A DNA stretch of 64,000 bases from Thalassospira sp. TSL5-1 (GTDB taxonomy: Bacteria; Pseudomonadota; Alphaproteobacteria; Rhodospirillales; Thalassospiraceae). The stretch lies in contig NZ_KV880637.1 of NCBI RefSeq assembly GCF_001907695.1, forward strand, positions 1,922,001 through 1,986,000. The letters run 5' to 3'. Below, piece by piece: positions 1 through 64,000 of this stretch. Every line of letters begins with the position of its first letter. The stretch's first letter is position 1. The translations under genes and the position numbers were made by a program. Under the pieces are notes generated by a model. That model was not told where the DNA came from and did no database searches. It was given only the letters and a program-made list of their open reading frames with translations.

Positions 1-1028
1 GCATCACGCAATTGCGGATACACTTCCAGCATATAGGGCTTAACGAAACTTTTGATGTCTTTGGGGAAATGATAGCTATAGGTTTCGCCACCGCCAAAAA
101 GCATTCTGTTATCGGCACTTAACCGATAATAGTTAATCACGAACTTTGAATCGGCCACCGCAACATCATCACGAATCAATTCCCGCGCCAGGTCATCACC
201 CAGCGGTTCAGTCGCGATGATAAAGTTATTAATGGGCATCACCCGGCGCGCGACCCGATCATCCAAACCATCAAGATAGCCGTTACATCCCAAGATAAGT
301 ATTTGTCCGGTAACGTCAGGCCCACCCTTCACTTTTACAGTTACATTTTCGCCAGTGGAGTATTCGGTCACAATCGCATTTTCATAGATCCGCACACCGG
401 CCTGGCGCGCCGCCACCGCCAAACCAAGGGCAAAGTTTAACGGATGCAGGTGCCCGGCCCCCATATCCAGCGATCCGCCATGATAAAATTCAGACCCCAC
501 CATCTCGCGCATTTCATCGCGGTTAATATTGCGAATCTGTTCATAGCCATATTCGTCGCGCAATTTGTCGACATATTCATGGGTGCCCTTTACAAACCGT
601 TCCCGATGATCAGCATGTAAAATACCCGGCTTCCAGTCACAGTTTATGCCGTGCTTTTTAATCAGGCTTTTAACGATGCCCTTGGATTGCTCGGCGATGT
701 CCCACAATTTGCGGGCATCATCCGCGCCCAACATTTTTTCAAGTTCATCCTGTTCACGCCGCTGACCGGACCCGACCTGCCCGCCATTGCGCCCAGACGC
801 CCCCCAACCCACCTTGTGGGCTTCGAGCAACACCACATCATACCCCTGTTCTGCCAGGTGCAATGCCGACGATAACCCGGTAAACCCGCCGCCAATCACC
901 ACGACATCACAGGTGACATCCCCATCAAACGTATCGAAACCATAAACCGGGTGGGCCGACGCGGCATAATAGGAATTCGGATAGGTGCCGGTCTTGTCAT
1001 TTGCAGTCAGAAAATTGGGGGTAAACAC
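1..1028 (-). CDS. FAD-dependent oxidoreductase, PuuB/OrdL-like (C-terminus cut by window edge)
   Basis: This is a DAO-family flavoenzyme that probably oxidises a secondary or primary amine (gamma-glutamylputrescine oxidase-like). The frame is open from a GTG start at 1028 to the window edge, giving about 342 residues. After about 36 residues comes a Rossmann FAD motif (VVVIGGGFTGLSSALHLAE), an acidic residue closing the second strand (VVLLEA), and then the WGASGRNGGQV motif typical of PuuB/OrdL oxidoreductases. The GTG is chosen because GAGG lies about 7 nt upstream and the protein begins at the usual distance before the FAD motif. It lies 72 bp downstream of the serine dehydratase gene on the same strand and is probably cotranscribed with it. 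Family membership is clear but the substrate is not. A sarcosine or dimethylglycine oxidase-like role would also fit beside the betaine genes. Confidence 0.82.
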   Translation of the reverse strand, partial: MFTPNFLTANDKTGTYPNSYYAASAHPVYGFDTFDGDVTCDVVVIGGGFTGLSSALHLAEQGYDVVLLEAHKVGWGASGRNGGQVGSGQRREQDELEKMLGADDARKLWDIAEQSKGIVKSLIKKHGINCDWKPGILHADHRERFVKGTHEYVDKLRDEYGYEQIRNINRDEMREMVGSEFYHGGSLDMGAGHLHPLNFALGLAVAARQAGVRIYENAIVTEYSTGENVTVKVKGGPDVTGQILILGCNGYLDGLDDRVARRVMPINNFIIATEPLGDDLARELIRDDVAVADSKFVINYYRLSADNRMLFGGGETYSYHFPKDIKSFVKPYMLEVYPQLRD

Positions 1029-1100
1029 AATATACCTCGGTGTTATGAACTGGTCCAAAGTGTGCGCCATTCATAGCAAAAGGCCAAGAGGTCAGATCAA

Positions 1101-2723
1101 TTATTTGTTCTGTAACCGCAGGTTAGCGGTTAGTTCCTCAACCATTTTTTGCGCTGTTTTGGTCGCAGCGCAGCCTCCGCGTGCCGTGCAGCGTAAATCC
1201 GGGTGCATCAGGTTGCCAATTTTAACAGTTTGATCCACCAGTTCGTCAAATCCCAACACAGCATCAAAACCGGCCATCACCGCCATTGCCGATGAATAGG
1301 CATGTGAAACACCCGCCACATTGCGGGCATGACAGGGAATTTCAACATCCCCGCCAACCGGGTCACATACCAAACCCAGCGTATTCATCAGGCACATGCT
1401 GGCCGCATCAAAACACTGCGTTGCATTACCTCCAAAGGCCTGTACAACCCCGGCCGCCGCCATTGCCGCCGATGCACCGGTTTCCACCGAGCACCCACCA
1501 CATTCAGCCGCAAAGGTTCCCCTTGCAGCAAAAACGGCTCCAATCAGGGCCATGACCTGCAGGGCATCGGCCACACCTTGCATATCAATACCATGTCGCA
1601 CCAGCGCATATAGCGTACCGGGCACAACACCGGCACTGCCCGCCGTCGGAGCGGCAACCACCAATCCCCGGTTGGAATCCCGTTCCATTGCGGCAAGGGC
1701 ACCGGCAATTGCATCCTGCAACACCGCTCCGCCCAACCCGGCAGGCAGGTTTGCATCTCGTACATTGCGGGCGCGCAAGGTTAAAAAGCGCATCACGTTG
1801 TCTTCCTCGCGGGCATTAAAGCCGTCTTCAACAACCCGCAACATCAGTTCAGCACGTTCCATAAATAGCTGGCGTGTCGCGTCACGCGACAATCCCAGCC
1901 TTTTTGATTCCAGGCTTAGGGCCGTCTGCGCCAATGATCCGTTATGGGATAAAACCTGGTTTAAAACGCCGTCCGTTGTTGAAAACAGATCATCCGTCGC
2001 ACATACCGGATATTGCGCCGCGTCGGCAACCAACACCTGGGAAACACCTGGCAATACCTCTATTTTCGCTAGAACGTTCGGGCTTGGAACAGACTGCAAC
2101 GCCACCTCGATCCGGTCCAATATTTGATCGTCAGCATTCCCAATGCTGGCACGTTCCAATCCCAGCAAGCGGCTATCTGTCGCAACGATCCGCGTTAGAT
2201 CAGCCTCAATCGCGTTTGCATCATTGGCATACACAAAGATGACTGCCGTTTTACCGGTCAGATAGACATCTTCGCCATTCATGCGGTCGATATAAAACAT
2301 ACCGCCCCCAATCGAGGCTCCCTGATATATATCCGTCCGCAGGCGACCATCCCTTTCCCGCACCGACAGAGCCATATCAACGCGGTTGGGGTGGTTGTTT
2401 CGCTCCAGTTCTGTGACCGTGACAGAAAAGGCAAAGCCCTGACCGTTGGAAAGGCAACCTAAAACAGCCCGAAAGTCCGGGTCTGTCAGTGCCACACCGG
2501 CAAGACCGGCGGCAAAATTCTCATCGGTGCTTTGCGCCTTGTAAACCGGCGCAAACGATCCGCGCGGGTCAAACCGGATGTCGGCCTGCTCAATCACCTC
2601 GCCTTGCGATGTAGATAAGGCCCGCGCGAGACGCCCCAACATATAAGGTGCTGCACAATGAGAACTCGACGGCCCTCGCATCACCGGGCCCACAACAGAA
2701 TTCAACAGGCTTATTTCCTGCAT
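1101..2723 (-). CDS. sdaA: L-serine dehydratase (L-serine ammonia-lyase), iron-sulfur type, single chain
   Basis: It deaminates L-serine to pyruvate and ammonia in the cytoplasm using an oxygen-sensitive [4Fe-4S] cluster. The 540-residue chain carries the beta domain first (VVGPVMRGPSSSHCAA near the N-terminus) and the alpha domain after about residue 260. The alpha domain has the glycine-rich stretch VVAAPTAGSAGVVPG and conserved cysteines in AAECGGCSVETGAS and LGLVCDPVGG, the expected cluster ligands. GGAGAGG before the ATG supports the start. A terminator (2819-2859) separates it from betA, so it probably has its own promoter in 2724-2818. In pseudomonads, betaine and sarcosine catabolism ends with glycine to serine to pyruvate, so the position beside bet genes is meaningful. 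Confidence 0.88.
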   Translation of the reverse strand: MQEISLLNSVVGPVMRGPSSSHCAAPYMLGRLARALSTSQGEVIEQADIRFDPRGSFAPVYKAQSTDENFAAGLAGVALTDPDFRAVLGCLSNGQGFAFSVTVTELERNNHPNRVDMALSVRERDGRLRTDIYQGASIGGGMFYIDRMNGEDVYLTGKTAVIFVYANDANAIEADLTRIVATDSRLLGLERASIGNADDQILDRIEVALQSVPSPNVLAKIEVLPGVSQVLVADAAQYPVCATDDLFSTTDGVLNQVLSHNGSLAQTALSLESKRLGLSRDATRQLFMERAELMLRVVEDGFNAREEDNVMRFLTLRARNVRDANLPAGLGGAVLQDAIAGALAAMERDSNRGLVVAAPTAGSAGVVPGTLYALVRHGIDMQGVADALQVMALIGAVFAARGTFAAECGGCSVETGASAAMAAAGVVQAFGGNATQCFDAASMCLMNTLGLVCDPVGGDVEIPCHARNVAGVSHAYSSAMAVMAGFDAVLGFDELVDQTVKIGNLMHPDLRCTARGGCAATKTAQKMVEELTANLRLQNK

Positions 2724-2818
2724 GGTCCCTCTCCGGTTTCCAATTGCATAAAATATCCGTCATCATTGCGGCAAACCTGAAAAAACGCAATGTGGCCTTT
2801 GAAACCTGCAATCCGTGA

Positions 2819-2859
2819 AAAAATAAAAAGGCCGAAAGCCCATTTCAGGCTTCCGGCCA
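2819..2859 (-). terminator. Intrinsic terminator of the betI-betB-betA operon
   Basis: On the minus strand an 11-bp stem (GGCCGGAAGCC / GGCTTTCGGCC, one mismatch) with a 7-nt loop is followed by TTTTTATTTTTT. It lies 24 nt after the betA stop codon. Confidence 0.85.
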
Positions 2860-2882
2860 TTCAAAACTCAATAAACCGTCAT

Positions 2883-4559
2883 CTATCGCTGGCGCGTTTC
2901 CCATTCGGGATGAACCCAGAACGATGCGTCTGACGGCGGCAAAGCCTGCCCACGAATAATATCGGCCGCCTTTTCACCAATCATAACGGTCGGTGCGTTC
3001 AAATTACCCGATGCAATGGCAGGCATGATCGAACTATCGACAACACGCAAGCCTTCAATACCGTGCACACGGGTCTCCCCATCCACAACCGACATATCAT
3101 CACTGCCCATTTTGCACGAACAGGACGGATGATAGGCACTCTCGGCATGCTGCGCGACCCAGGCATCAATTTCGGCGTCGGTTTGCACATCCTTGCCTGG
3201 GGCAATTTCACCACCACGCAAATCCTTAAACGCATCCTGGGCGAAAATTTCGCGGGTCAGGCGCACCGACGCCCGCATTTCTTCCCAGTCTTCCGGGTGG
3301 CTCATATAGTTCGGATCTACAATCGGGCGGTCCGCCGGGTTGGAGGACGCCAACCGCACCGTCCCCCGTGATTTGGAGCGCATCGGTCCAACATGGGCCT
3401 GAAAACCATCATTTTCCGCCGCACCCGAACCATTATAGTTAATGGCTGCCGGCAGGAAATGGTATTGAATGTCAGGATGCTGCACCCCGGCACGTGACCG
3501 AATAAAACCACCGGCTTCAAAATGATTGGTTGCGCCAAGGCCCGTTTTAAACAGATACCATTCCAAACCGACCTTCAATTTTCCCCACGGGTTAAGCACG
3601 CGATGCAGGCTGATCGGCTGGGTACATTCCTGCTGAACATACAGTTCAAGATGGTCCTGCAAATTCTCGCCCACTCCCGGCAGGTCCTGAACAACCGGAA
3701 TATCGTGCTCTTGCAAATGCGCCGCCGGACCAATACCCGAAAGCATCAACAGTTTTGGCGAATTGATTGATCCACCCGATACAATCACTTCACGATCCAC
3801 CATTGCCTGTTTGACACCGCCTTTATGCTGATATTCCAGCCCAATTGCCCGCTTGCCATCAAACAGAATACGCAGGGCAAGGGCCTTGTCATGTACGGTA
3901 AGGTTGGGACGCTTCATTGCCGGGCGCAAATAGGCGCGGCTGGTGGACCAGCGGCGGCCTTTATACACCGTCATATCCATCGTCCCGACACCTTCCTGGC
4001 AATAGCCATTCTGGTCCGGCGTTACCGGATACCCCGCCTGCTCGCCCGCCTTGATCCAGGCTTTATAAAGCGGGTTCTTGCAGGCACCGGTGGTCACATG
4101 CAACGGCCCTTCGCCGCCGTGATAATCATCACCTGCCTTATCCTCGTTACGGGTATTGGCCCGGCGGAAATACGGCAGGCAATTGGCATAATCCCAATGG
4201 GCCAGGGCCGGGTCACTTGCCCAGCCATTATAATCCAGCGCATGTCCTCGCACATAAACCATGCCGTTAATTGAACTGGACCCGCCATAAACCCGGCCAC
4301 GCGGCGTTTCCATGCGGCGATTATTCAGGTTCTTTTGCGGTGTCGTCCAATAGGCCCAGTTATAGCGCTCTGACTGCATGGGATAGGACAAGGCGGTTGG
4401 CATATGAATGCGCCAGTCCCACAAATGGTCCACCGGTCCTGCTTCAATCACCAGGACATTAACAGTGCGGTCTTCCGTCAAACGATTGGCCAGAACTGCC
4501 CCGGCAGACCCGGAACCGACAATCACATAATCATAGGTATCGCTGGCTGATGGTTTCAT
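2883..4559 (-). CDS. betA: Choline dehydrogenase
   Basis: It oxidises choline to betaine aldehyde (and can go on to betaine) as a membrane-associated GMC-family flavoprotein. At 558 residues it matches the family length of about 550-560. The N-terminal FAD site is YVIVGSGSAGAVLANRL, followed by the GMC signature region with GGSSSINGMVYVRG. The C-terminal domain has the HPSCSCKMG motif and the closing NLNAPTVMIGEKAAD. TGAGG before the ATG fixes the start. It is the last gene of betI-betB-betA, 90 bp after betB, with a terminator beyond. Expression is expected to follow BetI and choline. Confidence 0.95.
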   Translation of the reverse strand: MKPSASDTYDYVIVGSGSAGAVLANRLTEDRTVNVLVIEAGPVDHLWDWRIHMPTALSYPMQSERYNWAYWTTPQKNLNNRRMETPRGRVYGGSSSINGMVYVRGHALDYNGWASDPALAHWDYANCLPYFRRANTRNEDKAGDDYHGGEGPLHVTTGACKNPLYKAWIKAGEQAGYPVTPDQNGYCQEGVGTMDMTVYKGRRWSTSRAYLRPAMKRPNLTVHDKALALRILFDGKRAIGLEYQHKGGVKQAMVDREVIVSGGSINSPKLLMLSGIGPAAHLQEHDIPVVQDLPGVGENLQDHLELYVQQECTQPISLHRVLNPWGKLKVGLEWYLFKTGLGATNHFEAGGFIRSRAGVQHPDIQYHFLPAAINYNGSGAAENDGFQAHVGPMRSKSRGTVRLASSNPADRPIVDPNYMSHPEDWEEMRASVRLTREIFAQDAFKDLRGGEIAPGKDVQTDAEIDAWVAQHAESAYHPSCSCKMGSDDMSVVDGETRVHGIEGLRVVDSSIMPAIASGNLNAPTVMIGEKAADIIRGQALPPSDASFWVHPEWETRQR

Positions 4560-4649
4560 TTTTTAACCTCAGAAGCTTGTATCAACGTAAGTATGATGAA
4601 TTTTACCGCTGGTGCGCCCCATCACCGGGCGCACGCAAGCGGTTAGCCG

Positions 4650-6107
4650 TCAATATGGCCGCTCTACATCACCGGTTTCGACATAAACCGATTTCACACG
4701 GGTATAGTGCTCAATGGCGGCACGACTGTTTTCCCGCCCGACACCCGATTTCTTCACCCCGCCAAACGGCATTTCGATAGGCGTGATGTTATAGGTATTG
4801 ATCCAGCAGGTTCCGGCCTCAAGCTCGGCCACAACGCGATGTCCGCGCGAAAGATCGCGCGTAAATACACCAGCTGCCAAACCATATTCCGTCGCATTAG
4901 CGCGGCGAATGGCCTCTTCCTCGGTTTTAAAAGTCAAAACCGACATAACCGGGCCAAAAATTTCTTCGCGCACAATGGTCATATCGTCGCGACAATCGGC
5001 AAAAACAGTCGGCGCAACGAACAATCCCCCTTCGGGCGTGCCTTCCGTTACGGCATGACCACCAAGAACAACTGTCGCCCCTTCTTTTTTGCCAAGTTCG
5101 ATATAGGACATGACCTTGTCAAACTGTCCCTTGGTCACAATCGGACCGACCTGGGTTTCAGGGTTTTCCGGGTCGCCCAAAACCAGGTCTTTGCTGCGTT
5201 CTACCAGCTTGGCCAAAAACGCATCTTTGACCGATTCATGGACAAAAACCCGCGTTCCGTTGGAACAAATCTGCCCTGAGGAATAAAAATTCGCCATCTG
5301 TGCGCCAGATACCGCGTTATCCAGATCGGCATCTTCAAACACGATCATCGGCGATTTACCGCCCAGTTCCATTGTCACGGATTTCATACCGCCAGCGGCA
5401 ACCGATGCCACCTTGGCCCCCGTTTCGGCGGAACCCGTTAGCGAAACTTTATCCACCCCGGGATGTTCAACCAGCGACGCACCGCATTCGCGCGCGCCCT
5501 GCACCACATTATAAACGCCATCTGGCAGGCCAGCTTCCTGCAATGCCTGGGCCACGGCAATCGCCGAAAGCGGTGTCACTTCAGATGGTTTGTAAACAAC
5601 CGCATTGCCACAGGCCAGGGCCGGTGCTGCCTTCCAACTTGCAATCTGGATCGGATAATTCCAGGCCCCAATTGCAGCACAAACCCCAACCGGCTCTCGG
5701 CGCGTATAGGCAAAATTACCAGAAAGATCGATATGCTCGCCCGTAATGTTGCCTGCCACACCGGCGAAATATTCAAAGCATTCGACGGCGGAAACAACAT
5801 CTACGATTTCCGTTTCCTGAATGGCTCGGCCGGTATCGCGGGTTTCAAGCAGGGCCAGTTCGTCATTGCGCTCACGCAAAATCTGCGCGGCCCGAAACAG
5901 CACGCGGGCGCGTTCAGCCAACGGCGTTGCCTTCCAAATTGCCAGGCCCTTGCGCGCGGCCTTGACTGCAGCATCCACATCTGCAGCCGTGCTTTCATTA
6001 CCCGATGCCAATACCTTGTTGGTCGCCGGGTTCAGCGTCACCATTTCTGCACCGCTGCCCTTTTGCAACTTTCCATCGATGAAATTGCTGATTTGATAAA
6101 GGTTCAT
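4650..6107 (-). CDS. betB: Betaine aldehyde dehydrogenase
   Basis: This NAD(P)-dependent aldehyde dehydrogenase completes choline to glycine betaine. The protein is 485 residues from the ATG at 6107, preceded by AGGAG at 7 nt spacing. The longer open frame up to 6158 lacks this signal and is rejected. It shows the ALDH motifs LTGSAETGAKV (cofactor), ELGGKSP with catalytic Glu247, and GQICSNGTRVFV with catalytic Cys281. It sits between betI and betA in the same operon. Confidence 0.95.
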   Translation of the reverse strand: MNLYQISNFIDGKLQKGSGAEMVTLNPATNKVLASGNESTAADVDAAVKAARKGLAIWKATPLAERARVLFRAAQILRERNDELALLETRDTGRAIQETEIVDVVSAVECFEYFAGVAGNITGEHIDLSGNFAYTRREPVGVCAAIGAWNYPIQIASWKAAPALACGNAVVYKPSEVTPLSAIAVAQALQEAGLPDGVYNVVQGARECGASLVEHPGVDKVSLTGSAETGAKVASVAAGGMKSVTMELGGKSPMIVFEDADLDNAVSGAQMANFYSSGQICSNGTRVFVHESVKDAFLAKLVERSKDLVLGDPENPETQVGPIVTKGQFDKVMSYIELGKKEGATVVLGGHAVTEGTPEGGLFVAPTVFADCRDDMTIVREEIFGPVMSVLTFKTEEEAIRRANATEYGLAAGVFTRDLSRGHRVVAELEAGTCWINTYNITPIEMPFGGVKKSGVGRENSRAAIEHYTRVKSVYVETGDVERPY

Positions 6108-6164
6108 CTCATAACTCCTATTAGCGCCGCACATATCGGGGCGCTCAAAATTTCGCAAAAATGA

Positions 6165-6752
6165 TTATGCCGCCGCCGCATTCAGGCGAAGGCGCAGGGT
6201 CTCAAGCACCATTTTACGTGCCGCACCCACATCAGCCTGCCCCGGCGAAAGCCCCGAACGCACCCAGATGCCGTCAATCATGGCGGCAATAACCTCGGCA
6301 ATCTCGTCGGCTTTCTGGTCACTGGTTAGAGTGCGCAATTCGTGGCGCAAATTGGATGCAAGCCTGCGAAAATAAACGGTATTCAACCGCCGTAATGCGT
6401 CAGAAAACGGTACTTGCGCCCAAAAGGACAACCACGCCACAGTCACCTGCGGCGTAAACTGTTCCTCGTTGAAATTGGTATTCACAATGGCCTCCAAACG
6501 CTCCATTGGCGTATGGCACTGTGATACCCGCTTCAAAAAATCAGCGCGTAATTCCTGCATCAGAGACAACATAGTGGCCTCGAGCAGGGCATTCTTGCCG
6601 CCGAAATAATGCGAAATAATTCCAGACGACATTCCCGCAGCACCGGCAATCCGGCTGATGGTTGCATCGGCAAAACCAAACTGGTGAATGGTCGCAATCG
6701 TCGCATCGATAAGTTGCCTGCGGCGTACAGGCTGCATTCCAACCTTGGGCAT
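6165..6752 (-). CDS. betI: Choline-responsive TetR-family repressor BetI
   Basis: This is the transcriptional repressor of choline genes and is relieved by choline. It has 195 residues from the ATG at 6752. A TTG four codons upstream is possible, but family members begin MPKVGM as here. The N-terminal TetR helix-turn-helix runs about residues 10-55 (ATISRIAGAAGMSSGIISHYF) and the rest is the ligand-binding helical domain. It leads the betI-betB-betA operon. A BetI-type operator lies about 95 bp upstream, indicating autoregulation. Confidence 0.93.
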   Translation of the reverse strand: MPKVGMQPVRRRQLIDATIATIHQFGFADATISRIAGAAGMSSGIISHYFGGKNALLEATMLSLMQELRADFLKRVSQCHTPMERLEAIVNTNFNEEQFTPQVTVAWLSFWAQVPFSDALRRLNTVYFRRLASNLRHELRTLTSDQKADEIAEVIAAMIDGIWVRSGLSPGQADVGAARKMVLETLRLRLNAAAA

Positions 6753-6845
6753 TCTGGTATCCAAAACTTGCGATCCGAAGCATCAAAAACACGCCTTGGC
6801 TGTTTTTTCCTCTTCGCAATTGACCTAGAGAGAATATGATGTATT

Positions 6846-6865
6846 TTAATTGAACATTCAATCAA
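6846..6865. promoter_or_regulatory. BetI operator
   Basis: TTAATTGAACATTCAATCAA is an imperfect palindrome (8 of 10 positions pair). As I recall it, it closely matches the known BetI recognition pattern TTGATTGAACGTTCAATCAA. It lies upstream of betI and would control betIBA, and perhaps the divergent choXWV. Confidence 0.75.
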
Positions 6866-6955
6866 TAAAAACAGGTGAGGCCGCCACCAACTTCCGCAAG
6901 GCGGAATTCTGCGTGTTTTTGGCTAGATGGCACACCTGTTTGAATTAATTCCGGC

Positions 6956-6978
6956 CTGCAACAGGGTGTTTGTTGCAG
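6956..6978. promoter_or_regulatory. Inverted repeat upstream of choX
   Basis: There is a perfect pair of arms CTGCAACA and TGTTGCAG with a 7-bp spacer, about 120 bp before the choX start. It could be an operator or a leader hairpin. No regulator can be named. Confidence 0.4.
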
Positions 6979-7096
6979 TTCTGGACGAGTATTGGCGCAC
7001 AGACCGTTGATGTTCGTCTGGCTTTCCGGAACCGAAAGTCTGTTGCCACGTTTGGCTTCAGTATCCGTAAGGTCCATACAAGGGAGAACCAGAAAC

Positions 7097-8059
7097 ATGA
7101 CTTGTCGTAAATCCATTACCCGCCTTATGTGCAGCACCATGATTGCCGGTGCCGCCATTCTGGGTGCCACCACAGCCCAGGCAGAAGTCTCTGACGCATG
7201 TAAAACTGTTACCTTCTCTGACGTAGGCTGGACTGACATCACCTCAACCACTGCAACAGCATCGGTTGTTCTAAATGCACTGGGTTACAAAACCGAAACC
7301 GAACTGCTTTCCGTTCCCGTGACCTATACCAGCCTGAAAAATGGTGATGTTGACGTGTTTCTTGGCAACTGGATGCCAACCATGTCTGCAGACATCAAAC
7401 CCTATCTCGAAGATGGCTCGGTTGAGAAACTCAAAGCCAATCTTGAAGGTGCGAAATATACCCTCGCCGTTAGCAAGGCTGCTTATGATGCTGGCCTGAA
7501 GAGCTTTCAGGACATTGCCAAATTCAAAGACGAACTTGACGGAAAAATCTATGGCATCGAACCAGGCAATGACGGCAATCGTCTGATCCAGGGCATGATC
7601 GACCAAGATCAGTTTGGTCTTGGTGACTTTGAATTGGTCGAATCCTCCGAACAGGGCATGCTCGCACAGGTAAAACGCAAAACGTCGCGCGATAAGTTTA
7701 TCGTCTTCCTTGGCTGGGAACCGCACCCGATGAATGCCAAATACGACATGAAATATCTTGATGGCGGCGATGACATCTTCGGCCCGAATTACGGTGGCGC
7801 AACCATTTATACCAATGTGCGCAAGGGGTATCTTAATGAATGCCCGAACGCTGGAAAATTCATCGACAATCTGAAATTCTCTCTGGATATGGAAAACCAG
7901 ATCATGGATTCCATCCTCAATAAAAACGAACAGCCGCAAAAAGCCGCAACTGCCTGGATCAAGGCAAATCCCGATGCGGTTTACACCTGGCTGGATGGTG
8001 TAACCACCGTTGATGGCGGCGATGCAAAAGCCGCCGTTAAAGAAAAATTCGGCTTCTAA
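7097..8059 (+). CDS. choX: Choline ABC transporter, periplasmic substrate-binding protein
   Basis: This is the periplasmic receptor of a choline/betaine ABC importer (OpuAC/ProX-like fold). It has 320 residues from the ATG at 7097, with AGGGAG upstream. A 35-codon upstream extension is rejected because the protein then begins with a normal signal peptide (CRKSITRLMCSTMIAGAA, ending TAQA-E near residue 28). The mature part opens VTFSDVGWTDITSTTATA and contains VFLGNWMPTM and FLGWEPHPMNAKYDMKYL, where tryptophans typical of quaternary-ammonium boxes are visible. It is first of choX-choW-choV and is followed by a hairpin that may boost its mRNA level. Confidence 0.92.
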   Translation: MTCRKSITRLMCSTMIAGAAILGATTAQAEVSDACKTVTFSDVGWTDITSTTATASVVLNALGYKTETELLSVPVTYTSLKNGDVDVFLGNWMPTMSADIKPYLEDGSVEKLKANLEGAKYTLAVSKAAYDAGLKSFQDIAKFKDELDGKIYGIEPGNDGNRLIQGMIDQDQFGLGDFELVESSEQGMLAQVKRKTSRDKFIVFLGWEPHPMNAKYDMKYLDGGDDIFGPNYGGATIYTNVRKGYLNECPNAGKFIDNLKFSLDMENQIMDSILNKNEQPQKAATAWIKANPDAVYTWLDGVTTVDGGDAKAAVKEKFGF

Positions 8060-8085
8060 TCGCCGATACATTCTGATCATCGATC

Positions 8086-8112
8086 CCCTGCCCCGGTTTT
8101 CCGCGGGCAGGG
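8086..8112 (+). other. RNA hairpin after choX
   Basis: Arms CCCTGCCC and GGGCAGGG with an 11-nt loop lie 26 nt after the choX stop, with no T-run. This is more likely a 3'-end stabiliser or processing barrier than a terminator, since choW and choV follow on the same strand. Confidence 0.55.
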
Positions 8113-8168
8113 CGAGCGTCCAAAGCGCCGGAAAAAGCAATATCTGCCGCCTCTGGTGCCAAGACTAT

Positions 8169-8178
8169 AGAACGTTCT
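8169..8178. promoter_or_regulatory. Palindrome AGAACGTTCT, copy 1
   Basis: This perfect 10-bp palindrome in the 288-bp choX-choW gap is repeated exactly at 8301-8310. The core resembles the centre of the BetI site (TGAACGTTCA). Whether it is an operator is unknown. Confidence 0.35.
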
Positions 8179-8300
8179 TCTTCTAACAGGATTAATTTTG
8201 TCCACTAATCTGCGGCTGCTTTCATAAAGCATATGGCAGCGCCAGGGTAACACTAGCCAAACACCTGTCAAAACCGGACAAAACTGATCTTGTTCTAAAA

Positions 8301-8310
8301 AGAACGTTCT
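8301..8310. promoter_or_regulatory. Palindrome AGAACGTTCT, copy 2
   Basis: This is an exact second copy, 132 bp from the first and about 38 bp before the choW start. It is preceded by CTTGTTCTAAAA. It could mark an internal promoter for choWV. Confidence 0.35.
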
Positions 8311-8347
8311 GGAATACACATTCATTCATATTGCTGGAAATTATCTC

Positions 8348-9196
8348 ATGGAATGGCTCACGGAAATCAAGATTCCGCTGGGGAGCTGGATCGCATCCCT
8401 GATGGACGCCCTGAATGCTCATGCCGACTTTGTTTTTTATGCCATCTCGGATGCACTGGGTTTCATCATCGACCACACCGTCGATGCACTGGTATGGTTA
8501 CATCCACTTGTCATTATCGCATTCTTCGCCGGTTTGGCGATCTGGCTGCACAGATCCTGGAAACTGACAGCCTTTACCGTGCTGTCATTGTTGCTGGTTG
8601 TCAATCTTGGCTATTGGGAAGCCACCATGGAAACACTGGCGATGGTGTTTTACGCCACCCTGATCTGTATGGTGATTGGCGTTCCCCTTGGCGTGGCTTC
8701 GGCCCATCGTCCCTGGCTATATCAGGCCCTGCGCCCGATCCTGGATCTGATGCAGACAATCCCGACATTCGTATATCTGATTCCCACCCTGATCCTGTTT
8801 GGCCTGGGTGTGGTGCCCGGTTTGATTTCAACCGTGATTTTTTCCATCGCGGCACCGGTGCGTCTAACCCAGCTTGGCATTGCCTCCACCCCCAAGGCCC
8901 TTATCGAGGCCGGGCAAAGTTTTGGCTGCACCCCGCGCCAGTTGCTGTTCAAGGTTGAACTGCCTTCTGCGATGCCGTCCATCATGGCAGGCCTGACGCA
9001 ATGTATCATGCTCTCGCTTTCGATGGTGGTGATTTCAGCGCTTGTTGGGGCGGATGGCCTGGGCAAACCGGTTGTACGCGCACTTAACACCGTTAACATT
9101 GCACAGGGCTTTGAAGCAGGCCTGGCCATCGTCATCCTGGCAATCGTACTGGACCGCATTTGCCGCCGCGACAACAACGAAAAAACGGGGCAGTAA
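8348..9196 (+). CDS. choW: Choline ABC transporter permease
   Basis: This inner-membrane permease (ProW/OpuAB family) of 282 residues partners with ChoX and ChoV. An N-terminal region of about 45 residues precedes hydrophobic helices beginning ALVWLHPLVIIAFFAGLAIWL. The binding-protein-dependent transport signature region is visible around GQSFGCTPRQLLFKVELP (EAA loop) and the C-terminal VISALVGADGLGKPV. The gene ends 2 bp before choV. Confidence 0.93.
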   Translation: MEWLTEIKIPLGSWIASLMDALNAHADFVFYAISDALGFIIDHTVDALVWLHPLVIIAFFAGLAIWLHRSWKLTAFTVLSLLLVVNLGYWEATMETLAMVFYATLICMVIGVPLGVASAHRPWLYQALRPILDLMQTIPTFVYLIPTLILFGLGVVPGLISTVIFSIAAPVRLTQLGIASTPKALIEAGQSFGCTPRQLLFKVELPSAMPSIMAGLTQCIMLSLSMVVISALVGADGLGKPVVRALNTVNIAQGFEAGLAIVILAIVLDRICRRDNNEKTGQ

Positions 9197-9198
9197 TC

Positions 9199-10401
9199 AT
9201 GACCAACGCCGTTGAATTCGACAATATCGACGTCATTTTTGGCGACCGCCAGCAAGAGGCCCTCGCCCTGCTCGATCAGGGAAAGAACCGGTCGCAAATC
9301 CAGGAGGCCACCAACAATGTGCTGGGCGTTGCCGATGTCAGCTTTAATGTTCCCCAAGGCGAAATCTGCGTCCTGATGGGGCTTTCAGGCTCAGGCAAAT
9401 CTTCACTTTTGCGCTGTGTAAATGGGCTGAACAAAGTATCGCGCGGGTCGTTGCGGGTACGACATGGCGATGGCGACCAGGTTACGGATGTCACCAGTTG
9501 CGATGCCCAAACCCTGCGCACCCTGCGCCGCGAACATGTGGCAATGGTATTTCAGCAGTTCGCCCTGCTGCCTTGGCGAACCGTTGCCGAAAATGTCGGT
9601 TTCGGACTGGAGCTGCGCGGCTTGAGCGCAAAACAGCGCCACGAAATCGTTCAGGAAAAACTGGCTCTTGTCGGGCTCGATGAATGGGCATCAAAATATG
9701 CCCATGAACTTTCAGGTGGCATGCAGCAGCGCGTTGGCCTCGCCCGTGCGTTTGCCACCGATGCCCCCATTCTTCTGATGGACGAACCGTTTTCAGCCCT
9801 TGATCCGCTTATTCGCAATCGCTTGCAGGATGAACTGCTTGACCTGCAGGAAAAGCTGAACAAAACCATCCTGTTTGTTAGCCACGACCTGGATGAAGCC
9901 ATGAAACTGGGCAATTCAATTGCCATCATGGAAGGCGGATATGTGGTACAGCATGGCACACCGGAAGATATCGCGCTGCGCCCGGCAAATGATTATGTTG
10001 CGGACTTTGTCGCGCACATGAACCCGGTAAATATTCTGCGTGGCCGGGCGATCATGCAGCGTGCAACACGCGACATGCGCAATGGGTCTGGAGAATTCGC
10101 CATCGAGGATGAGGACATCAAACTTTTCATCGAAAACGGCGTGGTCAAATCCGCTCAAAATGGCGAACAGCAGGAACTCAAACTTGTTCCTTATGACGGC
10201 ACCGTACCGGATCATCTTGATCCGACCAACAATTCGATCATTTTTGTTGCCGAGGATGATGTTCTTCTCAAAAATCTGATCGAAATTCGAGAAATCACGC
10301 AAAATCCGGTGATCCTGACCCGCGAAAACCGCATTTCAGGCACCTTGGGCCGTCGTGAATTTTTCGCAAGCCTGACGCAAACCGCATCTGTGGCCGATTA
10401 A
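9199..10401 (+). CDS. choV: Choline ABC transporter ATP-binding protein
   Basis: This 400-residue ATPase of the glycine betaine/choline type energises ChoW. It has an N-terminal extension of about 45 residues typical of ProV/ChoV, Walker A GLSGSGKSS, signature LSGGMQQR and Walker B ILLMDEPFSALD, followed by a C-terminal regulatory region of about 120 residues. The ATG at 9199, 2 bp after choW, is chosen over an earlier ATG at 9160 inside choW because the protein then starts MTNAVEFDNIDVIFG as in homologues. Confidence 0.94.
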   Translation: MTNAVEFDNIDVIFGDRQQEALALLDQGKNRSQIQEATNNVLGVADVSFNVPQGEICVLMGLSGSGKSSLLRCVNGLNKVSRGSLRVRHGDGDQVTDVTSCDAQTLRTLRREHVAMVFQQFALLPWRTVAENVGFGLELRGLSAKQRHEIVQEKLALVGLDEWASKYAHELSGGMQQRVGLARAFATDAPILLMDEPFSALDPLIRNRLQDELLDLQEKLNKTILFVSHDLDEAMKLGNSIAIMEGGYVVQHGTPEDIALRPANDYVADFVAHMNPVNILRGRAIMQRATRDMRNGSGEFAIEDEDIKLFIENGVVKSAQNGEQQELKLVPYDGTVPDHLDPTNNSIIFVAEDDVLLKNLIEIREITQNPVILTRENRISGTLGRREFFASLTQTASVAD

Positions 10402-10422
10402 CACGTCGGCATAGGTTTTTGC

Positions 10423-10457
10423 AAAAGGCGGCCTGCTTTACCCGGGCCGCCTTTTTC
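10423..10457 (+). terminator. Intrinsic terminator of choXWV
   Basis: The stem AAAAGGCGGCC / GGGCCGCCTTTTT encloses a loop of about 10 nt and ends in a T-run. It lies between choV and the convergent moaD and may serve both strands. Confidence 0.85.
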
Positions 10458-10486
10458 TATTTTCCAAGTCCCACAAAAACGTTAAC

Positions 10487-10738
10487 TCATCCGCCGGTAA
10501 CAGGTGGAAACAGGGCAATTTCGCGTGCTTCCCCAATCACGTCATCGGCATGGGCAAATTCCTGATCCAGGGCGACACGCACCAATGCAGGATCATTCAG
10601 TGCCGCAGCATAATTTTCGCCCTGTGTCGGCATCCATGCCAACAGGTCCGCAACAGTGCCAATATCGGCGGGCACATCAAGCGTTTCTTCGGCTTTCCCG
10701 ATCCGATCCTTGACCCATGCAAAATACACAAACTTCAT
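10487..10738 (-). CDS. moaD: Molybdopterin synthase sulfur-carrier subunit
   Basis: This is a ubiquitin-like sulfur carrier that, as a C-terminal thiocarboxylate, donates sulfur to cyclic pyranopterin in molybdenum cofactor synthesis. It has 83 residues, close to E. coli MoaD (81). The N-terminal strand is MKFVYFAWVKDRIG and the diagnostic C-terminus is ALFPPVTGG. The ATG at 10738 has GGA at good spacing. An ATG two codons earlier (10744) is the alternative. The usual partner moaE is not adjacent, and the gene follows the LysR gene on the same strand. Confidence 0.88.
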   Translation of the reverse strand: MKFVYFAWVKDRIGKAEETLDVPADIGTVADLLAWMPTQGENYAAALNDPALVRVALDQEFAHADDVIGEAREIALFPPVTGG

Positions 10739-10810
10739 CTTCATTCCGATTTAATTCCAAGGTTCCTTATATGCTTGCGCAATGCCAAGCATCAGGCAAG
10801 GGACAAAACC

Positions 10811-11755
10811 TTAGGAATAGATAAAATATCCGCCCGGTGCAGCTGACAGACGTGACGTTAAATTATCGATGAAAAAACGTTCTGCCCGGCCAAGCGACAT
10901 GCGCGGATTGGTCACAAGATAAATATCAATCGCGGGTGGGGCCTCATACGGGGGCAATTGCCACAACACACCGCGATCACGAGCACTTTTGACCACATGA
11001 ATCGGCAGCGGACCAATGCCCAGCCCGGCATTGATCAACCGGCGGACCTCCTCCAGATGTGGGCTGGTGGCAATGACCTTTCCCTTCATCCCTTCGCGCG
11101 CGCGCAAAACGGCAACAGGTGCTAGCGCATCCGATAACTGATCGGTGGAAAAGGACACAAAGGCTTCATGGCGCAAATCCGCCAATGTCACGTCCTTACG
11201 GCCAAAAAGGTGGTGTGTTGGTCCACAAAAAAATCCGAAATGCTCCCGATAGAGCCTGCGGTAATCAAGACGCGGATGTTGTTCGTTCACCAGGCATATG
11301 CCGAAACTGGCCTGCTGCGATAAAACCTGGCTCACAACATGGGCCGATGTCGCGACATTAATTTCATATGTCACATGTGGATGCTGGCGATTAAATTCAA
11401 ACAGGGCTTCATCCAATGGCGGGAACACAACGTGGCTTGCCATCCATAAATGCAAATGCCCCGTCAATTGACTGCCACTATCCTGCATCACATCGGATAA
11501 TCGCCCGATTGCCCCGCAAATTTCACGACATTCATGATAAAGCGCCAGCCCCTGTTCCGTCACTTCAAACCGGCCCCGTTCACGGTCTATCAGGCGTGCG
11601 CCAATCTGGTCTTCCAAACGTTTCAGGGCATTGCTGACGCTGGGCTGACGCAACAATAACCTGTTTGCCGCCCCGGTGATGGAACGTTCCTCCACAATCA
11701 CCGTGAAAGTATGCAGCAAATTCCAGTCAAACCTGCGCTTGGAAATATCGTCCAT
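10811..11755 (-). CDS. LysR-family transcriptional regulator
   Basis: This 314-residue LysR regulator has an N-terminal winged helix-turn-helix (about residues 8-65, containing SITGAANRLLLRQPSVSNALKR) and a C-terminal effector-binding domain of two alpha/beta lobes. The ATG at 11755 has GAGG about 6 nt upstream; a GTG two codons earlier (11761) is also possible. It is divergent from the polyamine-type transporter operon beginning at 11922 and is its likely regulator. A perfect dyad (11762-11782) with LysR T-N11-A spacing overlaps its own ribosome-binding site. The ligand is unknown but presumably relates to the transported amine. Confidence 0.85.
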   Translation of the reverse strand: MDDISKRRFDWNLLHTFTVIVEERSITGAANRLLLRQPSVSNALKRLEDQIGARLIDRERGRFEVTEQGLALYHECREICGAIGRLSDVMQDSGSQLTGHLHLWMASHVVFPPLDEALFEFNRQHPHVTYEINVATSAHVVSQVLSQQASFGICLVNEQHPRLDYRRLYREHFGFFCGPTHHLFGRKDVTLADLRHEAFVSFSTDQLSDALAPVAVLRAREGMKGKVIATSPHLEEVRRLINAGLGIGPLPIHVVKSARDRGVLWQLPPYEAPPAIDIYLVTNPRMSLGRAERFFIDNLTSRLSAAPGGYFIYS

Positions 11756-11761
11756 AGCCAC

Positions 11762-11782
11762 CTCATAGCCATTTGCTATGAG
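11762..11782. promoter_or_regulatory. LysR-type operator (dyad) overlapping the LysR gene's ribosome-binding site
   Basis: Perfect 8-bp arms CTCATAGC and GCTATGAG flank CATTT, and the inner positions give T-N11-A, the LysR-family hallmark. A related partial site CTATTTGCGCTATAG lies at 11798-11812. The dyad abuts the regulator's start, which fits autorepression. As RNA it could also form a hairpin that hides the Shine-Dalgarno. Confidence 0.6.
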
Positions 11783-11921
11783 TTATATTCTACTTATCTA
11801 TTTGCGCTATAGGCAAGCATAAGGTGAAATATCGCCAATATGGAAACCGGCAAGACAGATTGCCCGGCATAAAAAGCCAACAAAACAATATTCCTTTATG
11901 CCGCATAAACGGGAGGCCCAC

Positions 11922-12797
11922 ATGGCCGCTGGTGTCGCAAGGGCGCAAAAACGCGCCCCGTGGATACTGCTTTCGCCGTCACTGGTGACGATCGGATTTT
12001 TGCTGATCATACCGATGATGTTTATCGTGGTTTATTCCTTCTGGCTGCGCACGGCAACCGGCGCGGATCAAAGCGGCTTTTACCTTGATAACTGGCAGGA
12101 AGTTCTCTCCGATCGCTTTTATCGCGACATCCTGTTGCAAACCCTGAAAATCGCCTTTTTCACCACCATCATTTGCGCGGTCATCGGCTATATTCCAGCT
12201 TATTTCGTCGCCAATACCCGGATGCGATCAAAAACACTGCTGCTGATCATGCTGATGCTGCCATTCTGGATCAGCTACATCATCCGTACCATGTCCTGGA
12301 TCAATATTCTGGGTACGTCGGGCGCTATTAACGGCCTGTTGCTGTGGGCGGGCATTATCGATAACCCGCTAAATATGCTCTATAACCAGACAACGGTTAT
12401 TCTCGGTCTGGTGCATTATTTACTGCCTTTCATGATTTTGAATGTCTATGTCAGCCTGGAAGGCATTGACAAAAACCTGACCGAAGCTGCCGAAAGCCTG
12501 GGCTGCAATGGCTTCCAGGCCTTCCGCGAAGTTACATTGCCGCTTTCCTTTCCCGGTCTGGCGGCAGGCTCGCTTCTGTGTTTTGTGCTGGCATCAGGCA
12601 CCTATATCACCCCGCTTATCCTCGGTGGCCCGCGTGATGCGATGTTTGCCAATCTGGTCTTTGAAGCCATCATTACGCAGCTTAACTGGCCGCTGGGCTC
12701 GGCCCTGTCACTGGTTCTTCTGGCACTGCTGGGCGCGCTGGTCGTGATTTACACCCGTTATCTCGGCGTTGATCAAATCGCCAAAAGTTTCCGGTAA
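11922..12797 (+). CDS. ABC transporter permease, spermidine/putrescine type (PotB-like)
   Basis: This inner-membrane permease has 291 residues and about six helices. After a cytoplasmic start, the first helix is LVTIGFLLIIPMMFIVVYSF, and the EAA-type loop AAESLGCNGFQAFREVTLP is clear. The ATG at 11922 is preceded by GGGAGG; an ATG eight codons earlier (11898) lacks such a site. It is the first gene of an operon running to about 22319. It pairs with the next permease, the Tat-exported binding protein and the ATPase. Confidence 0.9.
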   Translation: MAAGVARAQKRAPWILLSPSLVTIGFLLIIPMMFIVVYSFWLRTATGADQSGFYLDNWQEVLSDRFYRDILLQTLKIAFFTTIICAVIGYIPAYFVANTRMRSKTLLLIMLMLPFWISYIIRTMSWINILGTSGAINGLLLWAGIIDNPLNMLYNQTTVILGLVHYLLPFMILNVYVSLEGIDKNLTEAAESLGCNGFQAFREVTLPLSFPGLAAGSLLCFVLASGTYITPLILGGPRDAMFANLVFEAIITQLNWPLGSALSLVLLALLGALVVIYTRYLGVDQIAKSFR

Positions 12798-12809
12798 GGG
12801 GAATTGATC

Positions 12810-13619
12810 ATGATAAAAGGCTGGTCTCTAATCCGTATCGCAACCATTCTGGTTTATCTGTTTTTGTTTGCCCCTGTGGCCGTTGTTATTTTGCTGGCCT
12901 TCAATGCCAATCAGTTTGGCAGTTTCCCCATCGAAGGCTTTTCGCTGCGCTGGTTTGACTCCCTATTGCACAACGATGCCATCGTTCGGGCCTTCAAAAC
13001 CTCGCTGCTACTGGGCGTTCTGACCAGCGCCATTTCCACCACGATTGGCACAATGGCCGCCGTTGCGATGGTCCGTTACGATTTTCCCGGCAAAAAGGCC
13101 ATTTCCAGCCTGTTAATCGCCCCCATCCTGATCCCGGAGGTGGTGCTGGCTGTGGCCCTGTTGCTGTTCCTGCAATTTTTGGCCCTGCCCAAAAGTTTTG
13201 GCCTGCTGTTAATGGGGCATGTGGTCTTCACCCTGCCCTTTGTGCTGCTGGTGGTGCAGGCACGGCTTGTTTCCATTCGCCGCGATGTTGAAGAAGCCGC
13301 CATGAGCCTCGGGGCAACACCGATACAGACCTTTTTTGAAATTACTCTGCCGCTGATGCTGCCAGCCGTAATGGCCGGGATGCTGTTTTCCTTCACCATT
13401 TCGTTTGACGACATTACCGGCACGCTGTTCTGGAAACCAGGTGGTGTTGAAACAGTCCCCACACAAATTTTTGCCATGCTGCGCAATTCCATCAGTCCGG
13501 AAATCAATGCCTTGGGTGCCGTTATGGTGATTTTTACCGTCGCCCTGCCCCTTGTCGCCACTGCCATTGCACGTCGCCTTTCAGCCGCGCGCATAAAAAC
13601 CAACAAAGCCAAACAATGA
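12810..13619 (+). CDS. ABC transporter permease, spermidine/putrescine type (PotC-like)
   Basis: This second permease has 269 residues and six predicted helices (first: IATILVYLFLFAPVAVVILLAF), with the EAA loop EAAMSLGATPIQTFFEITLP. The ATG at 12810 has AAGGGG upstream; a TTG two codons earlier is disfavoured. It follows the PotB-like gene by 12 bp and forms the heterodimeric channel with it. Confidence 0.9.
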   Translation: MIKGWSLIRIATILVYLFLFAPVAVVILLAFNANQFGSFPIEGFSLRWFDSLLHNDAIVRAFKTSLLLGVLTSAISTTIGTMAAVAMVRYDFPGKKAISSLLIAPILIPEVVLAVALLLFLQFLALPKSFGLLLMGHVVFTLPFVLLVVQARLVSIRRDVEEAAMSLGATPIQTFFEITLPLMLPAVMAGMLFSFTISFDDITGTLFWKPGGVETVPTQIFAMLRNSISPEINALGAVMVIFTVALPLVATAIARRLSAARIKTNKAKQ

Positions 13620-13694
13620 AACGGGTACACCCGTCACAAAACACAACAAAAAGACAAAACCAAAATATCAAACCTTTATCAGGAGGCTTAACCC

Positions 13695-14849
13695 ATGGAT
13701 GAGACGAAACGCTACGAACGCCTGCTAAGCCGTTATAGAAATGGCGACATTAACCGCCGTACTTTTTTGACCGTACTGGGTGCTGCTGGCGTTACAGCAG
13801 GAATCGTCGGCGGACCGATGGGCATGCTGGTAAAATCCGCCAAGGCGGCAACCCCGCAACAGGTTCGCTTTGATGGCTGGGGCGGCGTTGTATCTGAAGC
13901 ATTTGAAAAATACGCCTTCGAACCCTACACAAAAAAAACCGGTATCAAGGTGGTTTCGGGCACCTTTGGCGGGGCGGATGAATATCTGGCACGGGTTAAA
14001 TCCAGCCAGCCAGGCGAATTTAATCTGGCCCATCTTTCTGGTGTGTTTGATTACGCCCGCTATCACGGCCTGGAGCTCAGCTCGGAACTTAATGAAGCCA
14101 ATATTCCCAACCTAAAAACGGTCATTACCAACCTGATCGAACCTTTACGCAAAATCTCGGACGGTAAACTCTCCGCCGTGCCCTACGATTATGGCACCAC
14201 CGGTATTGCCTATAACCGCAAACATATCAGCGATGATGAAGCCAAAGCCAAAGGGGCCAAGCTGATGGTTGATGACGCCTATAAAGGCAAAATCGGCGGC
14301 TGGGCGGAGTGGAAAACCCGTATCTGGTATGGCGCCCTGCAATCCGACCAGGACCCGAATAACATTCAGGATATGGAAGCGGTTTGGGACATGATCCGTA
14401 AGCATCGGGATCTGGCCCTTAAATACTGGACCTCAGGCGCGGAACTGATGAGCCTGCTTGCCGAAGAGGAAATTTATGTCACCGAAGGCTGGTCGGGCCG
14501 TATTCGGGCCCTTCAGGATCAGGGGCATGATATTGGCTATTTTGACCCCAAAGGCGGCCTTGGCTGGCAGGAATGTATCTTCGTTCTGAAAGGAAGCCCG
14601 ATGGCCGCCTGCGAAGAACTGCTCAACTTCATGCTGGAACCCGAAGTCGCCATTGCGGTGGCCGAAGGGCAGTTCTATCCGCCTGCGCTTGACCCGCAAA
14701 AGGTGGAACTGGGCAAGATCATCCCCACCCTGCCCGCCTTTGACCCCACCGGCACACTCGATGGCCTTAGCTTTTTTGATCCGGCTTACTGGAACAAAAA
14801 CGAAGCCGACTGGTCCAAGAAATTCTCGCGGGTACAGCGCGGTTATTAA
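13695..14849 (+). CDS. Extracellular solute-binding protein, PotD/PotF family, Tat-exported
   Basis: This is the periplasmic receptor of the importer, 384 residues long. The N-terminus has a twin-arginine motif (NRRTFL, Arg21-Arg22) before a hydrophobic stretch ending SAKAA near residue 52, indicating folded export by Tat. The mature protein contains polyamine-binding-protein landmarks such as VPYDYGTTGIAYNRKHI and a C-terminal FYPPALDP region. AGGAGG lies before the ATG. The precise ligand is not readable. The operon suggests an acylated polyamine, beta-amino acid or similar amine. Confidence 0.88.
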   Translation: MDETKRYERLLSRYRNGDINRRTFLTVLGAAGVTAGIVGGPMGMLVKSAKAATPQQVRFDGWGGVVSEAFEKYAFEPYTKKTGIKVVSGTFGGADEYLARVKSSQPGEFNLAHLSGVFDYARYHGLELSSELNEANIPNLKTVITNLIEPLRKISDGKLSAVPYDYGTTGIAYNRKHISDDEAKAKGAKLMVDDAYKGKIGGWAEWKTRIWYGALQSDQDPNNIQDMEAVWDMIRKHRDLALKYWTSGAELMSLLAEEEIYVTEGWSGRIRALQDQGHDIGYFDPKGGLGWQECIFVLKGSPMAACEELLNFMLEPEVAIAVAEGQFYPPALDPQKVELGKIIPTLPAFDPTGTLDGLSFFDPAYWNKNEADWSKKFSRVQRGY

Positions 14850-14864
14850 CCACGTTCCGCCAAG

Positions 14865-14912
14865 ACAACCCGGCTTTGCCAATGTCTCCCCTCTGCGGGC
14901 CGGGTTGTTTTA
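14865..14912 (+). terminator. Hairpin with T-run after the solute-binding protein gene
   Basis: Ten-bp arms ACAACCCGGC and GCCGGGTTGT with a long (24-nt) loop are followed by TTTT. As the ATPase gene follows on the same strand, this is probably a partial terminator or stabilising structure that raises binding-protein levels over the rest of the operon. Confidence 0.6.
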
Positions 14913-14938
14913 AAAACCAATGACAAAGGTTTGAAAAC

Positions 14939-16039
14939 ATGGCCCAACGCCAGCATGCTGTTGAAATGCGCAATGTCGTAAAACGATATGGCGAATTCAC
15001 TGCCGTTAAAAAAATGGATCTGACCGTTCCTGAAAACAGCTTTGTCACGTTTTTGGGGCCATCGGGATGTGGTAAAACCACAACCCTGCGCATGATTGCA
15101 GGCCTGACGGACATTACCGAAGGCGACCTTATCATCCGGGACCGGCGGGTTAACGACCTGCCCATCCATAAACGCAATCTGGGGCTGGTCTTTCAGAATT
15201 ACGCCCTGTTTCCACACAAAACCATTTTTGAAAATATCGCCTTTGGCCTGAAATATCGCAATGTCAACAAGGCCGATATTGCGCAAAAGGTTAAATCCGC
15301 CCTGGATCTGGTGCAGTTGCCACATGTAGCGGACCGCTACCCCAACCAGCTTTCTGGCGGGCAACAACAGCGTATTGCCCTGGCCCGCGCCATTGTGATT
15401 GAACCAGATGTATTGCTGCTTGACGAACCCCTGTCGGCCCTTGATGCGAACCTGCGCGAAGAAATGCGTGTCGAGCTGAAACGTATTCAACGCGAATTGG
15501 GCGTTGCCACCGTTTTTGTCACCCATGACCAGTCCGAAGCCCTGGCAATGTCAGACAAACTGGTGGTTATGAAAGACGGCATTGTCGAACAGGAAGGCGC
15601 ACCGCAAGACGTTTACAATAACCCATCATCGGCCTTTGTGGCCGATTTTCTGGGGCATTCCAACATCTTTACCGGAAAATTGTCCGAACCATCGGGTGAG
15701 ACAGCACCTGTCGAACTTGAAGGCGGAACAATCCTTCGAACCACTGCCCATCAAATACAGCGTGTTAACCGCCAGCAAAATATTCGTGCCGTTATCCGGG
15801 CAGAAAAAATTATGGTTTCAACCAATCAAAGCCCGGCCTCAAACGATAGCACCAGCATCCCCGGCCGCATCAAAACCGTTGATTATCTGGGGCAAATGGC
15901 CCGCTATTTCATCACTGCCGAGGGCCAGGACTGGCAAGTGATCAACCCGATTGATCAGCATCCCTTTGGCGAAGGTGCCGAGATTTTCATGCACATTCCT
16001 GCACGTAACTGTGTGTTGTTACCCGGTCATACCGACTGA
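14939..16039 (+). CDS. ABC transporter ATP-binding protein, spermidine/putrescine type (PotA-like)
   Basis: This 366-residue ATPase has Walker [11 protein letters not shown], signature [13 protein letters not shown] and Walker [13 protein letters not shown], then the H-loop [10 protein letters not shown]. The last 110 residues or so form a TOBE-type regulatory domain, as in PotA. It completes the four-component importer encoded by 11922-16039. Confidence 0.92.
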
Positions 16040-16062
16040 CCGGTTTTAGAAAGCCCCACGAA

Positions 16063-17433
16063 ATGACCCATGAAACGACAAAAGCCGGGCATAACCGGGA
16101 TTCCAAGCTGTTCTATCAAAGCCGTTCCCGTCGCCCGCTGATTGACCACGCCAAAGGCGTGTATATGTGGGATGTGAATGGCCAGCGTTACATCGATGCG
16201 TCCAGCGGCGCGATGGTCAGCAATATTGGCCATAGTGATCCGCGTGTTCTTGCTGCCATGCAAGCCCAAATGGAACAGGCGACTTTCGCCTACCGCCTGC
16301 ATTTTGAAAATGAGGCCGCCGAGACTTTGGCCTGGCGCCTGGCCCAATATGCGCCGGGCGATCTGGAGCGGGTGTTTTTTGTTTCCGGCGGGTCGGAGGC
16401 TGTTGAAAGCTGCCTGAAACTGGCGCGCCAATACACGCTTGCCATTGGGCAGGCGCAGCGCAGCAAGGTCATTTCACGCTTTCCCAGCTATCATGGTTCG
16501 ACCCTGGGCGCGCTTGCGATCACCGGATATACACCGATGCACGCGCCCTTTGCCCCAATGATGGTGGACCAACCCAAAATCCCGGCACCAACATGTTATC
16601 TGGACCGCGATGACCTGAGTGATCATGAACGCGGCCTGAAATATGCAAACATGCTGGAAGCCGAAATTCTGCGCCAGGGGCCGGAAACCGTGCTGGCCTT
16701 TATCATGGAGCCTGTCGGTGGAGCCGCCACGGGTGCCCTTGTTGCACCTGACAGCTATTACCAGCGGATTCGCAACATATGCGACCAATATGGCGTGTTG
16801 TTGATTTATGACGAGGTCATGACCGGGGCGGGCCGCACCGGCAAATATTTTGCCGCCGAACACTGGAATATCGTGCCCGATATTATCGCCGTCTCCAAGG
16901 GACTGGCAGCAGGTTACGCACCGCTGGGCGCCATGATTGCCCCGGACCGGATCGTCAGCCCCGTGCTGGATCATGGCGGATTTATTCATGGTTACACCTA
17001 TGCGGGCAACCCGATTGCCTGTGCGGCGGGCAATGCCGTGCTTGATGTAATTGAACAGGATAACCTGCTGGAAAATGCCACGTCTTCAGGGGCCTCCCTG
17101 AAAGCCGAACTGACCAAACTGATGGCGTCATTCCCCTTCATCGGCGATGTCCGTGGCAAGGGCCTGTTGCTGGCACTCGAACTTGTTGCCAATCGCGACA
17201 CAATGGAACCGATTGCCCCCAAGCATATGGCCGCTGCAAGGCTGGTCGATATTGCTTACGACAAAGGGCTGATCATTTACTGGCGGCGTACCCGGGGCGG
17301 GTATCGTGGCGATCATATTATGGTTTGCCCACCCCTAACCATCACCCCCGACCAGTTTGGCGATATTCTTGATCCGTTGCGCGATGCCCTGACCCAGCTT
17401 GAAAGCGAACTCAAACAGGCGGGAGCAATTTGA
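16063..17433 (+). CDS. Class III (omega) PLP-dependent aminotransferase
   Basis: It transfers an amino group from an omega- or beta-amino substrate to a keto acid. At 456 residues it is typical for the class. Landmarks are FFVSGGSEAVES (phosphate loop), SYHGST, LIYDEVMTG with Asp250 contacting the PLP ring, and AVSKGLAAGYAP with Lys279 as the PLP lysine. Its frame ends next to the BKACE gene, and the two products could act in sequence: transamination of a beta-amino acid gives the beta-keto acid that BKACE enzymes cleave. The substrate is an inference. Confidence 0.9.
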   Translation: MTHETTKAGHNRDSKLFYQSRSRRPLIDHAKGVYMWDVNGQRYIDASSGAMVSNIGHSDPRVLAAMQAQMEQATFAYRLHFENEAAETLAWRLAQYAPGDLERVFFVSGGSEAVESCLKLARQYTLAIGQAQRSKVISRFPSYHGSTLGALAITGYTPMHAPFAPMMVDQPKIPAPTCYLDRDDLSDHERGLKYANMLEAEILRQGPETVLAFIMEPVGGAATGALVAPDSYYQRIRNICDQYGVLLIYDEVMTGAGRTGKYFAAEHWNIVPDIIAVSKGLAAGYAPLGAMIAPDRIVSPVLDHGGFIHGYTYAGNPIACAAGNAVLDVIEQDNLLENATSSGASLKAELTKLMASFPFIGDVRGKGLLLALELVANRDTMEPIAPKHMAAARLVDIAYDKGLIIYWRRTRGGYRGDHIMVCPPLTITPDQFGDILDPLRDALTQLESELKQAGAI

Positions 17434-17434
17434 T

Positions 17435-18364
17435 ATGGCCCATAAAGTCATTATCACCTGTGCCATCACTGGTTCGGTTCATACGCCGTCCATGAGCCCA
17501 TATTTGCCCATCACACCCGATGAAATTGCCGAACAGGCCATTGCGGCCGCACAGGAAGGGGCCGCTATTTTGCACCTTCATGCCCGCGACCCCAAAACCG
17601 GCTTCCCCGCCCCGGACCCGGGACTTTTCAGGCAATTTTTGCCTAAAATCCGCGAGGCCACCGAGGCGGTGGTCAATATCTCGACCGGCGGTGGCATGAC
17701 CATGACGGTTGAGGATCGCATCCAGGCAGCGCAAACCACATCGCCGGAAATGGCGTCGCTTAACCTTGGCAGCATGAATTTTGGTCTGTTTCCGGCATTA
17801 AAGCGCAAAACCGAATGGCAGCATGACTGGGAACCGGACTTCCTCGAAAGCAGCCGTGATTTCATATTTAGAAATACCTTTTCAGATATTGAAACAATCC
17901 TTGCGCAACTGGGCGACGCCAACGGCACCCGCTTTGAATTTGAATGTTACGATGTAGGCCATCTTTATACCCTGGCCCATTTCATCGATCACGGGCTGGT
18001 CAAAGGCCCGGTCTTTTTACAGTTTGTGCTGGGTGTTTTGGGTGGCATCGGTGCCGATCCTGAAAACCTGATGCACATGAAGGCCACCGCAGACCGGCTT
18101 TTTGGCGACCAGTACCGTTTTTCCGTTTTAGGTGTTGGTCGGGCCCAAATGCCCTTTGCCGCCATGTCGGCCAGTATGGGCGGTCATGTGCGTGTTGGCC
18201 TGGAAGACAACCTTTACATCTGCAAAGGCGAACTGGCGCGTAACAATGCCGAACAGGTTAAGAAGGTTTGCGATATTCTGACCGGCTTGAACCTTGACAT
18301 CGCCACACCGGACGAAGCCCGCGCCATGCTGGGCCTCAAGGGATATGACAAAGTCGGGTTTTAG
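17435..18364 (+). CDS. Beta-keto acid cleavage enzyme (BKACE, DUF849 family)
   Basis: Enzymes of this zinc-dependent family condense a beta-keto acid with acetyl-CoA to give acetoacetate plus a shorter CoA ester. The lysine-fermentation enzyme Kce is the type member. The protein has 309 residues from the ATG at 17435 (GGAG upstream); an earlier in-frame ATG lies inside the aminotransferase gene and is rejected. The N-terminal strand is KVIITCAITG, and the zinc pair His47 and His49 is in AILHLHARDP. Also present are NISTGGGMTMTVEDR and FECYDVGHLY. It starts 1 bp after the aminotransferase stop. Confidence 0.9.
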   Translation: MAHKVIITCAITGSVHTPSMSPYLPITPDEIAEQAIAAAQEGAAILHLHARDPKTGFPAPDPGLFRQFLPKIREATEAVVNISTGGGMTMTVEDRIQAAQTTSPEMASLNLGSMNFGLFPALKRKTEWQHDWEPDFLESSRDFIFRNTFSDIETILAQLGDANGTRFEFECYDVGHLYTLAHFIDHGLVKGPVFLQFVLGVLGGIGADPENLMHMKATADRLFGDQYRFSVLGVGRAQMPFAAMSASMGGHVRVGLEDNLYICKGELARNNAEQVKKVCDILTGLNLDIATPDEARAMLGLKGYDKVGF

Positions 18365-18435
18365 CCCGGCCAGCCACAATGTTTTATCCCATCCCTGATG
18401 CGTCACCACCACACGACCAAGGAAAGGGCGGCAAA

Positions 18436-19467
18436 ATGATGCAGGCCTATTTTTCACCCGATCAAATGTTGCATCACGGCCAGACCTTTCTGGTTGGCGG
18501 TGAACGCAAACCCATTCCCGAAGTACCAGAACGGGCCGAAATCCTCAATTCTGCCCTAAAAAAGCTGTCAATTACGCCCCAACACCCCAACGATTTTGGC
18601 CTTGCACCGCTGGCAAAGGTCCATTCGCCGGAATATTTGCTGTTTTTAGAAACAATTCATGACGAATGGCGTGCCAGCGGCGGGGCCGATATCGTGGTGC
18701 CGCACATTCACCCGTTTGATCGCACCGGTACCTATCCCGCTACGGCGGCAGGCAAAGCGGGATTTCACCTGTGTGATACATCCTGCCCCATATCGGCCAA
18801 GACATGGCAATCCGCACGGGCAAGTGCCAATTGTGCCGTCGCTGCCGCGCAGGATGTACGCGATCACAAAGCGAACATGGCCTATGCCCTGTGCCGCCCG
18901 CCGGGCCACCATGCCAGCCGCGAGATTGCCGGCGGTTTTTGTTATCTGAATAATTCGGCCATTGCTGCCATGCAATTACGCGAACGGTTTGACCGTGTCG
19001 CGATCCTGGATATCGACCTGCATCATGGCAATGGCACGCAGCACATCTTTTATGACCGCGACGATGTGTTCACCCTGTCCATCCATGCCGATCCGGCCGG
19101 TTTTTATCCGTTCTACTGGGGCCATTCCCATGAACGCGGAACAGGCCGGGGTCTGGGCTATAATCGCAACTTTCCCTTGCCACTTGGCAGTGGCGATGAT
19201 GTGTTTTTGAACGCCCTTGATGACGCAATAATGCTTATTGAGAAATATGCCCCCGGTGCCCTGATCCTGGCCTGCGGCCTTGATGCCTCAGGCGATGACC
19301 CTTTTGGCGGACTAAATGTCTCGACCGACGGTTTTGGCAAAATCGCCCGTAAAATCAGCTTGATCGGCCTGCCCACCGTGATAGTTCAGGAAGGTGGATA
19401 TGTCAGCCCGTCTCTGGGTGACAACCTTGTTCAGTTCCTTGGAAGTTTTGCGGAGGCACGATCATGA
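18436..19467 (+). CDS. Histone-deacetylase-family protein, probable acetylpolyamine amidohydrolase
   Basis: This is a zinc hydrolase of the arginase/deacetylase fold, likely removing acetyl (or another short acyl) group from a polyamine-like substrate. It has 343 residues from the ATG at 18436. Signature elements are RPPGHHAS with His158-His159 and LDIDLHHGNGTQ with the Asp/His zinc ligands. CGLDASGDDPFGG carries the last Asp, and VQEGGYV supplies the region near the catalytic Tyr. His158/His159 fall at the same positions as I recall for bacterial acetylpolyamine amidohydrolases. The next gene overlaps its stop codon (ATGA). Confidence 0.87.
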   Translation: MMQAYFSPDQMLHHGQTFLVGGERKPIPEVPERAEILNSALKKLSITPQHPNDFGLAPLAKVHSPEYLLFLETIHDEWRASGGADIVVPHIHPFDRTGTYPATAAGKAGFHLCDTSCPISAKTWQSARASANCAVAAAQDVRDHKANMAYALCRPPGHHASREIAGGFCYLNNSAIAAMQLRERFDRVAILDIDLHHGNGTQHIFYDRDDVFTLSIHADPAGFYPFYWGHSHERGTGRGLGYNRNFPLPLGSGDDVFLNALDDAIMLIEKYAPGALILACGLDASGDDPFGGLNVSTDGFGKIARKISLIGLPTVIVQEGGYVSPSLGDNLVQFLGSFAEARS

Positions 19468-20624
19468 CTTCAGCCGACATCATTATCATCGGGGGCGGTA
19501 TTGCCGGGATGTCTGCCGCCTATTTTCTGGCGCAAAAAGGCAAAAAAGTCATCGTGCTGGAACGCGAGGACCAACCGGGCTATCACTGCACCGGGCGTTC
19601 AGCCGCACTCTACAGCGAAACCTATGGCCCGAAGATCATTCGCAAAATGTCAACCGCCAGCCGGTCCTTTTTCCTGACCCCGCCCGAAGGTTTCACCGAC
19701 CACCCCATTCTGACCCCGCGTGGCATGCTGATTATGGCAATGCCCGGCGAAGAAACGCAACTGGACGAACTTCTAACCGAAGGTCGTGCCAATGGTGCGG
19801 ATGTTCAGGCCCTGACACCGGATCAAATCGGTGAGTTGATCCCGATTATTGATACCCGGCAGTTTATTGGCGGCGCACTGGAACCCGCCGCAATGGATAT
19901 TGATGTTCATGCCCTGCATTGGGGCTTTATTCGCCAGTTCAAAAAGATGAATGGCACAATTGTCACCCGCGCCCATGTCGCCAAAATGGAAAAAACCGGC
20001 GATAACTGGGTTGTCACCACACACCGCAACGATCAGTTTACAGCCCCGGTTGTTGTCAATGCCGCCGGTGCCTGGGTTGATGAAGTTGCCTGCGCGGCAA
20101 ATGTCGCCCCGCTTGGCATTACCCCCAAACGCCGCACGGCAGTGATGGTGGACCTTCCGGCTGGCATCAATGCCGAAAAATGGCCCATGACGGCCACCAT
20201 CGAAGAAGGACTTTATTTCAAACCCGATGCCGGGCGATTGCTGGTCTCCCCCGCAGATGCCACACCAACCACCCCGCAAGACATCCAGCCCGAAGAACTC
20301 GATGTGGCGATTACCATTGACCGGCTTATGACCATGACCAATCTTAATGTCGGCCGCCCCGGTGAAAGCTGGGCTGGATTACGCAGTTTCTTTGCCGATG
20401 GCGACCCGGTATCGGGTTTTGATACCAACAAAAAGGGCTTTTACTGGCTGGCAGGGCAAGGGGGCTACGGCATTCAAACGGCCCCGGCAATGGGGGAATT
20501 TGCTGCCTGCATGATTTGCGGTGAAGACATTCCTGAACGCATGAAGCAACTGGGCATCACACAGGATGCCCTGTCCCCTGCCCGTCCGGGGCTTGCCGCA
20601 CAAACAACCGAACCCGCATCATGA
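19464..20624 (+). CDS. FAD-dependent oxidoreductase (DAO family)
   Basis: This 386-residue flavoenzyme probably oxidises an amine or amino acid to an imine. The FAD motif IIIIGGGIAGMSAAYFLA is at the N-terminus, the second strand ends VIVLERE, and the C-terminal FAD contact is FYWLAGQGGYGIQTAP. It overlaps the preceding and following genes by 4 bp each, so the three are translationally coupled. An imine product would explain the RidA-type protein that closes the operon. The substrate is unresolved. Confidence 0.87.
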   Translation: MTSADIIIIGGGIAGMSAAYFLAQKGKKVIVLEREDQPGYHCTGRSAALYSETYGPKIIRKMSTASRSFFLTPPEGFTDHPILTPRGMLIMAMPGEETQLDELLTEGRANGADVQALTPDQIGELIPIIDTRQFIGGALEPAAMDIDVHALHWGFIRQFKKMNGTIVTRAHVAKMEKTGDNWVVTTHRNDQFTAPVVVNAAGAWVDEVACAANVAPLGITPKRRTAVMVDLPAGINAEKWPMTATIEEGLYFKPDAGRLLVSPADATPTTPQDIQPEELDVAITIDRLMTMTNLNVGRPGESWAGLRSFFADGDPVSGFDTNKKGFYWLAGQGGYGIQTAPAMGEFAACMICGEDIPERMKQLGITQDALSPARPGLAAQTTEPAS

Positions 20625-21922
20625 CCGGCAAGGCAACAACAGCAGCAGCCACACGAACAGCCCTGCGTAAAGCCGTCCATGCCCGGCGCGATCAGATTTT
20701 GAGCGACCTTGCCGATCTGGTCGCCCATCCAAGCCTTTTGGGCACCGAATACGGCGCACAGGAATGGATGGCGGAAAAATATCAGTCGATGGGGCTGGTT
20801 GTTGAGAAAGTCGCCATTGATACTGAAAAACTGCGCGACAAGCCCGGTTTTTCACCGCCCGTTATTGAAAACTATGATGGCCGGGAAAATATTATTGGCC
20901 TGTATCAGCCGCAAAAACAAACCGGCAAAAGCCTGATTCTGAACGGCCATATTGATGTAGTGCCAACCGGCCCGGCAGAACTTTGGCAGCAACCACCTTT
21001 TACCCCGCATGTCATCGGCGATTGGCTCTATGGCAGGGGTGCCGGCGATATGAAGGCGGGGCTTATTGCCAGTTGCCATGCCTTCGAGGCCCTGTGTGAT
21101 GCAAACCTTCTGCCTGCCGCCCCGGTGATCTTCCAATCCGTGGTCGAGGAAGAATGCACCGGTAACGGCGCCCTGGCCTGCCTTCACGCCGGATACCGTG
21201 CTGATTGCGCCATCATCCCCGAACCATTTAACCAAACCCTGATGACTGCGCAATTGGGGGTTATGTGGTTTCAGCTAACCGTTACCGGCAGCCCGGCCCA
21301 TGTGCTGGATACGTCGGCAGGCAGCAATGCCATCGAGGCTGCCTATGGCTTTTTTGAAACGCTAAAGGAAGTTGAAGACCTTTGGAATCAGCCGGACCAT
21401 CGCCACGCGGCTTATGCCGCCCATGATCACCCGGTAAATTTCAACCTGGGTAAAATATCAGGCGGGGAATGGGCCTCGACCGTGCCGCCAGTATGCGAGG
21501 CCGATATTCGCATTGGCTTTTATCCCGGTATGGATATGGCAAAAATCCGCAAGATCATCGAGGACGTTGCGCAATCGGCCCGTCAGAATCATCCGTCTTG
21601 CAAGGGTGCCACCTTTGACATCACCTATCGCGGTTTTCAGGCCGAAGGATGCGTCATGGATGAAACCCATCCCATGATGCAAACCATTGGCCGCTTGCAT
21701 CAGGAAGTAACGGGGGATGCGATAAAAAACTACGCATCAACGGCAACAACGGATGCCCGTTTTTTCCAGATCTATGGCAATATCCCGGCCACATGTTACG
21801 GACCAAAGGCAGAACGCATTCATGGCATTGATGAACGGGTGTCGATTTCTTCGCTCATGCAAGTGACCGAAGTTCTCGCCCTGTTTGTGGCTGACTGGTG
21901 CGGAACACTGCCGCGTTCCTGA
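20621..21922 (+). CDS. M20-family deacylase/peptidase (ArgE/DapE-like)
   Basis: This is a dinuclear zinc amidohydrolase of 433 residues. Metal ligands are readable in LNGHIDVVP (His), GRGAGDMKAG (Asp), VVEEECTGNG (Glu-Glu), IIPEP (Glu) and ERIHGIDE (His). A dimerisation domain lies roughly at residues 215-330. It likely removes an acyl group from an N-acyl amino compound. It overlaps the preceding flavoenzyme gene by 4 bp. Why the operon has two deacylases (this one and the HDAC-like protein) is unclear. Confidence 0.88.
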   Translation: MTGKATTAAATRTALRKAVHARRDQILSDLADLVAHPSLLGTEYGAQEWMAEKYQSMGLVVEKVAIDTEKLRDKPGFSPPVIENYDGRENIIGLYQPQKQTGKSLILNGHIDVVPTGPAELWQQPPFTPHVIGDWLYGRGAGDMKAGLIASCHAFEALCDANLLPAAPVIFQSVVEEECTGNGALACLHAGYRADCAIIPEPFNQTLMTAQLGVMWFQLTVTGSPAHVLDTSAGSNAIEAAYGFFETLKEVEDLWNQPDHRHAAYAAHDHPVNFNLGKISGGEWASTVPPVCEADIRIGFYPGMDMAKIRKIIEDVAQSARQNHPSCKGATFDITYRGFQAEGCVMDETHPMMQTIGRLHQEVTGDAIKNYASTATTDARFFQIYGNIPATCYGPKAERIHGIDERVSISSLMQVTEVLALFVADWCGTLPRS

Positions 21923-21934
21923 ACCACACCTTAA

Positions 21935-21973
21935 ATCTTATAATCTTATCATCTTATAAACGGAGTATCTTAT
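21935..21973 (+). repeat. ATCTTAT heptamer repeats in the ridA leader
   Basis: Four copies of ATCTTAT start at 21935, 21943, 21951 and 21967, that is, on an 8-bp grid with one step missing. The last copy runs into the ridA ATG. The Shine-Dalgarno CGGAG sits in the missing slot. Confidence 0.6.
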
Positions 21974-22319
21974 GAGCATTGAACGTTTTCATACCGGCCA
22001 TCGCATGAGTCAGGCTGTTGTACATGGCAACACGGTTTACCTGGCAGGCCAGGTTGGTGAAGCGGGCGCATCCGTCACCGAGCAGACCAAAAAATGCCTG
22101 GAACAGGTTGATGCCCTGCTGGCCGAATGTGGTTCAAGCAAGGAAAAAATCCTTCAAACCATTATCTGGCTGGCCGATATGAATGATTTCGCTGAAATGA
22201 ATGCCGTTTGGGATGCTTGGGTTCCGCAGGGTCATACGCCGGCACGCGCCTGTGGCGAAGCCAAGCTGGCAACGCCGGATTACAAGGTGGAATTCATCGT
22301 TACCGCCGCCAAAGACTAA
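21972..22319 (+). CDS. RidA/YjgF-family imine/enamine deaminase
   Basis: This small 115-residue trimeric protein of the RidA superfamily hydrolyses reactive enamine/imine intermediates. It shows HGNTVYLAGQVGE, the QTKKCLEQVDALL helix and PARACGEAKL. The arginine of the PxRAC segment is the expected substrate contact. It ends the operon and fits as the partner of the upstream FAD oxidoreductase, whose product would be an imine. A terminator follows. Confidence 0.88.
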   Translation: MSIERFHTGHRMSQAVVHGNTVYLAGQVGEAGASVTEQTKKCLEQVDALLAECGSSKEKILQTIIWLADMNDFAEMNAVWDAWVPQGHTPARACGEAKLATPDYKVEFIVTAAKD

Positions 22320-22335
22320 CATGACGTCATTTATT

Positions 22336-22370
22336 GCCAGGCAGAGGAGCCCCTCTGTCTGGCTTTTTTA
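22336..22370 (+). terminator. Intrinsic terminator of the polyamine-type operon
   Basis: A 12-bp stem GCCAGGCAGAGG / CCTCTGTCTGGC (one G-T pair) with a 4-nt loop is followed by TTTTTT. Confidence 0.92.
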
Positions 22371-22415
22371 TAACGCGATCACATAGCCTGCGGCATCAAG
22401 AACGAACAGACGTGC

Positions 22416-23678
22416 CTAGCCTTCCTGCTGATCGCGTGCGTCGCGCGTAACAATCACGGAATGTCCTTCCAGCGTTTGGTGAACAGGGCATTTATTGGCG
22501 ATTTCGATCAGACGCTGGCGGACGTCATCATCAAAATCCCCATGCAGGGTAATGATGCGTTCAAAACGGTCAATTTTGGCACCGTGTTCCCGTGCACTTT
22601 CGCTACAATCAATGCAATCATCAGCATGTATTTTCTGGTGTGATACCTGCACGGAAATGCCATCCAGCAGGATTTTCTTGCGATCAGCATACATACGGAT
22701 CGTCATGGATGTACAGGCCCCCAGGGCAGATGCCAAAAAATCATAGGGGGATGGCCCGCTATCCAACCCGCCAACGGCCTCTGGTTCATCAGCAATGAAA
22801 CGATGACGCCCCGAAACCAGCATGGTCTGAAATTTTCCCAGCCCGGTTTCACGCGCCTTAACACCATCAGGCCCTTCCCCGGCGGCAGCCACCAACGATT
22901 TTGCCGCATCCGTTTTGACGATATAAGGTCTCGCCCAGGCGGCAATCACACCGGCGACATAGGCCGCATCCTCGGACGCACGTAAAAGATGGTCCGCTTT
23001 ATCAAGCGAAATAAAGCTTTTGGGATGTTTGGCGGCGGTAAAAATACGCGTTGCATTGTCAATTCCGACGGTTTGATCCAGCGGACCATGCAGCACCAGC
23101 AACGCCTTGTGAAGCTGGGAAACGGACTTTTCGATGTCATGCCCGGCAAGATCATCAAGGAACTGTTTTTTGATGGTAAAGGGCCGCCCACTCAGCGAAA
23201 CTTCCGCCTGCCCTGCCTTGCGGATTTCATCGAGCTTGGCGGCAAAATTTTCCGTTACATGCGCCACATCTGCCGGGGCTGCAATGGTGGCAACAGCCTG
23301 CGCCTCGGGGATATCTTTGGCAACTGCAAGCATCGCCGCCCCCCCCAGCGAATGACCGATCAGCAATTTCGGGGCTTCAAACTCGTCACGCAGATATTGT
23401 GCAGCCCGGCGTAAATCTTCCAGGTTAGATGTAAAACTGGTTGATCCAAAATCGCCCCCCGAACCACCAAGCCCGGTAAAATCAAACCGTAAAACAGCGA
23501 CACCTTGCACATTGAGCGCCTGGGAAATTTTGCGGGTCGCCGTCAGGTCCTTGGTGCAGGTAAAACAATGCGCAAACAGGGCATAAGCCAGAACAGGCCC
23601 AGCCGGCAAATCCAGTCGCGCGGAAAGCGATGCACCCATAGCACCTTCAAAACTCAGCTTTATCGCGCGAATTGTCAT
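22416..23678 (-). CDS. Bifunctional alpha/beta hydrolase-OsmC fusion protein
   Basis: This 420-residue two-domain protein begins with an alpha/beta hydrolase (about residues 1-255) with nucleophile Ser110 in LLIGHSLGG, catalytic His230 in KADHLL and an Asp probably near 201. An OsmC-like domain follows (about 270-415), with the paired peroxidatic cysteines Cys322 (LGACTSM) and Cys397 (NKCPVH). OsmC proteins reduce organic hydroperoxides. The fused hydrolase may release the fatty acid or hydroperoxide from an ester. CGGAG lies before the ATG. The gene stands alone, and a CxxC-rich loop (DDCIDCSE) lies inside the OsmC part. The domain order is known in alphaproteobacteria, but the combined activity is not established. 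Confidence 0.88.
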   Translation of the reverse strand: MTIRAIKLSFEGAMGASLSARLDLPAGPVLAYALFAHCFTCTKDLTATRKISQALNVQGVAVLRFDFTGLGGSGGDFGSTSFTSNLEDLRRAAQYLRDEFEAPKLLIGHSLGGAAMLAVAKDIPEAQAVATIAAPADVAHVTENFAAKLDEIRKAGQAEVSLSGRPFTIKKQFLDDLAGHDIEKSVSQLHKALLVLHGPLDQTVGIDNATRIFTAAKHPKSFISLDKADHLLRASEDAAYVAGVIAAWARPYIVKTDAAKSLVAAAGEGPDGVKARETGLGKFQTMLVSGRHRFIADEPEAVGGLDSGPSPYDFLASALGACTSMTIRMYADRKKILLDGISVQVSHQKIHADDCIDCSESAREHGAKIDRFERIITLHGDFDDDVRQRLIEIANKCPVHQTLEGHSVIVTRDARDQQEG

Positions 23679-23786
23679 GTTTTTCTCCGTTGCTGTGGGT
23701 CAAATACATTTTGACAAATTGATAATATATTACCAGCTTAACGGGTAATTATTATATGTTTTTTACGCTAGAAGGATGGCCTTGCA

Positions 23787-24326
23787 ATGCTGCCCATCAA
23801 AACATCCCGGCTGGTCCTAAGAGCAGCAACACATGATGACGCAGCTTTTGTTCTGGAACTGCTTAATCAGCCAGACTGGCTTGAATATGTTGGGGATCGC
23901 AACATTGGCGATCAGGCTGCAGCAGCGGTTTATATTAATGAACGGCTGATTAGCGCCTATGAACGCACCGGATTTGGCCTTTATATGGTGGACCTTGCCA
24001 AAACCGGCGAAACGATTGGCCTGTGTGGCCTTGTAAAACGTGAAAACCTGCCCGATCCAGACATTGGTTTTGCCTTTTTACGCGAATGGCAGGGCAAGGG
24101 CTTTGCCCGCGAAGCCGCCCAGGCAACATTAGGTCATGCCTATAGAGACCTTGGCTTAAAACGAGTTGTCGGTTTTACGTTACCGGAAAATGAACGTTCC
24201 ATTCGCCTGCTGGAAAGCTTGGGCATGGTGTTTGAACGCCAAGTCTATATTGATGACAACCGCGAGGCCTGTAATCTTTACGTTCCGGCAAAGGAACATC
24301 AACCGTCGGCCTATGGCGCATTCTAA
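23787..24326 (+). CDS. GNAT-family N-acetyltransferase (RimJ/RimL type)
   Basis: This 179-residue acetyltransferase has the RimJ/L-like beginning IKTSRLVLRAATHDDA, the acetyl-CoA loop WQGKGFAREAA and the closing region NERSIRLLESLGM. It could acetylate a small molecule or a protein N-terminus; the target is unknown. GAAGGA precedes the ATG. Its stop codon overlaps the stop of the convergent thioesterase gene. Confidence 0.85.
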   Translation: MLPIKTSRLVLRAATHDDAAFVLELLNQPDWLEYVGDRNIGDQAAAAVYINERLISAYERTGFGLYMVDLAKTGETIGLCGLVKRENLPDPDIGFAFLREWQGKGFAREAAQATLGHAYRDLGLKRVVGFTLPENERSIRLLESLGMVFERQVYIDDNREACNLYVPAKEHQPSAYGAF

Positions 24327-24820
24327 TTACGCCGGATGCCTATCCTGCGCCCCACCCCCGATGGCACAGGCAAATGTTCCTGCGCCTTGCGAATGCCATC
24401 CAAAGTTTGAAAAATATCATCGGGGAACGGGGCCGAACGCCGGGTTTCCATGTTGATGTGCATGGTAATGATTTCGTTGGTGGCCGAAAGCCAGCCTTCC
24501 TCCGCATGGCGCATTTCATGATACATGTGAATGCGTTTGGCATCGCAATCAAGCACACGGGTATGAAGTTCAAACCTGTCACCCAGATGGATTTCCCGAT
24601 CATAGGTCGCGTGCATTTCAAGCGCAAAGGTCGATCCCCCGCGCCGGGCGGGATATGTCCTGCCCAGCCCTACAGCATCCAAAAATGCCAATGAGCCCAG
24701 ATTAAACGCCACGATATAATACCCGACATTCACATGACCGTTGAAATCGATCCATTCAGGCAGAACATCGCCACGATAGCTGATCAGCATATCCGGGCCG
24801 AAAAGAGTGGAGCTGATCAT
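24323..24820 (-). CDS. Hotdog-fold acyl-CoA thioesterase
   Basis: This 165-residue protein of the 4-hydroxybenzoyl-CoA thioesterase type has the diagnostic PEWIDFNGHVNVGYYIVAF with the catalytic-type Asp and the NGHVN turn, and ends with the strand NEIITMHINMETR. It overlaps the ornithine-cyclodeaminase-family gene by 4 bp (ATGA). A homologous domain occurs in carnitine breakdown (betainyl-CoA thioesterase), but no carnitine dehydrogenase is in the window, so the substrate stays open. Confidence 0.8.
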   Translation of the reverse strand: MISSTLFGPDMLISYRGDVLPEWIDFNGHVNVGYYIVAFNLGSLAFLDAVGLGRTYPARRGGSTFALEMHATYDREIHLGDRFELHTRVLDCDAKRIHMYHEMRHAEEGWLSATNEIITMHINMETRRSAPFPDDIFQTLDGIRKAQEHLPVPSGVGRRIGIRRN

Positions 24821-25758
24821 TTATCCAGAGCCTCGACAACACTTACGGCAGCAGCAAAATCTTCCAGCGCGTGACCAACGGATTTGAAAACAGTGCATTC
24901 ATCATCCGACTGGCGCCCTTTGACTTTCCCGCACGTTAGATCAAACAAATCCCCGTTAATGTCATCCTTGCTGATCGCCCCGGATGCAATTGCCTGCACA
25001 ACATCCCCGCCTTCGGCCGAGGCACCATCGAAGCTGTCCACATAGATGCGGCATTTCTGCATAACCGCATCATCGGTTTCGCGCATGGTGGGCTTGAACG
25101 CCCCAACCAGATCAACATGCACCCCGGCAGGCAGCCAGGCCCCACGTACCAGCGGTTCCGTGCTCAGCGTGGCGCAGGAAATAATATCCGCCGTACCACA
25201 GGCGGCCTCCAAATCATCCGTCCCGCTGGCCTTAAACCCCAAAAGTTCAACTTCACGCGCCAAAGTCACCGCCTTTTCCGGGCGGCGATTCCAGATCGTG
25301 ACTTTTTTGATCGGGCGGACTGCTGCATGAGCCGCAATCAGGTTGGGGGCCATCGCACCCGTACCCACCATCACCAAATGGCTGGCATCCGAACGGGCCA
25401 GATAATCGGCCGCCAGCGCCGATGCGGCAGCGGTGCGGCGGGTTGTTAAACGTGTACCATCCAGCACGGCTTTGGGTTGCCCCGTGACACCATCAAGCAA
25501 AATGTAAATGCCAGATACCGCCGGAAGATTACGCTGCGCATTGCCCGGCACGACGGCAGCCACCTTTACGCCCGCTGCACCGTCTTTTTCCCAGGACGGC
25601 ATCACAAGCAGGGTGGCATCATCCTCGCTGGAACGTTCCATGTTAAAATGACTGCGCAAGGGTGTCTCGCAGCCCTTTGCAAACCAGGTGCGCAGGGCCT
25701 CAACCATGTCGCGCGGGGGAACAGAACGATCAATATCTTCGGCGGTGACAAAACGCAT
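24817..25758 (-). CDS. Ornithine cyclodeaminase / mu-crystallin family protein
   Basis: This 313-residue NAD(P)-binding enzyme has the substrate-domain signature LDGTRLTTRRTAAASALAA and the Rossmann motif HLVMVGTGAMAPNLIAAH, then WNRRPEKA and GAFKPTMRETDD. Members include ornithine cyclodeaminase, pyrroline-2-carboxylate reductase and lysine or alanine dehydrogenase variants, and the specific reaction cannot be read here. It belongs to the left-reading importer operon and overlaps the thioesterase gene downstream. Confidence 0.85.
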   Translation of the reverse strand: MRFVTAEDIDRSVPPRDMVEALRTWFAKGCETPLRSHFNMERSSEDDATLLVMPSWEKDGAAGVKVAAVVPGNAQRNLPAVSGIYILLDGVTGQPKAVLDGTRLTTRRTAAASALAADYLARSDASHLVMVGTGAMAPNLIAAHAAVRPIKKVTIWNRRPEKAVTLAREVELLGFKASGTDDLEAACGTADIISCATLSTEPLVRGAWLPAGVHVDLVGAFKPTMRETDDAVMQKCRIYVDSFDGASAEGGDVVQAIASGAISKDDINGDLFDLTCGKVKGRQSDDECTVFKSVGHALEDFAAAVSVVEALDK

Positions 25759-25894
25759 GGGGCCTACCTGTAAAATTTGTGATTATTCAATTGGTAACGC
25801 ACAATAACCCTATCATGTTGACCGGGCATCGTCACCGTAACAAACCACTGTTTTACCTGGGCACAACGCCTGTATCATGCTGGTTTTACGCGAT

Positions 25895-26743
25895 TTAGCT
25901 TATAATACGCTTTAGATTTCCATAAAGCGCACCGCTGAGGGTATAAAGCTCCTCCAGGACGGTAAAATGGTTCGCCCCCCATGCCTGACGAACCGGAACA
26001 TTCGATCCACTTTTGCTGCAATAGGCAGCATAGGCCTGACTTTGTCGCAAAAATTCAGGTGTTTCCAGTGCGCCCACCACCAGCATCATATTCGGCCCCA
26101 CCGGCACCGCATCAAGCATTGGCGAGTTATCAGCAGCACTTTCTTCGGTCAGATGAATATCATTATTGATACTGGTAAAGCGTAACGGAGCCAGATCAAA
26201 CACGCCTGACACCGGAATAACGGCGTTAAACGGGCTCGCATCGCCAATTTCTCCATGCCAGTCATGGGCGGCCAGCCGGGCGACAATCTGCCCGCCAGCG
26301 GAATGGCCGGAAATGCTTAACCGATCACGATCGCCATTAAAATCATCGATATGGTCGTAAATATAGGCAATGCACCGGATCGCCTGTTGCGTAATCTCGG
26401 CCACGGTAACATCGGGGCACAAATCATAATTGGCCAAAACAACTGTAAAACCGTCTGCCACCATGTCACGCGCAATAAAGGCATAGTCGCGCTTGTCCTG
26501 GCTGCGCCAGTAACCCCCATGAAAAAACACATGGATCGGAGATTTTGGGTCAGCCGCCGGGAAAACATCCATCGTCTCTTTGGGGCCGGGGCCAAACCGC
26601 ACATCGGCAAGATGATGCAAGTCTGCACGGGTTTTTTCCGATTGTGCAACAAAGCGGGAAAAATGATCAGCAAAATCCGGCACGGTTTCGCGCGGGTTAT
26701 ACTGCCATTCGACCTCTGCTGCTGTAAAACCACCCCACCCCAT
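25895..26743 (-). CDS. Alpha/beta hydrolase, arylformamidase (kynurenine formamidase)-like
   Basis: This 282-residue hydrolase has the oxyanion motif VFFHGGYWRSQDK, the form seen in kynurenine formamidase-type esterases. The nucleophile is in SISGHSAGGQIVARL, and the catalytic His is near the end in AWGANHFTVLEEL. It likely cleaves an amide or ester of the compound taken up by the adjacent branched-chain-type importer. It lies 40 bp after livF on the same strand. The substrate is not determinable from sequence. Confidence 0.8.
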   Translation of the reverse strand: MGWGGFTAAEVEWQYNPRETVPDFADHFSRFVAQSEKTRADLHHLADVRFGPGPKETMDVFPAADPKSPIHVFFHGGYWRSQDKRDYAFIARDMVADGFTVVLANYDLCPDVTVAEITQQAIRCIAYIYDHIDDFNGDRDRLSISGHSAGGQIVARLAAHDWHGEIGDASPFNAVIPVSGVFDLAPLRFTSINNDIHLTEESAADNSPMLDAVPVGPNMMLVVGALETPEFLRQSQAYAAYCSKSGSNVPVRQAWGANHFTVLEELYTLSGALYGNLKRIIS

Positions 26744-26783
26744 ATGTATTTTTCCTGTTTTGCTGTGCCTATCGTCAAATATG

Positions 26784-27470
26784 TCAAATACCCAAATGAT
26801 TTTTCTTTATTTCCGGCGTATTTGCAAATTCTTCCGAAGAACCATTCCAGACAATGCGTCCTTTTTCCAGAACATAATGCCTGTCGCACACCGCCATCAA
26901 CGCATCCAGATTGCCATCAATGATCAATACCGTCTGGCGCATGTCACGCAATTTGCGAATGCAGGCCCAAATATCGGTCCGAATAACCGGAGCCAGCCCC
27001 TCGCTTGCTTCATCGAAAATCAACAAGTCAGGATTGGTCAACAGCGCCCGACCAATCGCCAGCATTTGCTGTTCACCGCCCGAAAGCTGATTGCCCATAT
27101 TGTTCTGACGTTCGGCCAGACGCGGAAACAAGTCGTAAATCTGCGCCAGGTCCCAGCCCTGGCCGCGTGCCGTTGCCACCAGATTTTCGCGAACCGACAG
27201 ATTGGGGAAAATCTGCCGTCCTTCGGGCACCAGACCGATCCCGGCGCGGGCAATACGAAAGGATTTATGACGCGAAATGTCGCTGCCGTTAAAAAGGATG
27301 GTGCCAGAACGTGGCGGAGTTAACCCCATGATGGAACGAACCGTGGTGGTTTTTCCCATGCCGTTCCGGCCCAGAAGGCTGACAATTTCACCTGCGTTAA
27401 TTTGTAAATTTACACCAAACAAAACCTGGCTGCTGCCATAACTGGTTTCGACATTTTGCAACTCCAGCAT
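26784..27470 (-). CDS. Branched-chain-amino-acid-type ABC transporter ATPase (LivF-like)
   Basis: This 228-residue ATPase has Walker A LLGRNGMGKTTT, signature LSGGEQQMLAIGRA and Walker B LLIFDEASEGLAP. It starts with GGAGGG and an ATG that shares one base with the livG stop codon (TGATG). It is one of two ATPases serving the LivH/LivM channel. Confidence 0.93.
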   Translation of the reverse strand: MLELQNVETSYGSSQVLFGVNLQINAGEIVSLLGRNGMGKTTTVRSIMGLTPPRSGTILFNGSDISRHKSFRIARAGIGLVPEGRQIFPNLSVRENLVATARGQGWDLAQIYDLFPRLAERQNNMGNQLSGGEQQMLAIGRALLTNPDLLIFDEASEGLAPVIRTDIWACIRKLRDMRQTVLIIDGNLDALMAVCDRHYVLEKGRIVWNGSSEEFANTPEIKKNHLGI

Positions 27471-28234
27471 CAGTATCCCTCCGCCAGATAAGCCTTTTGC
27501 ACATCTGCATTGTCACGGATTTCATCGACAGTGCCCGATGCAATCACCGCACCATTCACCAAAACCGAAATCACATCAGCCAGGCGAAAAACGATATTCA
27601 TGTCATGCTCAACCAGCAGAATGGCAAAATCCTGTTTAAGCCGTTCCAGCAATTCGGCCAATTGGGTACTTTCGGTGGGGCCCATGCCCGCCATTGGTTC
27701 GTCTAGCAGCAAGACCTTGGGTTCAAGTGCCAGGGCCATTGCAATTTCAAGCTGGCGTTTTTGCCCGTGGGCCAAATCGGCAGCACGCCGGTTCGCAAAC
27801 CCGGCCAAACCAACCAGGGTTAATAATTCAGTGGCACGGTGATTGATGCCTTTATCCCGGCCAACGGCCCGCCAAAATGAAAAATGATGCCCGGCACGCG
27901 ATTGCACGGCAACGGCGACATTTTCAGCAACGGTAAAATCATCAAAAATCGCGGTGATCTGAAACGACCGCGCGACCCCCATTCGCGCCCGCTTGGGCAT
28001 GGAATAACGGGTAATGTCCTGCCCGCAAAACCAAACCTGACCTTCATCGGGGTGCAATTCGCCCGACAATTGCGACAGGGCCGTGGTTTTCCCTGCCCCA
28101 TTCGGGCCGATCAGGGCATGAATTTTACCCGTTTCCAATTGCAGCGAGAGGTTATCGGTCGCCCGCAAACCGCCATAGCTTTTAAACAGGTTTTTGGCCT
28201 CGAATACCGGGCCGATGGTGCGTTGTTCAACCAT
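27470..28234 (-). CDS. Branched-chain-amino-acid-type ABC transporter ATPase (LivG-like)
   Basis: This 254-residue ATPase has Walker A LIGPNGAGKTT, a LivG-style variant signature LAHGQKRQLEIAMAL and Walker B VLLLDEPMAGMGP. The ATG at 28234 with GGGG at proper spacing is preferred to one two codons earlier. It overlaps livM by 8 bp. Confidence 0.93.
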   Translation of the reverse strand: MVEQRTIGPVFEAKNLFKSYGGLRATDNLSLQLETGKIHALIGPNGAGKTTALSQLSGELHPDEGQVWFCGQDITRYSMPKRARMGVARSFQITAIFDDFTVAENVAVAVQSRAGHHFSFWRAVGRDKGINHRATELLTLVGLAGFANRRAADLAHGQKRQLEIAMALALEPKVLLLDEPMAGMGPTESTQLAELLERLKQDFAILLVEHDMNIVFRLADVISVLVNGAVIASGTVDEIRDNADVQKAYLAEGY

Positions 28235-29234
28235 GATCATCCCCGGATTTTATGGATGCCTTGCCATTGCCGGTCAGGAAACCGGCAATCCCGCCCCGGA
28301 AAAACACCACAACCAAAATCAGGATCGGCCCCAAAATCACCTGCCAGTGTTCGGTAAAGGATACCAGGCTTTCTTCCAACAGAAACAGGGCCAGCGCCCC
28401 GTAAACCGGCCCGACAAGAGTTCCCATCCCGCCCAGGATCACAATCACCATCAATTCGCCGGACCGTGACCAGTGCAAAAGACCAGGGCTGACAAATTCG
28501 GAATGATTGGCAATCAGCGCGCCCGCAAGGCCGCCAATGGCGGCAGAAATGCAAAAAGCCACCAGCTTATAAAGCAGCGGGTCATAGCCAAGCGCCCGCA
28601 TCCGCCGTTCATTTTGCTTGCAGCCAACAATGACGCGCCCAAAACGCGACGCCACCAGCCGGGACAGGAAAAACCACACTGCCAGCAAAATGGTAAAACA
28701 CAGATAATAGAACGTATTGCGGTCATAAAGGTCCAAACCGGGAAGGGTATTGCGATCCCATAACGACAGCCCGTCCTCCCCACCATATTGCGACAGCGAG
28801 ACGAAGAAAAAATAAAACAATTGCGCAAAGGCCAGGGTGATCATAATGAAATAAACACCCGATGTGCGCAGGCTGATCAGCCCGATAATTGCCCCAAAAA
28901 AGGCCGCCACCAGCATGGCAAGCGGCCAGACCACCAGGGCTGCATTACTGCCTGTCCAGCCAAAAATAAAATCGCTGCCATCAAAGGCGTGGGTGCCCAA
29001 AATACCCGCTGTATAGGCGCCAATGCCAAAAAATGCCGCATGCCCAAAACTGACCATGCCACCAAAGCCAATGATCAAATCCAGCCCGACAGCCGCCACA
29101 GCATAAATCAGCGCGCGATTGAACATCGTGATCAAAAAGGAATTATCAAAGGCATGGGCAATGGGTGGCACCAGCGCCAGCAGCCCGAAAATCGCCAATG
29201 TTACCCAGCTTTTACGTGAAAAATTCTTAACCAT
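28227..29234 (-). CDS. Branched-chain-amino-acid-type ABC transporter permease (LivM-like)
   Basis: This inner-membrane permease of 335 residues begins at MVKNFSRKSW, overlapping livH by 8 bp; a longer frame to 29273 lies inside livH and is rejected. It has about ten hydrophobic helices, and LDLIIGFGGMVSFGHAAFFGIGA is the LivM landmark. Confidence 0.92.
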   Translation of the reverse strand: MVKNFSRKSWVTLAIFGLLALVPPIAHAFDNSFLITMFNRALIYAVAAVGLDLIIGFGGMVSFGHAAFFGIGAYTAGILGTHAFDGSDFIFGWTGSNAALVVWPLAMLVAAFFGAIIGLISLRTSGVYFIMITLAFAQLFYFFFVSLSQYGGEDGLSLWDRNTLPGLDLYDRNTFYYLCFTILLAVWFFLSRLVASRFGRVIVGCKQNERRMRALGYDPLLYKLVAFCISAAIGGLAGALIANHSEFVSPGLLHWSRSGELMVIVILGGMGTLVGPVYGALALFLLEESLVSFTEHWQVILGPILILVVVFFRGGIAGFLTGNGKASIKSGDDHG

Positions 29235-30141
29235 GTGTCTGGAACAACCCCCGTGGTCGGAAGGCCAGAACAACGGCCATCAAAATATAAATCATCATCG
29301 ATGCAAGCGACGCCCCTGCCCCGTCCGCAACGGATGGCGGCAACCACAGGCGCATCAAATCGGGGATGTAAACCCGGCCCAGTGTATCGGTCAGGCCAAT
29401 CAACAATGCCCCGGCAACCGCACCGCGAATGGAGCCAATACCGCCAATCACAATGACCACAAATGTCAGAATAAGGATATTTTCGCCCATACCGGACTGA
29501 ACGGCACTAAAAGGTGCCGCCATGACGCCAGCCAAACCGGCAAGGGCCGCGCCAAAACCAAACAACACCGTATAAAGCAGTGAAATATTCACCCCAAGTG
29601 CACCAATCATTTCCCGGTTCGATGCCCCGGCACGGATCCACATGCCAATGCGGGTTTTCATCACCAGAAAATACAAAAGCCCGGTCACAACAATACCCGT
29701 CACAATCACAGCAAGGCGAAAGGCGGGATAAGGTGCGCCGGGGATCAGCTCCACCGTGCCAGACAGAAAATCAGGGGTGTTCATGGCAACGGGCTGCCGA
29801 CCCCAAATAATGCTGACCATTTCATTAAAAAACAATATCAGACCGAATGTCGCCAATACCTGGTCCAGATGATCCCGGCGATAAAGGCGACGCATAATGA
29901 CAAATTCCATTGCCATCCCGGTTATGGCGGCAGCGGCAATACCAGCCAGCAAACCCAGAAAAAAGCCCGACCCATGCGCAATGGCGGTTGCCCCGACATA
30001 GGCGCCCACCATAAATAACGACCCATGCGCGAGATTGATCAGGTTCATGATCCCAAAAATAAGGGTCAGCCCCGATGCCATCAAAAGCAGGGTTACGCCA
30101 AATTGCAGCCCGTTTAAAAGCTGCTCCAGGAATAAAAGCAT
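29227..30141 (-). CDS. Branched-chain-amino-acid-type ABC transporter permease (LivH-like)
   Basis: This 304-residue permease starts MLLFLEQLLNGLQFGVTLLL, as LivH proteins do; an 18-codon longer frame lacks a better signal. The LivH signature LTLIFGIMNLINLAHGSLFM is clear. It follows the binding-protein gene after a hairpin-containing 72-bp gap and partners with LivM. Confidence 0.92.
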   Translation of the reverse strand: MLLFLEQLLNGLQFGVTLLLMASGLTLIFGIMNLINLAHGSLFMVGAYVGATAIAHGSGFFLGLLAGIAAAAITGMAMEFVIMRRLYRRDHLDQVLATFGLILFFNEMVSIIWGRQPVAMNTPDFLSGTVELIPGAPYPAFRLAVIVTGIVVTGLLYFLVMKTRIGMWIRAGASNREMIGALGVNISLLYTVLFGFGAALAGLAGVMAAPFSAVQSGMGENILILTFVVIVIGGIGSIRGAVAGALLIGLTDTLGRVYIPDLMRLWLPPSVADGAGASLASMMIYILMAVVLAFRPRGLFQTHG

Positions 30142-30150
30142 AACTGTTTT

Positions 30151-30198
30151 CCGGTGCAGAAGTGGTGGAACGGCTGGCAAAAGCCAGCCATTCACCGG
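30151..30198 (-). other. Nested RNA hairpin between the binding-protein and livH genes
   Basis: The inner stem is GGCTGGC-AAAA-GCCAGCC (perfect, 7 bp) and the outer arms are CCGGTG and CACCGG. It lies directly after the binding-protein gene in transcription order, with no clean T-run, which suggests mRNA 3'-end protection. Confidence 0.6.
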
Positions 30199-30213
30199 TT
30201 ACGCCAGGCAAAA

Positions 30214-31404
30214 TTACATTTTGCACTCGGATGCGTAGGCATCGACATGATCGGAAAACACTTTGCCAACCAGTTTGTTGGTAAAGCCACCATCCGGGTC
30301 CGCAACAACCTCACGGATATAAAAGTCCTGGATCGGATGATTATTATTGCCAAATTTGAAATTACCCCGAACCGAGGTAAAATCGGCCTTTTTCAAGGCC
30401 GTGCGGAATTCATCCTTTTTCGACATATCCCCGCCAACGGCCGCAATGGCACTACCAATCAGATTAGCGGCATCATAGGCCTGCATCGAATACTGGCTGG
30501 GTTTGGCACCATATTTGGCGACATAGCTGGCGACAAATTTTTTCGACGCCTCATTATCCATATCAGGCGACCAGAGCGATGAATTCTTCATCCCCTCTGC
30601 GGCCTCGCCTACAGCATCGACCATATGTTCATCAGCTGAAAATGCCGGGCCAAACAGCGGAATTTCGTCTTTCAAACCCGCCTGGGCATATTGCTTGATA
30701 AAGTTGATACCCATGCCACCGGGATAAAAGAAAAACACCGCATCCGGCTTTGCCGCACGCAAAGATGCAATTTCAGCGGCATAGTCGGTCTGGCCCAGTT
30801 TGGTATAGACCTCGTCCACGATATCGCCCTTGTAGAACCGCTTGAAACCAGACATCGCGTCTTTGCCCGCCGGATAGTTCGGAGCCAGCAAATAGACCTT
30901 TTTATAGCCCTGGTCCTGAACATACTGGCCCATTGCTTCGTGGATATTGTCGTTCTGATAGGCCGCGTTAAAATAGTTTGCGTCACATTTCGCACCGGCC
31001 AGCAAACTGGGACCTGCATTGGTGGAAACATAAATGATGCCATCCCGCACAACTTTCGGCACAACGGCCATCGCCACATTCGAGAAAACAATACCTGTCA
31101 TCAGATCAACATGTTCGCTCTCGATCATGCGGGTGGCAATCTGACGTGCCGTTTCGGGTTTTAAACCGTCATCCTCGACAATCAGGTTAATATCGGCCCC
31201 CCCAAGCTTGCCGCCCTGTTCAGATATCGCGAGTTCAAACCCCTTGCGCGTGTCATCTCCCAGATATCCCGCACCAGTAGACAGGGTTGTAATCAAACCG
31301 ATTTTAACCGGTTCAGCCGCCTGCGCACCGAATGTTGCGATACAGCTACCCATCATCGCGGCGGCTGCCCCCAGCAATACGGCCTTTTTGCCTTTTAGTG
31401 ACAT
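30214..31404 (-). CDS. Branched-chain-amino-acid-type ABC transporter substrate-binding protein
   Basis: This periplasmic receptor of the Leu/Ile/Val-binding (peripla_BP_6) type has 396 residues and a signal peptide (KGKKAVLLGAAAAMMGSC, ending GAQAA near residue 30). The mature part opens VKIGLITTLSTGAGYLGDD and continues with YVSTNAGPSLLAGAKC and LLAPNYPAGKDA. Such proteins bind amino acids, amides, aromatic acids or urea. The operon's hydrolase, OCD-family enzyme and thioesterase suggest an acylated amino-acid-like compound rather than plain leucine. Confidence 0.9.
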   Translation of the reverse strand: MSLKGKKAVLLGAAAAMMGSCIATFGAQAAEPVKIGLITTLSTGAGYLGDDTRKGFELAISEQGGKLGGADINLIVEDDGLKPETARQIATRMIESEHVDLMTGIVFSNVAMAVVPKVVRDGIIYVSTNAGPSLLAGAKCDANYFNAAYQNDNIHEAMGQYVQDQGYKKVYLLAPNYPAGKDAMSGFKRFYKGDIVDEVYTKLGQTDYAAEIASLRAAKPDAVFFFYPGGMGINFIKQYAQAGLKDEIPLFGPAFSADEHMVDAVGEAAEGMKNSSLWSPDMDNEASKKFVASYVAKYGAKPSQYSMQAYDAANLIGSAIAAVGGDMSKKDEFRTALKKADFTSVRGNFKFGNNNHPIQDFYIREVVADPDGGFTNKLVGKVFSDHVDAYASECKM

Positions 31405-31641
31405 TTCAAATGTCTCCCTGAAGCCTGACTATGAATGGTTTATTATGGTTGTTCTTTGTCGTCTTTCTATTGATCCCCAATTTGATCGCCGTTGCAACAC
31501 ACAGTTTGTTTAAGCTTAAAGTTTTTTTATTTCACCTACGTGTAATTGCGTATTTTTTGCCAGTATTCCTGTTATCCACCCGCGAAAAGTGACACAGTGT
31601 GCAACCATAAAATGTGCCACTGCCAAAAACAGGGACTCAAT
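31405..31641. promoter_or_regulatory. Divergent intergenic region upstream of the liv-type operon
   Basis: This 237-bp AT-rich gap contains no credible gene. It holds a perfect 12-bp palindrome TTTAAGCTTAAA at 31509-31520 and presumably promoters in both directions; no regulator gene is adjacent. Confidence 0.4.
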
Positions 31642-32127
31642 ATGACCGTCAATCAAACTTGCCCCTTCCCGACCAAGGACGCCGACCGCAACGCCATTTG
31701 GGACATGCTTGTCCCGCGCGATATTACGGCCTTTGTCCTGGCGGACTGGTCATTGGTGGAAAATGATTTTGCCGCCAATGGATTTTACGGCATTGACGCC
31801 CACACATCAGCCAACCCGGATGACTGGACACTGGCATTCCCCGACCTGTCGGCCTATCGCGATACGTGGTTGTCGCAGGCGCGCGCCAGCCAAAACACCG
31901 ACTATGCCGAACGGTTATTTGATGCGGTTTTTGCCGCCACCAAACTGGAACATATTGAAATCAATGGCGACCGTGCGCTGGCGCGCAAGCATTTTAACGG
32001 CAACATCAAAAAGGCGGATGGCAGCGAAGACCGCCTGTTATGGAAAACGCATTATTACTGCCAAAAAGGGGCGGACGGCAAATGGCGCATTACCGGCTTT
32101 ATCGGCTATTTGCCCAATAACGACTGA
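31642..32127 (+). CDS. Small conserved-looking protein, possibly NTF2-like
   Basis: This 161-residue soluble protein has no signal peptide or membrane segment. It starts at the ATG at 31642 (AGGGAC upstream); the 32 extra codons of a longer frame are cysteine-rich and unconvincing. An acidic, tryptophan-containing first half (WDMLVPRDITAFVLADW) and a C-terminal beta-rich end (LLWKTHYYCQKGADGKWRI) are reminiscent of NTF2-like small-molecule-binding proteins. I do not recognise it with certainty. It stands alone between a divergent importer operon and a bidirectional terminator. Confidence 0.6.
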   Translation: MTVNQTCPFPTKDADRNAIWDMLVPRDITAFVLADWSLVENDFAANGFYGIDAHTSANPDDWTLAFPDLSAYRDTWLSQARASQNTDYAERLFDAVFAATKLEHIEINGDRALARKHFNGNIKKADGSEDRLLWKTHYYCQKGADGKWRITGFIGYLPNND

Positions 32128-32138
32128 CCCAAAACAAC

Positions 32139-32175
32139 AAAGGCGGCACCCCCAAATACGCGGGTGCCGCCTTTA
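32139..32175. terminator. Bidirectional intrinsic terminator
   Basis: The stem AAAGGCGGCACCC / GGGTGCCGCCTTT (13 bp, perfect) with a loop of about 10 nt lies between the convergent genes ending at 32127 and 32206. Confidence 0.88.
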
Positions 32176-32205
32176 TCATATTAACAGATAAACAGATGAA
32201 GCCTG

Positions 32206-33270
32206 TTACAAAACCTTGCCACGGGCGGCAACAAAGGCCGGATTTTCAAAAATATCATTCCGGCAAAGCTGCACATAATCGAACATATTGCTGACCACAC
32301 AGACATGGTTGGGAATGATGCGGATACGCTGGCCAATTTCAAAGGGCTGTGTTGCCGGATCAAAACTGAGAATGCCGTGTTCTTCGCTTAATCCCTTAAC
32401 GGAAACATCGGGATGGCCAACGACATAGCCGTAACCCTCAAGCCCCAGCAAATCCGATGTCAGGACCTTTGACCCCGCATCGATAATGGCGCGTCCCGGT
32501 GCCGGCAGGGAAACGACTTGCGTCAAGACATGCAAGGCACAATCTTCTTCCTGGCAAACGCCCCGCGCCATCAGCGATTTGTCGTTATAAATATAGGTGC
32601 CAATGCGATATTCCGTCACCACCGGGGCCAAATGCGCCTGCCACATATCGGGCGTTCCCCCCGAACTGCGCACCGGGCATTCCAGCCCTACCTTTTCACA
32701 CGCGGCCATTGCCGCCCGGAAAAATTCTTCGACCCGTGCGGTACCACCATTGGGCGGATAAGTCATCAACCCCATAAATTTCAGGCCGGGCAAATCATTG
32801 ATCAGAACCGCAAGCTTGGCGGCATCCTCAGGTGTTTGTACCCCGCAGCGCCCTGCCCCGGTATCACATTCAACCAAAACCTCCAGCGGTTTTTCCGCAC
32901 TGGCAAATGCGCCGGATAATCCCCGAAGAACAACATCATTATCGGCAACAACCCGCAGCAAACCGATCCTGTCGGCAAGCGCACGCAGACGGGCAAGTTT
33001 ACGATCGCCCAGAATGTTATAGGTGATCAGAATATCATCAATACCGGCATCGGCCATCACCTCGGCCTCGCCGATTTTCTGGCAGGTAATGCCCTTGGCC
33101 CCAACGGCAATTTGCTGCAGGGCAAAATCAGGAATTTTGTGGGTCTTGATGTGCGGGCGGAGCGCAATACCGTGTTCGTCGCAATATTCCTGATAATTGC
33201 GCAAATTACGCTCGACACAATCCAGGTCAACGATGGCACAGGGCGTTTCAAGCTCGGCAAATTCGGTCAT
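32206..33270 (-). CDS. PLP-dependent D-threonine aldolase / D-serine dehydratase-like enzyme (alanine racemase fold)
   Basis: This 354-residue fold-type III PLP enzyme has the N-terminal motif ALRPHIKTHK, which carries the PLP lysine, and the C-terminal metal pair in PNHVCVVSNMFD. The HxC form is that of the D-serine dehydratase-like branch. It also has VLVECDTGAGRCGV and RSSGGTPDMW. It would cleave or dehydrate a D-3-hydroxyamino acid. It is the last gene of the TRAP-mlrC operon, 15 bp after mlrC, which suggests that the imported compound contains or yields a D-amino acid. Confidence 0.87.
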   Translation of the reverse strand: MTEFAELETPCAIVDLDCVERNLRNYQEYCDEHGIALRPHIKTHKIPDFALQQIAVGAKGITCQKIGEAEVMADAGIDDILITYNILGDRKLARLRALADRIGLLRVVADNDVVLRGLSGAFASAEKPLEVLVECDTGAGRCGVQTPEDAAKLAVLINDLPGLKFMGLMTYPPNGGTARVEEFFRAAMAACEKVGLECPVRSSGGTPDMWQAHLAPVVTEYRIGTYIYNDKSLMARGVCQEEDCALHVLTQVVSLPAPGRAIIDAGSKVLTSDLLGLEGYGYVVGHPDVSVKGLSEEHGILSFDPATQPFEIGQRIRIIPNHVCVVSNMFDYVQLCRNDIFENPAFVAARGKVL

Positions 33271-33285
33271 TCTATGCTCGATTCA

Positions 33286-34752
33286 TCATGATGCGGCAGT
33301 AAACGGATCATCGACAATAGGCCAAATGTCACGGGTCAGATGTTTATAACCGTTGGTTTTCGGATCAGACGGATAAGGTCCGTGAACATTGACGTAAATG
33401 ATCTCGCCAGCGATTTTGGCAAACGCATCGTAAAAGTGATTGGTGGATTTGATAAACAGATATTTTTTCGCTTTGGGATCAACGCCCATATTGGCAAAAA
33501 GATCCGGATCGAAACTTTGTGCCCGGTTGCTGTTTAAAATGACTTCGCCACCATCAGGCAGTTCAATCAGCGCACAATCGCCCAGCGGCACGATGCTGTC
33601 GCCAAAGCTTTGCCAGGAATTACGGCGCAGTTTTTTAACCGTCACCATCGCATCGACCGGAGCGCCCCCGGTCGAGGATGTTTTGCCACCAAAGCGCAAG
33701 GGAAGCTGCCCGCCTTCGCCGGCTGAAAAGCAGATCCGCACCGCCATCGGGTCCCAGATTGTGCCAAAGGCATAATCCGTTAGCCCGGCTTCCATTACCT
33801 TGCGCAGCAACAGGGTGGAATCACCGGGAACCCCGCCGCCCGGATTATCCCAGACATCGGCGATCACGACGGGAAAACTCGATGAACAAGACAGTTTTTC
33901 AAGTGCCTGTTCGGGGGTAATGAAATCGGGCCGCGTGGTGCCGCGAAAACCAAAAAGTTCCATACCCAAATCATGCGACAGGCGCATTGCCAATCCCTTG
34001 TCATTATCGGTAATGACAACCACCTTCGCACCCAGGTCCGGCACGTCACCCGCCATGAAGCCGTGAATAACCGAAATCGACAAAATGCCATTTCGGCCTT
34101 CCATCGCATTGATGCGGTCAACAAAGGATCGCATCGGTTCACGCGATGTCGGCAGGACCTCGATCATTTTGCAATCAAAGGCCGCCTTTACCGGCGCAAT
34201 CTCGCCGCGCAGGGTGCGCAACACCAGATCAACGGTACTCGCCCCTGCCGTGACAAAATCGGTATGGGGGAATTCCTTGAACGCGACCAGAATATCAACC
34301 GCGTCAAACCGCTTGGCACTTAAATGACTGTGCGGGTCAAAACTGGCCCCAATCACCACCTCCGGGCCAACAATATCACGCACCGATTGCAGCAAATCAC
34401 CTTCGCAATCAAGATAATCCTGCGCCACCATTGCCCCGTGCAACCCCAGCACCACACCATCGACCGGCATGGCGGCACGTAATTGCGCCAGCACTTCGTC
34501 ACGCAGGGTTTCATAGGTTTCGCGGTTTACAAGCCCGCCCGGTTCGGCCCAGGTGGCCGTTCCCTCAACCAGTTCCCAGCCCTCAGCCTTCGCGCGGGCG
34601 CGGGCAATGGTGAAAACGGCACTGCATAGGGTTGGTGTTTCAGGATGTTCGCCGGGGGCGGCATAAAAACTTTCGCGGAAATCGGCCATATCGGTGCGAA
34701 GCGGCGAAAATGTATTGGTTTCGGTTGCGATGGAGGCGCAAAAAATCCGCAT
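33286..34752 (-). CDS. M81-family metallohydrolase (MlrC, microcystinase C-like)
   Basis: This 488-residue member of the MlrC/DUF1485 family is named after the enzyme that acts late in breakdown of the cyclic peptide microcystin. It starts at MRIFCASIATETNTFSP (AAGGA upstream); a 14-codon longer frame is rejected. Likely zinc-binding segments are GASFDPHSHLS, DVWDNPGGGVPGDST and a histidine-containing VVLGLHGAMVA. The C-terminal MlrC domain includes FIKSTNHFYDAFA. It is encoded between the TRAP binding protein and the D-threonine-aldolase-like enzyme. Its natural substrate here is unknown; a small amide, a D-amino-acid conjugate or a cyclic ureide would be reasonable. Confidence 0.88.
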   Translation of the reverse strand: MRIFCASIATETNTFSPLRTDMADFRESFYAAPGEHPETPTLCSAVFTIARARAKAEGWELVEGTATWAEPGGLVNRETYETLRDEVLAQLRAAMPVDGVVLGLHGAMVAQDYLDCEGDLLQSVRDIVGPEVVIGASFDPHSHLSAKRFDAVDILVAFKEFPHTDFVTAGASTVDLVLRTLRGEIAPVKAAFDCKMIEVLPTSREPMRSFVDRINAMEGRNGILSISVIHGFMAGDVPDLGAKVVVITDNDKGLAMRLSHDLGMELFGFRGTTRPDFITPEQALEKLSCSSSFPVVIADVWDNPGGGVPGDSTLLLRKVMEAGLTDYAFGTIWDPMAVRICFSAGEGGQLPLRFGGKTSSTGGAPVDAMVTVKKLRRNSWQSFGDSIVPLGDCALIELPDGGEVILNSNRAQSFDPDLFANMGVDPKAKKYLFIKSTNHFYDAFAKIAGEIIYVNVHGPYPSDPKTNGYKHLTRDIWPIVDDPFTAAS

Positions 34753-34864
34753 ACCCGTGTCCTTCTTGATCTTTATATTGGGTAAGTTGTTCAATAAAAA
34801 TGTGAAAAACGATGAACAGAATAAGGGGTGGCGGGAGGAAGCCGGGAGACAGCCCCCTCCCTGC

Positions 34865-34888
34865 CTGACGGAAAACTTATTCCGTCAG
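34865..34888 (-). other. RNA hairpin spanning the dctP stop codon
   Basis: Perfect 9-bp arms CTGACGGAA and TTCCGTCAG with a 6-nt loop contain the dctP stop codon. A second G/C-rich dyad (GGGAGG with CCTCCC) lies just downstream. There is no T-run, so it probably protects the upstream mRNA rather than ending transcription. Confidence 0.6.
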
Positions 34889-35935
34889 ATACTGTTTTGC
34901 GTTGGCTTTGTTGACTTCGGTTTTAAACAGATCCAGCAGTTCAACACCTTTTTCGCCCAGGGTTTCCTGAACGTGTTTTTCCATGACCGGCTGGGTCGCT
35001 TCCTTGAACTGTTCGCGTTCTTCCGGCGTCAGGGCATCAATTTCCATTTTGCCCATCAGGCCTTTCAGACCACGATCAGATGCCTCGATCACGCGGGACA
35101 CACCCCGGCTGGCAACAACACAGGACTGTGCGGCATAACGAACGATGCGCTGCTGATCCGGTGTCAGCCCATCCCAAAAGGTTTTTGACAGCATAAAGGT
35201 GTAAGGCGAGAACAAATGATTGGTCAGGGTCAGATATTTCTGAACTTCGTTGAATTTGGCAAAGGTCACAGTCGGGACCGGGTTCATCTGCCCGTCAATC
35301 ACGCCGGTTTGCAAACCGGCATAAACTTCGCCCCACGCCATCGGGTAGGCTTCGGCACCCAATGCCTGCATGATTTTCTGATGAGATGGCAAAGACATAG
35401 TACGAATACGCACGCCTTTGAAATCTGCCAGATTTTTAATTGCGTGTTGCGAGTTGGTTACAGCAAAGAACCCGCCGGTATCGGGGAAACCAAGAACCTC
35501 GACATCACCCAGGGTTGCCTCAATATCCTTTGCCAGGGCAACGCCAAACGGCCCATCATACACGTTATAGGTGGCGGCATTGCTGTCAAAGGCGAATGGC
35601 AGGTTCAAAACATCGATACGCGGATAATAGGATGCAATGGCCCCGGTTGACGTCAAAGTTGCCTGGATCAGACCATCACGCACCATTTGCACATGTTCAG
35701 CCGCAGACCCCAACTGGTTGGACGGATAAACTTCAACCTTGATGGCGCCATTGGTATCGGCCTCGACGATATTGGCGAAAACTGCCGTGCAGGCCTGGGC
35801 CGGGTTTTCAAACGGGTCCAGTTTATTGTCATGGGCGAATTTTAGAATCTTTGCTTCGGCATGGGCGGTGCCAACGGTACCGGCCAGCATCGCTGTCGCA
35901 GCCATCAAAGCCCCGAAACGTTTTAGTGTTTTCAT
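34877..35935 (-). CDS. TRAP transporter substrate-binding protein (DctP family)
   Basis: This 352-residue periplasmic receptor starts at the ATG at 35935, preceded by AGGAGAGG; a 63-codon upstream extension is spurious. The signal peptide is KTLKRFGALMAATAMLAG ending TAHA-E near residue 26. DctP-family landmarks include GGFFAVTNSQ and VRIRTMPS-like VRIRTMSLPSH, with the carboxylate-binding arginine expected there, and VIDGQMNPVPTV. It works with the DctQ/DctM membrane proteins encoded upstream, driven by an ion gradient. Confidence 0.92.
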   Translation of the reverse strand: MKTLKRFGALMAATAMLAGTVGTAHAEAKILKFAHDNKLDPFENPAQACTAVFANIVEADTNGAIKVEVYPSNQLGSAAEHVQMVRDGLIQATLTSTGAIASYYPRIDVLNLPFAFDSNAATYNVYDGPFGVALAKDIEATLGDVEVLGFPDTGGFFAVTNSQHAIKNLADFKGVRIRTMSLPSHQKIMQALGAEAYPMAWGEVYAGLQTGVIDGQMNPVPTVTFAKFNEVQKYLTLTNHLFSPYTFMLSKTFWDGLTPDQQRIVRYAAQSCVVASRGVSRVIEASDRGLKGLMGKMEIDALTPEEREQFKEATQPVMEKHVQETLGEKGVELLDLFKTEVNKANAKQYLTE

Positions 35936-36041
35936 AATACCTCTCCTGATTGGGTTTATTTTGCGCCCCAAACACCCGGTCCCCAGGGTGATCCGCCCTG
36001 GGCAAGGGCGGATAAAAAGTCGTTCTGGCAAGGACCGATGC

Positions 36042-37322
36042 CTAGCGGAAGCCAAGCATGTGCGGCACAACCAGCGCCAGATCGGACCAGAAAGCGAACA
36101 GCAACAGCACCCCGATTTCAGCAATCAGAAACGGCCAAAGCTGCACAGCAATTTTTTCAAGTTTTTCACCCGTCACGGATGCCAGCACAAACAGACAGGC
36201 CCCGACAGGTGGCGTCATAAGCGAGATGTTCAGTGCCAGCACAAAAATGATGCCTGCATGAATCGGATCCATCCCGATTTGCAGGGTCAGCGGCACCAAA
36301 ACCGGGGCCAGAATGATCAGAATGGCGTTAATATCCATGACCATGCCAATCGCCATCAACAGGCCAATGATCATCAGGATCACCCAGTAAGGGTTGCTTG
36401 ATACCCCCAGAACCGCACTGGCAATTTCCTGTGGAATGCGATTGAAACTCAGCCACCAGCCCAGAATTGAGGCAAAGGCGATGATGATGAAAATGACACC
36501 CGTGACCCGTGCGGTACGGATCAGCATATTGATGAAGTCTTTTACCGTCAGCGCCCGGTAAACGAACACGCCAATAAACAGGGCATAGGCCACGGCAACA
36601 GATGCTGCCTCGGTCGGGGTGACAATACCCCCCAGGATACCCCCCAGAATAATCAGAGGCATAATCAGGGCCGAAATCGAGGACTTAAAAATTTTCCAGA
36701 TTTCAAGCAGGCTGGCGCGGCGTTCTTCCTTGGGCAGGTTTTTGCGGCGCGCGGAAACGGCAATCACCGTCATGCAGATCAGGCAAATCATAAGGCCTGG
36801 CAAAATACCAGCCGCAAACAGACCCCCAATGGAAACCCCCATCAGCGACCCATACACCACCATCAGCCCCGAGGGCGGAATGGTCGGCCCGATGATGGAC
36901 CCCGCCGCTGTTACCGCACAGGCATAATCACGGCGATAACCACGTTCCACCATTGCCGGAACCAGCGTTTTGCCAAAGGCAGCAGCATCGGCGGTCGCGG
37001 CCCCGGTCAACCCGGCAAAAAACACGCTTGCCAGCATATTGGTATGCGCAAGCCCGCCGCGAAAATGCCCCACCAGCGACTGGGCAAATTTCACCAAACG
37101 GCTGGTAATGCCGATATGGTTCATAATTTCGCCTGCCAGAATGAAAAACGGCATGGCAAGAAACGGAAAAACATTAAGCCCGTTAAAAACCTTGCTGGGC
37201 CCCTGCACCAAAAACATGCCGCCGCCCATATCGTAAAGGCCGACAACACCGGCAACGCCCAGGGCAAAACCAATCGGCATCCCCAGAACCATCAGAACAA
37301 CAAAGATAATGGCGACGATCAT
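36042..37322 (-). CDS. TRAP transporter large permease (DctM)
   Basis: This 426-residue integral membrane transporter has a dozen or so hydrophobic segments from the very N-terminus (VAIIFVVLMVLGMPIGFALG). The family motif PFFILAGEIMNHIGIT is near residue 55, AGLTGAATADAAAFG follows, and the IGPTIPPSGLMVVYG loop is clear. It overlaps dctQ by 4 bp (ATGA). Confidence 0.94.
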   Translation of the reverse strand: MIVAIIFVVLMVLGMPIGFALGVAGVVGLYDMGGGMFLVQGPSKVFNGLNVFPFLAMPFFILAGEIMNHIGITSRLVKFAQSLVGHFRGGLAHTNMLASVFFAGLTGAATADAAAFGKTLVPAMVERGYRRDYACAVTAAGSIIGPTIPPSGLMVVYGSLMGVSIGGLFAAGILPGLMICLICMTVIAVSARRKNLPKEERRASLLEIWKIFKSSISALIMPLIILGGILGGIVTPTEAASVAVAYALFIGVFVYRALTVKDFINMLIRTARVTGVIFIIIAFASILGWWLSFNRIPQEIASAVLGVSSNPYWVILMIIGLLMAIGMVMDINAILIILAPVLVPLTLQIGMDPIHAGIIFVLALNISLMTPPVGACLFVLASVTGEKLEKIAVQLWPFLIAEIGVLLLFAFWSDLALVVPHMLGFR

Positions 37323-37840
37323 TCCGCGCCCTCCGTCAAATCGACCGGGACGTAACGCCCCTGGTCACGCAATGCGACCAGCAGAAGCTGAATGGCTGCC
37401 AACAGGGCCGAAACCGGCACGGCGGCATAAGGCAGCGCCAGGGTCATGCCAAAAATCATCGCATGGCGTTTCATGCCGCCCAGCGCAAAATCAAACCCGT
37501 AAAAGGCCAGATAAACAAAGGCAGCAAGCGCAATGACATCGACGGAAAAAAGAACAGTTCGCTGCAAACGCATGGGGAAATTAAGAACAACAAGGCCAAT
37601 GCCGATATGTTCGCGCCTTGCAATGCCCGCCGAAACAGCCAGCAATGCCGCCCAGATCATAAGATAACGGGCCAGTTCTTCGGGCCAGTTTAATTGCCAG
37701 TGAACAAGATAACGATCCACCACACCCAGCCAGACATCCAGCACCAGTGCCAGCATCAAAACGGCAATGACCCGTTCGACAAGCCAGTTCAAACCGTTAC
37801 TGAGTGTGCGGGCCGATGCCTCGACGCGCTGCAAACCCAT
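37319..37840 (-). CDS. TRAP transporter small permease (DctQ)
   Basis: This 173-residue protein has four predicted membrane helices and the DctQ landmark WPEELARYLMIWAALLAVSAG. It is the first gene of the TRAP operon (dctQ, dctM, dctP, mlrC, DTA-like). The order Q-M-P differs from the common P-Q-M. The promoter region with two GTAG-N5-CTAC dyads lies immediately upstream. Confidence 0.92.
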   Translation of the reverse strand: MGLQRVEASARTLSNGLNWLVERVIAVLMLALVLDVWLGVVDRYLVHWQLNWPEELARYLMIWAALLAVSAGIARREHIGIGLVVLNFPMRLQRTVLFSVDVIALAAFVYLAFYGFDFALGGMKRHAMIFGMTLALPYAAVPVSALLAAIQLLLVALRDQGRYVPVDLTEGAE

Positions 37841-37895
37841 TTATTCTCTCCACTGATTGAGTGTTTGTATTTTTTCTACACATTGATCAGATTTT

Positions 37896-37910
37896 TGTAG
37901 CTTGTCTACA
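37896..37910. promoter_or_regulatory. Dyad TGTAG-CTTGT-CTACA, candidate RpiR-type operator 1
   Basis: This perfect inverted repeat lies 56 bp upstream of dctQ. It shares its GTAG-N5-CTAC core with the dyad at 37968-37986. A CTACA half-site also occurs at 37876. Confidence 0.6.
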
Positions 37911-37967
37911 TATTTTTGTGGCGTTTTTACGAAAAATACGCAAAATTGTCCAAGATAAGCGGCACAT

Positions 37968-37986
37968 AAAGTAGTTAAGCTACTTT
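37968..37986. promoter_or_regulatory. Dyad AAAGTAG-TTAAG-CTACTTT, candidate RpiR-type operator 2
   Basis: A perfect 7-bp inverted repeat lies 39 bp upstream of the ridA start. Its core has the same spacing as operator 1, and the centres are 74 bp apart, about seven helical turns. This would allow looping by a dimeric regulator such as the nearby RpiR protein. Confidence 0.6.
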
Positions 37987-38024
37987 TTGCGTGAGAAACA
38001 TTTAATCAAATCAAGGAGATTTCC

Positions 38025-38411
38025 ATGTCGATCAAACATTTCGGGAACGAACGTAGTGGTGCTGGTGGCCAGAAACTGCCGTTTTCGCCTGCGGTGCGTG
38101 CCGGTGATTTTGTTTATATTTCCGGCCAGGTCGCAATGAAGGAAAATGGCGAAATTGAATATGGCGGCATTGAAAGCCAGACCAAACGCACGATGGAAAA
38201 TGTCAAGGCAGCCTTAGCCCTGGCAGGTTGCACGCTTGATGATGTTTTCAAAATGACGGTATGGCTGGACGATACCCGCGATTTCTGGACCTTTAACCGC
38301 GTTTATGCCGAGTTTTTCCCCGGCGAACGCCCGGCCCGTTCAACCGTGCAGGCAAAGCTGATGGTTGATGCCAAAATCGAAATTGAAGCTATCGCCTACA
38401 AACCGGAATAA
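38025..38411 (+). CDS. RidA/YjgF-family protein
   Basis: This 128-residue RidA-superfamily protein has FVYISGQVAMKENGE, the helix QTKRTMENVKAALALAG and the conserved arginine segment ERPARSTVQAKLM. It probably hydrolyses imines or enamines such as those formed by PLP dehydratases, which fits the D-serine-dehydratase-like enzyme of the divergent operon. AAGGAG precedes the ATG. It is not closely similar to the other RidA at 21972. Confidence 0.88.
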   Translation: MSIKHFGNERSGAGGQKLPFSPAVRAGDFVYISGQVAMKENGEIEYGGIESQTKRTMENVKAALALAGCTLDDVFKMTVWLDDTRDFWTFNRVYAEFFPGERPARSTVQAKLMVDAKIEIEAIAYKPE

Positions 38412-38422
38412 TGATAGCAATC

Positions 38423-38450
38423 AACAGGGTGCCCTTACCGGCACCCTGTT
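38423..38450 (+). other. Hairpin between ridA and rpiR-type gene
   Basis: A perfect 11-bp stem AACAGGGTGCC / GGCACCCTGTT with a 6-nt loop lies 11 nt after the ridA stop. It lacks a T-run and may separate ridA mRNA levels from those of the regulator. Its position also argues that the regulator starts at 38474, not at 38411. Confidence 0.6.
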
Positions 38451-38473
38451 ACCTTGGAAACAGGACCCTTCAG

Positions 38474-39358
38474 ATGCAAAGTGCGACCGATATTATCAGC
38501 CAGCTTCACCGCCCGCCGGGAACCCTTCCCGCGCGCGAACAGAAGGTTGCCGATTATGTTGTCGAACATCTGCAAGAGGTTACATCCATCGCATTATCCG
38601 AGCTGGCAAACGATATCGGGGTCAGCGAACCCACCGTGATCCGGTTTTGTCGCAGCCTGGGATGCGAAGGGTTTCGCGATTTTAAAATGAGGCTGGCGCA
38701 AAACCTTGCTGTCAGCATGCAATATCTGACCCCCGAACCGATTGAAGACCATATTACCGACCCGGATGTTCTCAGCAGTCATGTGATCGGCACGATTATT
38801 GACAGTCTTCGTCTACTGCGAGACCAGCTCTCCGATGCCAAAATCGATCAAGCCGCCGATATTCTGGCAAATGCCCGTCAGATTGCGTTTTTTGGGGTTG
38901 GCGGCGGGTCCAGTACGGTCGCGTTTGATGCGGCCAACCGTTTTTTCCGCTTGGGCATTCCGGCCCAATCGCAAAATGATGGTTATTTGCAGCGTATGCT
39001 GGCCTCCACCCTGGGCGAAAACGATGTTATTGTTGCCATATCCACCAGTGGCCGCCCGGCAGAGCTGATACATAGTGCCGCCATTGCCCGGCAATATGGT
39101 GCCAAGGTCATTTCCCTGACCAAACCCGAAAGCCTGCTTGCCGCCGAAAGCGACATCGTCATCGGCCTGAACCTGCCTGAAAGCCCCGACATCTATAAGC
39201 CAACCGCGACCCGCCATGTCTTTATGGCGACGATAGATGTGCTGGCAACAGCGGTCGCCCGGCGCAACCCGGCGCGCAGCAAAGAAAAATTGCGGCGTAT
39301 CCGTTCGTCACTGATCACACTCCTGCCAGCGAACGGACCTTTGCCGATCGGCGATTGA
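38474..39358 (+). CDS. RpiR/MurR-family transcriptional regulator
   Basis: This 294-residue regulator has an N-terminal helix-turn-helix of RpiR type (about residues 15-75, with ALSELANDIGVSEPTVIRFCRSLG) and a C-terminal SIS sugar-phosphate-binding domain (about 110-240, with IAFFGVGGGSSTVAFDA and VIVAISTSGRPAEL). The ATG at 38474 follows AGGA at good spacing. The gene lies between ridA and kdgK and is the obvious candidate to bind the two dyads at 37896-37986. Its effector could be a phosphorylated sugar acid handled by the KdgK-like kinase. Confidence 0.88.
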   Translation: MQSATDIISQLHRPPGTLPAREQKVADYVVEHLQEVTSIALSELANDIGVSEPTVIRFCRSLGCEGFRDFKMRLAQNLAVSMQYLTPEPIEDHITDPDVLSSHVIGTIIDSLRLLRDQLSDAKIDQAADILANARQIAFFGVGGGSSTVAFDAANRFFRLGIPAQSQNDGYLQRMLASTLGENDVIVAISTSGRPAELIHSAAIARQYGAKVISLTKPESLLAAESDIVIGLNLPESPDIYKPTATRHVFMATIDVLATAVARRNPARSKEKLRRIRSSLITLLPANGPLPIGD

Positions 39359-39446
39359 CGGATTGTAAACTTCACGTCAAGTTGCGCATCGACAAGATGA
39401 AAACCGGCCTTGATTCCGGGAATAAACCGCAAACAGGATTGCTGCC

Positions 39447-40448
39447 ATGACCAAAACCGCCTTCATTGGTGAATGTATGATCGAGATTTCGGCCTCAACC
39501 GCCCGTGATGGTGACGGGGCGGCATCCGTTTTTGGCCCTGCGAAACTGTCTTATGCCGGTGATACCCTGAATGCCGCCGTCTATATGGCCCGCGCCACCA
39601 AGCTGATTGCGCAACAGGGCAAATCCGTGCCGGGCGAAACTGCCAGCGCCCTGGCTGATGACGCCATTTCCTATGTCACGGCCCTGGGAAACGACCCATA
39701 CAGCATCGCCATGATGGATGCCTGGAAACATGATGGCCTGGATGCCAGCCTGGTTCGGCAAATTGATGGGGCTTTGCCCGGTCTTTATGCCATCCAGACA
39801 GATGCCAGCGGCGAACGCAGCTTTAGCTACTGGCGGCAAAATGCTGCCGCACGGCAATTGCTGAAAGACGGTTATGATCAAACACTGGCCGCCAACCTCG
39901 CGGGTTACAGCATGGTTTATCTTTCCGGCATTTCGCTTGCCATTCTAAGCCAGGAAGACCGCGAAAAGCTGTTTGCCATGCTATCAATCCTTCGCAAGAA
40001 CGGCGCACGCATCTGTTTTGACAGCAACCACCGCCCGCGCCTGTGGCCCGATACCGAAACGGCCAAGGCAGCTTATGCCCACATGGCATCCCTCAGCGAT
40101 ATTCTGATGCCGACATTTGACGATGAAGCCACCCTGTTTGGCGATGCCAATCCGATTGACTGTGCCAAACGCTGGCTTGATGCCGGTGCAGGCGAAGTGA
40201 TTGTCAAAAACGGGGCAATGCCCTCGACCTATCTGACGAAAAACGGTGAAACCGGCACAGTGATCCCGCCAAAGGTAGAGCGCGTTATCGACACCACATC
40301 GGCTGGCGATTCCTTTAACGGCAGCTACCTTGCCGCCCGCCAGCAGGGCCTTGATATTGAAGGTTCGATTGCGGTTGCACAAAAGGTTGCCGCCTGTGTG
40401 ATTGGCGCGCGGGGTGCTCTTGTTTCGATTGACGGCATTACGCTGTAA
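39447..40448 (+). CDS. kdgK: PfkB-family sugar kinase, probable 2-dehydro-3-deoxygluconokinase
   Basis: This 333-residue ribokinase-family kinase probably phosphorylates 2-keto-3-deoxygluconate (KDG). The N-terminal FIGECMIEISA and LSYAGDTLNAAVYMAR are KdgK-like. The PfkB C-terminal signature with the catalytic Asp is DTTSAGDSFNGSYLA. CAGGA precedes the ATG. It is cotranscribed with ridA and the RpiR regulator and ends in a strong terminator. A related substrate such as 2-keto-3-deoxy-6-amino acid analogues cannot be excluded. Confidence 0.85.
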   Translation: MTKTAFIGECMIEISASTARDGDGAASVFGPAKLSYAGDTLNAAVYMARATKLIAQQGKSVPGETASALADDAISYVTALGNDPYSIAMMDAWKHDGLDASLVRQIDGALPGLYAIQTDASGERSFSYWRQNAAARQLLKDGYDQTLAANLAGYSMVYLSGISLAILSQEDREKLFAMLSILRKNGARICFDSNHRPRLWPDTETAKAAYAHMASLSDILMPTFDDEATLFGDANPIDCAKRWLDAGAGEVIVKNGAMPSTYLTKNGETGTVIPPKVERVIDTTSAGDSFNGSYLAARQQGLDIEGSIAVAQKVAACVIGARGALVSIDGITL

Positions 40449-40472
40449 AAAAGATCAGCCCCAAAAGCGTAA

Positions 40473-40511
40473 GGCCCCGCTACCAACGTCAGGTAACGGG
40501 GCTTTTTTTTA
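40473..40511 (+). terminator. Intrinsic terminator after kdgK
   Basis: The 11-bp stem GCCCCGCTACC / GGTAACGGGGC (one mismatch) with a 7-nt loop is followed by eight T residues. Confidence 0.92.
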
Positions 40512-40526
40512 ATCAGGCAAAACGCC

Positions 40527-43500
40527 TTAATAATCCAGTTTGAACTGAATACCGGCCTTGCTGTCTATTTCGCTGGTTTCACTGGTAATCTTGATATGCG
40601 GGGTGAGTTCTATTTCCACCTCGACACCGCTTGATCCGGGGGTAGTCCCCTGTTTGGTGCCGACATAAATATCATCGGTCAGATATTTCCCCGCCTTAAC
40701 CGTCGGCCCGTTTTCGCCGCCATCAACACGAAGCACATCCGCACCGATAAAGTTACGAATAGTCCCAATCACATCAAGTCCCCCGCCACTGCCCGACAAT
40801 TGCGCGGCCGCATTGGCAAGCTGCACGGCCTCGACCGCGCTGAGGCTGCCTTGCGACTTGCCAAACAGGACCTGCGACAAAATTTCGTCCTGTGGCAGGG
40901 CCGGCTGCGAACTCAGGCTGAGTTGCGGATCTGTTGCCGGGCCGGACAAAGAGGCCGTCACGGTCAGGTCATCGGTTGTATAGACACCGGCAATATTCAA
41001 AAGCGGGTCGGGCGGTTGCGCCCCTGAAAACGTAATTTTGGAATCCTTGATGACAAAGGTTTTGCCAATCAGGTCCAATTGGCCGCGCAAAGCCCGCAAT
41101 TCGCCGACAATTTTGGGGTTATCCGCCCGGCCGGTAATATCAAGATGCCCGCCCCATTCGGAATCCAGGCCCTTGCCGCGCACAAATAAACGGCCCGGCA
41201 CATCCACCTTGGCATTCAACGTGGCAACAAAACCGCCCGCATTCTTTTGGGCGTCTTTCTTCTTTTGCCCATCCGGCGTTTTTGCCAGATTTTGCACATT
41301 CAGTTCGGGAACCGATGCGGGCAAAGCAACGCTTAAATCCACTTCACCACGCCGCAATGTGACCGTGCTTTCAATATCTGCCTTGTTTTCATTGCCGGTG
41401 ACATCCACGTCAATATCGGTCCAGACTCGCAACTCGTCCATCCGGGTGACGGCCATGTTGCGCATGGTGATATTTGCCGTGTAATCCACACCGGCACCCA
41501 GCTTGACATCCGCCTTGCCGGTCAGGGTGCCCTGCCCGCCATCATCGGCGGTCAGGCGGGTTAACTGAAAACCATCATTGTTAAAGTCACCATCCAGCAC
41601 AATGTCCTGAACCAGGGTGCCATATTGCAAATGTTCATAACGGCCATCGCGCATTGCAACGGTCCCCTGCCACAGCGGCTTGGCAAGCGTTCCTTCGACA
41701 CTGGCATCAAGCTTTAAATTGCCCGACAGCGAATGATCCGGCAACGGCACATAGGGCCAAAACTGCCCGATATCGCCATCAATTTTGGCCTGTGCTGAAA
41801 TCGGTTCATTCTCGCGTGCCGCAAACCGGGATTTCAGGAACGACACATCAACCGGCACCGTGCCCCTAGCGGTCAGGACCTTCAAATCAGGACGCCCCAT
41901 TTCAAGACCGGCATTCACAGCGCCCTCCTGCAAATCCGCCTTTAATTCCAATGTCAGTGGCGGCAACTGCGACGCCGCAGCAACACTAATATTGCTGATT
42001 GTCCCATCGATACGGGCTGTCGCCGGTTTTTTTGGGGTTTCTTCGGCAGTGGCCTTTAAGGTCAGCTTGCCATCCAGCCCGGAAACATCAAACATCGCCC
42101 CCCAGGGGCCCAGGGCAATATCTGCAACATCTGCCGTGGCAACAAAACTTTTCCCCGGTACCAGATCAAGCTTTGCCCTAAGCGCACCATTGCCAATTGC
42201 AACATCGGCATTGGACACCATGCTGCCATTCGCACCAAGACGAAATTCCAGCGGAGCACGCAGGGATATATGCTGTGTACCAACATCGGCATCAAGCTTA
42301 TTGGCTGTTATGTGAATGTCGTTGGCAAGGGCAATTTCCGCCTGCGTATCCAGTTTCACCGGAATGCGATTTTGCACCATTGCCCGGGCTTTCACACCGA
42401 CACCCAGTTTTTTCAAAACACCTGCCAATGTTGCCTTCAGGGTTTCAATGCGCCCGGCATTACTGCCAATATCGCGCCCTTCCAGGGTCAGGTTCAGGTC
42501 TGGATCGGCAAAGGCATTATCAATACTGCCATCAAGGCGCACATCTTCCAGCCGGGCGGTTTCAATCCCGTCAGGGCCAACCATCCTAAGCCCTTTTGCC
42601 TTCGCGCTTAGCGTAACATGCTGCGCAGCATTTTTGGGCGAAAGGGTCACATCCGCCGTGATCCGACCATTGGCAAGCGGTACACTAAAGGCCTGTGTCA
42701 TCACCGCATCAAGCTTATTGAGCGTGATCTTCCCCCGCAACGGCACAGCGTAGTCCGGCATGGCAAGATCACCGGTCAGATCAATATGATCCCCGATCAG
42801 GGCAATGTTTGAAACCGCTAATCCATCTGATGGCAAGGCAAGGTCGGCATTAATTTTATAAGGCGCATTTTGCCATGAAAACCCGCCGCGATTGCGCAAT
42901 TGCAAGGTTTTGCCGCCATCGCCCTTGACGGGTTGCCACGCCATATTGGTCGCCAGTTTGACGTCCGAAAACACCTGGTCCGACGTTTCAACAATAGGTG
43001 CTGCAAGGGTGATTTTGCCTTCGGGCTCTGCCAGCGGACCATTCAGGGCAACAGTCAGCTTTGCATCCTTGCCCTTTAACGAAACCGGGATTGAGGGCGG
43101 TATGATCCCGGCCTTGAGCCCCAGATCTGCAGTGACCGACAATGTATTAAAATCATCGGTGATATTGACCTTACCCGCCCCCGCAATATTTGCCGCCTGG
43201 ATCGTATTCACATCCACCGAGAGATCCATTGCCGGGCTAATGGCCAAATCAGCCTTTATTACCGGACTGCTGCCAACCACATGGTCCAGTTCTGAAATAC
43301 CAAAGCCTGCCTGTTGGGTGGTGATATTGATTTTGGCCTGCCCACCCTGCGCTGCATTCCAGCGAAGACCTGAAATATCGACACGTCCCTGACCAGTTAA
43401 ATCCATGCCGGAAATGGCGGCAAATGCTGAAAGATCAGAAACATCCGCTATCAGATTGGCATCCTTCACGGCCCCGGTATCATCAAGCATAGCCGTGGCC

Positions 43501-44972
43501 CGGGCATTTATTTTCGGGGTTTGAAGCTTCAGGTCTTTAACAGCGATCTCACTGAAATCACCGGTCGCATCCGCGGCTAGCGAAATATCCTGTGTCTTCC
43601 CGGCCATGTCGCCAAGGGCGGCATCGTTGAATTGATGATCACGGGTGTGAATATCGGTTCTCAGGGCAAAATCATCACCATCGGGAACCAGATTGGCTGT
43701 TGCAGTCAATGTGCCAATTGTCGAGACGGGGGTTTCAATGCCGGATGCGGAAATATCGGCATTAATCGTGGGCAGTGCCAAATCACCCTTGGCTTGAGCA
43801 TGCAGGCTTAGCTTCTGCCAACGAACGGCATTGTCCAGCAACGCACTTGCCGCCCCGTCAATATCCGATGACAGGTTGGCATCCATGCTGTTATCGGCAA
43901 AATTGATTTTGGCCGTTCCACTGGCGGTTAAAAGCTGATCCTTACTGACATTTAACGCAGTAATATCAAGCAGGCTGTTTTTGCCATCGAAAACACCATC
44001 GGTTTTAAGGGCGACCGCGCCACGCAAGGCAGGTGGCAGGGAATTTGCCAAATCCCCCAGGCTTTGCGCCATCACATCAAGGCCAAAGCCAATATGCTTT
44101 TCATCGCCCATTTGTACTGTAACCGTGCCATTGACACGGGCAAGGTTGGTTGCCGCAAATTGCAAATCGCCGTTCCAGTCATTGGCAGGGCCACTGCCCT
44201 TTAGCGACAGGGTGACATCCGGGGCCTCGGCCTCGGTCAGACCGGCCAACGCCATGCCGAGCCCCTTGTGGTCCAAGTGGCCTTCAATATCGGCGTTTAG
44301 TTTTTGTCCTTCGGCATCAAAATCAAGGTTCGCACGAATATAGTCCACCCCGCCATCCAGCGGCTGCAAATTCAGCGCCAAAACCGCCGAAAGGTTTTGG
44401 CTGGCACGGGCATGACCCGAAAGCTGATAGGAAAAGACCCGTCCATCCGCCGGATTGGTAATACGGATTTTTGGCACATCAAGGGTTTCAAGCGCGAAGG
44501 CCAGTGGCAGGGTAAAACTGCCACTCTCATCAGTTTGATCCTCGTCAGCGCTGGAGGATGACGCATTCGGCAAGGTTACGTTCAGCGCGGATGCGCCAAT
44601 GCGGTCGATATCAACTTTCGCCCCCAGCAGCGCCAATGGCGACCAGGCCAGTACCAGATCATCGCCGTCAACTTTCAACCCGGTATCGGGCATATCCAGG
44701 TTAAGCGATGAAACCGACAGGCTATTCCACAAACTGCCCTCAACCCGACCAAGGACAAACTGACCATTGATTGCTTCGGAAACCGTGCGATTGATCCAGG
44801 GGGTCAAGGACCGCAATACCGGGCCGGTCCCGGCAATAAAAACCAGCAATGACAGCACAACAAGCAGGGCAACAAAACCCAGTACACCGCGCTTTAACCA
44901 CCGCACGGCACCCCCTTTTCGCAGGGGTTTAACCTGTTTGGCTGTTTTATCGGTCGTATGTTTTTCAGCCAT
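40527..44972 (-). CDS. tamB: Translocation and assembly module protein TamB (DUF490/AsmA-like)
   Basis: This very long 1481-residue protein is anchored in the inner membrane by an N-terminal helix (GVLGFVALLVVLSLLVFIAG, about residues 29-48). It spans the periplasm as a repetitive beta-rich groove that is thought to carry lipids or outer-membrane proteins. Its middle is built of repeating short strands rich in Asp, Gly, Leu and Ala. The C-terminal DUF490 domain ends with VEVEIELTPHIKITSE and a terminal Tyr. Its start codon overlaps the tamA stop (TAATG). TamB acts with TamA in the outer membrane, and the gene order tamA-tamB is conserved in proteobacteria. Confidence 0.93.
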   Translation of the reverse strand: MAEKHTTDKTAKQVKPLRKGGAVRWLKRGVLGFVALLVVLSLLVFIAGTGPVLRSLTPWINRTVSEAINGQFVLGRVEGSLWNSLSVSSLNLDMPDTGLKVDGDDLVLAWSPLALLGAKVDIDRIGASALNVTLPNASSSSADEDQTDESGSFTLPLAFALETLDVPKIRITNPADGRVFSYQLSGHARASQNLSAVLALNLQPLDGGVDYIRANLDFDAEGQKLNADIEGHLDHKGLGMALAGLTEAEAPDVTLSLKGSGPANDWNGDLQFAATNLARVNGTVTVQMGDEKHIGFGLDVMAQSLGDLANSLPPALRGAVALKTDGVFDGKNSLLDITALNVSKDQLLTASGTAKINFADNSMDANLSSDIDGAASALLDNAVRWQKLSLHAQAKGDLALPTINADISASGIETPVSTIGTLTATANLVPDGDDFALRTDIHTRDHQFNDAALGDMAGKTQDISLAADATGDFSEIAVKDLKLQTPKINARATAMLDDTGAVKDANLIADVSDLSAFAAISGMDLTGQGRVDISGLRWNAAQGGQAKINITTQQAGFGISELDHVVGSSPVIKADLAISPAMDLSVDVNTIQAANIAGAGKVNITDDFNTLSVTADLGLKAGIIPPSIPVSLKGKDAKLTVALNGPLAEPEGKITLAAPIVETSDQVFSDVKLATNMAWQPVKGDGGKTLQLRNRGGFSWQNAPYKINADLALPSDGLAVSNIALIGDHIDLTGDLAMPDYAVPLRGKITLNKLDAVMTQAFSVPLANGRITADVTLSPKNAAQHVTLSAKAKGLRMVGPDGIETARLEDVRLDGSIDNAFADPDLNLTLEGRDIGSNAGRIETLKATLAGVLKKLGVGVKARAMVQNRIPVKLDTQAEIALANDIHITANKLDADVGTQHISLRAPLEFRLGANGSMVSNADVAIGNGALRAKLDLVPGKSFVATADVADIALGPWGAMFDVSGLDGKLTLKATAEETPKKPATARIDGTISNISVAAASQLPPLTLELKADLQEGAVNAGLEMGRPDLKVLTARGTVPVDVSFLKSRFAARENEPISAQAKIDGDIGQFWPYVPLPDHSLSGNLKLDASVEGTLAKPLWQGTVAMRDGRYEHLQYGTLVQDIVLDGDFNNDGFQLTRLTADDGGQGTLTGKADVKLGAGVDYTANITMRNMAVTRMDELRVWTDIDVDVTGNENKADIESTVTLRRGEVDLSVALPASVPELNVQNLAKTPDGQKKKDAQKNAGGFVATLNAKVDVPGRLFVRGKGLDSEWGGHLDITGRADNPKIVGELRALRGQLDLIGKTFVIKDSKITFSGAQPPDPLLNIAGVYTTDDLTVTASLSGPATDPQLSLSSQPALPQDEILSQVLFGKSQGSLSAVEAVQLANAAAQLSGSGGGLDVIGTIRNFIGADVLRVDGGENGPTVKAGKYLTDDIYVGTKQGTTPGSSGVEVEIELTPHIKITSETSEIDSKAGIQFKLDY

Positions 44973-46999
44973 TAAAACGCCTGACCCAGGCTAAGATAGA
45001 TCTGGTAGTCATCATCAATATTATCGCGTTTATCCAACGGTACCGCAAAATCAAACCGAACCGGGCCAATCGCGGTGTAATAGCGCAAACCAAGGCCGGT
45101 TGACCACATCAGGTCAAAATCCTTGGGCGTGACGGTTTCATAAACGTTGCCGCCTTCCACAAAGGGCACAAGGCCAATGCTGTCTGTGATGCGGGCACGA
45201 AATTCCAGCCCGGCTTCAAGCACCGAACGCCCGCCGATCGGATCGCCATCTTTATTGAGCGGGCCCACGGTTTGATATTCATACCCGCGCACGGAACCAC
45301 CACCACCGGAATAAAACCGTTTGTTTGACGGCAAGGAAGACCGTTCATCGCCAAAAATACTGCCAATACGGCCCCGGCCGGCCAAAATATAGTGCCCCTT
45401 TTCATCAAAGGCATAATATTGCGAGCCATCAAGCGAGACCGAGGTAAACTGAGTATTGGCCCCGGCAAGGCTGATATAAGGCGATACAGATAGTTCCAGC
45501 CGGTCGCCTTTTGTCGGGTCCAGCGGATTATCGGTATTGTCGTGGCGCAAAATGCCCCGCAAACCACCCAGATAAAATTCCTCGTTGGGGGAATCGGCAC
45601 CTGTCAGGTCTGAATATTCCGCCGTGACGCCATAGGTGGCCGACCAGTTTTTCCAGAACCGGCGTTCAATGCCGGTAAAGGCATTTGCCAGATTACCGTC
45701 ATAGGCATCGGTGGTGTAACTGGTGGCTTCGCCTTCGGCAACCAGCGCCTGTTTGCGCCGTAAAAATTGCGGCTTGCGGAAACTGGCCGATGCGCCCTGT
45801 TTCAACCCGGACCCTTCGAGCTTCAAACGCAGCTTCTCACCTTTGCCAAACAGGTTGCGATGTTCCCAAAAGGCATTGGCGCCGGGGCCGTCGGCGGTTG
45901 AATAATCCAAACCGCCACCGATGGTGCGATGATCACGTTCCTGCACGCGCATTTCGATGGGGATTTCGCCATTGTCGCCCACCGGCCCAACCGGTTTGAC
46001 AATCACGGAATTAAACAGATTGGATTGCGCCAGGTCGCGCCGCGTTTCGGTGACTTTTTCGGGCGAATAAACATCGCCTGAATCCCAGGCATGATAACCC
46101 CGGATAAAATCGGCATCGACATCCCCTGCTCCCACGACATTGATTTTGCCGAAGGTCGCCTTTTTGCCAGTGGTAACTTCGTAGATGACGCGAATGGTTT
46201 TTTCTGCCGTATCGGCCAATACCCGTTTTTTACCCGCCTTTACCAACGGATACCCCTCGTTGCGAAACACATCGAGCACACTTTGTTCCGCAAGAATAAT
46301 CGGCTCTGCCTCGGCCCGCATCCCGATCGACAGGTTGGCGGTTTTCAATTCCGCATCTGTCATCGAACGGGTTTCGGACGTGCCATCGGGATGGACAATT
46401 TTCAATTCGACATCGGATAAAAGATAAGGGGTTCCCGTCTCGATCCGGTATTGCAATACAAGCGGACGGGGTGCATCCGTCTCTTTGGAATTTGCTGTTT
46501 CTTTTTTTACCGCAGGCTCGGCATTATCATCGTCACTTTCCGGCGCGTCTGCCACATCGGCATTTTCAATATCGTCAGACGCAATTTCACTCTCGCCGTT
46601 GGCAGGCTGTGTGTCAGCGTCGCGAATGTCATAATTCACAATGGCATCATAAAAGCCAAAAGACCGCAAAACCCGGGTAAACCGTTCAACATCGTCATCC
46701 GCACGCCGTTCCAACCCCGCCTTTGTCGGCGTTGGCCGGTCTTTTAGGCGAATGGCTGTGCTGTTTTCGCGAAGGGTTGCCAACAGGCGTTCTTCCTGCG
46801 GGTCCAGGCCCTGAAACGTGACCGAATAGGGGATGGAACGGCCAACATCCTGCGTTGCCTCGGAGTTTGCGCCATCACCAAAGGGTAATTTGTCGGTAAA
46901 TGAGCAGGCTGACACCATCGACGCCCCGACAAAGACCGACATCATCATCAACCGTTTTTTCAATCCCCCTGACGGCGGATACGTTTTTCCTGGAAACAC
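44972..46999 (-). CDS. tamA: Outer-membrane assembly protein TamA (BamA/Omp85 family)
   Basis: This 675-residue Omp85-family protein has N-terminal POTRA domains (about 55-375) and a C-terminal 16-stranded barrel (about 390-675) ending YLSLGQAF with the usual terminal Phe. The barrel contains FYSGGGGSVRGYEYQTVGP, the conserved (V/I)RGY motif. The first 35 residues have KKR, a hydrophobic run and V-S-A-C at 29-32, a lipobox, so this TamA may be a lipoprotein. A strongly acidic, low-complexity insert (about 128-178) interrupts the first POTRA region. The start taken is a GTG with AGGGA upstream; a TTG or ATG at codons 13-18 is possible. Confidence 0.9.
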   Translation of the reverse strand: MFPGKTYPPSGGLKKRLMMMSVFVGASMVSACSFTDKLPFGDGANSEATQDVGRSIPYSVTFQGLDPQEERLLATLRENSTAIRLKDRPTPTKAGLERRADDDVERFTRVLRSFGFYDAIVNYDIRDADTQPANGESEIASDDIENADVADAPESDDDNAEPAVKKETANSKETDAPRPLVLQYRIETGTPYLLSDVELKIVHPDGTSETRSMTDAELKTANLSIGMRAEAEPIILAEQSVLDVFRNEGYPLVKAGKKRVLADTAEKTIRVIYEVTTGKKATFGKINVVGAGDVDADFIRGYHAWDSGDVYSPEKVTETRRDLAQSNLFNSVIVKPVGPVGDNGEIPIEMRVQERDHRTIGGGLDYSTADGPGANAFWEHRNLFGKGEKLRLKLEGSGLKQGASASFRKPQFLRRKQALVAEGEATSYTTDAYDGNLANAFTGIERRFWKNWSATYGVTAEYSDLTGADSPNEEFYLGGLRGILRHDNTDNPLDPTKGDRLELSVSPYISLAGANTQFTSVSLDGSQYYAFDEKGHYILAGRGRIGSIFGDERSSLPSNKRFYSGGGGSVRGYEYQTVGPLNKDGDPIGGRSVLEAGLEFRARITDSIGLVPFVEGGNVYETVTPKDFDLMWSTGLGLRYYTAIGPVRFDFAVPLDKRDNIDDDYQIYLSLGQAF

Positions 47000-47270
47000 C
47001 CAAGTCCCTTTTTGTGCCTGTGTCCGAAATTGTCTTTCGGAATATTATACGCTGCCCGCGAGCAAATGTTTCACGAAACGTTTTTTCCGGCATGGCAATT
47101 CAATGCCAATTTACCATGTATGCCATATAAAAATGGCAACCGCATGACCGTAAATTCGGCATTATTATACGTGACCTTCATGCAAATGAACGGCACTATC
47201 AAACAATAAAAATTTTGCGGCTTTTTCCCGCGAAAAAATTACCACTGTATCGGCCTTAAAGGTTACATTT
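47000..47270. promoter_or_regulatory. Divergent intergenic region between tamA and the GNAT-RLAN-ATP-grasp gene
   Basis: This AT-rich stretch of 271 bp must hold promoters for both directions. Short open frames exist, but none has convincing codon use together with a ribosome-binding site. No precursor peptide for the adjacent ATP-grasp system was recognised. Confidence 0.4.
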
Positions 47271-49232
47271 ATGCCACATTTCCAGACCACGCCGATTGTT
47301 GTTCGCACTGCGCGAAAAGCCGATATTGACGGCCTTTGTGCCATTGAAGAGGCCGTTTTTACATCCGACCGAATGAAACGCGAGACCTTTTTACGGTTTT
47401 TGCGCCAACCCACCGCCCGGGTCCTGGTTGCCGATGCCGGAGAATCCGGCGTTGTTGGCTATGGCATGTTGTTGCTGCGCGCGGGTAGCAGCACGGCACG
47501 CATTTATTCGCTGGCGATTGATAATGACTGGCAGGGCAAAGGGCTGGGCACCCAGTTGCTTGCCGGGCTGGAAAGCGTTGCAATTGAGGCCGGGTGCGAC
47601 AAAATGCGCCTTGAGGTCCGCGATGACAACCATTCCGCCCGGGCAATTTACGAACGGCATGGTTATGTCGATATTAAGGCCCTGCCTGATTATTACGAAG
47701 ACGGCTGCGATGGCAAACGCATGGAACGGCACCTGTTTGATGCGCCAACCCAGCTTTCCCCCGCCATGTCAACGGGCGCACCGCTTATTCTGGTTGATAA
47801 CCTTCGCGACCTGCCGTTCAAGGTGGCCGGGGCGCGTGTGATGAAAGTGCGAGACTACCTGGCCCTTAACCACGGCATTCGCAATCGTCGTGTCATCAAT
47901 TTGTGCCATTCCTATGAATATTTATCGCGCGGCTATTATTGCAGCCTGCTGGCTGCAGCGCGTAGCGAAAGGGTGATCCCCGAAGCGGACGTTTTGCTGG
48001 ATTTGAACTGGAAACGCCTGCAAAAAACCGCGCGCGCCCAAATCGGCCCGATGATTGCCGACGCCCTTGCCAAACCAGGCAATGAGCGCCCCGACCATAT
48101 TGACGTTTATTTTGGCCGCACAACCGACAAGCGGTTTCGCGATTTGGCCCAGCGCACCTTTGACCAATTCCGCTGCCCGATCCTGCGGCTGCATTTAAAC
48201 AGCGGCGACAAAAAACTGCTGCGCGAGATAGAGGCCCCGTCGCTGCAACATATTGACGCCAGCGAAATGCCCGCCTTTGAGGCGGCCCTTAATGCCTATT
48301 TGCGCGGGCGCGTGCGCAAACCTTCCAGTGGCCGGGCCCCCACCGCGCTGGTTGCCATTTTGTATGATCCTGACGAAACGTTGCCACCATCCGACAGCGA
48401 CGCCCTGGCAAATTTTATTCAGGCTGCAAGCGACCTTGGCGCGCGGGCAGAACTGATTACAGCAAAGGATTTTCATCACCTGTCGGAATTTGATGCGCTG
48501 CTTATTCGCGAAACAACCGCATTGGACCATCACACCTATCGGTTTGCCAAGCGGGCGCGTAAAGAAGGCATCCCGGTGATTGACGACCCGGAATCGATTT
48601 TGCGCTGCACGAACAAGGTTTACCTGGCGGAATTGCTGCGCACCCATCGTATCCCGGCCCCGCGCAGTGCGATTTTTGACAAACGGCGGATCGATGAAAT
48701 TGGCAAGCAGTTCAATTTCCCCAGCGTATTAAAGGTACCTGACGGCTGTTTTTCGCGCGGCGTGCGCAAGGTTACCTCGCCTGAACATCTGCAACAGGTG
48801 GCGGGCGAAATGTTTAAAAATTCGGAATTGCTGGTGATCCAGGAATATGTCGAAACCACCTTTGACTGGCGGATTGGCGTGCTCGGCGGGGAAACGCTTT
48901 ATGCCAGCCGCTATTTCATGGCGCCGGGGCACTGGCAAATCGTCAAACATGAAGATGACGGCAAAAATTACGAAGAAGGCGGCTTTGAAACTGTCCCGGT
49001 CGAAAATGCGCCGACCGACATTGTCGAAACAGCCCTTGCTGCTGCACGTTTGATGGGCAACGGGCTTTATGGTGTTGATGTGAAAGAAACGCCCTATGGC
49101 CCGATGGTGATTGAGGTAAATGACAATCCCAGCATTGATGGCGGTGTCGAGGATGCCGTGATCGGCATGGATTTATATCGCCGCATCATCGCCCATTTAT
49201 TAAGCCAAATCGCACAACCCTGGACGATTTAA
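47271..49232 (+). CDS. GNAT acetyltransferase-RLAN-RimK-like ATP-grasp fusion protein
   Basis: This is a 653-residue three-domain enzyme. Residues about 8-155 are a GNAT domain with the acetyl-CoA loop QGKGLG (88-93) and a PDYYEDG segment (139-145). Residues about 171-345 match the RLAN domain (RimK-like ATP-grasp N-terminal), including CHSYEYLSRGYYCSLLAAAR. Residues about 405-650 are an ATP-grasp ligase with ATP-binding Lys488 in PSVLKVPDGCF, QEYVETTFDWRIGVLGG, and the metal-binding EVNDNPSIDGG (Glu615, Asn617). RimK-type ligases form amide bonds between an amino acid and an acyl phosphate, so the protein may build and acetylate a peptide or add residues to a protein. It converges on a GNAT-peptidase gene with a related GNAT half. 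Confidence 0.88.
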   Translation: MPHFQTTPIVVRTARKADIDGLCAIEEAVFTSDRMKRETFLRFLRQPTARVLVADAGESGVVGYGMLLLRAGSSTARIYSLAIDNDWQGKGLGTQLLAGLESVAIEAGCDKMRLEVRDDNHSARAIYERHGYVDIKALPDYYEDGCDGKRMERHLFDAPTQLSPAMSTGAPLILVDNLRDLPFKVAGARVMKVRDYLALNHGIRNRRVINLCHSYEYLSRGYYCSLLAAARSERVIPEADVLLDLNWKRLQKTARAQIGPMIADALAKPGNERPDHIDVYFGRTTDKRFRDLAQRTFDQFRCPILRLHLNSGDKKLLREIEAPSLQHIDASEMPAFEAALNAYLRGRVRKPSSGRAPTALVAILYDPDETLPPSDSDALANFIQAASDLGARAELITAKDFHHLSEFDALLIRETTALDHHTYRFAKRARKEGIPVIDDPESILRCTNKVYLAELLRTHRIPAPRSAIFDKRRIDEIGKQFNFPSVLKVPDGCFSRGVRKVTSPEHLQQVAGEMFKNSELLVIQEYVETTFDWRIGVLGGETLYASRYFMAPGHWQIVKHEDDGKNYEEGGFETVPVENAPTDIVETALAAARLMGNGLYGVDVKETPYGPMVIEVNDNPSIDGGVEDAVIGMDLYRRIIAHLLSQIAQPWTI

Positions 49233-49234
49233 CC

Positions 49235-49278
49235 AAAAAAGCCGGTCCTTCTGATCAAACAGAACGACCGGCTTTTAT
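49235..49278. terminator. Bidirectional terminator between the two GNAT-fusion genes
   Basis: The stem AAAAGCCGGTC / GACCGGCTTTT with an 18-nt loop and T-runs on both strands lies between the convergent stop codons. Confidence 0.88.
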
Positions 49279-50385
49279 TTATGCTTTGGCAATAAAGACA
49301 GCGGCCTGAAGTTTTGAGCGGCCATAGCGCGCCATCAAATCAAATTCGTGGCGCAGGATCGGCACCGAGACACAATCGCTGCCATTATAAGGCTCATCAT
49401 CCTCGCCAATATCAGGATCGGTAACGTAAACGAACCGGTCGTCAAAGCCCGACACCACCACCCAATGCGGAATTTTATCGCCATAGATGCGATACTGACT
49501 AATCAGCACAAGGGCCATTTGCCCATCACGAGTATGACGTTCAATGTCATCAATGCCAAAGGCCCCGGCCGTTACCGGAATGCCTGCCTCGGCGGCCTGA
49601 TCGGCAAAATCGTAATGCACCAGTTCGACCACCTTGCGATTTTCGGCCTTGCGCACGGTATCCACAAATAATGGCCCTTCGCGCGAAACCAGCACTTCGG
49701 CCTTAAAACCACGGCGACAGGCGGCCAATGCCAGGCCCAGTGGCCCGCAGCCACCATGCCCGGATGTCATAAAAATGGTGGTTGCCTCGCGCCATAGGGC
49801 GATTTCGCTGCTACGGTCCATTTCAATGGCGGGGTTCAAGGCATTCATCGCCATCATCAATGATGCCGGACCGCAGGTGAATGGCAGGGTTTGATGATAA
49901 AAATGCAGCGGCGACGGCCGACGCAGGAATTGCGGCACCAAGACCTTTTCCATGCGCAAGGCCGGGCTGTGATCCGGATAATAATCGGGATACAGGGCAA
50001 ATTCCTGGTAGGCATTTTTGCGATAAAGCGAAATGGCCGCGCCGTTTTGCGGGTGCACTTCCAGGCGCAAAATCGGCGCACCGAAATCCAGCGTTGTTTC
50101 CTCGGCACGGAGCAGCAGCATCTGCCCAATACCGGCCCGCTGAAAGGCCGGGTCCACCGCCATGCTATAAAGACGTGCCAGCGCCGTATTGCTGCGATGA
50201 ATAACCACAACATAGCCAATAACGGCATTGTCACACACGGCGACCCAAAACCGGGCGGTCGCACTGGTCATAAAATGCCGCATGGTCCGGCGCGTCATTC
50301 GGTCCTGATCAAAACAGGTTTTTTCAATACGCACCAAAGTAGTGAGATCAGCTTCCGTTGCCAGACGCAGGACAGGATCGGACAT
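49279..50385 (-). CDS. GNAT acetyltransferase-papain-like (C39-family) peptidase fusion protein
   Basis: This is a 368-residue two-domain protein. Residues about 5-148 form a GNAT domain with loop QRAGIG (82-87) and a PDYYPDH segment (133-139). Residues about 158-365 form a C39-like cysteine peptidase with Gln165 and nucleophile Cys171 in HQTLPFTCGPASL, His307 in IPHWVVVSG and Asp323 in VTDPDIG. These are a complete papain-type set. It has no signal peptide and no transporter domains, unlike bacteriocin-exporting C39 proteins. The ATG at 50385 is preferred to a GTG 11 codons earlier. It probably cleaves or trims the product of the facing GNAT-RLAN-ATP-grasp enzyme. Confidence 0.87.
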   Translation of the reverse strand: MSDPVLRLATEADLTTLVRIEKTCFDQDRMTRRTMRHFMTSATARFWVAVCDNAVIGYVVVIHRSNTALARLYSMAVDPAFQRAGIGQMLLLRAEETTLDFGAPILRLEVHPQNGAAISLYRKNAYQEFALYPDYYPDHSPALRMEKVLVPQFLRRPSPLHFYHQTLPFTCGPASLMMAMNALNPAIEMDRSSEIALWREATTIFMTSGHGGCGPLGLALAACRRGFKAEVLVSREGPLFVDTVRKAENRKVVELVHYDFADQAAEAGIPVTAGAFGIDDIERHTRDGQMALVLISQYRIYGDKIPHWVVVSGFDDRFVYVTDPDIGEDDEPYNGSDCVSVPILRHEFDLMARYGRSKLQAAVFIAKA

Positions 50386-50486
50386 ACAGCATAACGCCTT
50401 TGGGATAATACACGGCACCTATGGCGCACATGCGGACCAAGGATAGATCATTTTCCCCCAAAAACACCCAAACTGCATAGTGCAAT

Positions 50487-52223
50487 TTATGCAATCCGGC
50501 ACGGCGTAAGTGCCGATGGGTCAAGGGTTGAAAGCGCATCATATTGCGACAGAAAAACCTTGCCGCTCAATTCCGCGATGAAGCCACAGGGTTCAAGACG
50601 GTCCATGACCGGGCCTTTGACCTCGGACAAATTAAACGTCACCCCGGAATCGCGCAAACGGGCATTAATTTCATGCAGGCTTTCAAGGCCGCTTGAATCA
50701 ATTTCATTAATCGCCGAACACATCAGCACAACATGGCGCAAGGCCGGGTTTTCGGCAATCAGGGCATAGATGCGATCTTCCAGATAGCGACAATTGGCAA
50801 AATACAGGCTTTCATCGGGGCGCACGGTCAGAACCGATGTGCCTGTTGCCACATCATGGCGCAGGATATTGCGAAAATGCTCCGTCCCTGGCACCTGCCC
50901 GACCACGGCAATATGCGGACGGCTGGTGCGATGCAGATACAGCATTAGCGAAACCACCACACCACTGACAATGCCGGGCTCGATCCCCCAAAACAACGTT
51001 AAGGCGATTGTGACCACCATCGCGGCAAAATCCGCCCGGGAATAGCGAAAAATATGGATGATGGTTTTGATATCCACCAGCGTTAAAACCGCAACAATAA
51101 TGGTGGCCGCCAGTGTCGCCTGGGGCAAATAATACAAAACCGGGGTTAAAAACAGGGTCGCGGCCGCAATACCAACCGCCGTCATTAAGCCCGCTGCCGG
51201 GGTTTGCGCACCGGCATCAAAATTAACCATCGAGCGGGCAAAACCACCCGTCACCGGCAGGCCCCCCGCAAACCCCGCCCCCAGATTGGCCATGCCGAGC
51301 GCAATCAGTTCCTGATCGGGACGAATACGCTGGCGCCTTTTTGCAGCCAGTGTCTGGGCGACAGAAACGGTTTCGACAAAACCGATCACGCTGATCAGCA
51401 AGGCCGGCAATGCCAGTTGATGCCACAGTTGCAGGTTAAAGGACGGCAAGGTAAAGGCGGGAAAGCCTTTTGGAATTGTGCCAACAATTTTAACCCCGTG
51501 CGATGCAAGGTCAAAATACCAGCTTGCCAGTGTTGTCATAATCACCGCCAAAACCGGCCCAGCCCGGACAATAAAAGTCGCCCACATCCCAGCCAGCCCC
51601 AAGCGAGACAATATGGCCGGCAGTCCCTTGCGCACCCAAAACAGGAACCCGAGGCAGCCAAAGCCCATGATCACGGTTGGGATATTGACTTGGGGCAGAT
51701 GAGCGAACAAAGCCGCCAGAATTTCCGCCAGATTGCCGTCCGTTTTAGGTAACCCCAGCAAATGCCGCACCTGGCCGACCGCAATCAAAACGCCAGATGC
51801 ACTGACAAAACCGGAAATGACAGGGTGACTTAGAAAATTGGCGACAAAGCCCAGCCGAAACAGCCCCATCGCCAGCAAAATAATACCGGAAATAACGGCC
51901 AGGGTCATAGAAGCCGATACCGGACTGATACCGTTTGGCAAATGCGCTGATCCGATGATGGATGCCGTCATCAGAGATATAAGGGCAACCGGCCCCACCG
52001 CCAATGTTGCCGAGGTGCCAAAAACGGCATAGGCAACCAGCGGCAAAATACTGGCATATAAGCCAACCTCGGGCGGCAAGCCCGCCAACATGGCATAAGC
52101 CAGACTTTGCGGGACAAGCATGATCGAAACGATCACGGCGGCGACAAAATCATTAGCGGCAAGCTGGCGATTATAACGCCGTCCCCAATCCAGAATGGGG
52201 AAAAAACGGGAAACCGGGCGCAA
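50487..52223 (-). CDS. SulP-family inorganic anion transporter with STAS domain
   Basis: This 578-residue inner-membrane transporter of the SLC26/SulP family likely moves sulfate, bicarbonate or a related anion. The N-terminal membrane part has the family signature DFVAAVIVSIMLVPQSLAYA and GLPPEVGLYASILPLVAYAVFG, with about 12-14 helices to residue 430. A cytoplasmic STAS domain follows (about 440-560, with AINEIDSSGLESLHEI). The start is a TTG with AAGGA 8 nt upstream. A terminator separates it from the sulfur-oxidation genes upstream, so a functional link to them is suggested only by position. Confidence 0.92.
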   Translation of the reverse strand: MRPVSRFFPILDWGRRYNRQLAANDFVAAVIVSIMLVPQSLAYAMLAGLPPEVGLYASILPLVAYAVFGTSATLAVGPVALISLMTASIIGSAHLPNGISPVSASMTLAVISGIILLAMGLFRLGFVANFLSHPVISGFVSASGVLIAVGQVRHLLGLPKTDGNLAEILAALFAHLPQVNIPTVIMGFGCLGFLFWVRKGLPAILSRLGLAGMWATFIVRAGPVLAVIMTTLASWYFDLASHGVKIVGTIPKGFPAFTLPSFNLQLWHQLALPALLISVIGFVETVSVAQTLAAKRRQRIRPDQELIALGMANLGAGFAGGLPVTGGFARSMVNFDAGAQTPAAGLMTAVGIAAATLFLTPVLYYLPQATLAATIIVAVLTLVDIKTIIHIFRYSRADFAAMVVTIALTLFWGIEPGIVSGVVVSLMLYLHRTSRPHIAVVGQVPGTEHFRNILRHDVATGTSVLTVRPDESLYFANCRYLEDRIYALIAENPALRHVVLMCSAINEIDSSGLESLHEINARLRDSGVTFNLSEVKGPVMDRLEPCGFIAELSGKVFLSQYDALSTLDPSALTPCRIA

Positions 52224-52336
52224 TTGTTATTCCTTTATGATGGTCCTTAACCTGCCCATCCCCCTTTGCGCCCGCACCCATCACTGGTTGGCTACAACCT
52301 GATCAAAAGGTTGTCACCCAAAGCCCCCGCGAACTG

Positions 52337-52373
52337 AAAACCGGCCTGCCGCTAATCCCAACAAGCCGGTTTT
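52337..52373 (-). terminator. Intrinsic terminator of the DUF2892-MBL-DUF442 operon
   Basis: Nine-bp arms AAAACCGGC and GCCGGTTTT with a 19-nt loop lie a few bases beyond the DUF442 gene stop on the minus strand. It isolates this operon from the SulP gene. Confidence 0.75.
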
Positions 52374-52376
52374 AGC

Positions 52377-52790
52377 TTAACGGCGTGCTTCGATCCGCGG
52401 CACAAGGCCCGACATGTCGTAACCGGCAGTGGCAGCCGCGGTTACAATTTCCTGGGTCGGCAGTTTACCGGCATTGGCAAGCGACCACAAAATGGTGCAG
52501 CGCGTACCCGTGCGGCAATAGGCAAAAACAGGCTTGGCAGCTTTGGCAAGAATGTCAGCAAACGTGTCCGCATCGGCGTCCTGCACATTGCCGCTAACGA
52601 CAGGCATGAATACGGCTTCCAGCCCACATTCTTCGGCTTTGGCACGAATATCGTCAAAGGACGGCTGGCCTGGGTCTTCCTGATCGGGGCGGTTGCAAAT
52701 GATGGTTTTAAAGCCAGCATCGGCAATGGCGGGAATGGCCTCCAGCGGGATCTGGGGGGAGACGGTCAATTCATCGCTAAGACGTTTCAT
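52377..52790 (-). CDS. DUF442 family sulfur transferase / phosphatase-like protein (TIGR01244)
   Basis: This 137-residue protein of the beta-lactamase-hydrolase-associated (DUF442) family has a phosphatase/rhodanese-like loop AYCRTGTRC with Cys92 as the likely active residue. The opening KRLSDELTVSPQI and FKTIICNRPDQEDPGQP are typical. In several bacteria this domain is fused to a persulfide dioxygenase (Blh); here it is a separate gene 40 bp downstream of the MBL gene. It is presumed to handle sulfane sulfur in sulfide detoxification. Confidence 0.88.
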   Translation of the reverse strand: MKRLSDELTVSPQIPLEAIPAIADAGFKTIICNRPDQEDPGQPSFDDIRAKAEECGLEAVFMPVVSGNVQDADADTFADILAKAAKPVFAYCRTGTRCTILWSLANAGKLPTQEIVTAAATAGYDMSGLVPRIEARR

Positions 52791-52830
52791 AATGGCACTT
52801 CCGTTTTGTTATCTCGATGGCCGGGCATGT

Positions 52831-53736
52831 TTAAAACATGTTCAGCGGCAGCTTGAGATAACGGATGCCATTATCTTCGGCCGGTGGCAACTCCCCCCCG
52901 CGCATATTTACCTGGATCGATGGCAAAATCAGACGCGGCATGCCCAGTTTTGCATCACGTTCATGACGCATCCTGACGAAATCGACTTCACTAACACCGT
53001 CTTTGAGATGCACGTTGTGGGTCCGTTCTTCGGCAACGGTTGTTTCCCAGCGATATTCATCGCGCCCCGGTGCCTTGTAATCATGACACATGAACATGCG
53101 GGTTTCACCGGGCAAGGACAGCAACCGCCGAACCGACTGATAAAGCGCGTGCGCATCCCCGCCGGGGAAATCGCAGCGTGCCGAACCATAATCGGGCATG
53201 AAAAGGGTATCACCGACAAAAACGGCATCACCGATCAGATAGGACATGCAGGCAGGCGTATGACCCGGCGTATGCAATGCGCAAACATGCAAACTGCCAA
53301 TTTCAAATTGATCGCCGTCTTTAAACAGCCTGTCGAACTGACGACCGGTGCGGCAAAATTCGGTTCCGGCATTAAAAACCTTGCCGAAATGGTCCTGTAC
53401 AATCGTGATATTCGCGCCAATTGCCATTGCCCCGCCCAGTTCCTGTTTCAGGTAGGGGGCAGCAGAAAGATGATCGGCATGAATATGGGTTTCCAGTACC
53501 CATTCCACATTCAGGCCTTCCGCCCGGATATAGGAAATAATGGCATCTGCCGACGTGTAGTTAATTCGAGCTGATGCGGGATCATAATCCAGCACACTGT
53601 CAAGAATGGCACAGGCAGACGAATTCGGGTCGCGCACAACATAACTGATGGTAAATGTGTCCGGATCAAAAAACGCCTTCACAAGGGGGGCTGACCCCGC
53701 CTGTGTGAAGGATAAAATTTCCTGCAAGTCCGTCAT
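52831..53736 (-). CDS. MBL-fold metallohydrolase, persulfide dioxygenase (ETHE1/Blh)-like
   Basis: This 301-residue metallo-beta-lactamase-fold protein is probably a persulfide dioxygenase oxidising glutathione persulfide to sulfite. Metal ligands are in ETHIHADHLSA (His84, His86, Asp88, His89), HTPGHTPACMSYL, FVGDTLFMPDYGSARCDFPGGDA and CHDYKAPGR. The GSARCDFPGG segment is typical of the ETHE1/Blh group. It overlaps the DUF2892 gene by 4 bp and precedes the DUF442 gene. The sulfite produced might be exported or oxidised elsewhere. Confidence 0.88.
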   Translation of the reverse strand: MTDLQEILSFTQAGSAPLVKAFFDPDTFTISYVVRDPNSSACAILDSVLDYDPASARINYTSADAIISYIRAEGLNVEWVLETHIHADHLSAAPYLKQELGGAMAIGANITIVQDHFGKVFNAGTEFCRTGRQFDRLFKDGDQFEIGSLHVCALHTPGHTPACMSYLIGDAVFVGDTLFMPDYGSARCDFPGGDAHALYQSVRRLLSLPGETRMFMCHDYKAPGRDEYRWETTVAEERTHNVHLKDGVSEVDFVRMRHERDAKLGMPRLILPSIQVNMRGGELPPAEDNGIRYLKLPLNMF

Positions 53737-53984
53737 TTTTTTGCCTCGACGCGGCCCGCCTGGTTACCAATCTGGCAGGTCCGAATGCCAAACAGCCAGT
53801 AAGCCGGGCAAAACCGGAAAACGGCTGTCACCAGCATGACAGCACCCACCAGAAGCGACAGCCAGGCATAGCCCCCCATAGCAGCCATGATGCCCCCCTC
53901 GCCCGCAAGAGCAAAGGGCAGGACCAGCAAAACAAGACCGGCAATAAACCGTGCCGCACGATCCAGACGACCAATATTTGTCAT
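53733..53984 (-). CDS. DUF2892 (YgaP-like) small membrane protein
   Basis: This 83-residue protein has two predicted membrane helices (AARFIAGLVLLVLPFAL and WLSLLVGAVMLVTAVF), then the conserved FCPAYWLFGIRTC motif with two cysteines. The ATG at 53984 follows GGAGG; four extra codons upstream are rejected. It heads the sulfur operon and overlaps the MBL gene. Such proteins commonly accompany rhodanese and persulfide enzymes. Confidence 0.88.
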   Translation of the reverse strand: MTNIGRLDRAARFIAGLVLLVLPFALAGEGGIMAAMGGYAWLSLLVGAVMLVTAVFRFCPAYWLFGIRTCQIGNQAGRVEAKK

Positions 53985-54034
53985 TTCGACCTCCAATACA
54001 GAATTTCACAGACCATATATCATTAAATTATGTT

Positions 54035-54046
54035 TTACAAATGTAA
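54035..54046. promoter_or_regulatory. Dyad TTACA-AA-TGTAA upstream of the sulfur operon
   Basis: This perfect short dyad sits inside broader AAATTA/TAATTT arms (54025-54049), about 50 bp upstream of the DUF2892 gene. It could be the operator for a sulfide-sensing repressor, but no such regulator gene is present in the window. Confidence 0.4.
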
Positions 54047-54182
54047 TTTGCGCATATTTCTTTGTTAAATTAACTCTTGCGAGCATCCGCGTCAGGTATA
54101 AAGCCGTTATGATTGCAACTTTGTTGCAGTCCAGGCACCTGCGTGCTAGCTCTGCTGTGATGTCAAAGCTGGAGATGGGTTC

Positions 54183-54911
54183 ATGTCTGATTCCGAAAAG
54201 ATGGGAACGGCCAAAGACTGGCCGGAATGGCAACAGGAAAATCCCGGTCAGGGTTTTTCCCAATGGCTAATCGCAAGCGTTACCGATGACTGGCACCGCG
54301 CAACCCATCATCCCTTTACCGATGCGTGGGGCAAAGGTGCCGTCCCGACAGAGAATTTACGCCGCTATCTGGTGCAGGATCACCGGTTTCTGGATCGTTT
54401 TGTCGCGCTTTTGGCTGGTGCGGTCGCCCATGCACCCACCCTTGCGGACCGCATTCCCGGTTGCCAGTTCCTGGCCCTGGTGACGGGCAAGGAAAACACC
54501 TATTTTGAACGGTGTTTCACCGCCCTTGGTGTGCGCAATAACCAGCGTGTGGGCACACCGGACTGGGATGCAACCAAAGGATTTAAAAACCTGATGGCCG
54601 AAGCCCTTAACAGCAGCGTCTATGCCAATATGGTGGCCGTGCTTGCGGTGGCGGAAGGCAGCTATCTTGGCTGGGCCGACCGGGTCGCAAAAACGGTGCC
54701 CAATAATCCGCCGCTTGATTTTTGGTTTTCCGAATGGATTGACCTTCATACCGGCGATTATTTCGCCAGCGTGGTGGCTTATCTGAATGCGCAGCTTGAT
54801 CATGTCGGACCGACACTGGACGATGCCGCGCGCGCAGAATGCCAGCGTTATTTTGCCGCGGCCACACGGCTTGAGGTTGATTTTTTTGACGCCGCCCAAA
54901 ATGGTGAATGA
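54183..54911 (+). CDS. TenA/THI-4/PQQC-family protein
   Basis: This 242-residue all-helical protein of the TenA superfamily hydrolyses thiamin breakdown products in its best-known role. It shows LRRYLVQDHRFLDRFVALLA and the conserved acidic/aromatic WFSEWIDLHTGDYFAS near the C-terminus, both typical of TenA active-site helices. GGAGATGGG precedes the ATG. No thiamin genes are adjacent, and I cannot tell the cysteine-type from the glutamate-type subgroup. It is divergent from the sulfur operon. Confidence 0.83.
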   Translation: MSDSEKMGTAKDWPEWQQENPGQGFSQWLIASVTDDWHRATHHPFTDAWGKGAVPTENLRRYLVQDHRFLDRFVALLAGAVAHAPTLADRIPGCQFLALVTGKENTYFERCFTALGVRNNQRVGTPDWDATKGFKNLMAEALNSSVYANMVAVLAVAEGSYLGWADRVAKTVPNNPPLDFWFSEWIDLHTGDYFASVVAYLNAQLDHVGPTLDDAARAECQRYFAAATRLEVDFFDAAQNGE

Positions 54912-54930
54912 TACCGTAACCGAACGATAA

Positions 54931-54975
54931 AAAGCGGCGAAACCTGCTATGTGATTAACGGTTTCGCCCTTTTTC
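54931..54975. terminator. Bidirectional terminator between tenA-like and pcaB
   Basis: Perfect 9-bp arms GGCGAAACC and GGTTTCGCC with a 15-nt loop and T-runs on both strands lie between convergent genes. Confidence 0.85.
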
Positions 54976-55015
54976 CATCCGTCTGATTGGCATTACATAA
55001 AGTGGCTGAATCGGT

Positions 55016-56356
55016 TTACCCCTCGGCCAGGACCCGATGTGCCGCCCCCAATACGCGGTCAATATAGACATCATTCAGGCCAAGATAATTGGCCGGGTCG
55101 CGCACCTTTTGCCAATCAACACCAGCATTGGTCACTTTCGGTAATTCATCAAACAAATGGGTGCCTTGCGCCAATGAGGTTACAACCGCCTGTTTAACCA
55201 GCTTATCGGCCGCATCGCGGTCCATATGATCGGCCAGGGCAAATGTTGCGGCCTCGGCCAACATGGCACCGCGCGAAATGTCGATATTCTCGCGCATCTT
55301 GCGGCCATTAACCTGCAAATTATCCAGAATTGACAGCATCAAACCCGTTGCCTTGCCACAGGCCATAACGATTTCGGGCAATGCCAGCCATTCCTGCAAC
55401 CAGGCGGTGCCGCTGCGTTCATGTTCGTGGATTTGCGCATGATACAAATGCGACATTTGCGTTGCGCCAAACCGTGCCAGTGTGACCAGCATTTCCGCTG
55501 CAACCGGATTGGCCTTGTGCGGCATGGTAGATGACCCACCGCCATTGGCCAATGTGACCTCGGCAATTTCAGACTGTGATAACAAAACCAGATCCTGGCC
55601 GATTTTGCCAAAGCCACAAGTTAACGATGTTAATTTTGAGGCCAGATCAACAATCATATCACGCTGGCTATGCCACGGCATTTCGGCAATTTCCAGCCCC
55701 AATTCGTCGGCCAGGGCGTGTTCAACCTCCTGCCCCACAGACCCCATCGATGCCAGTGTTCCAGCCGCCCCGCCAAAGGATAAACGCAGAAACTGCCGCG
55801 CACTTGTGGCCAATTGATGATCCAGACGCACCAGCGGCATGAGCCAACCGGCAACCTTCAGACCAAAGCTTATGGGGACCGCCTGTTGGCTGCGGGTCCG
55901 CCCCGCCATCACTGTTGCGCGGTGATCATCGGCAAGTTTGATCAATGACTTAATGATTGTGCGCATGCGATGGCGCAAGGTCGCCACCAAATCGCGCATG
56001 CGCAGAACCAGGGCCGTATCGACCACATCCTGGCTGGTGGCGCCAAAATGCACATAACGTGCGACATCCCCGCCCACATGCGCCTTGATCGCCTTGACCA
56101 AGCCCGGCACCGGCACCCCCGTATTGGCACAGGATGCCGCCAGTGATGCCGGGTCCGGGGTAAAATCGCGGCAAGCGGCGGTAATTTGATCAGCCGCCAC
56201 CTGTGGAACAAGGCCCACCCGCGCCTGCGCCGCCGCCAGGGCCGTTTCAAACAGCACCATCGATGCAATCACGGCATCATCACTAAAATAGGCCGCAATT
56301 TCCGCATCGGCGAAAAGGTCGCCATAGAGCACGGAATCAAAGGGTGACAGGCTCAT
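55016..56356 (-). CDS. pcaB: 3-carboxy-cis,cis-muconate cycloisomerase
   Basis: It closes 3-carboxy-cis,cis-muconate to gamma-carboxymuconolactone in protocatechuate breakdown. The 446-residue protein is of the fumarase/argininosuccinate lyase superfamily, with signature GGGSSTMPHKANPVAAEM. The N-terminus is SLSPFDSVLYGDLFADAE, and TSQDVVDTAL is another conserved block. The ATG at 56356 has GGGGA upstream and is preferred to one four codons earlier. It is last in the pca operon, after a hairpin with a T-run. Confidence 0.93.
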   Translation of the reverse strand: MSLSPFDSVLYGDLFADAEIAAYFSDDAVIASMVLFETALAAAQARVGLVPQVAADQITAACRDFTPDPASLAASCANTGVPVPGLVKAIKAHVGGDVARYVHFGATSQDVVDTALVLRMRDLVATLRHRMRTIIKSLIKLADDHRATVMAGRTRSQQAVPISFGLKVAGWLMPLVRLDHQLATSARQFLRLSFGGAAGTLASMGSVGQEVEHALADELGLEIAEMPWHSQRDMIVDLASKLTSLTCGFGKIGQDLVLLSQSEIAEVTLANGGGSSTMPHKANPVAAEMLVTLARFGATQMSHLYHAQIHEHERSGTAWLQEWLALPEIVMACGKATGLMLSILDNLQVNGRKMRENIDISRGAMLAEAATFALADHMDRDAADKLVKQAVVTSLAQGTHLFDELPKVTNAGVDWQKVRDPANYLGLNDVYIDRVLGAAHRVLAEG

Positions 56357-56370
56357 GCTTATCCCCATTC

Positions 56371-56406
56371 ATAAAAAAGGATGGCGATCCGTTATGAATC
56401 GCCACC
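56371..56406 (-). terminator. Terminator-like hairpin between pcaF and pcaB
   Basis: On the minus strand GGCGAT and ATCGCC (extendable to about 9 bp with a bulge) are followed by CCTTTTTT. The T-run ends about 15 nt before the pcaB start, so this may attenuate pcaB rather than end the operon. Confidence 0.55.
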
Positions 56407-56442
56407 ATAACACTGATCCTGGCTTTGCGGGCAATGGTCCCG

Positions 56443-57648
56443 TTATACCGCTTCAAGGGCAATGGCGATGCCTTGCCCCACACCAATGCACATGGTTGCC
56501 AGCGCATATTTGCCGCCAGCACGTTTTAACTGCCGTGCAGCGGTGCCGGTAATGCGTGCGCCTGACATTCCCAGCGGATGGCCCAGGGCAATAGCTCCGC
56601 CATTGGGGTTTACCCGCACATCATCATCGGCAATGCCAAGGTCGCGCAATGTCGCCAGGCCTTGCGATGCAAAGGCCTCGTTCAGTTCAATGACATCAAA
56701 CTGGTCCAGCGACAGGTCAAACCGTGCCATCAGGTTGCGCGTTGCCGGTGCCGGGCCAAAACCCATAATACGTGGCGGAACGCCCGCCGTTGCACCGCCA
56801 ACAATGCGGGCAATCGGCGTTAGGCCATATTTTTTAACCGCCGCTTCCGATGCAACAATCAGGGCAGCCGCGCCGTCATTCACACCCGAAGCATTGCCCG
56901 CCGTAACCGTTCCACCTTCCCGAAACGGGGTTGGCAATTTGCCAAGTTTTTCCACCGTTGTCCCGGGACGCGGATGTTCGTCCTGCGATACGACAATATC
57001 ATCGCCTTTACGCTGCGGGATCGTTACGGGCACAATTTCTTCGGCCAAAGTGCCATTTTCCTGTGCGGCAATGGCCTTGTCCTGTGAACGCACGGCAAAG
57101 GCATCCTGATCGGTGCGGGAGATGTTGAAATCCTCGGCCACGTTCTCACCCGTTTCCGGCATGGAATCGACGCCATATTGCTGTTTCATCAGCGGATTTA
57201 CAAACCGCCAGCCAATGGTTGTATCGTAAATTTCGGCATTGCGCGAAAAGGCCGAACTGGCCTTGGGCATGACAAAGGGCGCGCGCGACATGCTTTCAAC
57301 ACCTCCCGCGACCATTAAATCGGCCTCGCCCGCCTTAATCGCACGGGCCGCCATAATAATGGCATCCATGCCCGATCCACACAGGCGGTTGACCGTTGTG
57401 CCGGTTACATTTTCGGGCATACCGGCCAGCAACACTGCCATACGGGCGACATTGCGGTTATCCTCGCCCGCCTGGTTGGCACAGCCCATGATCACGTCGT
57501 CTATCGCGGCAAAATCAATATTCGGATTGCGCTCCATCAGAGCCCGCAGCGGAACCGCTGCCAGATCATCCGCCCGGACGGATGATAACACCCCGCCAAA
57601 ACGGCCAATCGGGGTGCGGATATAATCGCAGATATAGGCGTCGGTCAT
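56443..57648 (-). CDS. pcaF: 3-oxoadipyl-CoA thiolase
   Basis: It cleaves 3-oxoadipyl-CoA to succinyl-CoA and acetyl-CoA. The 401-residue thiolase has Cys90 in VNRLCGSGMDAI, the NPNGGAIALGHPLGMSGAR block with the catalytic His, and ATMCIGVGQGIA with the second Cys. The length of about 400 and the beginning AYICDYIRTPIGRFGG are those of PcaF/PaaJ. It follows pcaJ by only a few bases. Confidence 0.93.
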   Translation of the reverse strand: MTDAYICDYIRTPIGRFGGVLSSVRADDLAAVPLRALMERNPNIDFAAIDDVIMGCANQAGEDNRNVARMAVLLAGMPENVTGTTVNRLCGSGMDAIIMAARAIKAGEADLMVAGGVESMSRAPFVMPKASSAFSRNAEIYDTTIGWRFVNPLMKQQYGVDSMPETGENVAEDFNISRTDQDAFAVRSQDKAIAAQENGTLAEEIVPVTIPQRKGDDIVVSQDEHPRPGTTVEKLGKLPTPFREGGTVTAGNASGVNDGAAALIVASEAAVKKYGLTPIARIVGGATAGVPPRIMGFGPAPATRNLMARFDLSLDQFDVIELNEAFASQGLATLRDLGIADDDVRVNPNGGAIALGHPLGMSGARITGTAARQLKRAGGKYALATMCIGVGQGIAIALEAV

Positions 57649-57651
57649 TCT

Positions 57652-58422
57652 TTAATGGCCCTCGTGTGCGGCGTTGGTGCGGGCATGCAAATCACGCAGA
57701 ACCTGCAATTCACGGTCCGATGGTACCGGGGTTTCGGCAATCTTATCGGCAAATTCAACCTCCCAACCGGTTGCGGCGACAATATCGTCGCGGCTGACAC
57801 CGGGATGAATGGATGTCACGATGAAATGCTTGTCGGTCGGATGCGGTTCCATGATGCACAAATCGGTTATCAGGCGCGATGGCCCCTTGGTGGTGACACC
57901 ATAGCTTGCCCGATCATCACCGCCCTTGCCATAGCCAAGCGAGGTAACAAAGTCGATTTTTTCTACAAAGCCGCGTTTGCTTTGCTTCATGACGAGAAAA
58001 ATCTCGCCGCAACTGGTGGCAATTTCCGGTGCCCCGCCGCCGCCTGGCAGGCGTACTTTCGGGTTATCGTAATCGCCAATCACGGTGGTGTTGATATTGC
58101 CAAATTTATCAAGCTGGGCTGCGCCCAAGAAACCCACCGATATTTTACCCCCCTGCAACCAGTAACGGAACATTTCCGTGACCGGCACGGTATTCATGGC
58201 CGTTTCGCACAATTCCCCGTCACCAATCGACAAAGGCAGAACATCGGGCTTGGTGCCGATGGTGCCGCTTTCATAAATCAGGGTGATGTCTGGCGCGTGG
58301 GTCAGTCGCGCCAGGTTGCACGCCGCCGACGGCATCCCAATACCGACAAAACAGACATCCTCGTTTTTAAGGGCGCGCGCGGCGGTGACCGTCATCATTT
58401 CTGTCGAATTATAATCCGTCAT
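57652..58422 (-). CDS. pcaJ: 3-oxoadipate CoA-transferase subunit B (CatJ/GctB-type)
   Basis: This beta subunit, with PcaI, moves CoA from succinyl-CoA to 3-oxoadipate. The 256-residue protein has IYESGTIGTKP (the catalytic Glu is expected there), GFLGAAQLDKFGNINTTVIG and VRLPGGGGAPEIATS. The size and motifs are of the glutaconate/CatJ type rather than the shorter classical PcaJ. It starts 2 bp after pcaI. Confidence 0.9.
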   Translation of the reverse strand: MTDYNSTEMMTVTAARALKNEDVCFVGIGMPSAACNLARLTHAPDITLIYESGTIGTKPDVLPLSIGDGELCETAMNTVPVTEMFRYWLQGGKISVGFLGAAQLDKFGNINTTVIGDYDNPKVRLPGGGGAPEIATSCGEIFLVMKQSKRGFVEKIDFVTSLGYGKGGDDRASYGVTTKGPSRLITDLCIMEPHPTDKHFIVTSIHPGVSRDDIVAATGWEVEFADKIAETPVPSDRELQVLRDLHARTNAAHEGH

Positions 58423-58424
58423 GA

Positions 58425-59291
58425 TCAGGCCTCCGCCTTGCTGTGTTGTGCCTTCAGGCGGGTTGCAAAATCTTCGGGGCCACCATTAAACACATGCTGG
58501 TCCAGCCAATCATTAAAACTGTCACGGTCTTTGGCGATATTGTCCCAGGCCTTGTAAAAGGCGTTATCACGTTTGTAATAGCCCTGCGCATAGGATGGAT
58601 GTGCACCACCAGGGACATGCACCACCGCTGTTACCGCCCAGTTGGGCAACATCACCGCGTTAAAGGGTACATCATTGAAATCATCCACAATTTCTTCGAC
58701 CGTGATGATGGACTTGCGGGCGGCCAAAACGGCTTCCTTTTGCACGCCAACAATGCCTTCAAACAGGATATCGCCCTTACGGTTCGCCTTTTGCGCATGC
58801 ACCACCGCCACATCCGGGCGAATGGCCGGAACAGCTGCCAAACGTTCGCCAGTAAAGGGGCATTCAATGAATTTGATGTTGGGGTTCACACGCGGCAATT
58901 CCGCCCCGCGATAGCCCTTGAACACCGCGCAAGGCAGGCCCGCCGCCCCGGCATCATAGGCATTTGCCATGGCAGCATGGCTGTGTTCTTCGATCTCAAG
59001 GGCGCAGGGCCAACTATTTTCAATCGCATCTCGCAAACGATGTAGCGAGCCAACCCCCGGATTACCGCCCCATGAAAACATCAGCTTTTTGGCGCATCCG
59101 GCACCAATCAACTGGTCGTAAATCATATCCGGCGTCATACGGATCAGCGTTAGATCACGTTTTTTCTGGCGAATAATCTCGTGCCCGGCAGCATGCGGGA
59201 TCAGGTGAGTAAAACCCTCCATCGCAACCGTATCCCCATCCTGAACACAGGTCGCAATGGCGTCTTTCAAAGACATAAATTGTGCAACCAC
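58425..59291 (-). CDS. pcaI: 3-oxoadipate CoA-transferase subunit A (CatI/GctA-type)
   Basis: This alpha subunit has about 289 residues and the CoA-transferase opening DGDTVAMEGFTHLIPHAAG, with WGGNPGVGSLHRLRDA and AMANAYDAGAAGLPCA further on. Three starts are possible: TTG at 59312, GTG at 59291 and ATG at 59276. GTG is chosen because GGGAG lies 9 nt before it, whereas the ATG has no visible ribosome-binding site. It follows pcaG after about 80 bp. Confidence 0.88.
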   Translation of the reverse strand: MVAQFMSLKDAIATCVQDGDTVAMEGFTHLIPHAAGHEIIRQKKRDLTLIRMTPDMIYDQLIGAGCAKKLMFSWGGNPGVGSLHRLRDAIENSWPCALEIEEHSHAAMANAYDAGAAGLPCAVFKGYRGAELPRVNPNIKFIECPFTGERLAAVPAIRPDVAVVHAQKANRKGDILFEGIVGVQKEAVLAARKSIITVEEIVDDFNDVPFNAVMLPNWAVTAVVHVPGGAHPSYAQGYYKRDNAFYKAWDNIAKDRDSFNDWLDQHVFNGGPEDFATRLKAQHSKAEA

Positions 59292-59370
59292 AGAAACAAT
59301 CTCCCGGGTCAAAAGAAATCCTTGAGGCAGCCATCATGCGATGCGTAACTGCCCCCAATCAAAAAAGGCG

Positions 59371-59958
59371 TTAAACGTCGAAAAACACGGTTTCGCGGTC
59401 GCCCTGCATATGAATGTCAAATCGGTATTCCGGCCCCGTTGCCGTATCTGTGCGTTTGGCAATCAGGGTATCGCGACGATCCGCCGGGACGGCCCGCAAT
59501 ACCGGGCACCTGGCATTTGCCGCCGCTTCATCGTCGAAATACAGCCGGGTAAAGGCATGCACCAGCATTCCGCGCATCAACACCGTGACATTGATGAAAG
59601 GTGCCGTCGCATCGGCAACACATCCGGGCTTGATGGTTTCAAAAACAAAGCAGTTTTGCGCATCCGTTCCGGTGCCACAACGTCCCAGGCCCCGGAAACC
59701 GGTATTTTCAATACTAACGGGGTCGGTGCGATAGACCCCTTCATCGTCCGCCTGCCAGATTTCGATCATGGCATCGGATACCGGCGCACCCTCGCCGTCC
59801 AGCACCTGGCCGATAATGCGAATATGTTCGCCTTTGGCATCGGGCCCAGCCACAATGTGGTTAGCAATGTCGCTAAAATCATAACCATATTGCCCCGGCG
59901 TCAGACCATAGGCGAAATATGGCCCAACCGTTTGCGACGGGGTTTCTCCATATGTCAT
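59371..59958 (-). CDS. pcaG: Protocatechuate 3,4-dioxygenase alpha subunit
   Basis: This 195-residue non-catalytic subunit of the intradiol dioxygenase starts TYGETPSQTVGPYFAYGL, the PcaG landmark. It has the same core fold as the beta subunit (EIWQADDEG), but the iron-binding tyrosine and histidine set is not conserved. GGAGG precedes the ATG, 3 bp after pcaH. Confidence 0.94.
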   Translation of the reverse strand: MTYGETPSQTVGPYFAYGLTPGQYGYDFSDIANHIVAGPDAKGEHIRIIGQVLDGEGAPVSDAMIEIWQADDEGVYRTDPVSIENTGFRGLGRCGTGTDAQNCFVFETIKPGCVADATAPFINVTVLMRGMLVHAFTRLYFDDEAAANARCPVLRAVPADRRDTLIAKRTDTATGPEYRFDIHMQGDRETVFFDV

Positions 59959-59961
59959 GGC

Positions 59962-60663
59962 TTAATCCTCCATCGGGGTGGCAAGGCGTCCACGCAGGAC
60001 AATGTCAAACTGATAGCCAAGGGCAAAGCCTTCCTCGGTTTTGTCGATCGAGAATTTTGAAATCAGCCGGTTACGCGCAGCTTCATCAGGTGTGGCCAGA
60101 AATATCGGGTCCAGCGCCAGCAACGGATCACCGGGGAAATACATTTGTGTCACCAGCCGGGTGGCAAAACCCGGCCCGAACAGGGACAAATGAATATGGT
60201 TAGGCCGCCAGGCATTGAAATGATTGCCCCAAGGATAAGCGCCCGGTTTAACGGTATAGAAAAGGTAATTACCGTTCTCGTCACTCATGCAGCGGCCGGA
60301 ACCGCGAAAGTTCGGGTCCAGGGGGGCATCATGCTGGTCCACCTTATGGACGTAACGCCCCGCCGCATTCGCCTGCCATACCTCGATCAGGGTATGGGGA
60401 ACGGGGCGGCCATCCCCGTCCATCACCTTGCCATGCACAACAATGCGTTCGCCAATCGGCTCACCATTCACGCGGCCATTGCGGGTTAAATCCCAGTCCA
60501 GGTCCCGAACGGCGGCACGGGCAAAAACCGGGCCGCTGGCTTCGGATATGCCCCCGGCAAGGGATACCAGTGGTTTGGTCGGCCCGCGCAGAATGGTGGA
60601 TTTGTAATCGGGTGCGATATAGGGAGCGTGGCAACTCCAGTCACGCGGTTTAAACCCGCTCAT
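59962..60663 (-). CDS. pcaH: Protocatechuate 3,4-dioxygenase beta subunit
   Basis: This 233-residue subunit carries the Fe(III) site and opens the protocatechuate ring between the two hydroxyls. The expected ligands are Tyr104 (AGRYVHKVD), Tyr143 (PGAYPWGNH), and His156 and His158 (RPNHIHLSLFG). All are present. It overlaps pcaC by 4 bp (ATGA). Confidence 0.95.
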   Translation of the reverse strand: MSGFKPRDWSCHAPYIAPDYKSTILRGPTKPLVSLAGGISEASGPVFARAAVRDLDWDLTRNGRVNGEPIGERIVVHGKVMDGDGRPVPHTLIEVWQANAAGRYVHKVDQHDAPLDPNFRGSGRCMSDENGNYLFYTVKPGAYPWGNHFNAWRPNHIHLSLFGPGFATRLVTQMYFPGDPLLALDPIFLATPDEAARNRLISKFSIDKTEEGFALGYQFDIVLRGRLATPMED

Positions 60664-61067
60664 GATTTTGTTTCTCCCTGATCCGGCGTTTGATTATCCA
60701 ATTCGGCAAAAACCTGTTTGGCAATGCGAAAGGCGGTATTTCCTGCCGGGATACCCGCATATACCGCAACGTGCATCAGGGCTTCGCGAATGTCATCCCG
60801 GCTGGCACCGGTATTAACCGTGGCCCGCAAGTGCATTGCCAGTTCTTCTTCATGGCCAAGGGCGGCCATCAGTGACACGGTAATAATCGAGCGTTCACGC
60901 CGCGATAAGGCCGGATTGGTCCATAAGGTCCCCCAGACATTTTCAGTAATATAATGCTGAAAAAAATCATCAAACTCGGTGATGTTGGCCGACGCACGAT
61001 CCACATGGCGATCCCCCAGAACCGACCGACGGGTTTTCATCCCGTTGTCAAACCGGTTTTCAGTCAA
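60660..61067 (-). CDS. pcaC: 4-carboxymuconolactone decarboxylase (TTG start)
   Basis: It decarboxylates gamma-carboxymuconolactone to the 3-oxoadipate enol-lactone. The 135-residue protein has RFDNGMKTRRSVLGDRHVDR at the start and the AhpD-like core GHEEELAMHLRATVNTG. The TTG at 61067 is chosen because AGGGAG lies 7 nt upstream and the residues before RFDNGM match the length of known PcaC N-termini. The next ATG (61040) would remove them. It overlaps pcaD by 8 bp. Confidence 0.88.
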   Translation of the reverse strand: MTENRFDNGMKTRRSVLGDRHVDRASANITEFDDFFQHYITENVWGTLWTNPALSRRERSIITVSLMAALGHEEELAMHLRATVNTGASRDDIREALMHVAVYAGIPAGNTAFRIAKQVFAELDNQTPDQGETKS

Positions 61068-61860
61068 GGCCGTTCTCCCTGATAAAAGTGTCGATGATCC
61101 GGGCCAGCTGATCCGGGGTTTCGACCGGCGGAAGATGGCCAACACCCTCGATTACGGTGAAACCGGCATTGGGAATAAGCGCCGCCATTTTGCCAACCAG
61201 TTCGGGCGGGGTGGACAAATCAGCCGATCCCGCAACACACATGACCGGCAGGTCTAATTTTGCTGTATTTTCGGTCAAATCTGCATCGCGAATGGCTGCA
61301 CAGGTACCGCCATATCCGGCAACCGGGCACCGCACCAGCATGGCATGATAAAGGGCCGTCATGGCCGTTTGTGTGGCGCGGTAATCATCGGACAGCCAGC
61401 GCGCAATCACCGCATCGCCAATGGCTTCCATACCGCCCTTTTCAATGGCATCAATACGGGCATTCCAGCCAGCCGCATCGCCAATTTTAGGCGCCGTATC
61501 ACATAAAATCAGGCCCGATATACGGTCCGGTGCCATCGCGGCAATGTGCTGGGCAATCATCCCGCCAACCGAAAGACCACAAATAACCGCCTGATCAATA
61601 TGCAAATGGTCCAGCAACGCCAAAAGGTCGCTTGTGTGCAAATCAATGCTGTAGGGGTGATCGCCAATGCCAGACAAACCATGACCACGTTTGTCATAGG
61701 TGATCAGGCGACAGGTCGACGACAACCGGGCTACCACATCATCCCATATGCGTAAGTCGGTTCCCAGAGAATTTGAAAAAACCAGAACAGGCCCATCCTG
61801 TTTGCCCTGATCGGCATAATGCAGATGTATTCCGTTCAAGTTGGCAACTTTTAGCGTCAT
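61060..61860 (-). CDS. pcaD: 3-oxoadipate enol-lactone hydrolase
   Basis: This 266-residue alpha/beta hydrolase opens the enol-lactone to 3-oxoadipate. The nucleophile is Ser97 in VICGLSVGGMIAQH, the oxyanion region is VFSNSLGTDLRIWDD, and the catalytic His lies near the end in EGVGHLPPVE. It is the first gene of the pca operon, divergent from pcaQ. Confidence 0.94.
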   Translation of the reverse strand: MTLKVANLNGIHLHYADQGKQDGPVLVFSNSLGTDLRIWDDVVARLSSTCRLITYDKRGHGLSGIGDHPYSIDLHTSDLLALLDHLHIDQAVICGLSVGGMIAQHIAAMAPDRISGLILCDTAPKIGDAAGWNARIDAIEKGGMEAIGDAVIARWLSDDYRATQTAMTALYHAMLVRCPVAGYGGTCAAIRDADLTENTAKLDLPVMCVAGSADLSTPPELVGKMAALIPNAGFTVIEGVGHLPPVETPDQLARIIDTFIRENGLD

Positions 61861-61937
61861 ATGTGTCCACCTTTAAGTGATGACAGCATCATGACCAAAG
61901 AGTTTTGGTTATGTAAAATGAGTATTTGCGCTTTTTT

Positions 61938-61955
61938 CATAACTATTTAATTATG
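61938..61955. promoter_or_regulatory. Candidate PcaQ site between pcaD and pcaQ
   Basis: CATAA and TTATG arms (8-bp spacer, ATAACTATTTAATTAT inside) lie in the 129-bp divergent gap. The known PcaQ pattern, as I recall it, is ATAACC-N4-GGTTA. The match is partial. A GGTTAT half-site is at 61907-61912. Confidence 0.5.
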
Positions 61956-61989
61956 TTTTAGTCATCAGCAGCCAAAAACGAGGCGCATC

Positions 61990-62922
61990 ATGCTTGATCA
62001 TCGCATTAAATTCCGTCACCTGACCTGTTTTCTGGAAGTTGCGCGCCAGCGAAGCGTGGTCAAAGCGGCCGATACATTGGCGATTACCCAGCCCGCCGTT
62101 TCCAAAACCCTGCGCGAACTGGAAGAACATCTTGATGCCCGCCTGTTTGACAGATCAAAGCGCGGCGTTGCCCTAACCGATTATGGCAAGGTCTTTTTGC
62201 GCTATGCCGGGGCCAGTGTTACCGCACTGCGCCAGGGTGTGGACAGCATAAGCCAGGTTCGTGCCCAGGGCGGGCTGACCATTACAATTGGTGTGCTGCC
62301 CACCGTTGCGGCAACCATCGTGCCTGCGGCCTTAAAACGGTTTAAGGCGCTGGGCAACAATACCACCATTCGCGTTATTACCGGCCTTAACACAATTTTG
62401 CTGGGGCAATTACGTGTTGGTGAACTGGACCTGGTCATTGGCCGCCTGGCCGAGCCTGATCAAATGTCGGGCCTGTCTTTCATTCATCTTTATTCAGAAC
62501 AGATTTCGCTGGTCGTGCGCCCCGGGCACCCTTTGCTTGATGATAAAAGCCCGGATTTAACGAAAATTCGCGACTACACCGTTCTGATCCCCACCCCGAC
62601 GGCCATCATTCGATCTGCTGTTGATCGCCTGCTAATCGCGCATGGCATCGGGGCACTGCCCGATCGCATTGAAACCGTCTCGACCACCTTTGGGCGTGCC
62701 TTTACCCGTGAAAGTGATGCAGTCTGGATTATTTCAAACGGGGTCATCGCAACTGATCTGGCCGAGGGTGTGCTCGTCAAGTTGCCCTTTGATACCAGCG
62801 ATACATTCGGCCCGGTTGGATTGACCACCCGGGTTGATGCCCCGTCCTCGCCCCCCGTTGAAATGCTGATCAATGTCATCCGCGAGGAAACGGCCCGATA
62901 TCTCGGCACCCGCACCAACTAA
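61990..62922 (+). CDS. pcaQ: LysR-family activator of protocatechuate genes
   Basis: This 310-residue LysR regulator has helix-turn-helix residues about 8-65 (HLTCFLEVARQRSVVKAADT, AITQPAVSKTLRELE), followed by the co-inducer domain. PcaQ activates pca genes with carboxymuconolactone-type metabolites. Identity rests on the divergent position beside pcaD and on PcaQ-like sequence features. A closely related LysR such as CatR or GbpR is less likely given the neighbours. Confidence 0.88.
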   Translation: MLDHRIKFRHLTCFLEVARQRSVVKAADTLAITQPAVSKTLRELEEHLDARLFDRSKRGVALTDYGKVFLRYAGASVTALRQGVDSISQVRAQGGLTITIGVLPTVAATIVPAALKRFKALGNNTTIRVITGLNTILLGQLRVGELDLVIGRLAEPDQMSGLSFIHLYSEQISLVVRPGHPLLDDKSPDLTKIRDYTVLIPTPTAIIRSAVDRLLIAHGIGALPDRIETVSTTFGRAFTRESDAVWIISNGVIATDLAEGVLVKLPFDTSDTFGPVGLTTRVDAPSSPPVEMLINVIREETARYLGTRTN

Positions 62923-62935
62923 TACATAAATGTAT
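62922..62935. promoter_or_regulatory. Palindrome ATACAT-AA-ATGTAT after pcaQ
   Basis: This perfect 14-bp palindrome begins at the last base of the pcaQ stop codon, in the 198-bp region upstream of the TRAP binding-protein gene. Confidence 0.4.
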
Positions 62936-62936
62936 G

Positions 62937-62948
62937 GTTATGGATAAC
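62937..62948. promoter_or_regulatory. Dyad GTTAT-GG-ATAAC, candidate PcaQ-type site 1 upstream of dctP
   Basis: This perfect dyad is built from the ATAAC/GTTAT elements also seen in the pcaD-pcaQ gap, though in the opposite (divergent) orientation to the recalled PcaQ consensus. Confidence 0.4.
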
Positions 62949-62966
62949 AGCCTCAATATCATTATA

Positions 62967-62979
62967 CATAACCGTTATG
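62967..62979. promoter_or_regulatory. Dyad CATAAC-C-GTTATG, candidate PcaQ-type site 2 upstream of dctP
   Basis: This perfect 13-bp dyad has ATAACC in the PcaQ-like orientation, 142 bp before the dctP start. It may place the TRAP gene under PcaQ or another LysR protein. Confidence 0.45.
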
Positions 62980-63120
62980 ATGAAACTACAGTTGATGAAA
63001 CTTGGGGATAGAAGACCGTCACAAGGCGACAATCAATAAAAACGTTCGTCACTTTCCCCATGATCAAACATGTGCCCGAAGCCTGGAAAAACAGGCCTTG
63101 TGGAGATATCAGGAGGAAAC

Positions 63121-64000
63121 ATGAACTACATTACAAAACTGTTTGCGGGGGCAGCCATTGCCACCCTGGCCTCGTTCGGGGCACAGGCGCAGGAAGTTAC
63201 ACTGACCATTCATCATTTTCTGGGGCCGAAGGCACCAATCCAAAAAGATTTGCTGGAACCCTGGACCCAGAAAATTGAAAAAGAATCTAACGGGCGGATC
63301 AAATTCGAGATTTTCCCCTCCATGTCGATGGGCGGTAACCCGCCGGAACTTTATCGCCAGGTGCGTGACGGCCTTGCCGATATTGTCTGGACATTGCCGG
63401 GTTATACGCCAGGCGTATTCCCCCATACCGAAGTCTTCGAGTTACCGGGCGTGCATCTGGGCGATGCCAAAGCAACCAACCTTGCCATTTATGACATGAT
63501 GGACGAATTGGCCCCGGACCTGAAAGACATTCATCCGCTGCTGGTGCATGTGCATACCGGACAGGCCATTCACACCACGCAAAAAGAAGTTCACACTGTT
63601 GCAGATGTAAAGGGCCTGAAACTGCGCACCCCCACCCGCACAGGAAGCTGGGTGATTGAAAGCTGGGGTGCTGAACCAGTAGGTATGCCGGTTCCTGCCC
63701 TAACCCAGGCCATGTCCCTGGGTGTGGTGGATGGCGGGCTTGTCCCGTTTGAGGTTGTCGGCCCGCTCAAACTGAATGAACTGGTGTCCTATTCCGTTGA
63801 AGGAGCTGGCAAAAACTCCCGTTTCGGCACCAGCGTTTTCCTGTTGGCGATGAACAAGGACCGCTATGAAAGCCTGCCCGATGATTTGAAAAAAATCCTC
63901 GATGACAATACCGGTCGCGACTTTTACGCCCACGCTGGTGAGGTCTGGAATAATGTCGAGGAAGCCGGAAAACAGCTGATCCGGGATGGCAAAGGCGAGA
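63121..64000 (+). CDS. TRAP transporter substrate-binding protein (DctP family, C-terminus cut by window edge)
   Basis: This periplasmic receptor has about 293 residues visible and no stop before the edge. The signal peptide is NYITKLFAGAAIATLASFG, ending AQA-Q near residue 23. Landmarks are the mature start VTLTIHHFLGPKAP, RQVRDGLADIVWTLPGYTPG, and VKGLKLRTPTRTGSWVIES with the carboxylate-binding arginine region. AGGAGG precedes the ATG. It lies beside pcaQ, so the ligand may be an aromatic acid such as protocatechuate or a precursor. Confidence 0.92.
   Translation, partial: MNYITKLFAGAAIATLASFGAQAQEVTLTIHHFLGPKAPIQKDLLEPWTQKIEKESNGRIKFEIFPSMSMGGNPPELYRQVRDGLADIVWTLPGYTPGVFPHTEVFELPGVHLGDAKATNLAIYDMMDELAPDLKDIHPLLVHVHTGQAIHTTQKEVHTVADVKGLKLRTPTRTGSWVIESWGAEPVGMPVPALTQAMSLGVVDGGLVPFEVVGPLKLNELVSYSVEGAGKNSRFGTSVFLLAMNKDRYESLPDDLKKILDDNTGRDFYAHAGEVWNNVEEAGKQLIRDGKGE

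Follow-up and report, generated by a model that had tools for sequence, protein, structure and literature searches.

Two convergent genes of Thalassospira sp. TSL5-1, lying in a window of 64,000 nucleotides (the whole stretch of DNA analysed here), encode an RLAN/ATP-grasp ligase and a papain-like peptidase-family protein, each fused to a GNAT domain. On balance, we lean towards the view that these two genes, hereafter genes A and B, are the Thalassospira form of a widespread cytoplasmic module that makes and turns over a small N-capped peptide. The evidence comes from the domains and conserved residues of the two proteins, from the company that RLAN ligases keep in other genomes and from the replacement of the GNAT partner by a different enzyme family in one branch.

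An RLAN/ATP-grasp ligase and a papain-like protein, each with a GNAT domain

Gene A (47271..49232, plus strand) encodes a protein of 653 residues which, according to the open reading frame list, Pfam, NCBIfam and a predicted structure, consists of a GNAT domain (about residues 5-155), an RLAN domain (194-338) and a pre-ATP-grasp plus RimK-like ATP-grasp region (about 355-648). Pfam detected Acetyltransf_1 at residues 35-132 (1.5e-17), RLAN (PF14401) at 194-338 (8e-37, 126.6 bits against a cut-off of 25) and RimK-like ATP-grasp (PF08443) at 448-641 (3.3e-9, 37.1 bits against a cut-off of 21). An RLAN domain above its Pfam cut-off is thus followed by a RimK-like ATP-grasp domain, which makes the protein a member of the RLAN-ATP-grasp amidoligases. 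A genome profile search placed the RLAN coding region at 47850..48284 on the plus strand (contig 1969850-1970284; 130.6 bits) and found RLAN in a single copy in this genome; the closest named relative of the ligase is that of T. profundimaris S25-3-2 (96 percent identity).

The structure predicted for residues 166-653 of gene A (pLDDT 85.6, pTM 0.63) matches known amide-forming ligases in its ATP-grasp part, the closest being LysX (3vpd; Z 27.0, 2.6 A over 265 residues) and RimK (7qys; Z 26.5). The residues K284, K323, R369, D438, E450 and N452, in the numbering of the ATP-grasp domain alignment, are invariant, those that were traced are in register with LysX/RimK, and gene A has the conserved catalytic residues of an RLAN-ATP-grasp amidoligase. 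Enzymes of the RimK/LysX type form an acyl-phosphate that is then coupled to an amine, and from its fold and conserved residues we predict that gene A likewise forms an amide bond. The Foldseek and VIA match lists for this model were occupied by ATP-grasp structures, and the RLAN profile gave only chance-level matches to the PDB. That RLAN is a duplicate of the pre-ATP-grasp domain was rejected, as profile comparison gave no support for it (probability 1.5 percent).

Gene B (49279..50385, minus strand; 368 residues) was characterized from the open reading frame list, Pfam, an alignment of 20 relatives and a predicted structure (pLDDT 89.7, pTM 0.86). It joins a RimI/Ard1-like GNAT (about residues 3-150; Acetyltransf_1 at 26-123, 1.1e-14) to a C39/papain-like domain at residues 161-365, recognized by Pfam as DUF3335 (PF11814, 'Peptidase_C39 like'; 2.3e-82, 275.9 bits against a cut-off of 25). 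The coding region of this domain lies at 49291..49905 on the minus strand (contig 1971291-1971905; 277 bits in the genome profile search) and is the one copy of DUF3335 in the genome. The initial annotation had proposed the same domain make-up for both genes and an intact catalytic set in gene B, and on both points it was borne out: Q165, C171, H307 and D323 are invariant across the 20 relatives, so that the family match comes with a complete Gln-Cys-His-Asp set.

The papain-like domain could nevertheless be a transferase instead of a peptidase. Its best profile match among solved structures is to BtrH-like acyltransferase-family proteins, in their BtrH N-terminal domain (weak and local, E 0.0018), and Pfam gives a weak hit to phytochelatin synthase (E 0.048); the structure-match lists for the gene B model (Foldseek, VIA) were filled by GNAT structures. 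An acyl- or peptidyl-transferase like these would mean that the three domains build one product and that none of them degrades it, and successive steps of synthesis would be well served by the single polypeptide in which GNAT and C39 are joined at about 52 of 80 loci. We regard this explanation as improbable, for reasons that emerge from the distribution of DUF3335 described below.

Both GNAT domains resemble N-terminal acetyltransferases. By structure, that of gene B matches Ard1 (4pv6; Z 23.3) and RimI (2cnm; Z 22.4), and its residues E109 and Y121 align without gaps to RimI (2cnm) 103 and 115, a Glu and a Tyr which we take to be the catalytic pair of RimI. The equivalent residues of gene A are E115 and Y127, so both GNATs of the window have the pair. 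Despite the shared fold (Z 22-23) and the aligned Glu/Tyr, they do not reach the NCBIfam cut-off for RimI (TIGR01575; 81.4-84 and 70.6-73.5 bits against 86.4), and a further RimI-like gene is present elsewhere in the genome. Among 52 C39-fused GNATs, 17 have Phe in place of the Tyr that corresponds to RimI Y115, and some of these may therefore not be ordinary acetyltransferases. In both proteins the GNAT domain starts within the first few residues, in keeping with the lack of signal peptides noted in the initial annotation.

The two GNATs are only 35 percent identical to each other (54 of 154 aligned positions). In a GNAT tree, that of gene B falls inside the C39-fused group, and that of gene A lies outside the main C39-fused group, adjoining a Cohaesibacter fusion. 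A recent copying of the gene B GNAT into gene A was rejected on these grounds; rather, Thalassospira carries two old GNAT types.

A convergent arrangement peculiar to Thalassospira

The stop codons of genes A and B are separated by 46 bases that contain a two-way intrinsic terminator hairpin (about 49236..49276, both strands; RNA fold). Its near-perfect stem folds with -25.4 and -29.5 kcal/mol on the two strands (z -6.3 and -7.1), and no shuffled sequence was equally stable, which substantiates the common terminator suspected earlier, even though a simple terminator scan did not detect the hairpin between the two genes. The genes have no common promoter region, and convergent genes need not be co-expressed.

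This layout is unusual for the family. Among the 52 RLAN loci that bear DUF3335, the GNAT-C39 gene lies upstream in the same direction in 25, is divergent in 19 and lies downstream in the same direction in 1; the convergent layout occurs in the remaining 7, all of them from Thalassospira. Among the loci examined, the double GNAT is likewise restricted to Thalassospira. The three-domain GNAT-RLAN-ATP-grasp fusion itself is shared by Cohaesibacter and by a MAG that carries the label Thermoplasmatota, whose assemblies contain no DUF3335, and the RLAN tree groups all three-domain fusions together (branch value 99).

The GNAT and the RLAN ligase form the core, and the peptidase is optional

The convergent order, the lack of a common promoter and the limitation of this order to 7 Thalassospira loci would fit two independent genes that stand side by side by chance. 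We consider this very improbable, because the two domains also stand next to each other in other Alphaproteobacteria and at most other Pseudomonadota loci, in several orientations. Of 289 alphaproteobacterial genomes, 33 carry RLAN, 26 carry DUF3335 and 21 carry both, and in 20 the two are adjacent. In this co-occurrence test, which had been set in advance, Fisher's p was 4e-19, a value made optimistic by kinship among the genomes; the proposed functional link between the two genes is thereby upheld.

We then compared the two partners at 80 named RLAN loci drawn from several phyla, taking a neighbor distance of 3.5 kb. A GNAT was found within this distance of 70 loci (three of the ten without one, L100, L114 and L124, begin less than 1 kb from a contig end), and DUF3335 at 52. 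A Pseudomonadota sample with RLAN in 72 of 398 genomes gave a similar picture, as 29 of the 30 loci read had a GNAT beside the ligase and 24 had DUF3335. When 16 genomes without DUF3335 at their RLAN locus were searched completely, 2 carried it elsewhere and 14 had no match above cut-off, one of these showing a sub-threshold fragment. Thus, in the GNAT branch, the GNAT is the near-constant partner and the peptidase is optional: GNAT and RLAN ligase are the core of the module, and many genomes lack the peptidase altogether.

This distribution bears on the transferase explanation introduced above. Since many genomes have the ligase and the GNAT without DUF3335, the papain-like domain is unlikely to be an essential step of synthesis. 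Partners at other loci, moreover, include families linked to amide hydrolysis by name or by kinship. One of them, the M14-like DUF2817 protein, lies near 14 of the 80 loci, mainly in gammaproteobacterial genomes plus one Mariprofundus, and is weakly related to the AstE/aspartoacylase fold (1.4e-5). DUF2817 was rejected as a general partner, being common yet unlinked in Alphaproteobacteria, and none was detected in the Thalassospira genome.

Several other neighbors recurred (a KdpD-type kinase, LysR, a TonB receptor and a DapF-like protein) and looked lineage-specific. A graspetide-type RiPP precursor would be expected to show as a conserved small ORF, and around the 80 RLAN loci no such ORF was conserved across lineages; the search covered the surroundings of these loci, and a precursor could lie further off. 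A phage origin was rejected, as 50,697 phage records gave 0 matches to the RLAN ligase.

Replacement of the GNAT by a glutamate-cysteine-ligase family protein

The surroundings of RLAN are different in Planctomycetota, where 65 of 246 genomes carry it. Among 30 loci read, 25 had a GCS2 protein and only 3 had GNAT-C39; none had a GNAT match beside GCS2. The set C39_2 peptidase, RLAN ligase and GCS2 was present in 21 of the 30, the peptidase in this case matching Peptidase_C39_2 and not DUF3335. A similar exchange was seen in one Legionella plasmid record, where the RLAN ligase, GCS2 and an N-formylglutamate amidohydrolase (FGase) stand in a row. The RLAN tree splits the GCS2-partnered side from the GNAT-partnered side (branch value 100), and one locus inside the GCS2 side, L133, carries a GNAT in place of GCS2, immediately downstream of the ligase.

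GCS2 is the glutamate-cysteine-ligase family, whose members ligate free amino acids. Because the GNAT can be replaced by such glutamate ligases, the role common to both is probably the acyl capping of an amine. This swap suggests that an RLAN ligase needs one amine-acylating partner and an amide hydrolase. Given that amide cleavage is common to the C39-like, M14-like and FGase partners and that capping is shared, we favor the synthesis and turnover of an N-capped peptide. The initial annotation had read the two genes as a pair that synthesizes and then trims. Amide synthesis, N-acylation and amide cleavage remain the best reading in the light of the GNAT/GCS2 swap; the idea of the peptidase as an essential half was not borne out, as 14 of the genomes described above lack a match over the cut-off.

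A more general form of the proposal is that RLAN ligases are the constant core of a so far unmapped family of small-molecule pathways with interchangeable caps, which in Pseudomonadota would be acetyl, added by a RimI-like GNAT, and in Planctomycetota gamma-glutamyl-type, added by GCS2, with an amide hydrolase for recycling, and that they make undiscovered capped peptides similar to glutathione or to N-acetylglutaminylglutamine amide (NAGGN). We offer this only tentatively and think it doubtful as it stands.

A proposed pathway and its relation to known systems

For the Thalassospira module we propose the following steps. The RimI/Ard1-like GNAT would acetylate an amino acid or a short peptide at its alpha-amine. 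The RLAN/ATP-grasp enzyme, in which RLAN probably binds or picks the substrate, would then join a carboxylate, activated as its acyl-phosphate, to an amine in the manner of RimK and LysX and so yield an N-capped small peptide; this chemistry is suggested by the fold and the conserved residues. Finally, the papain-like DUF3335 domain may cut or transfer an amide bond in this product, in turnover or maturation, a step in which the M14-like DUF2817 protein might act alongside DUF3335 in some gammaproteobacteria. In Thalassospira the capping enzyme would have been fused to the ligase and a second capping domain retained on the peptidase.

The same enzymes might instead carry out a protein-modification cycle in the style of RimK and RimB, in which residues added to a protein end by the ligase are later removed by the C39-like (and M14-like) enzymes and an N-terminus is capped by the GNAT. 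The closest solved folds, RimK and LysX/ArgX, act on protein or carrier-protein ends, and RimI/Ard1, the nearest GNAT folds, acetylate protein N-termini. RimK and the protease RimB, which act on RpsF, are a known ligase-peptidase pair and set a precedent (PMC12239564). However, no target protein gene is conserved next to the RLAN loci, and a GCS2 in place of the GNAT suits a small molecule better than a protein target, since this family ligates free amino acids. We therefore consider a protein target unlikely. Compared with RimK-RimB glutamylation of S6, our module shares a RimK-like ATP-grasp fold and a peptidase partner, but it has the extra RLAN domain, a papain-like peptidase (RimB is retropepsin-like) and a GNAT or GCS2 partner, and gene A stays below the NCBIfam cut-offs for RimK (28.1 against 331 bits for PRK10446; 80.6 against 143.4 bits for TIGR00768). 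LysX/ArgX, although the closest solved ligase fold and alike in the conserved catalytic residues, differs in a similar manner: gene A scores 78 bits where the LysX cut-off is 276, and neither an amino-group carrier protein nor lysine genes were seen beside it.

An osmolyte role had been suggested by analogy with NAGGN, on which it solely rests. The NAGGN synthetase (TIGR03103) also combines GNAT and ATP-grasp, the same two domain types, in one protein, and no NAGGN synthetase-like protein is found elsewhere in the Thalassospira genome, as would suit an equivalent pathway. Yet gene A has an RLAN domain, reaches only 22.2 of the 569 bits required for TIGR03103 with the matched stretch in its GNAT part (NCBIfam), and is nearest to RimK/LysX in its ligase; no asparagine-synthetase-like partner was seen, and the hosts of RLAN ligases include soil and freshwater groups besides marine ones. 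An osmolyte pathway equivalent to NAGGN is thus highly unlikely.

The general kind of neighborhood is not new. Iyer, Abhiman, Burroughs and Aravind reportedly named RLAN in 2009 and predicted neighborhoods of RLAN/RimK-like ATP-grasp, GNAT and papain-like peptidase. The domain families and, reportedly, their association are the same here; the Thalassospira ligase differs in its fused GNAT, as does the locus in the second GNAT on the peptidase and in the convergent order. The Thalassospira locus is therefore a genus-specific version of an already predicted kind, and the GCS2 branch may be among the neighborhoods listed earlier. Our literature searches found no experimental paper on the module and no substrate-assigned enzyme; the one citation found was in a passage of PMC10318531, where Iyer et al. 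2009 are given as the source on DUF3335-GNAT fusions.

If the general proposal of interchangeable caps is true, a class of capped peptides would occur in about 11 to 26 percent of the genomes sampled from these groups. Since GCS2 can stand in for the GNAT, the product of the ligase should have an amine open to capping by either of two routes, acetyl-CoA chemistry or a glutamate-family ligase, and this constraint makes discovery of the product by targeted metabolomics practical. With its cap fused to the ligase and one RLAN and one DUF3335 per genome, Thalassospira offers a simple system for this search.

Gene neighborhoods of RLAN ligases

A conserved set of three genes, encoding a C39_2 peptidase, the RLAN ligase and GCS2 (the glutamate-cysteine-ligase-family enzyme that replaces the GNAT), was found in 21 of the 30 planctomycete loci (L186-L215; for example L193, L206 and L213), and GCS2 was present in 25/30. 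The set is also kept around very divergent RLAN proteins, as at L220. In Legionella adelaidensis (NZ_LR134436.1, a 9-kb record that is a plasmid by its label), the RLAN ligase, GCS2 and an N-formylglutamate amidohydrolase form an operon-like row (L154:41-3232). The Pseudomonas aeruginosa plasmid pZYPA1927 carries another RLAN ligase (L153:6902-8491), adjoined by a glutamate/aspartate ABC transporter, gamma-glutamyltransferase and pagP; no GNAT-C39 gene is annotated within 7 kb around this ligase.

In several Gammaproteobacteria the GNAT-C39 and RLAN-ligase genes are divergent, with a DUF2817 (M14-like) gene between them (L110:8687-9826; likewise at L095, L125, L129 and other loci). In one genome of the Comamonadaceae, the RLAN-ligase gene is closely followed on its 3' side by a gene for a KdpD-type osmosensor kinase (L089:11920-14691), a possible but weak connection to salt or potassium. 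In the window, gene A is adjoined on its upstream side by two minus-strand ORFs (40527-46999) resembling, by eye, the translocation proteins TamB and TamA.

Variation in the three-domain fusion and the GNAT domain

The GNAT-RLAN-ATP-grasp fusion was also found in a MAG labeled as Thermoplasmatota (L075), which could reflect transfer or mis-binning. Across the 80 loci, GNAT position 121, which aligns with the catalytic Tyr of RimI, is Phe in 17 of the 52 C39-fused GNATs and in only 1 of the 26 lacking this fusion. Some of the C39-fused GNATs may rely on a different chemistry.
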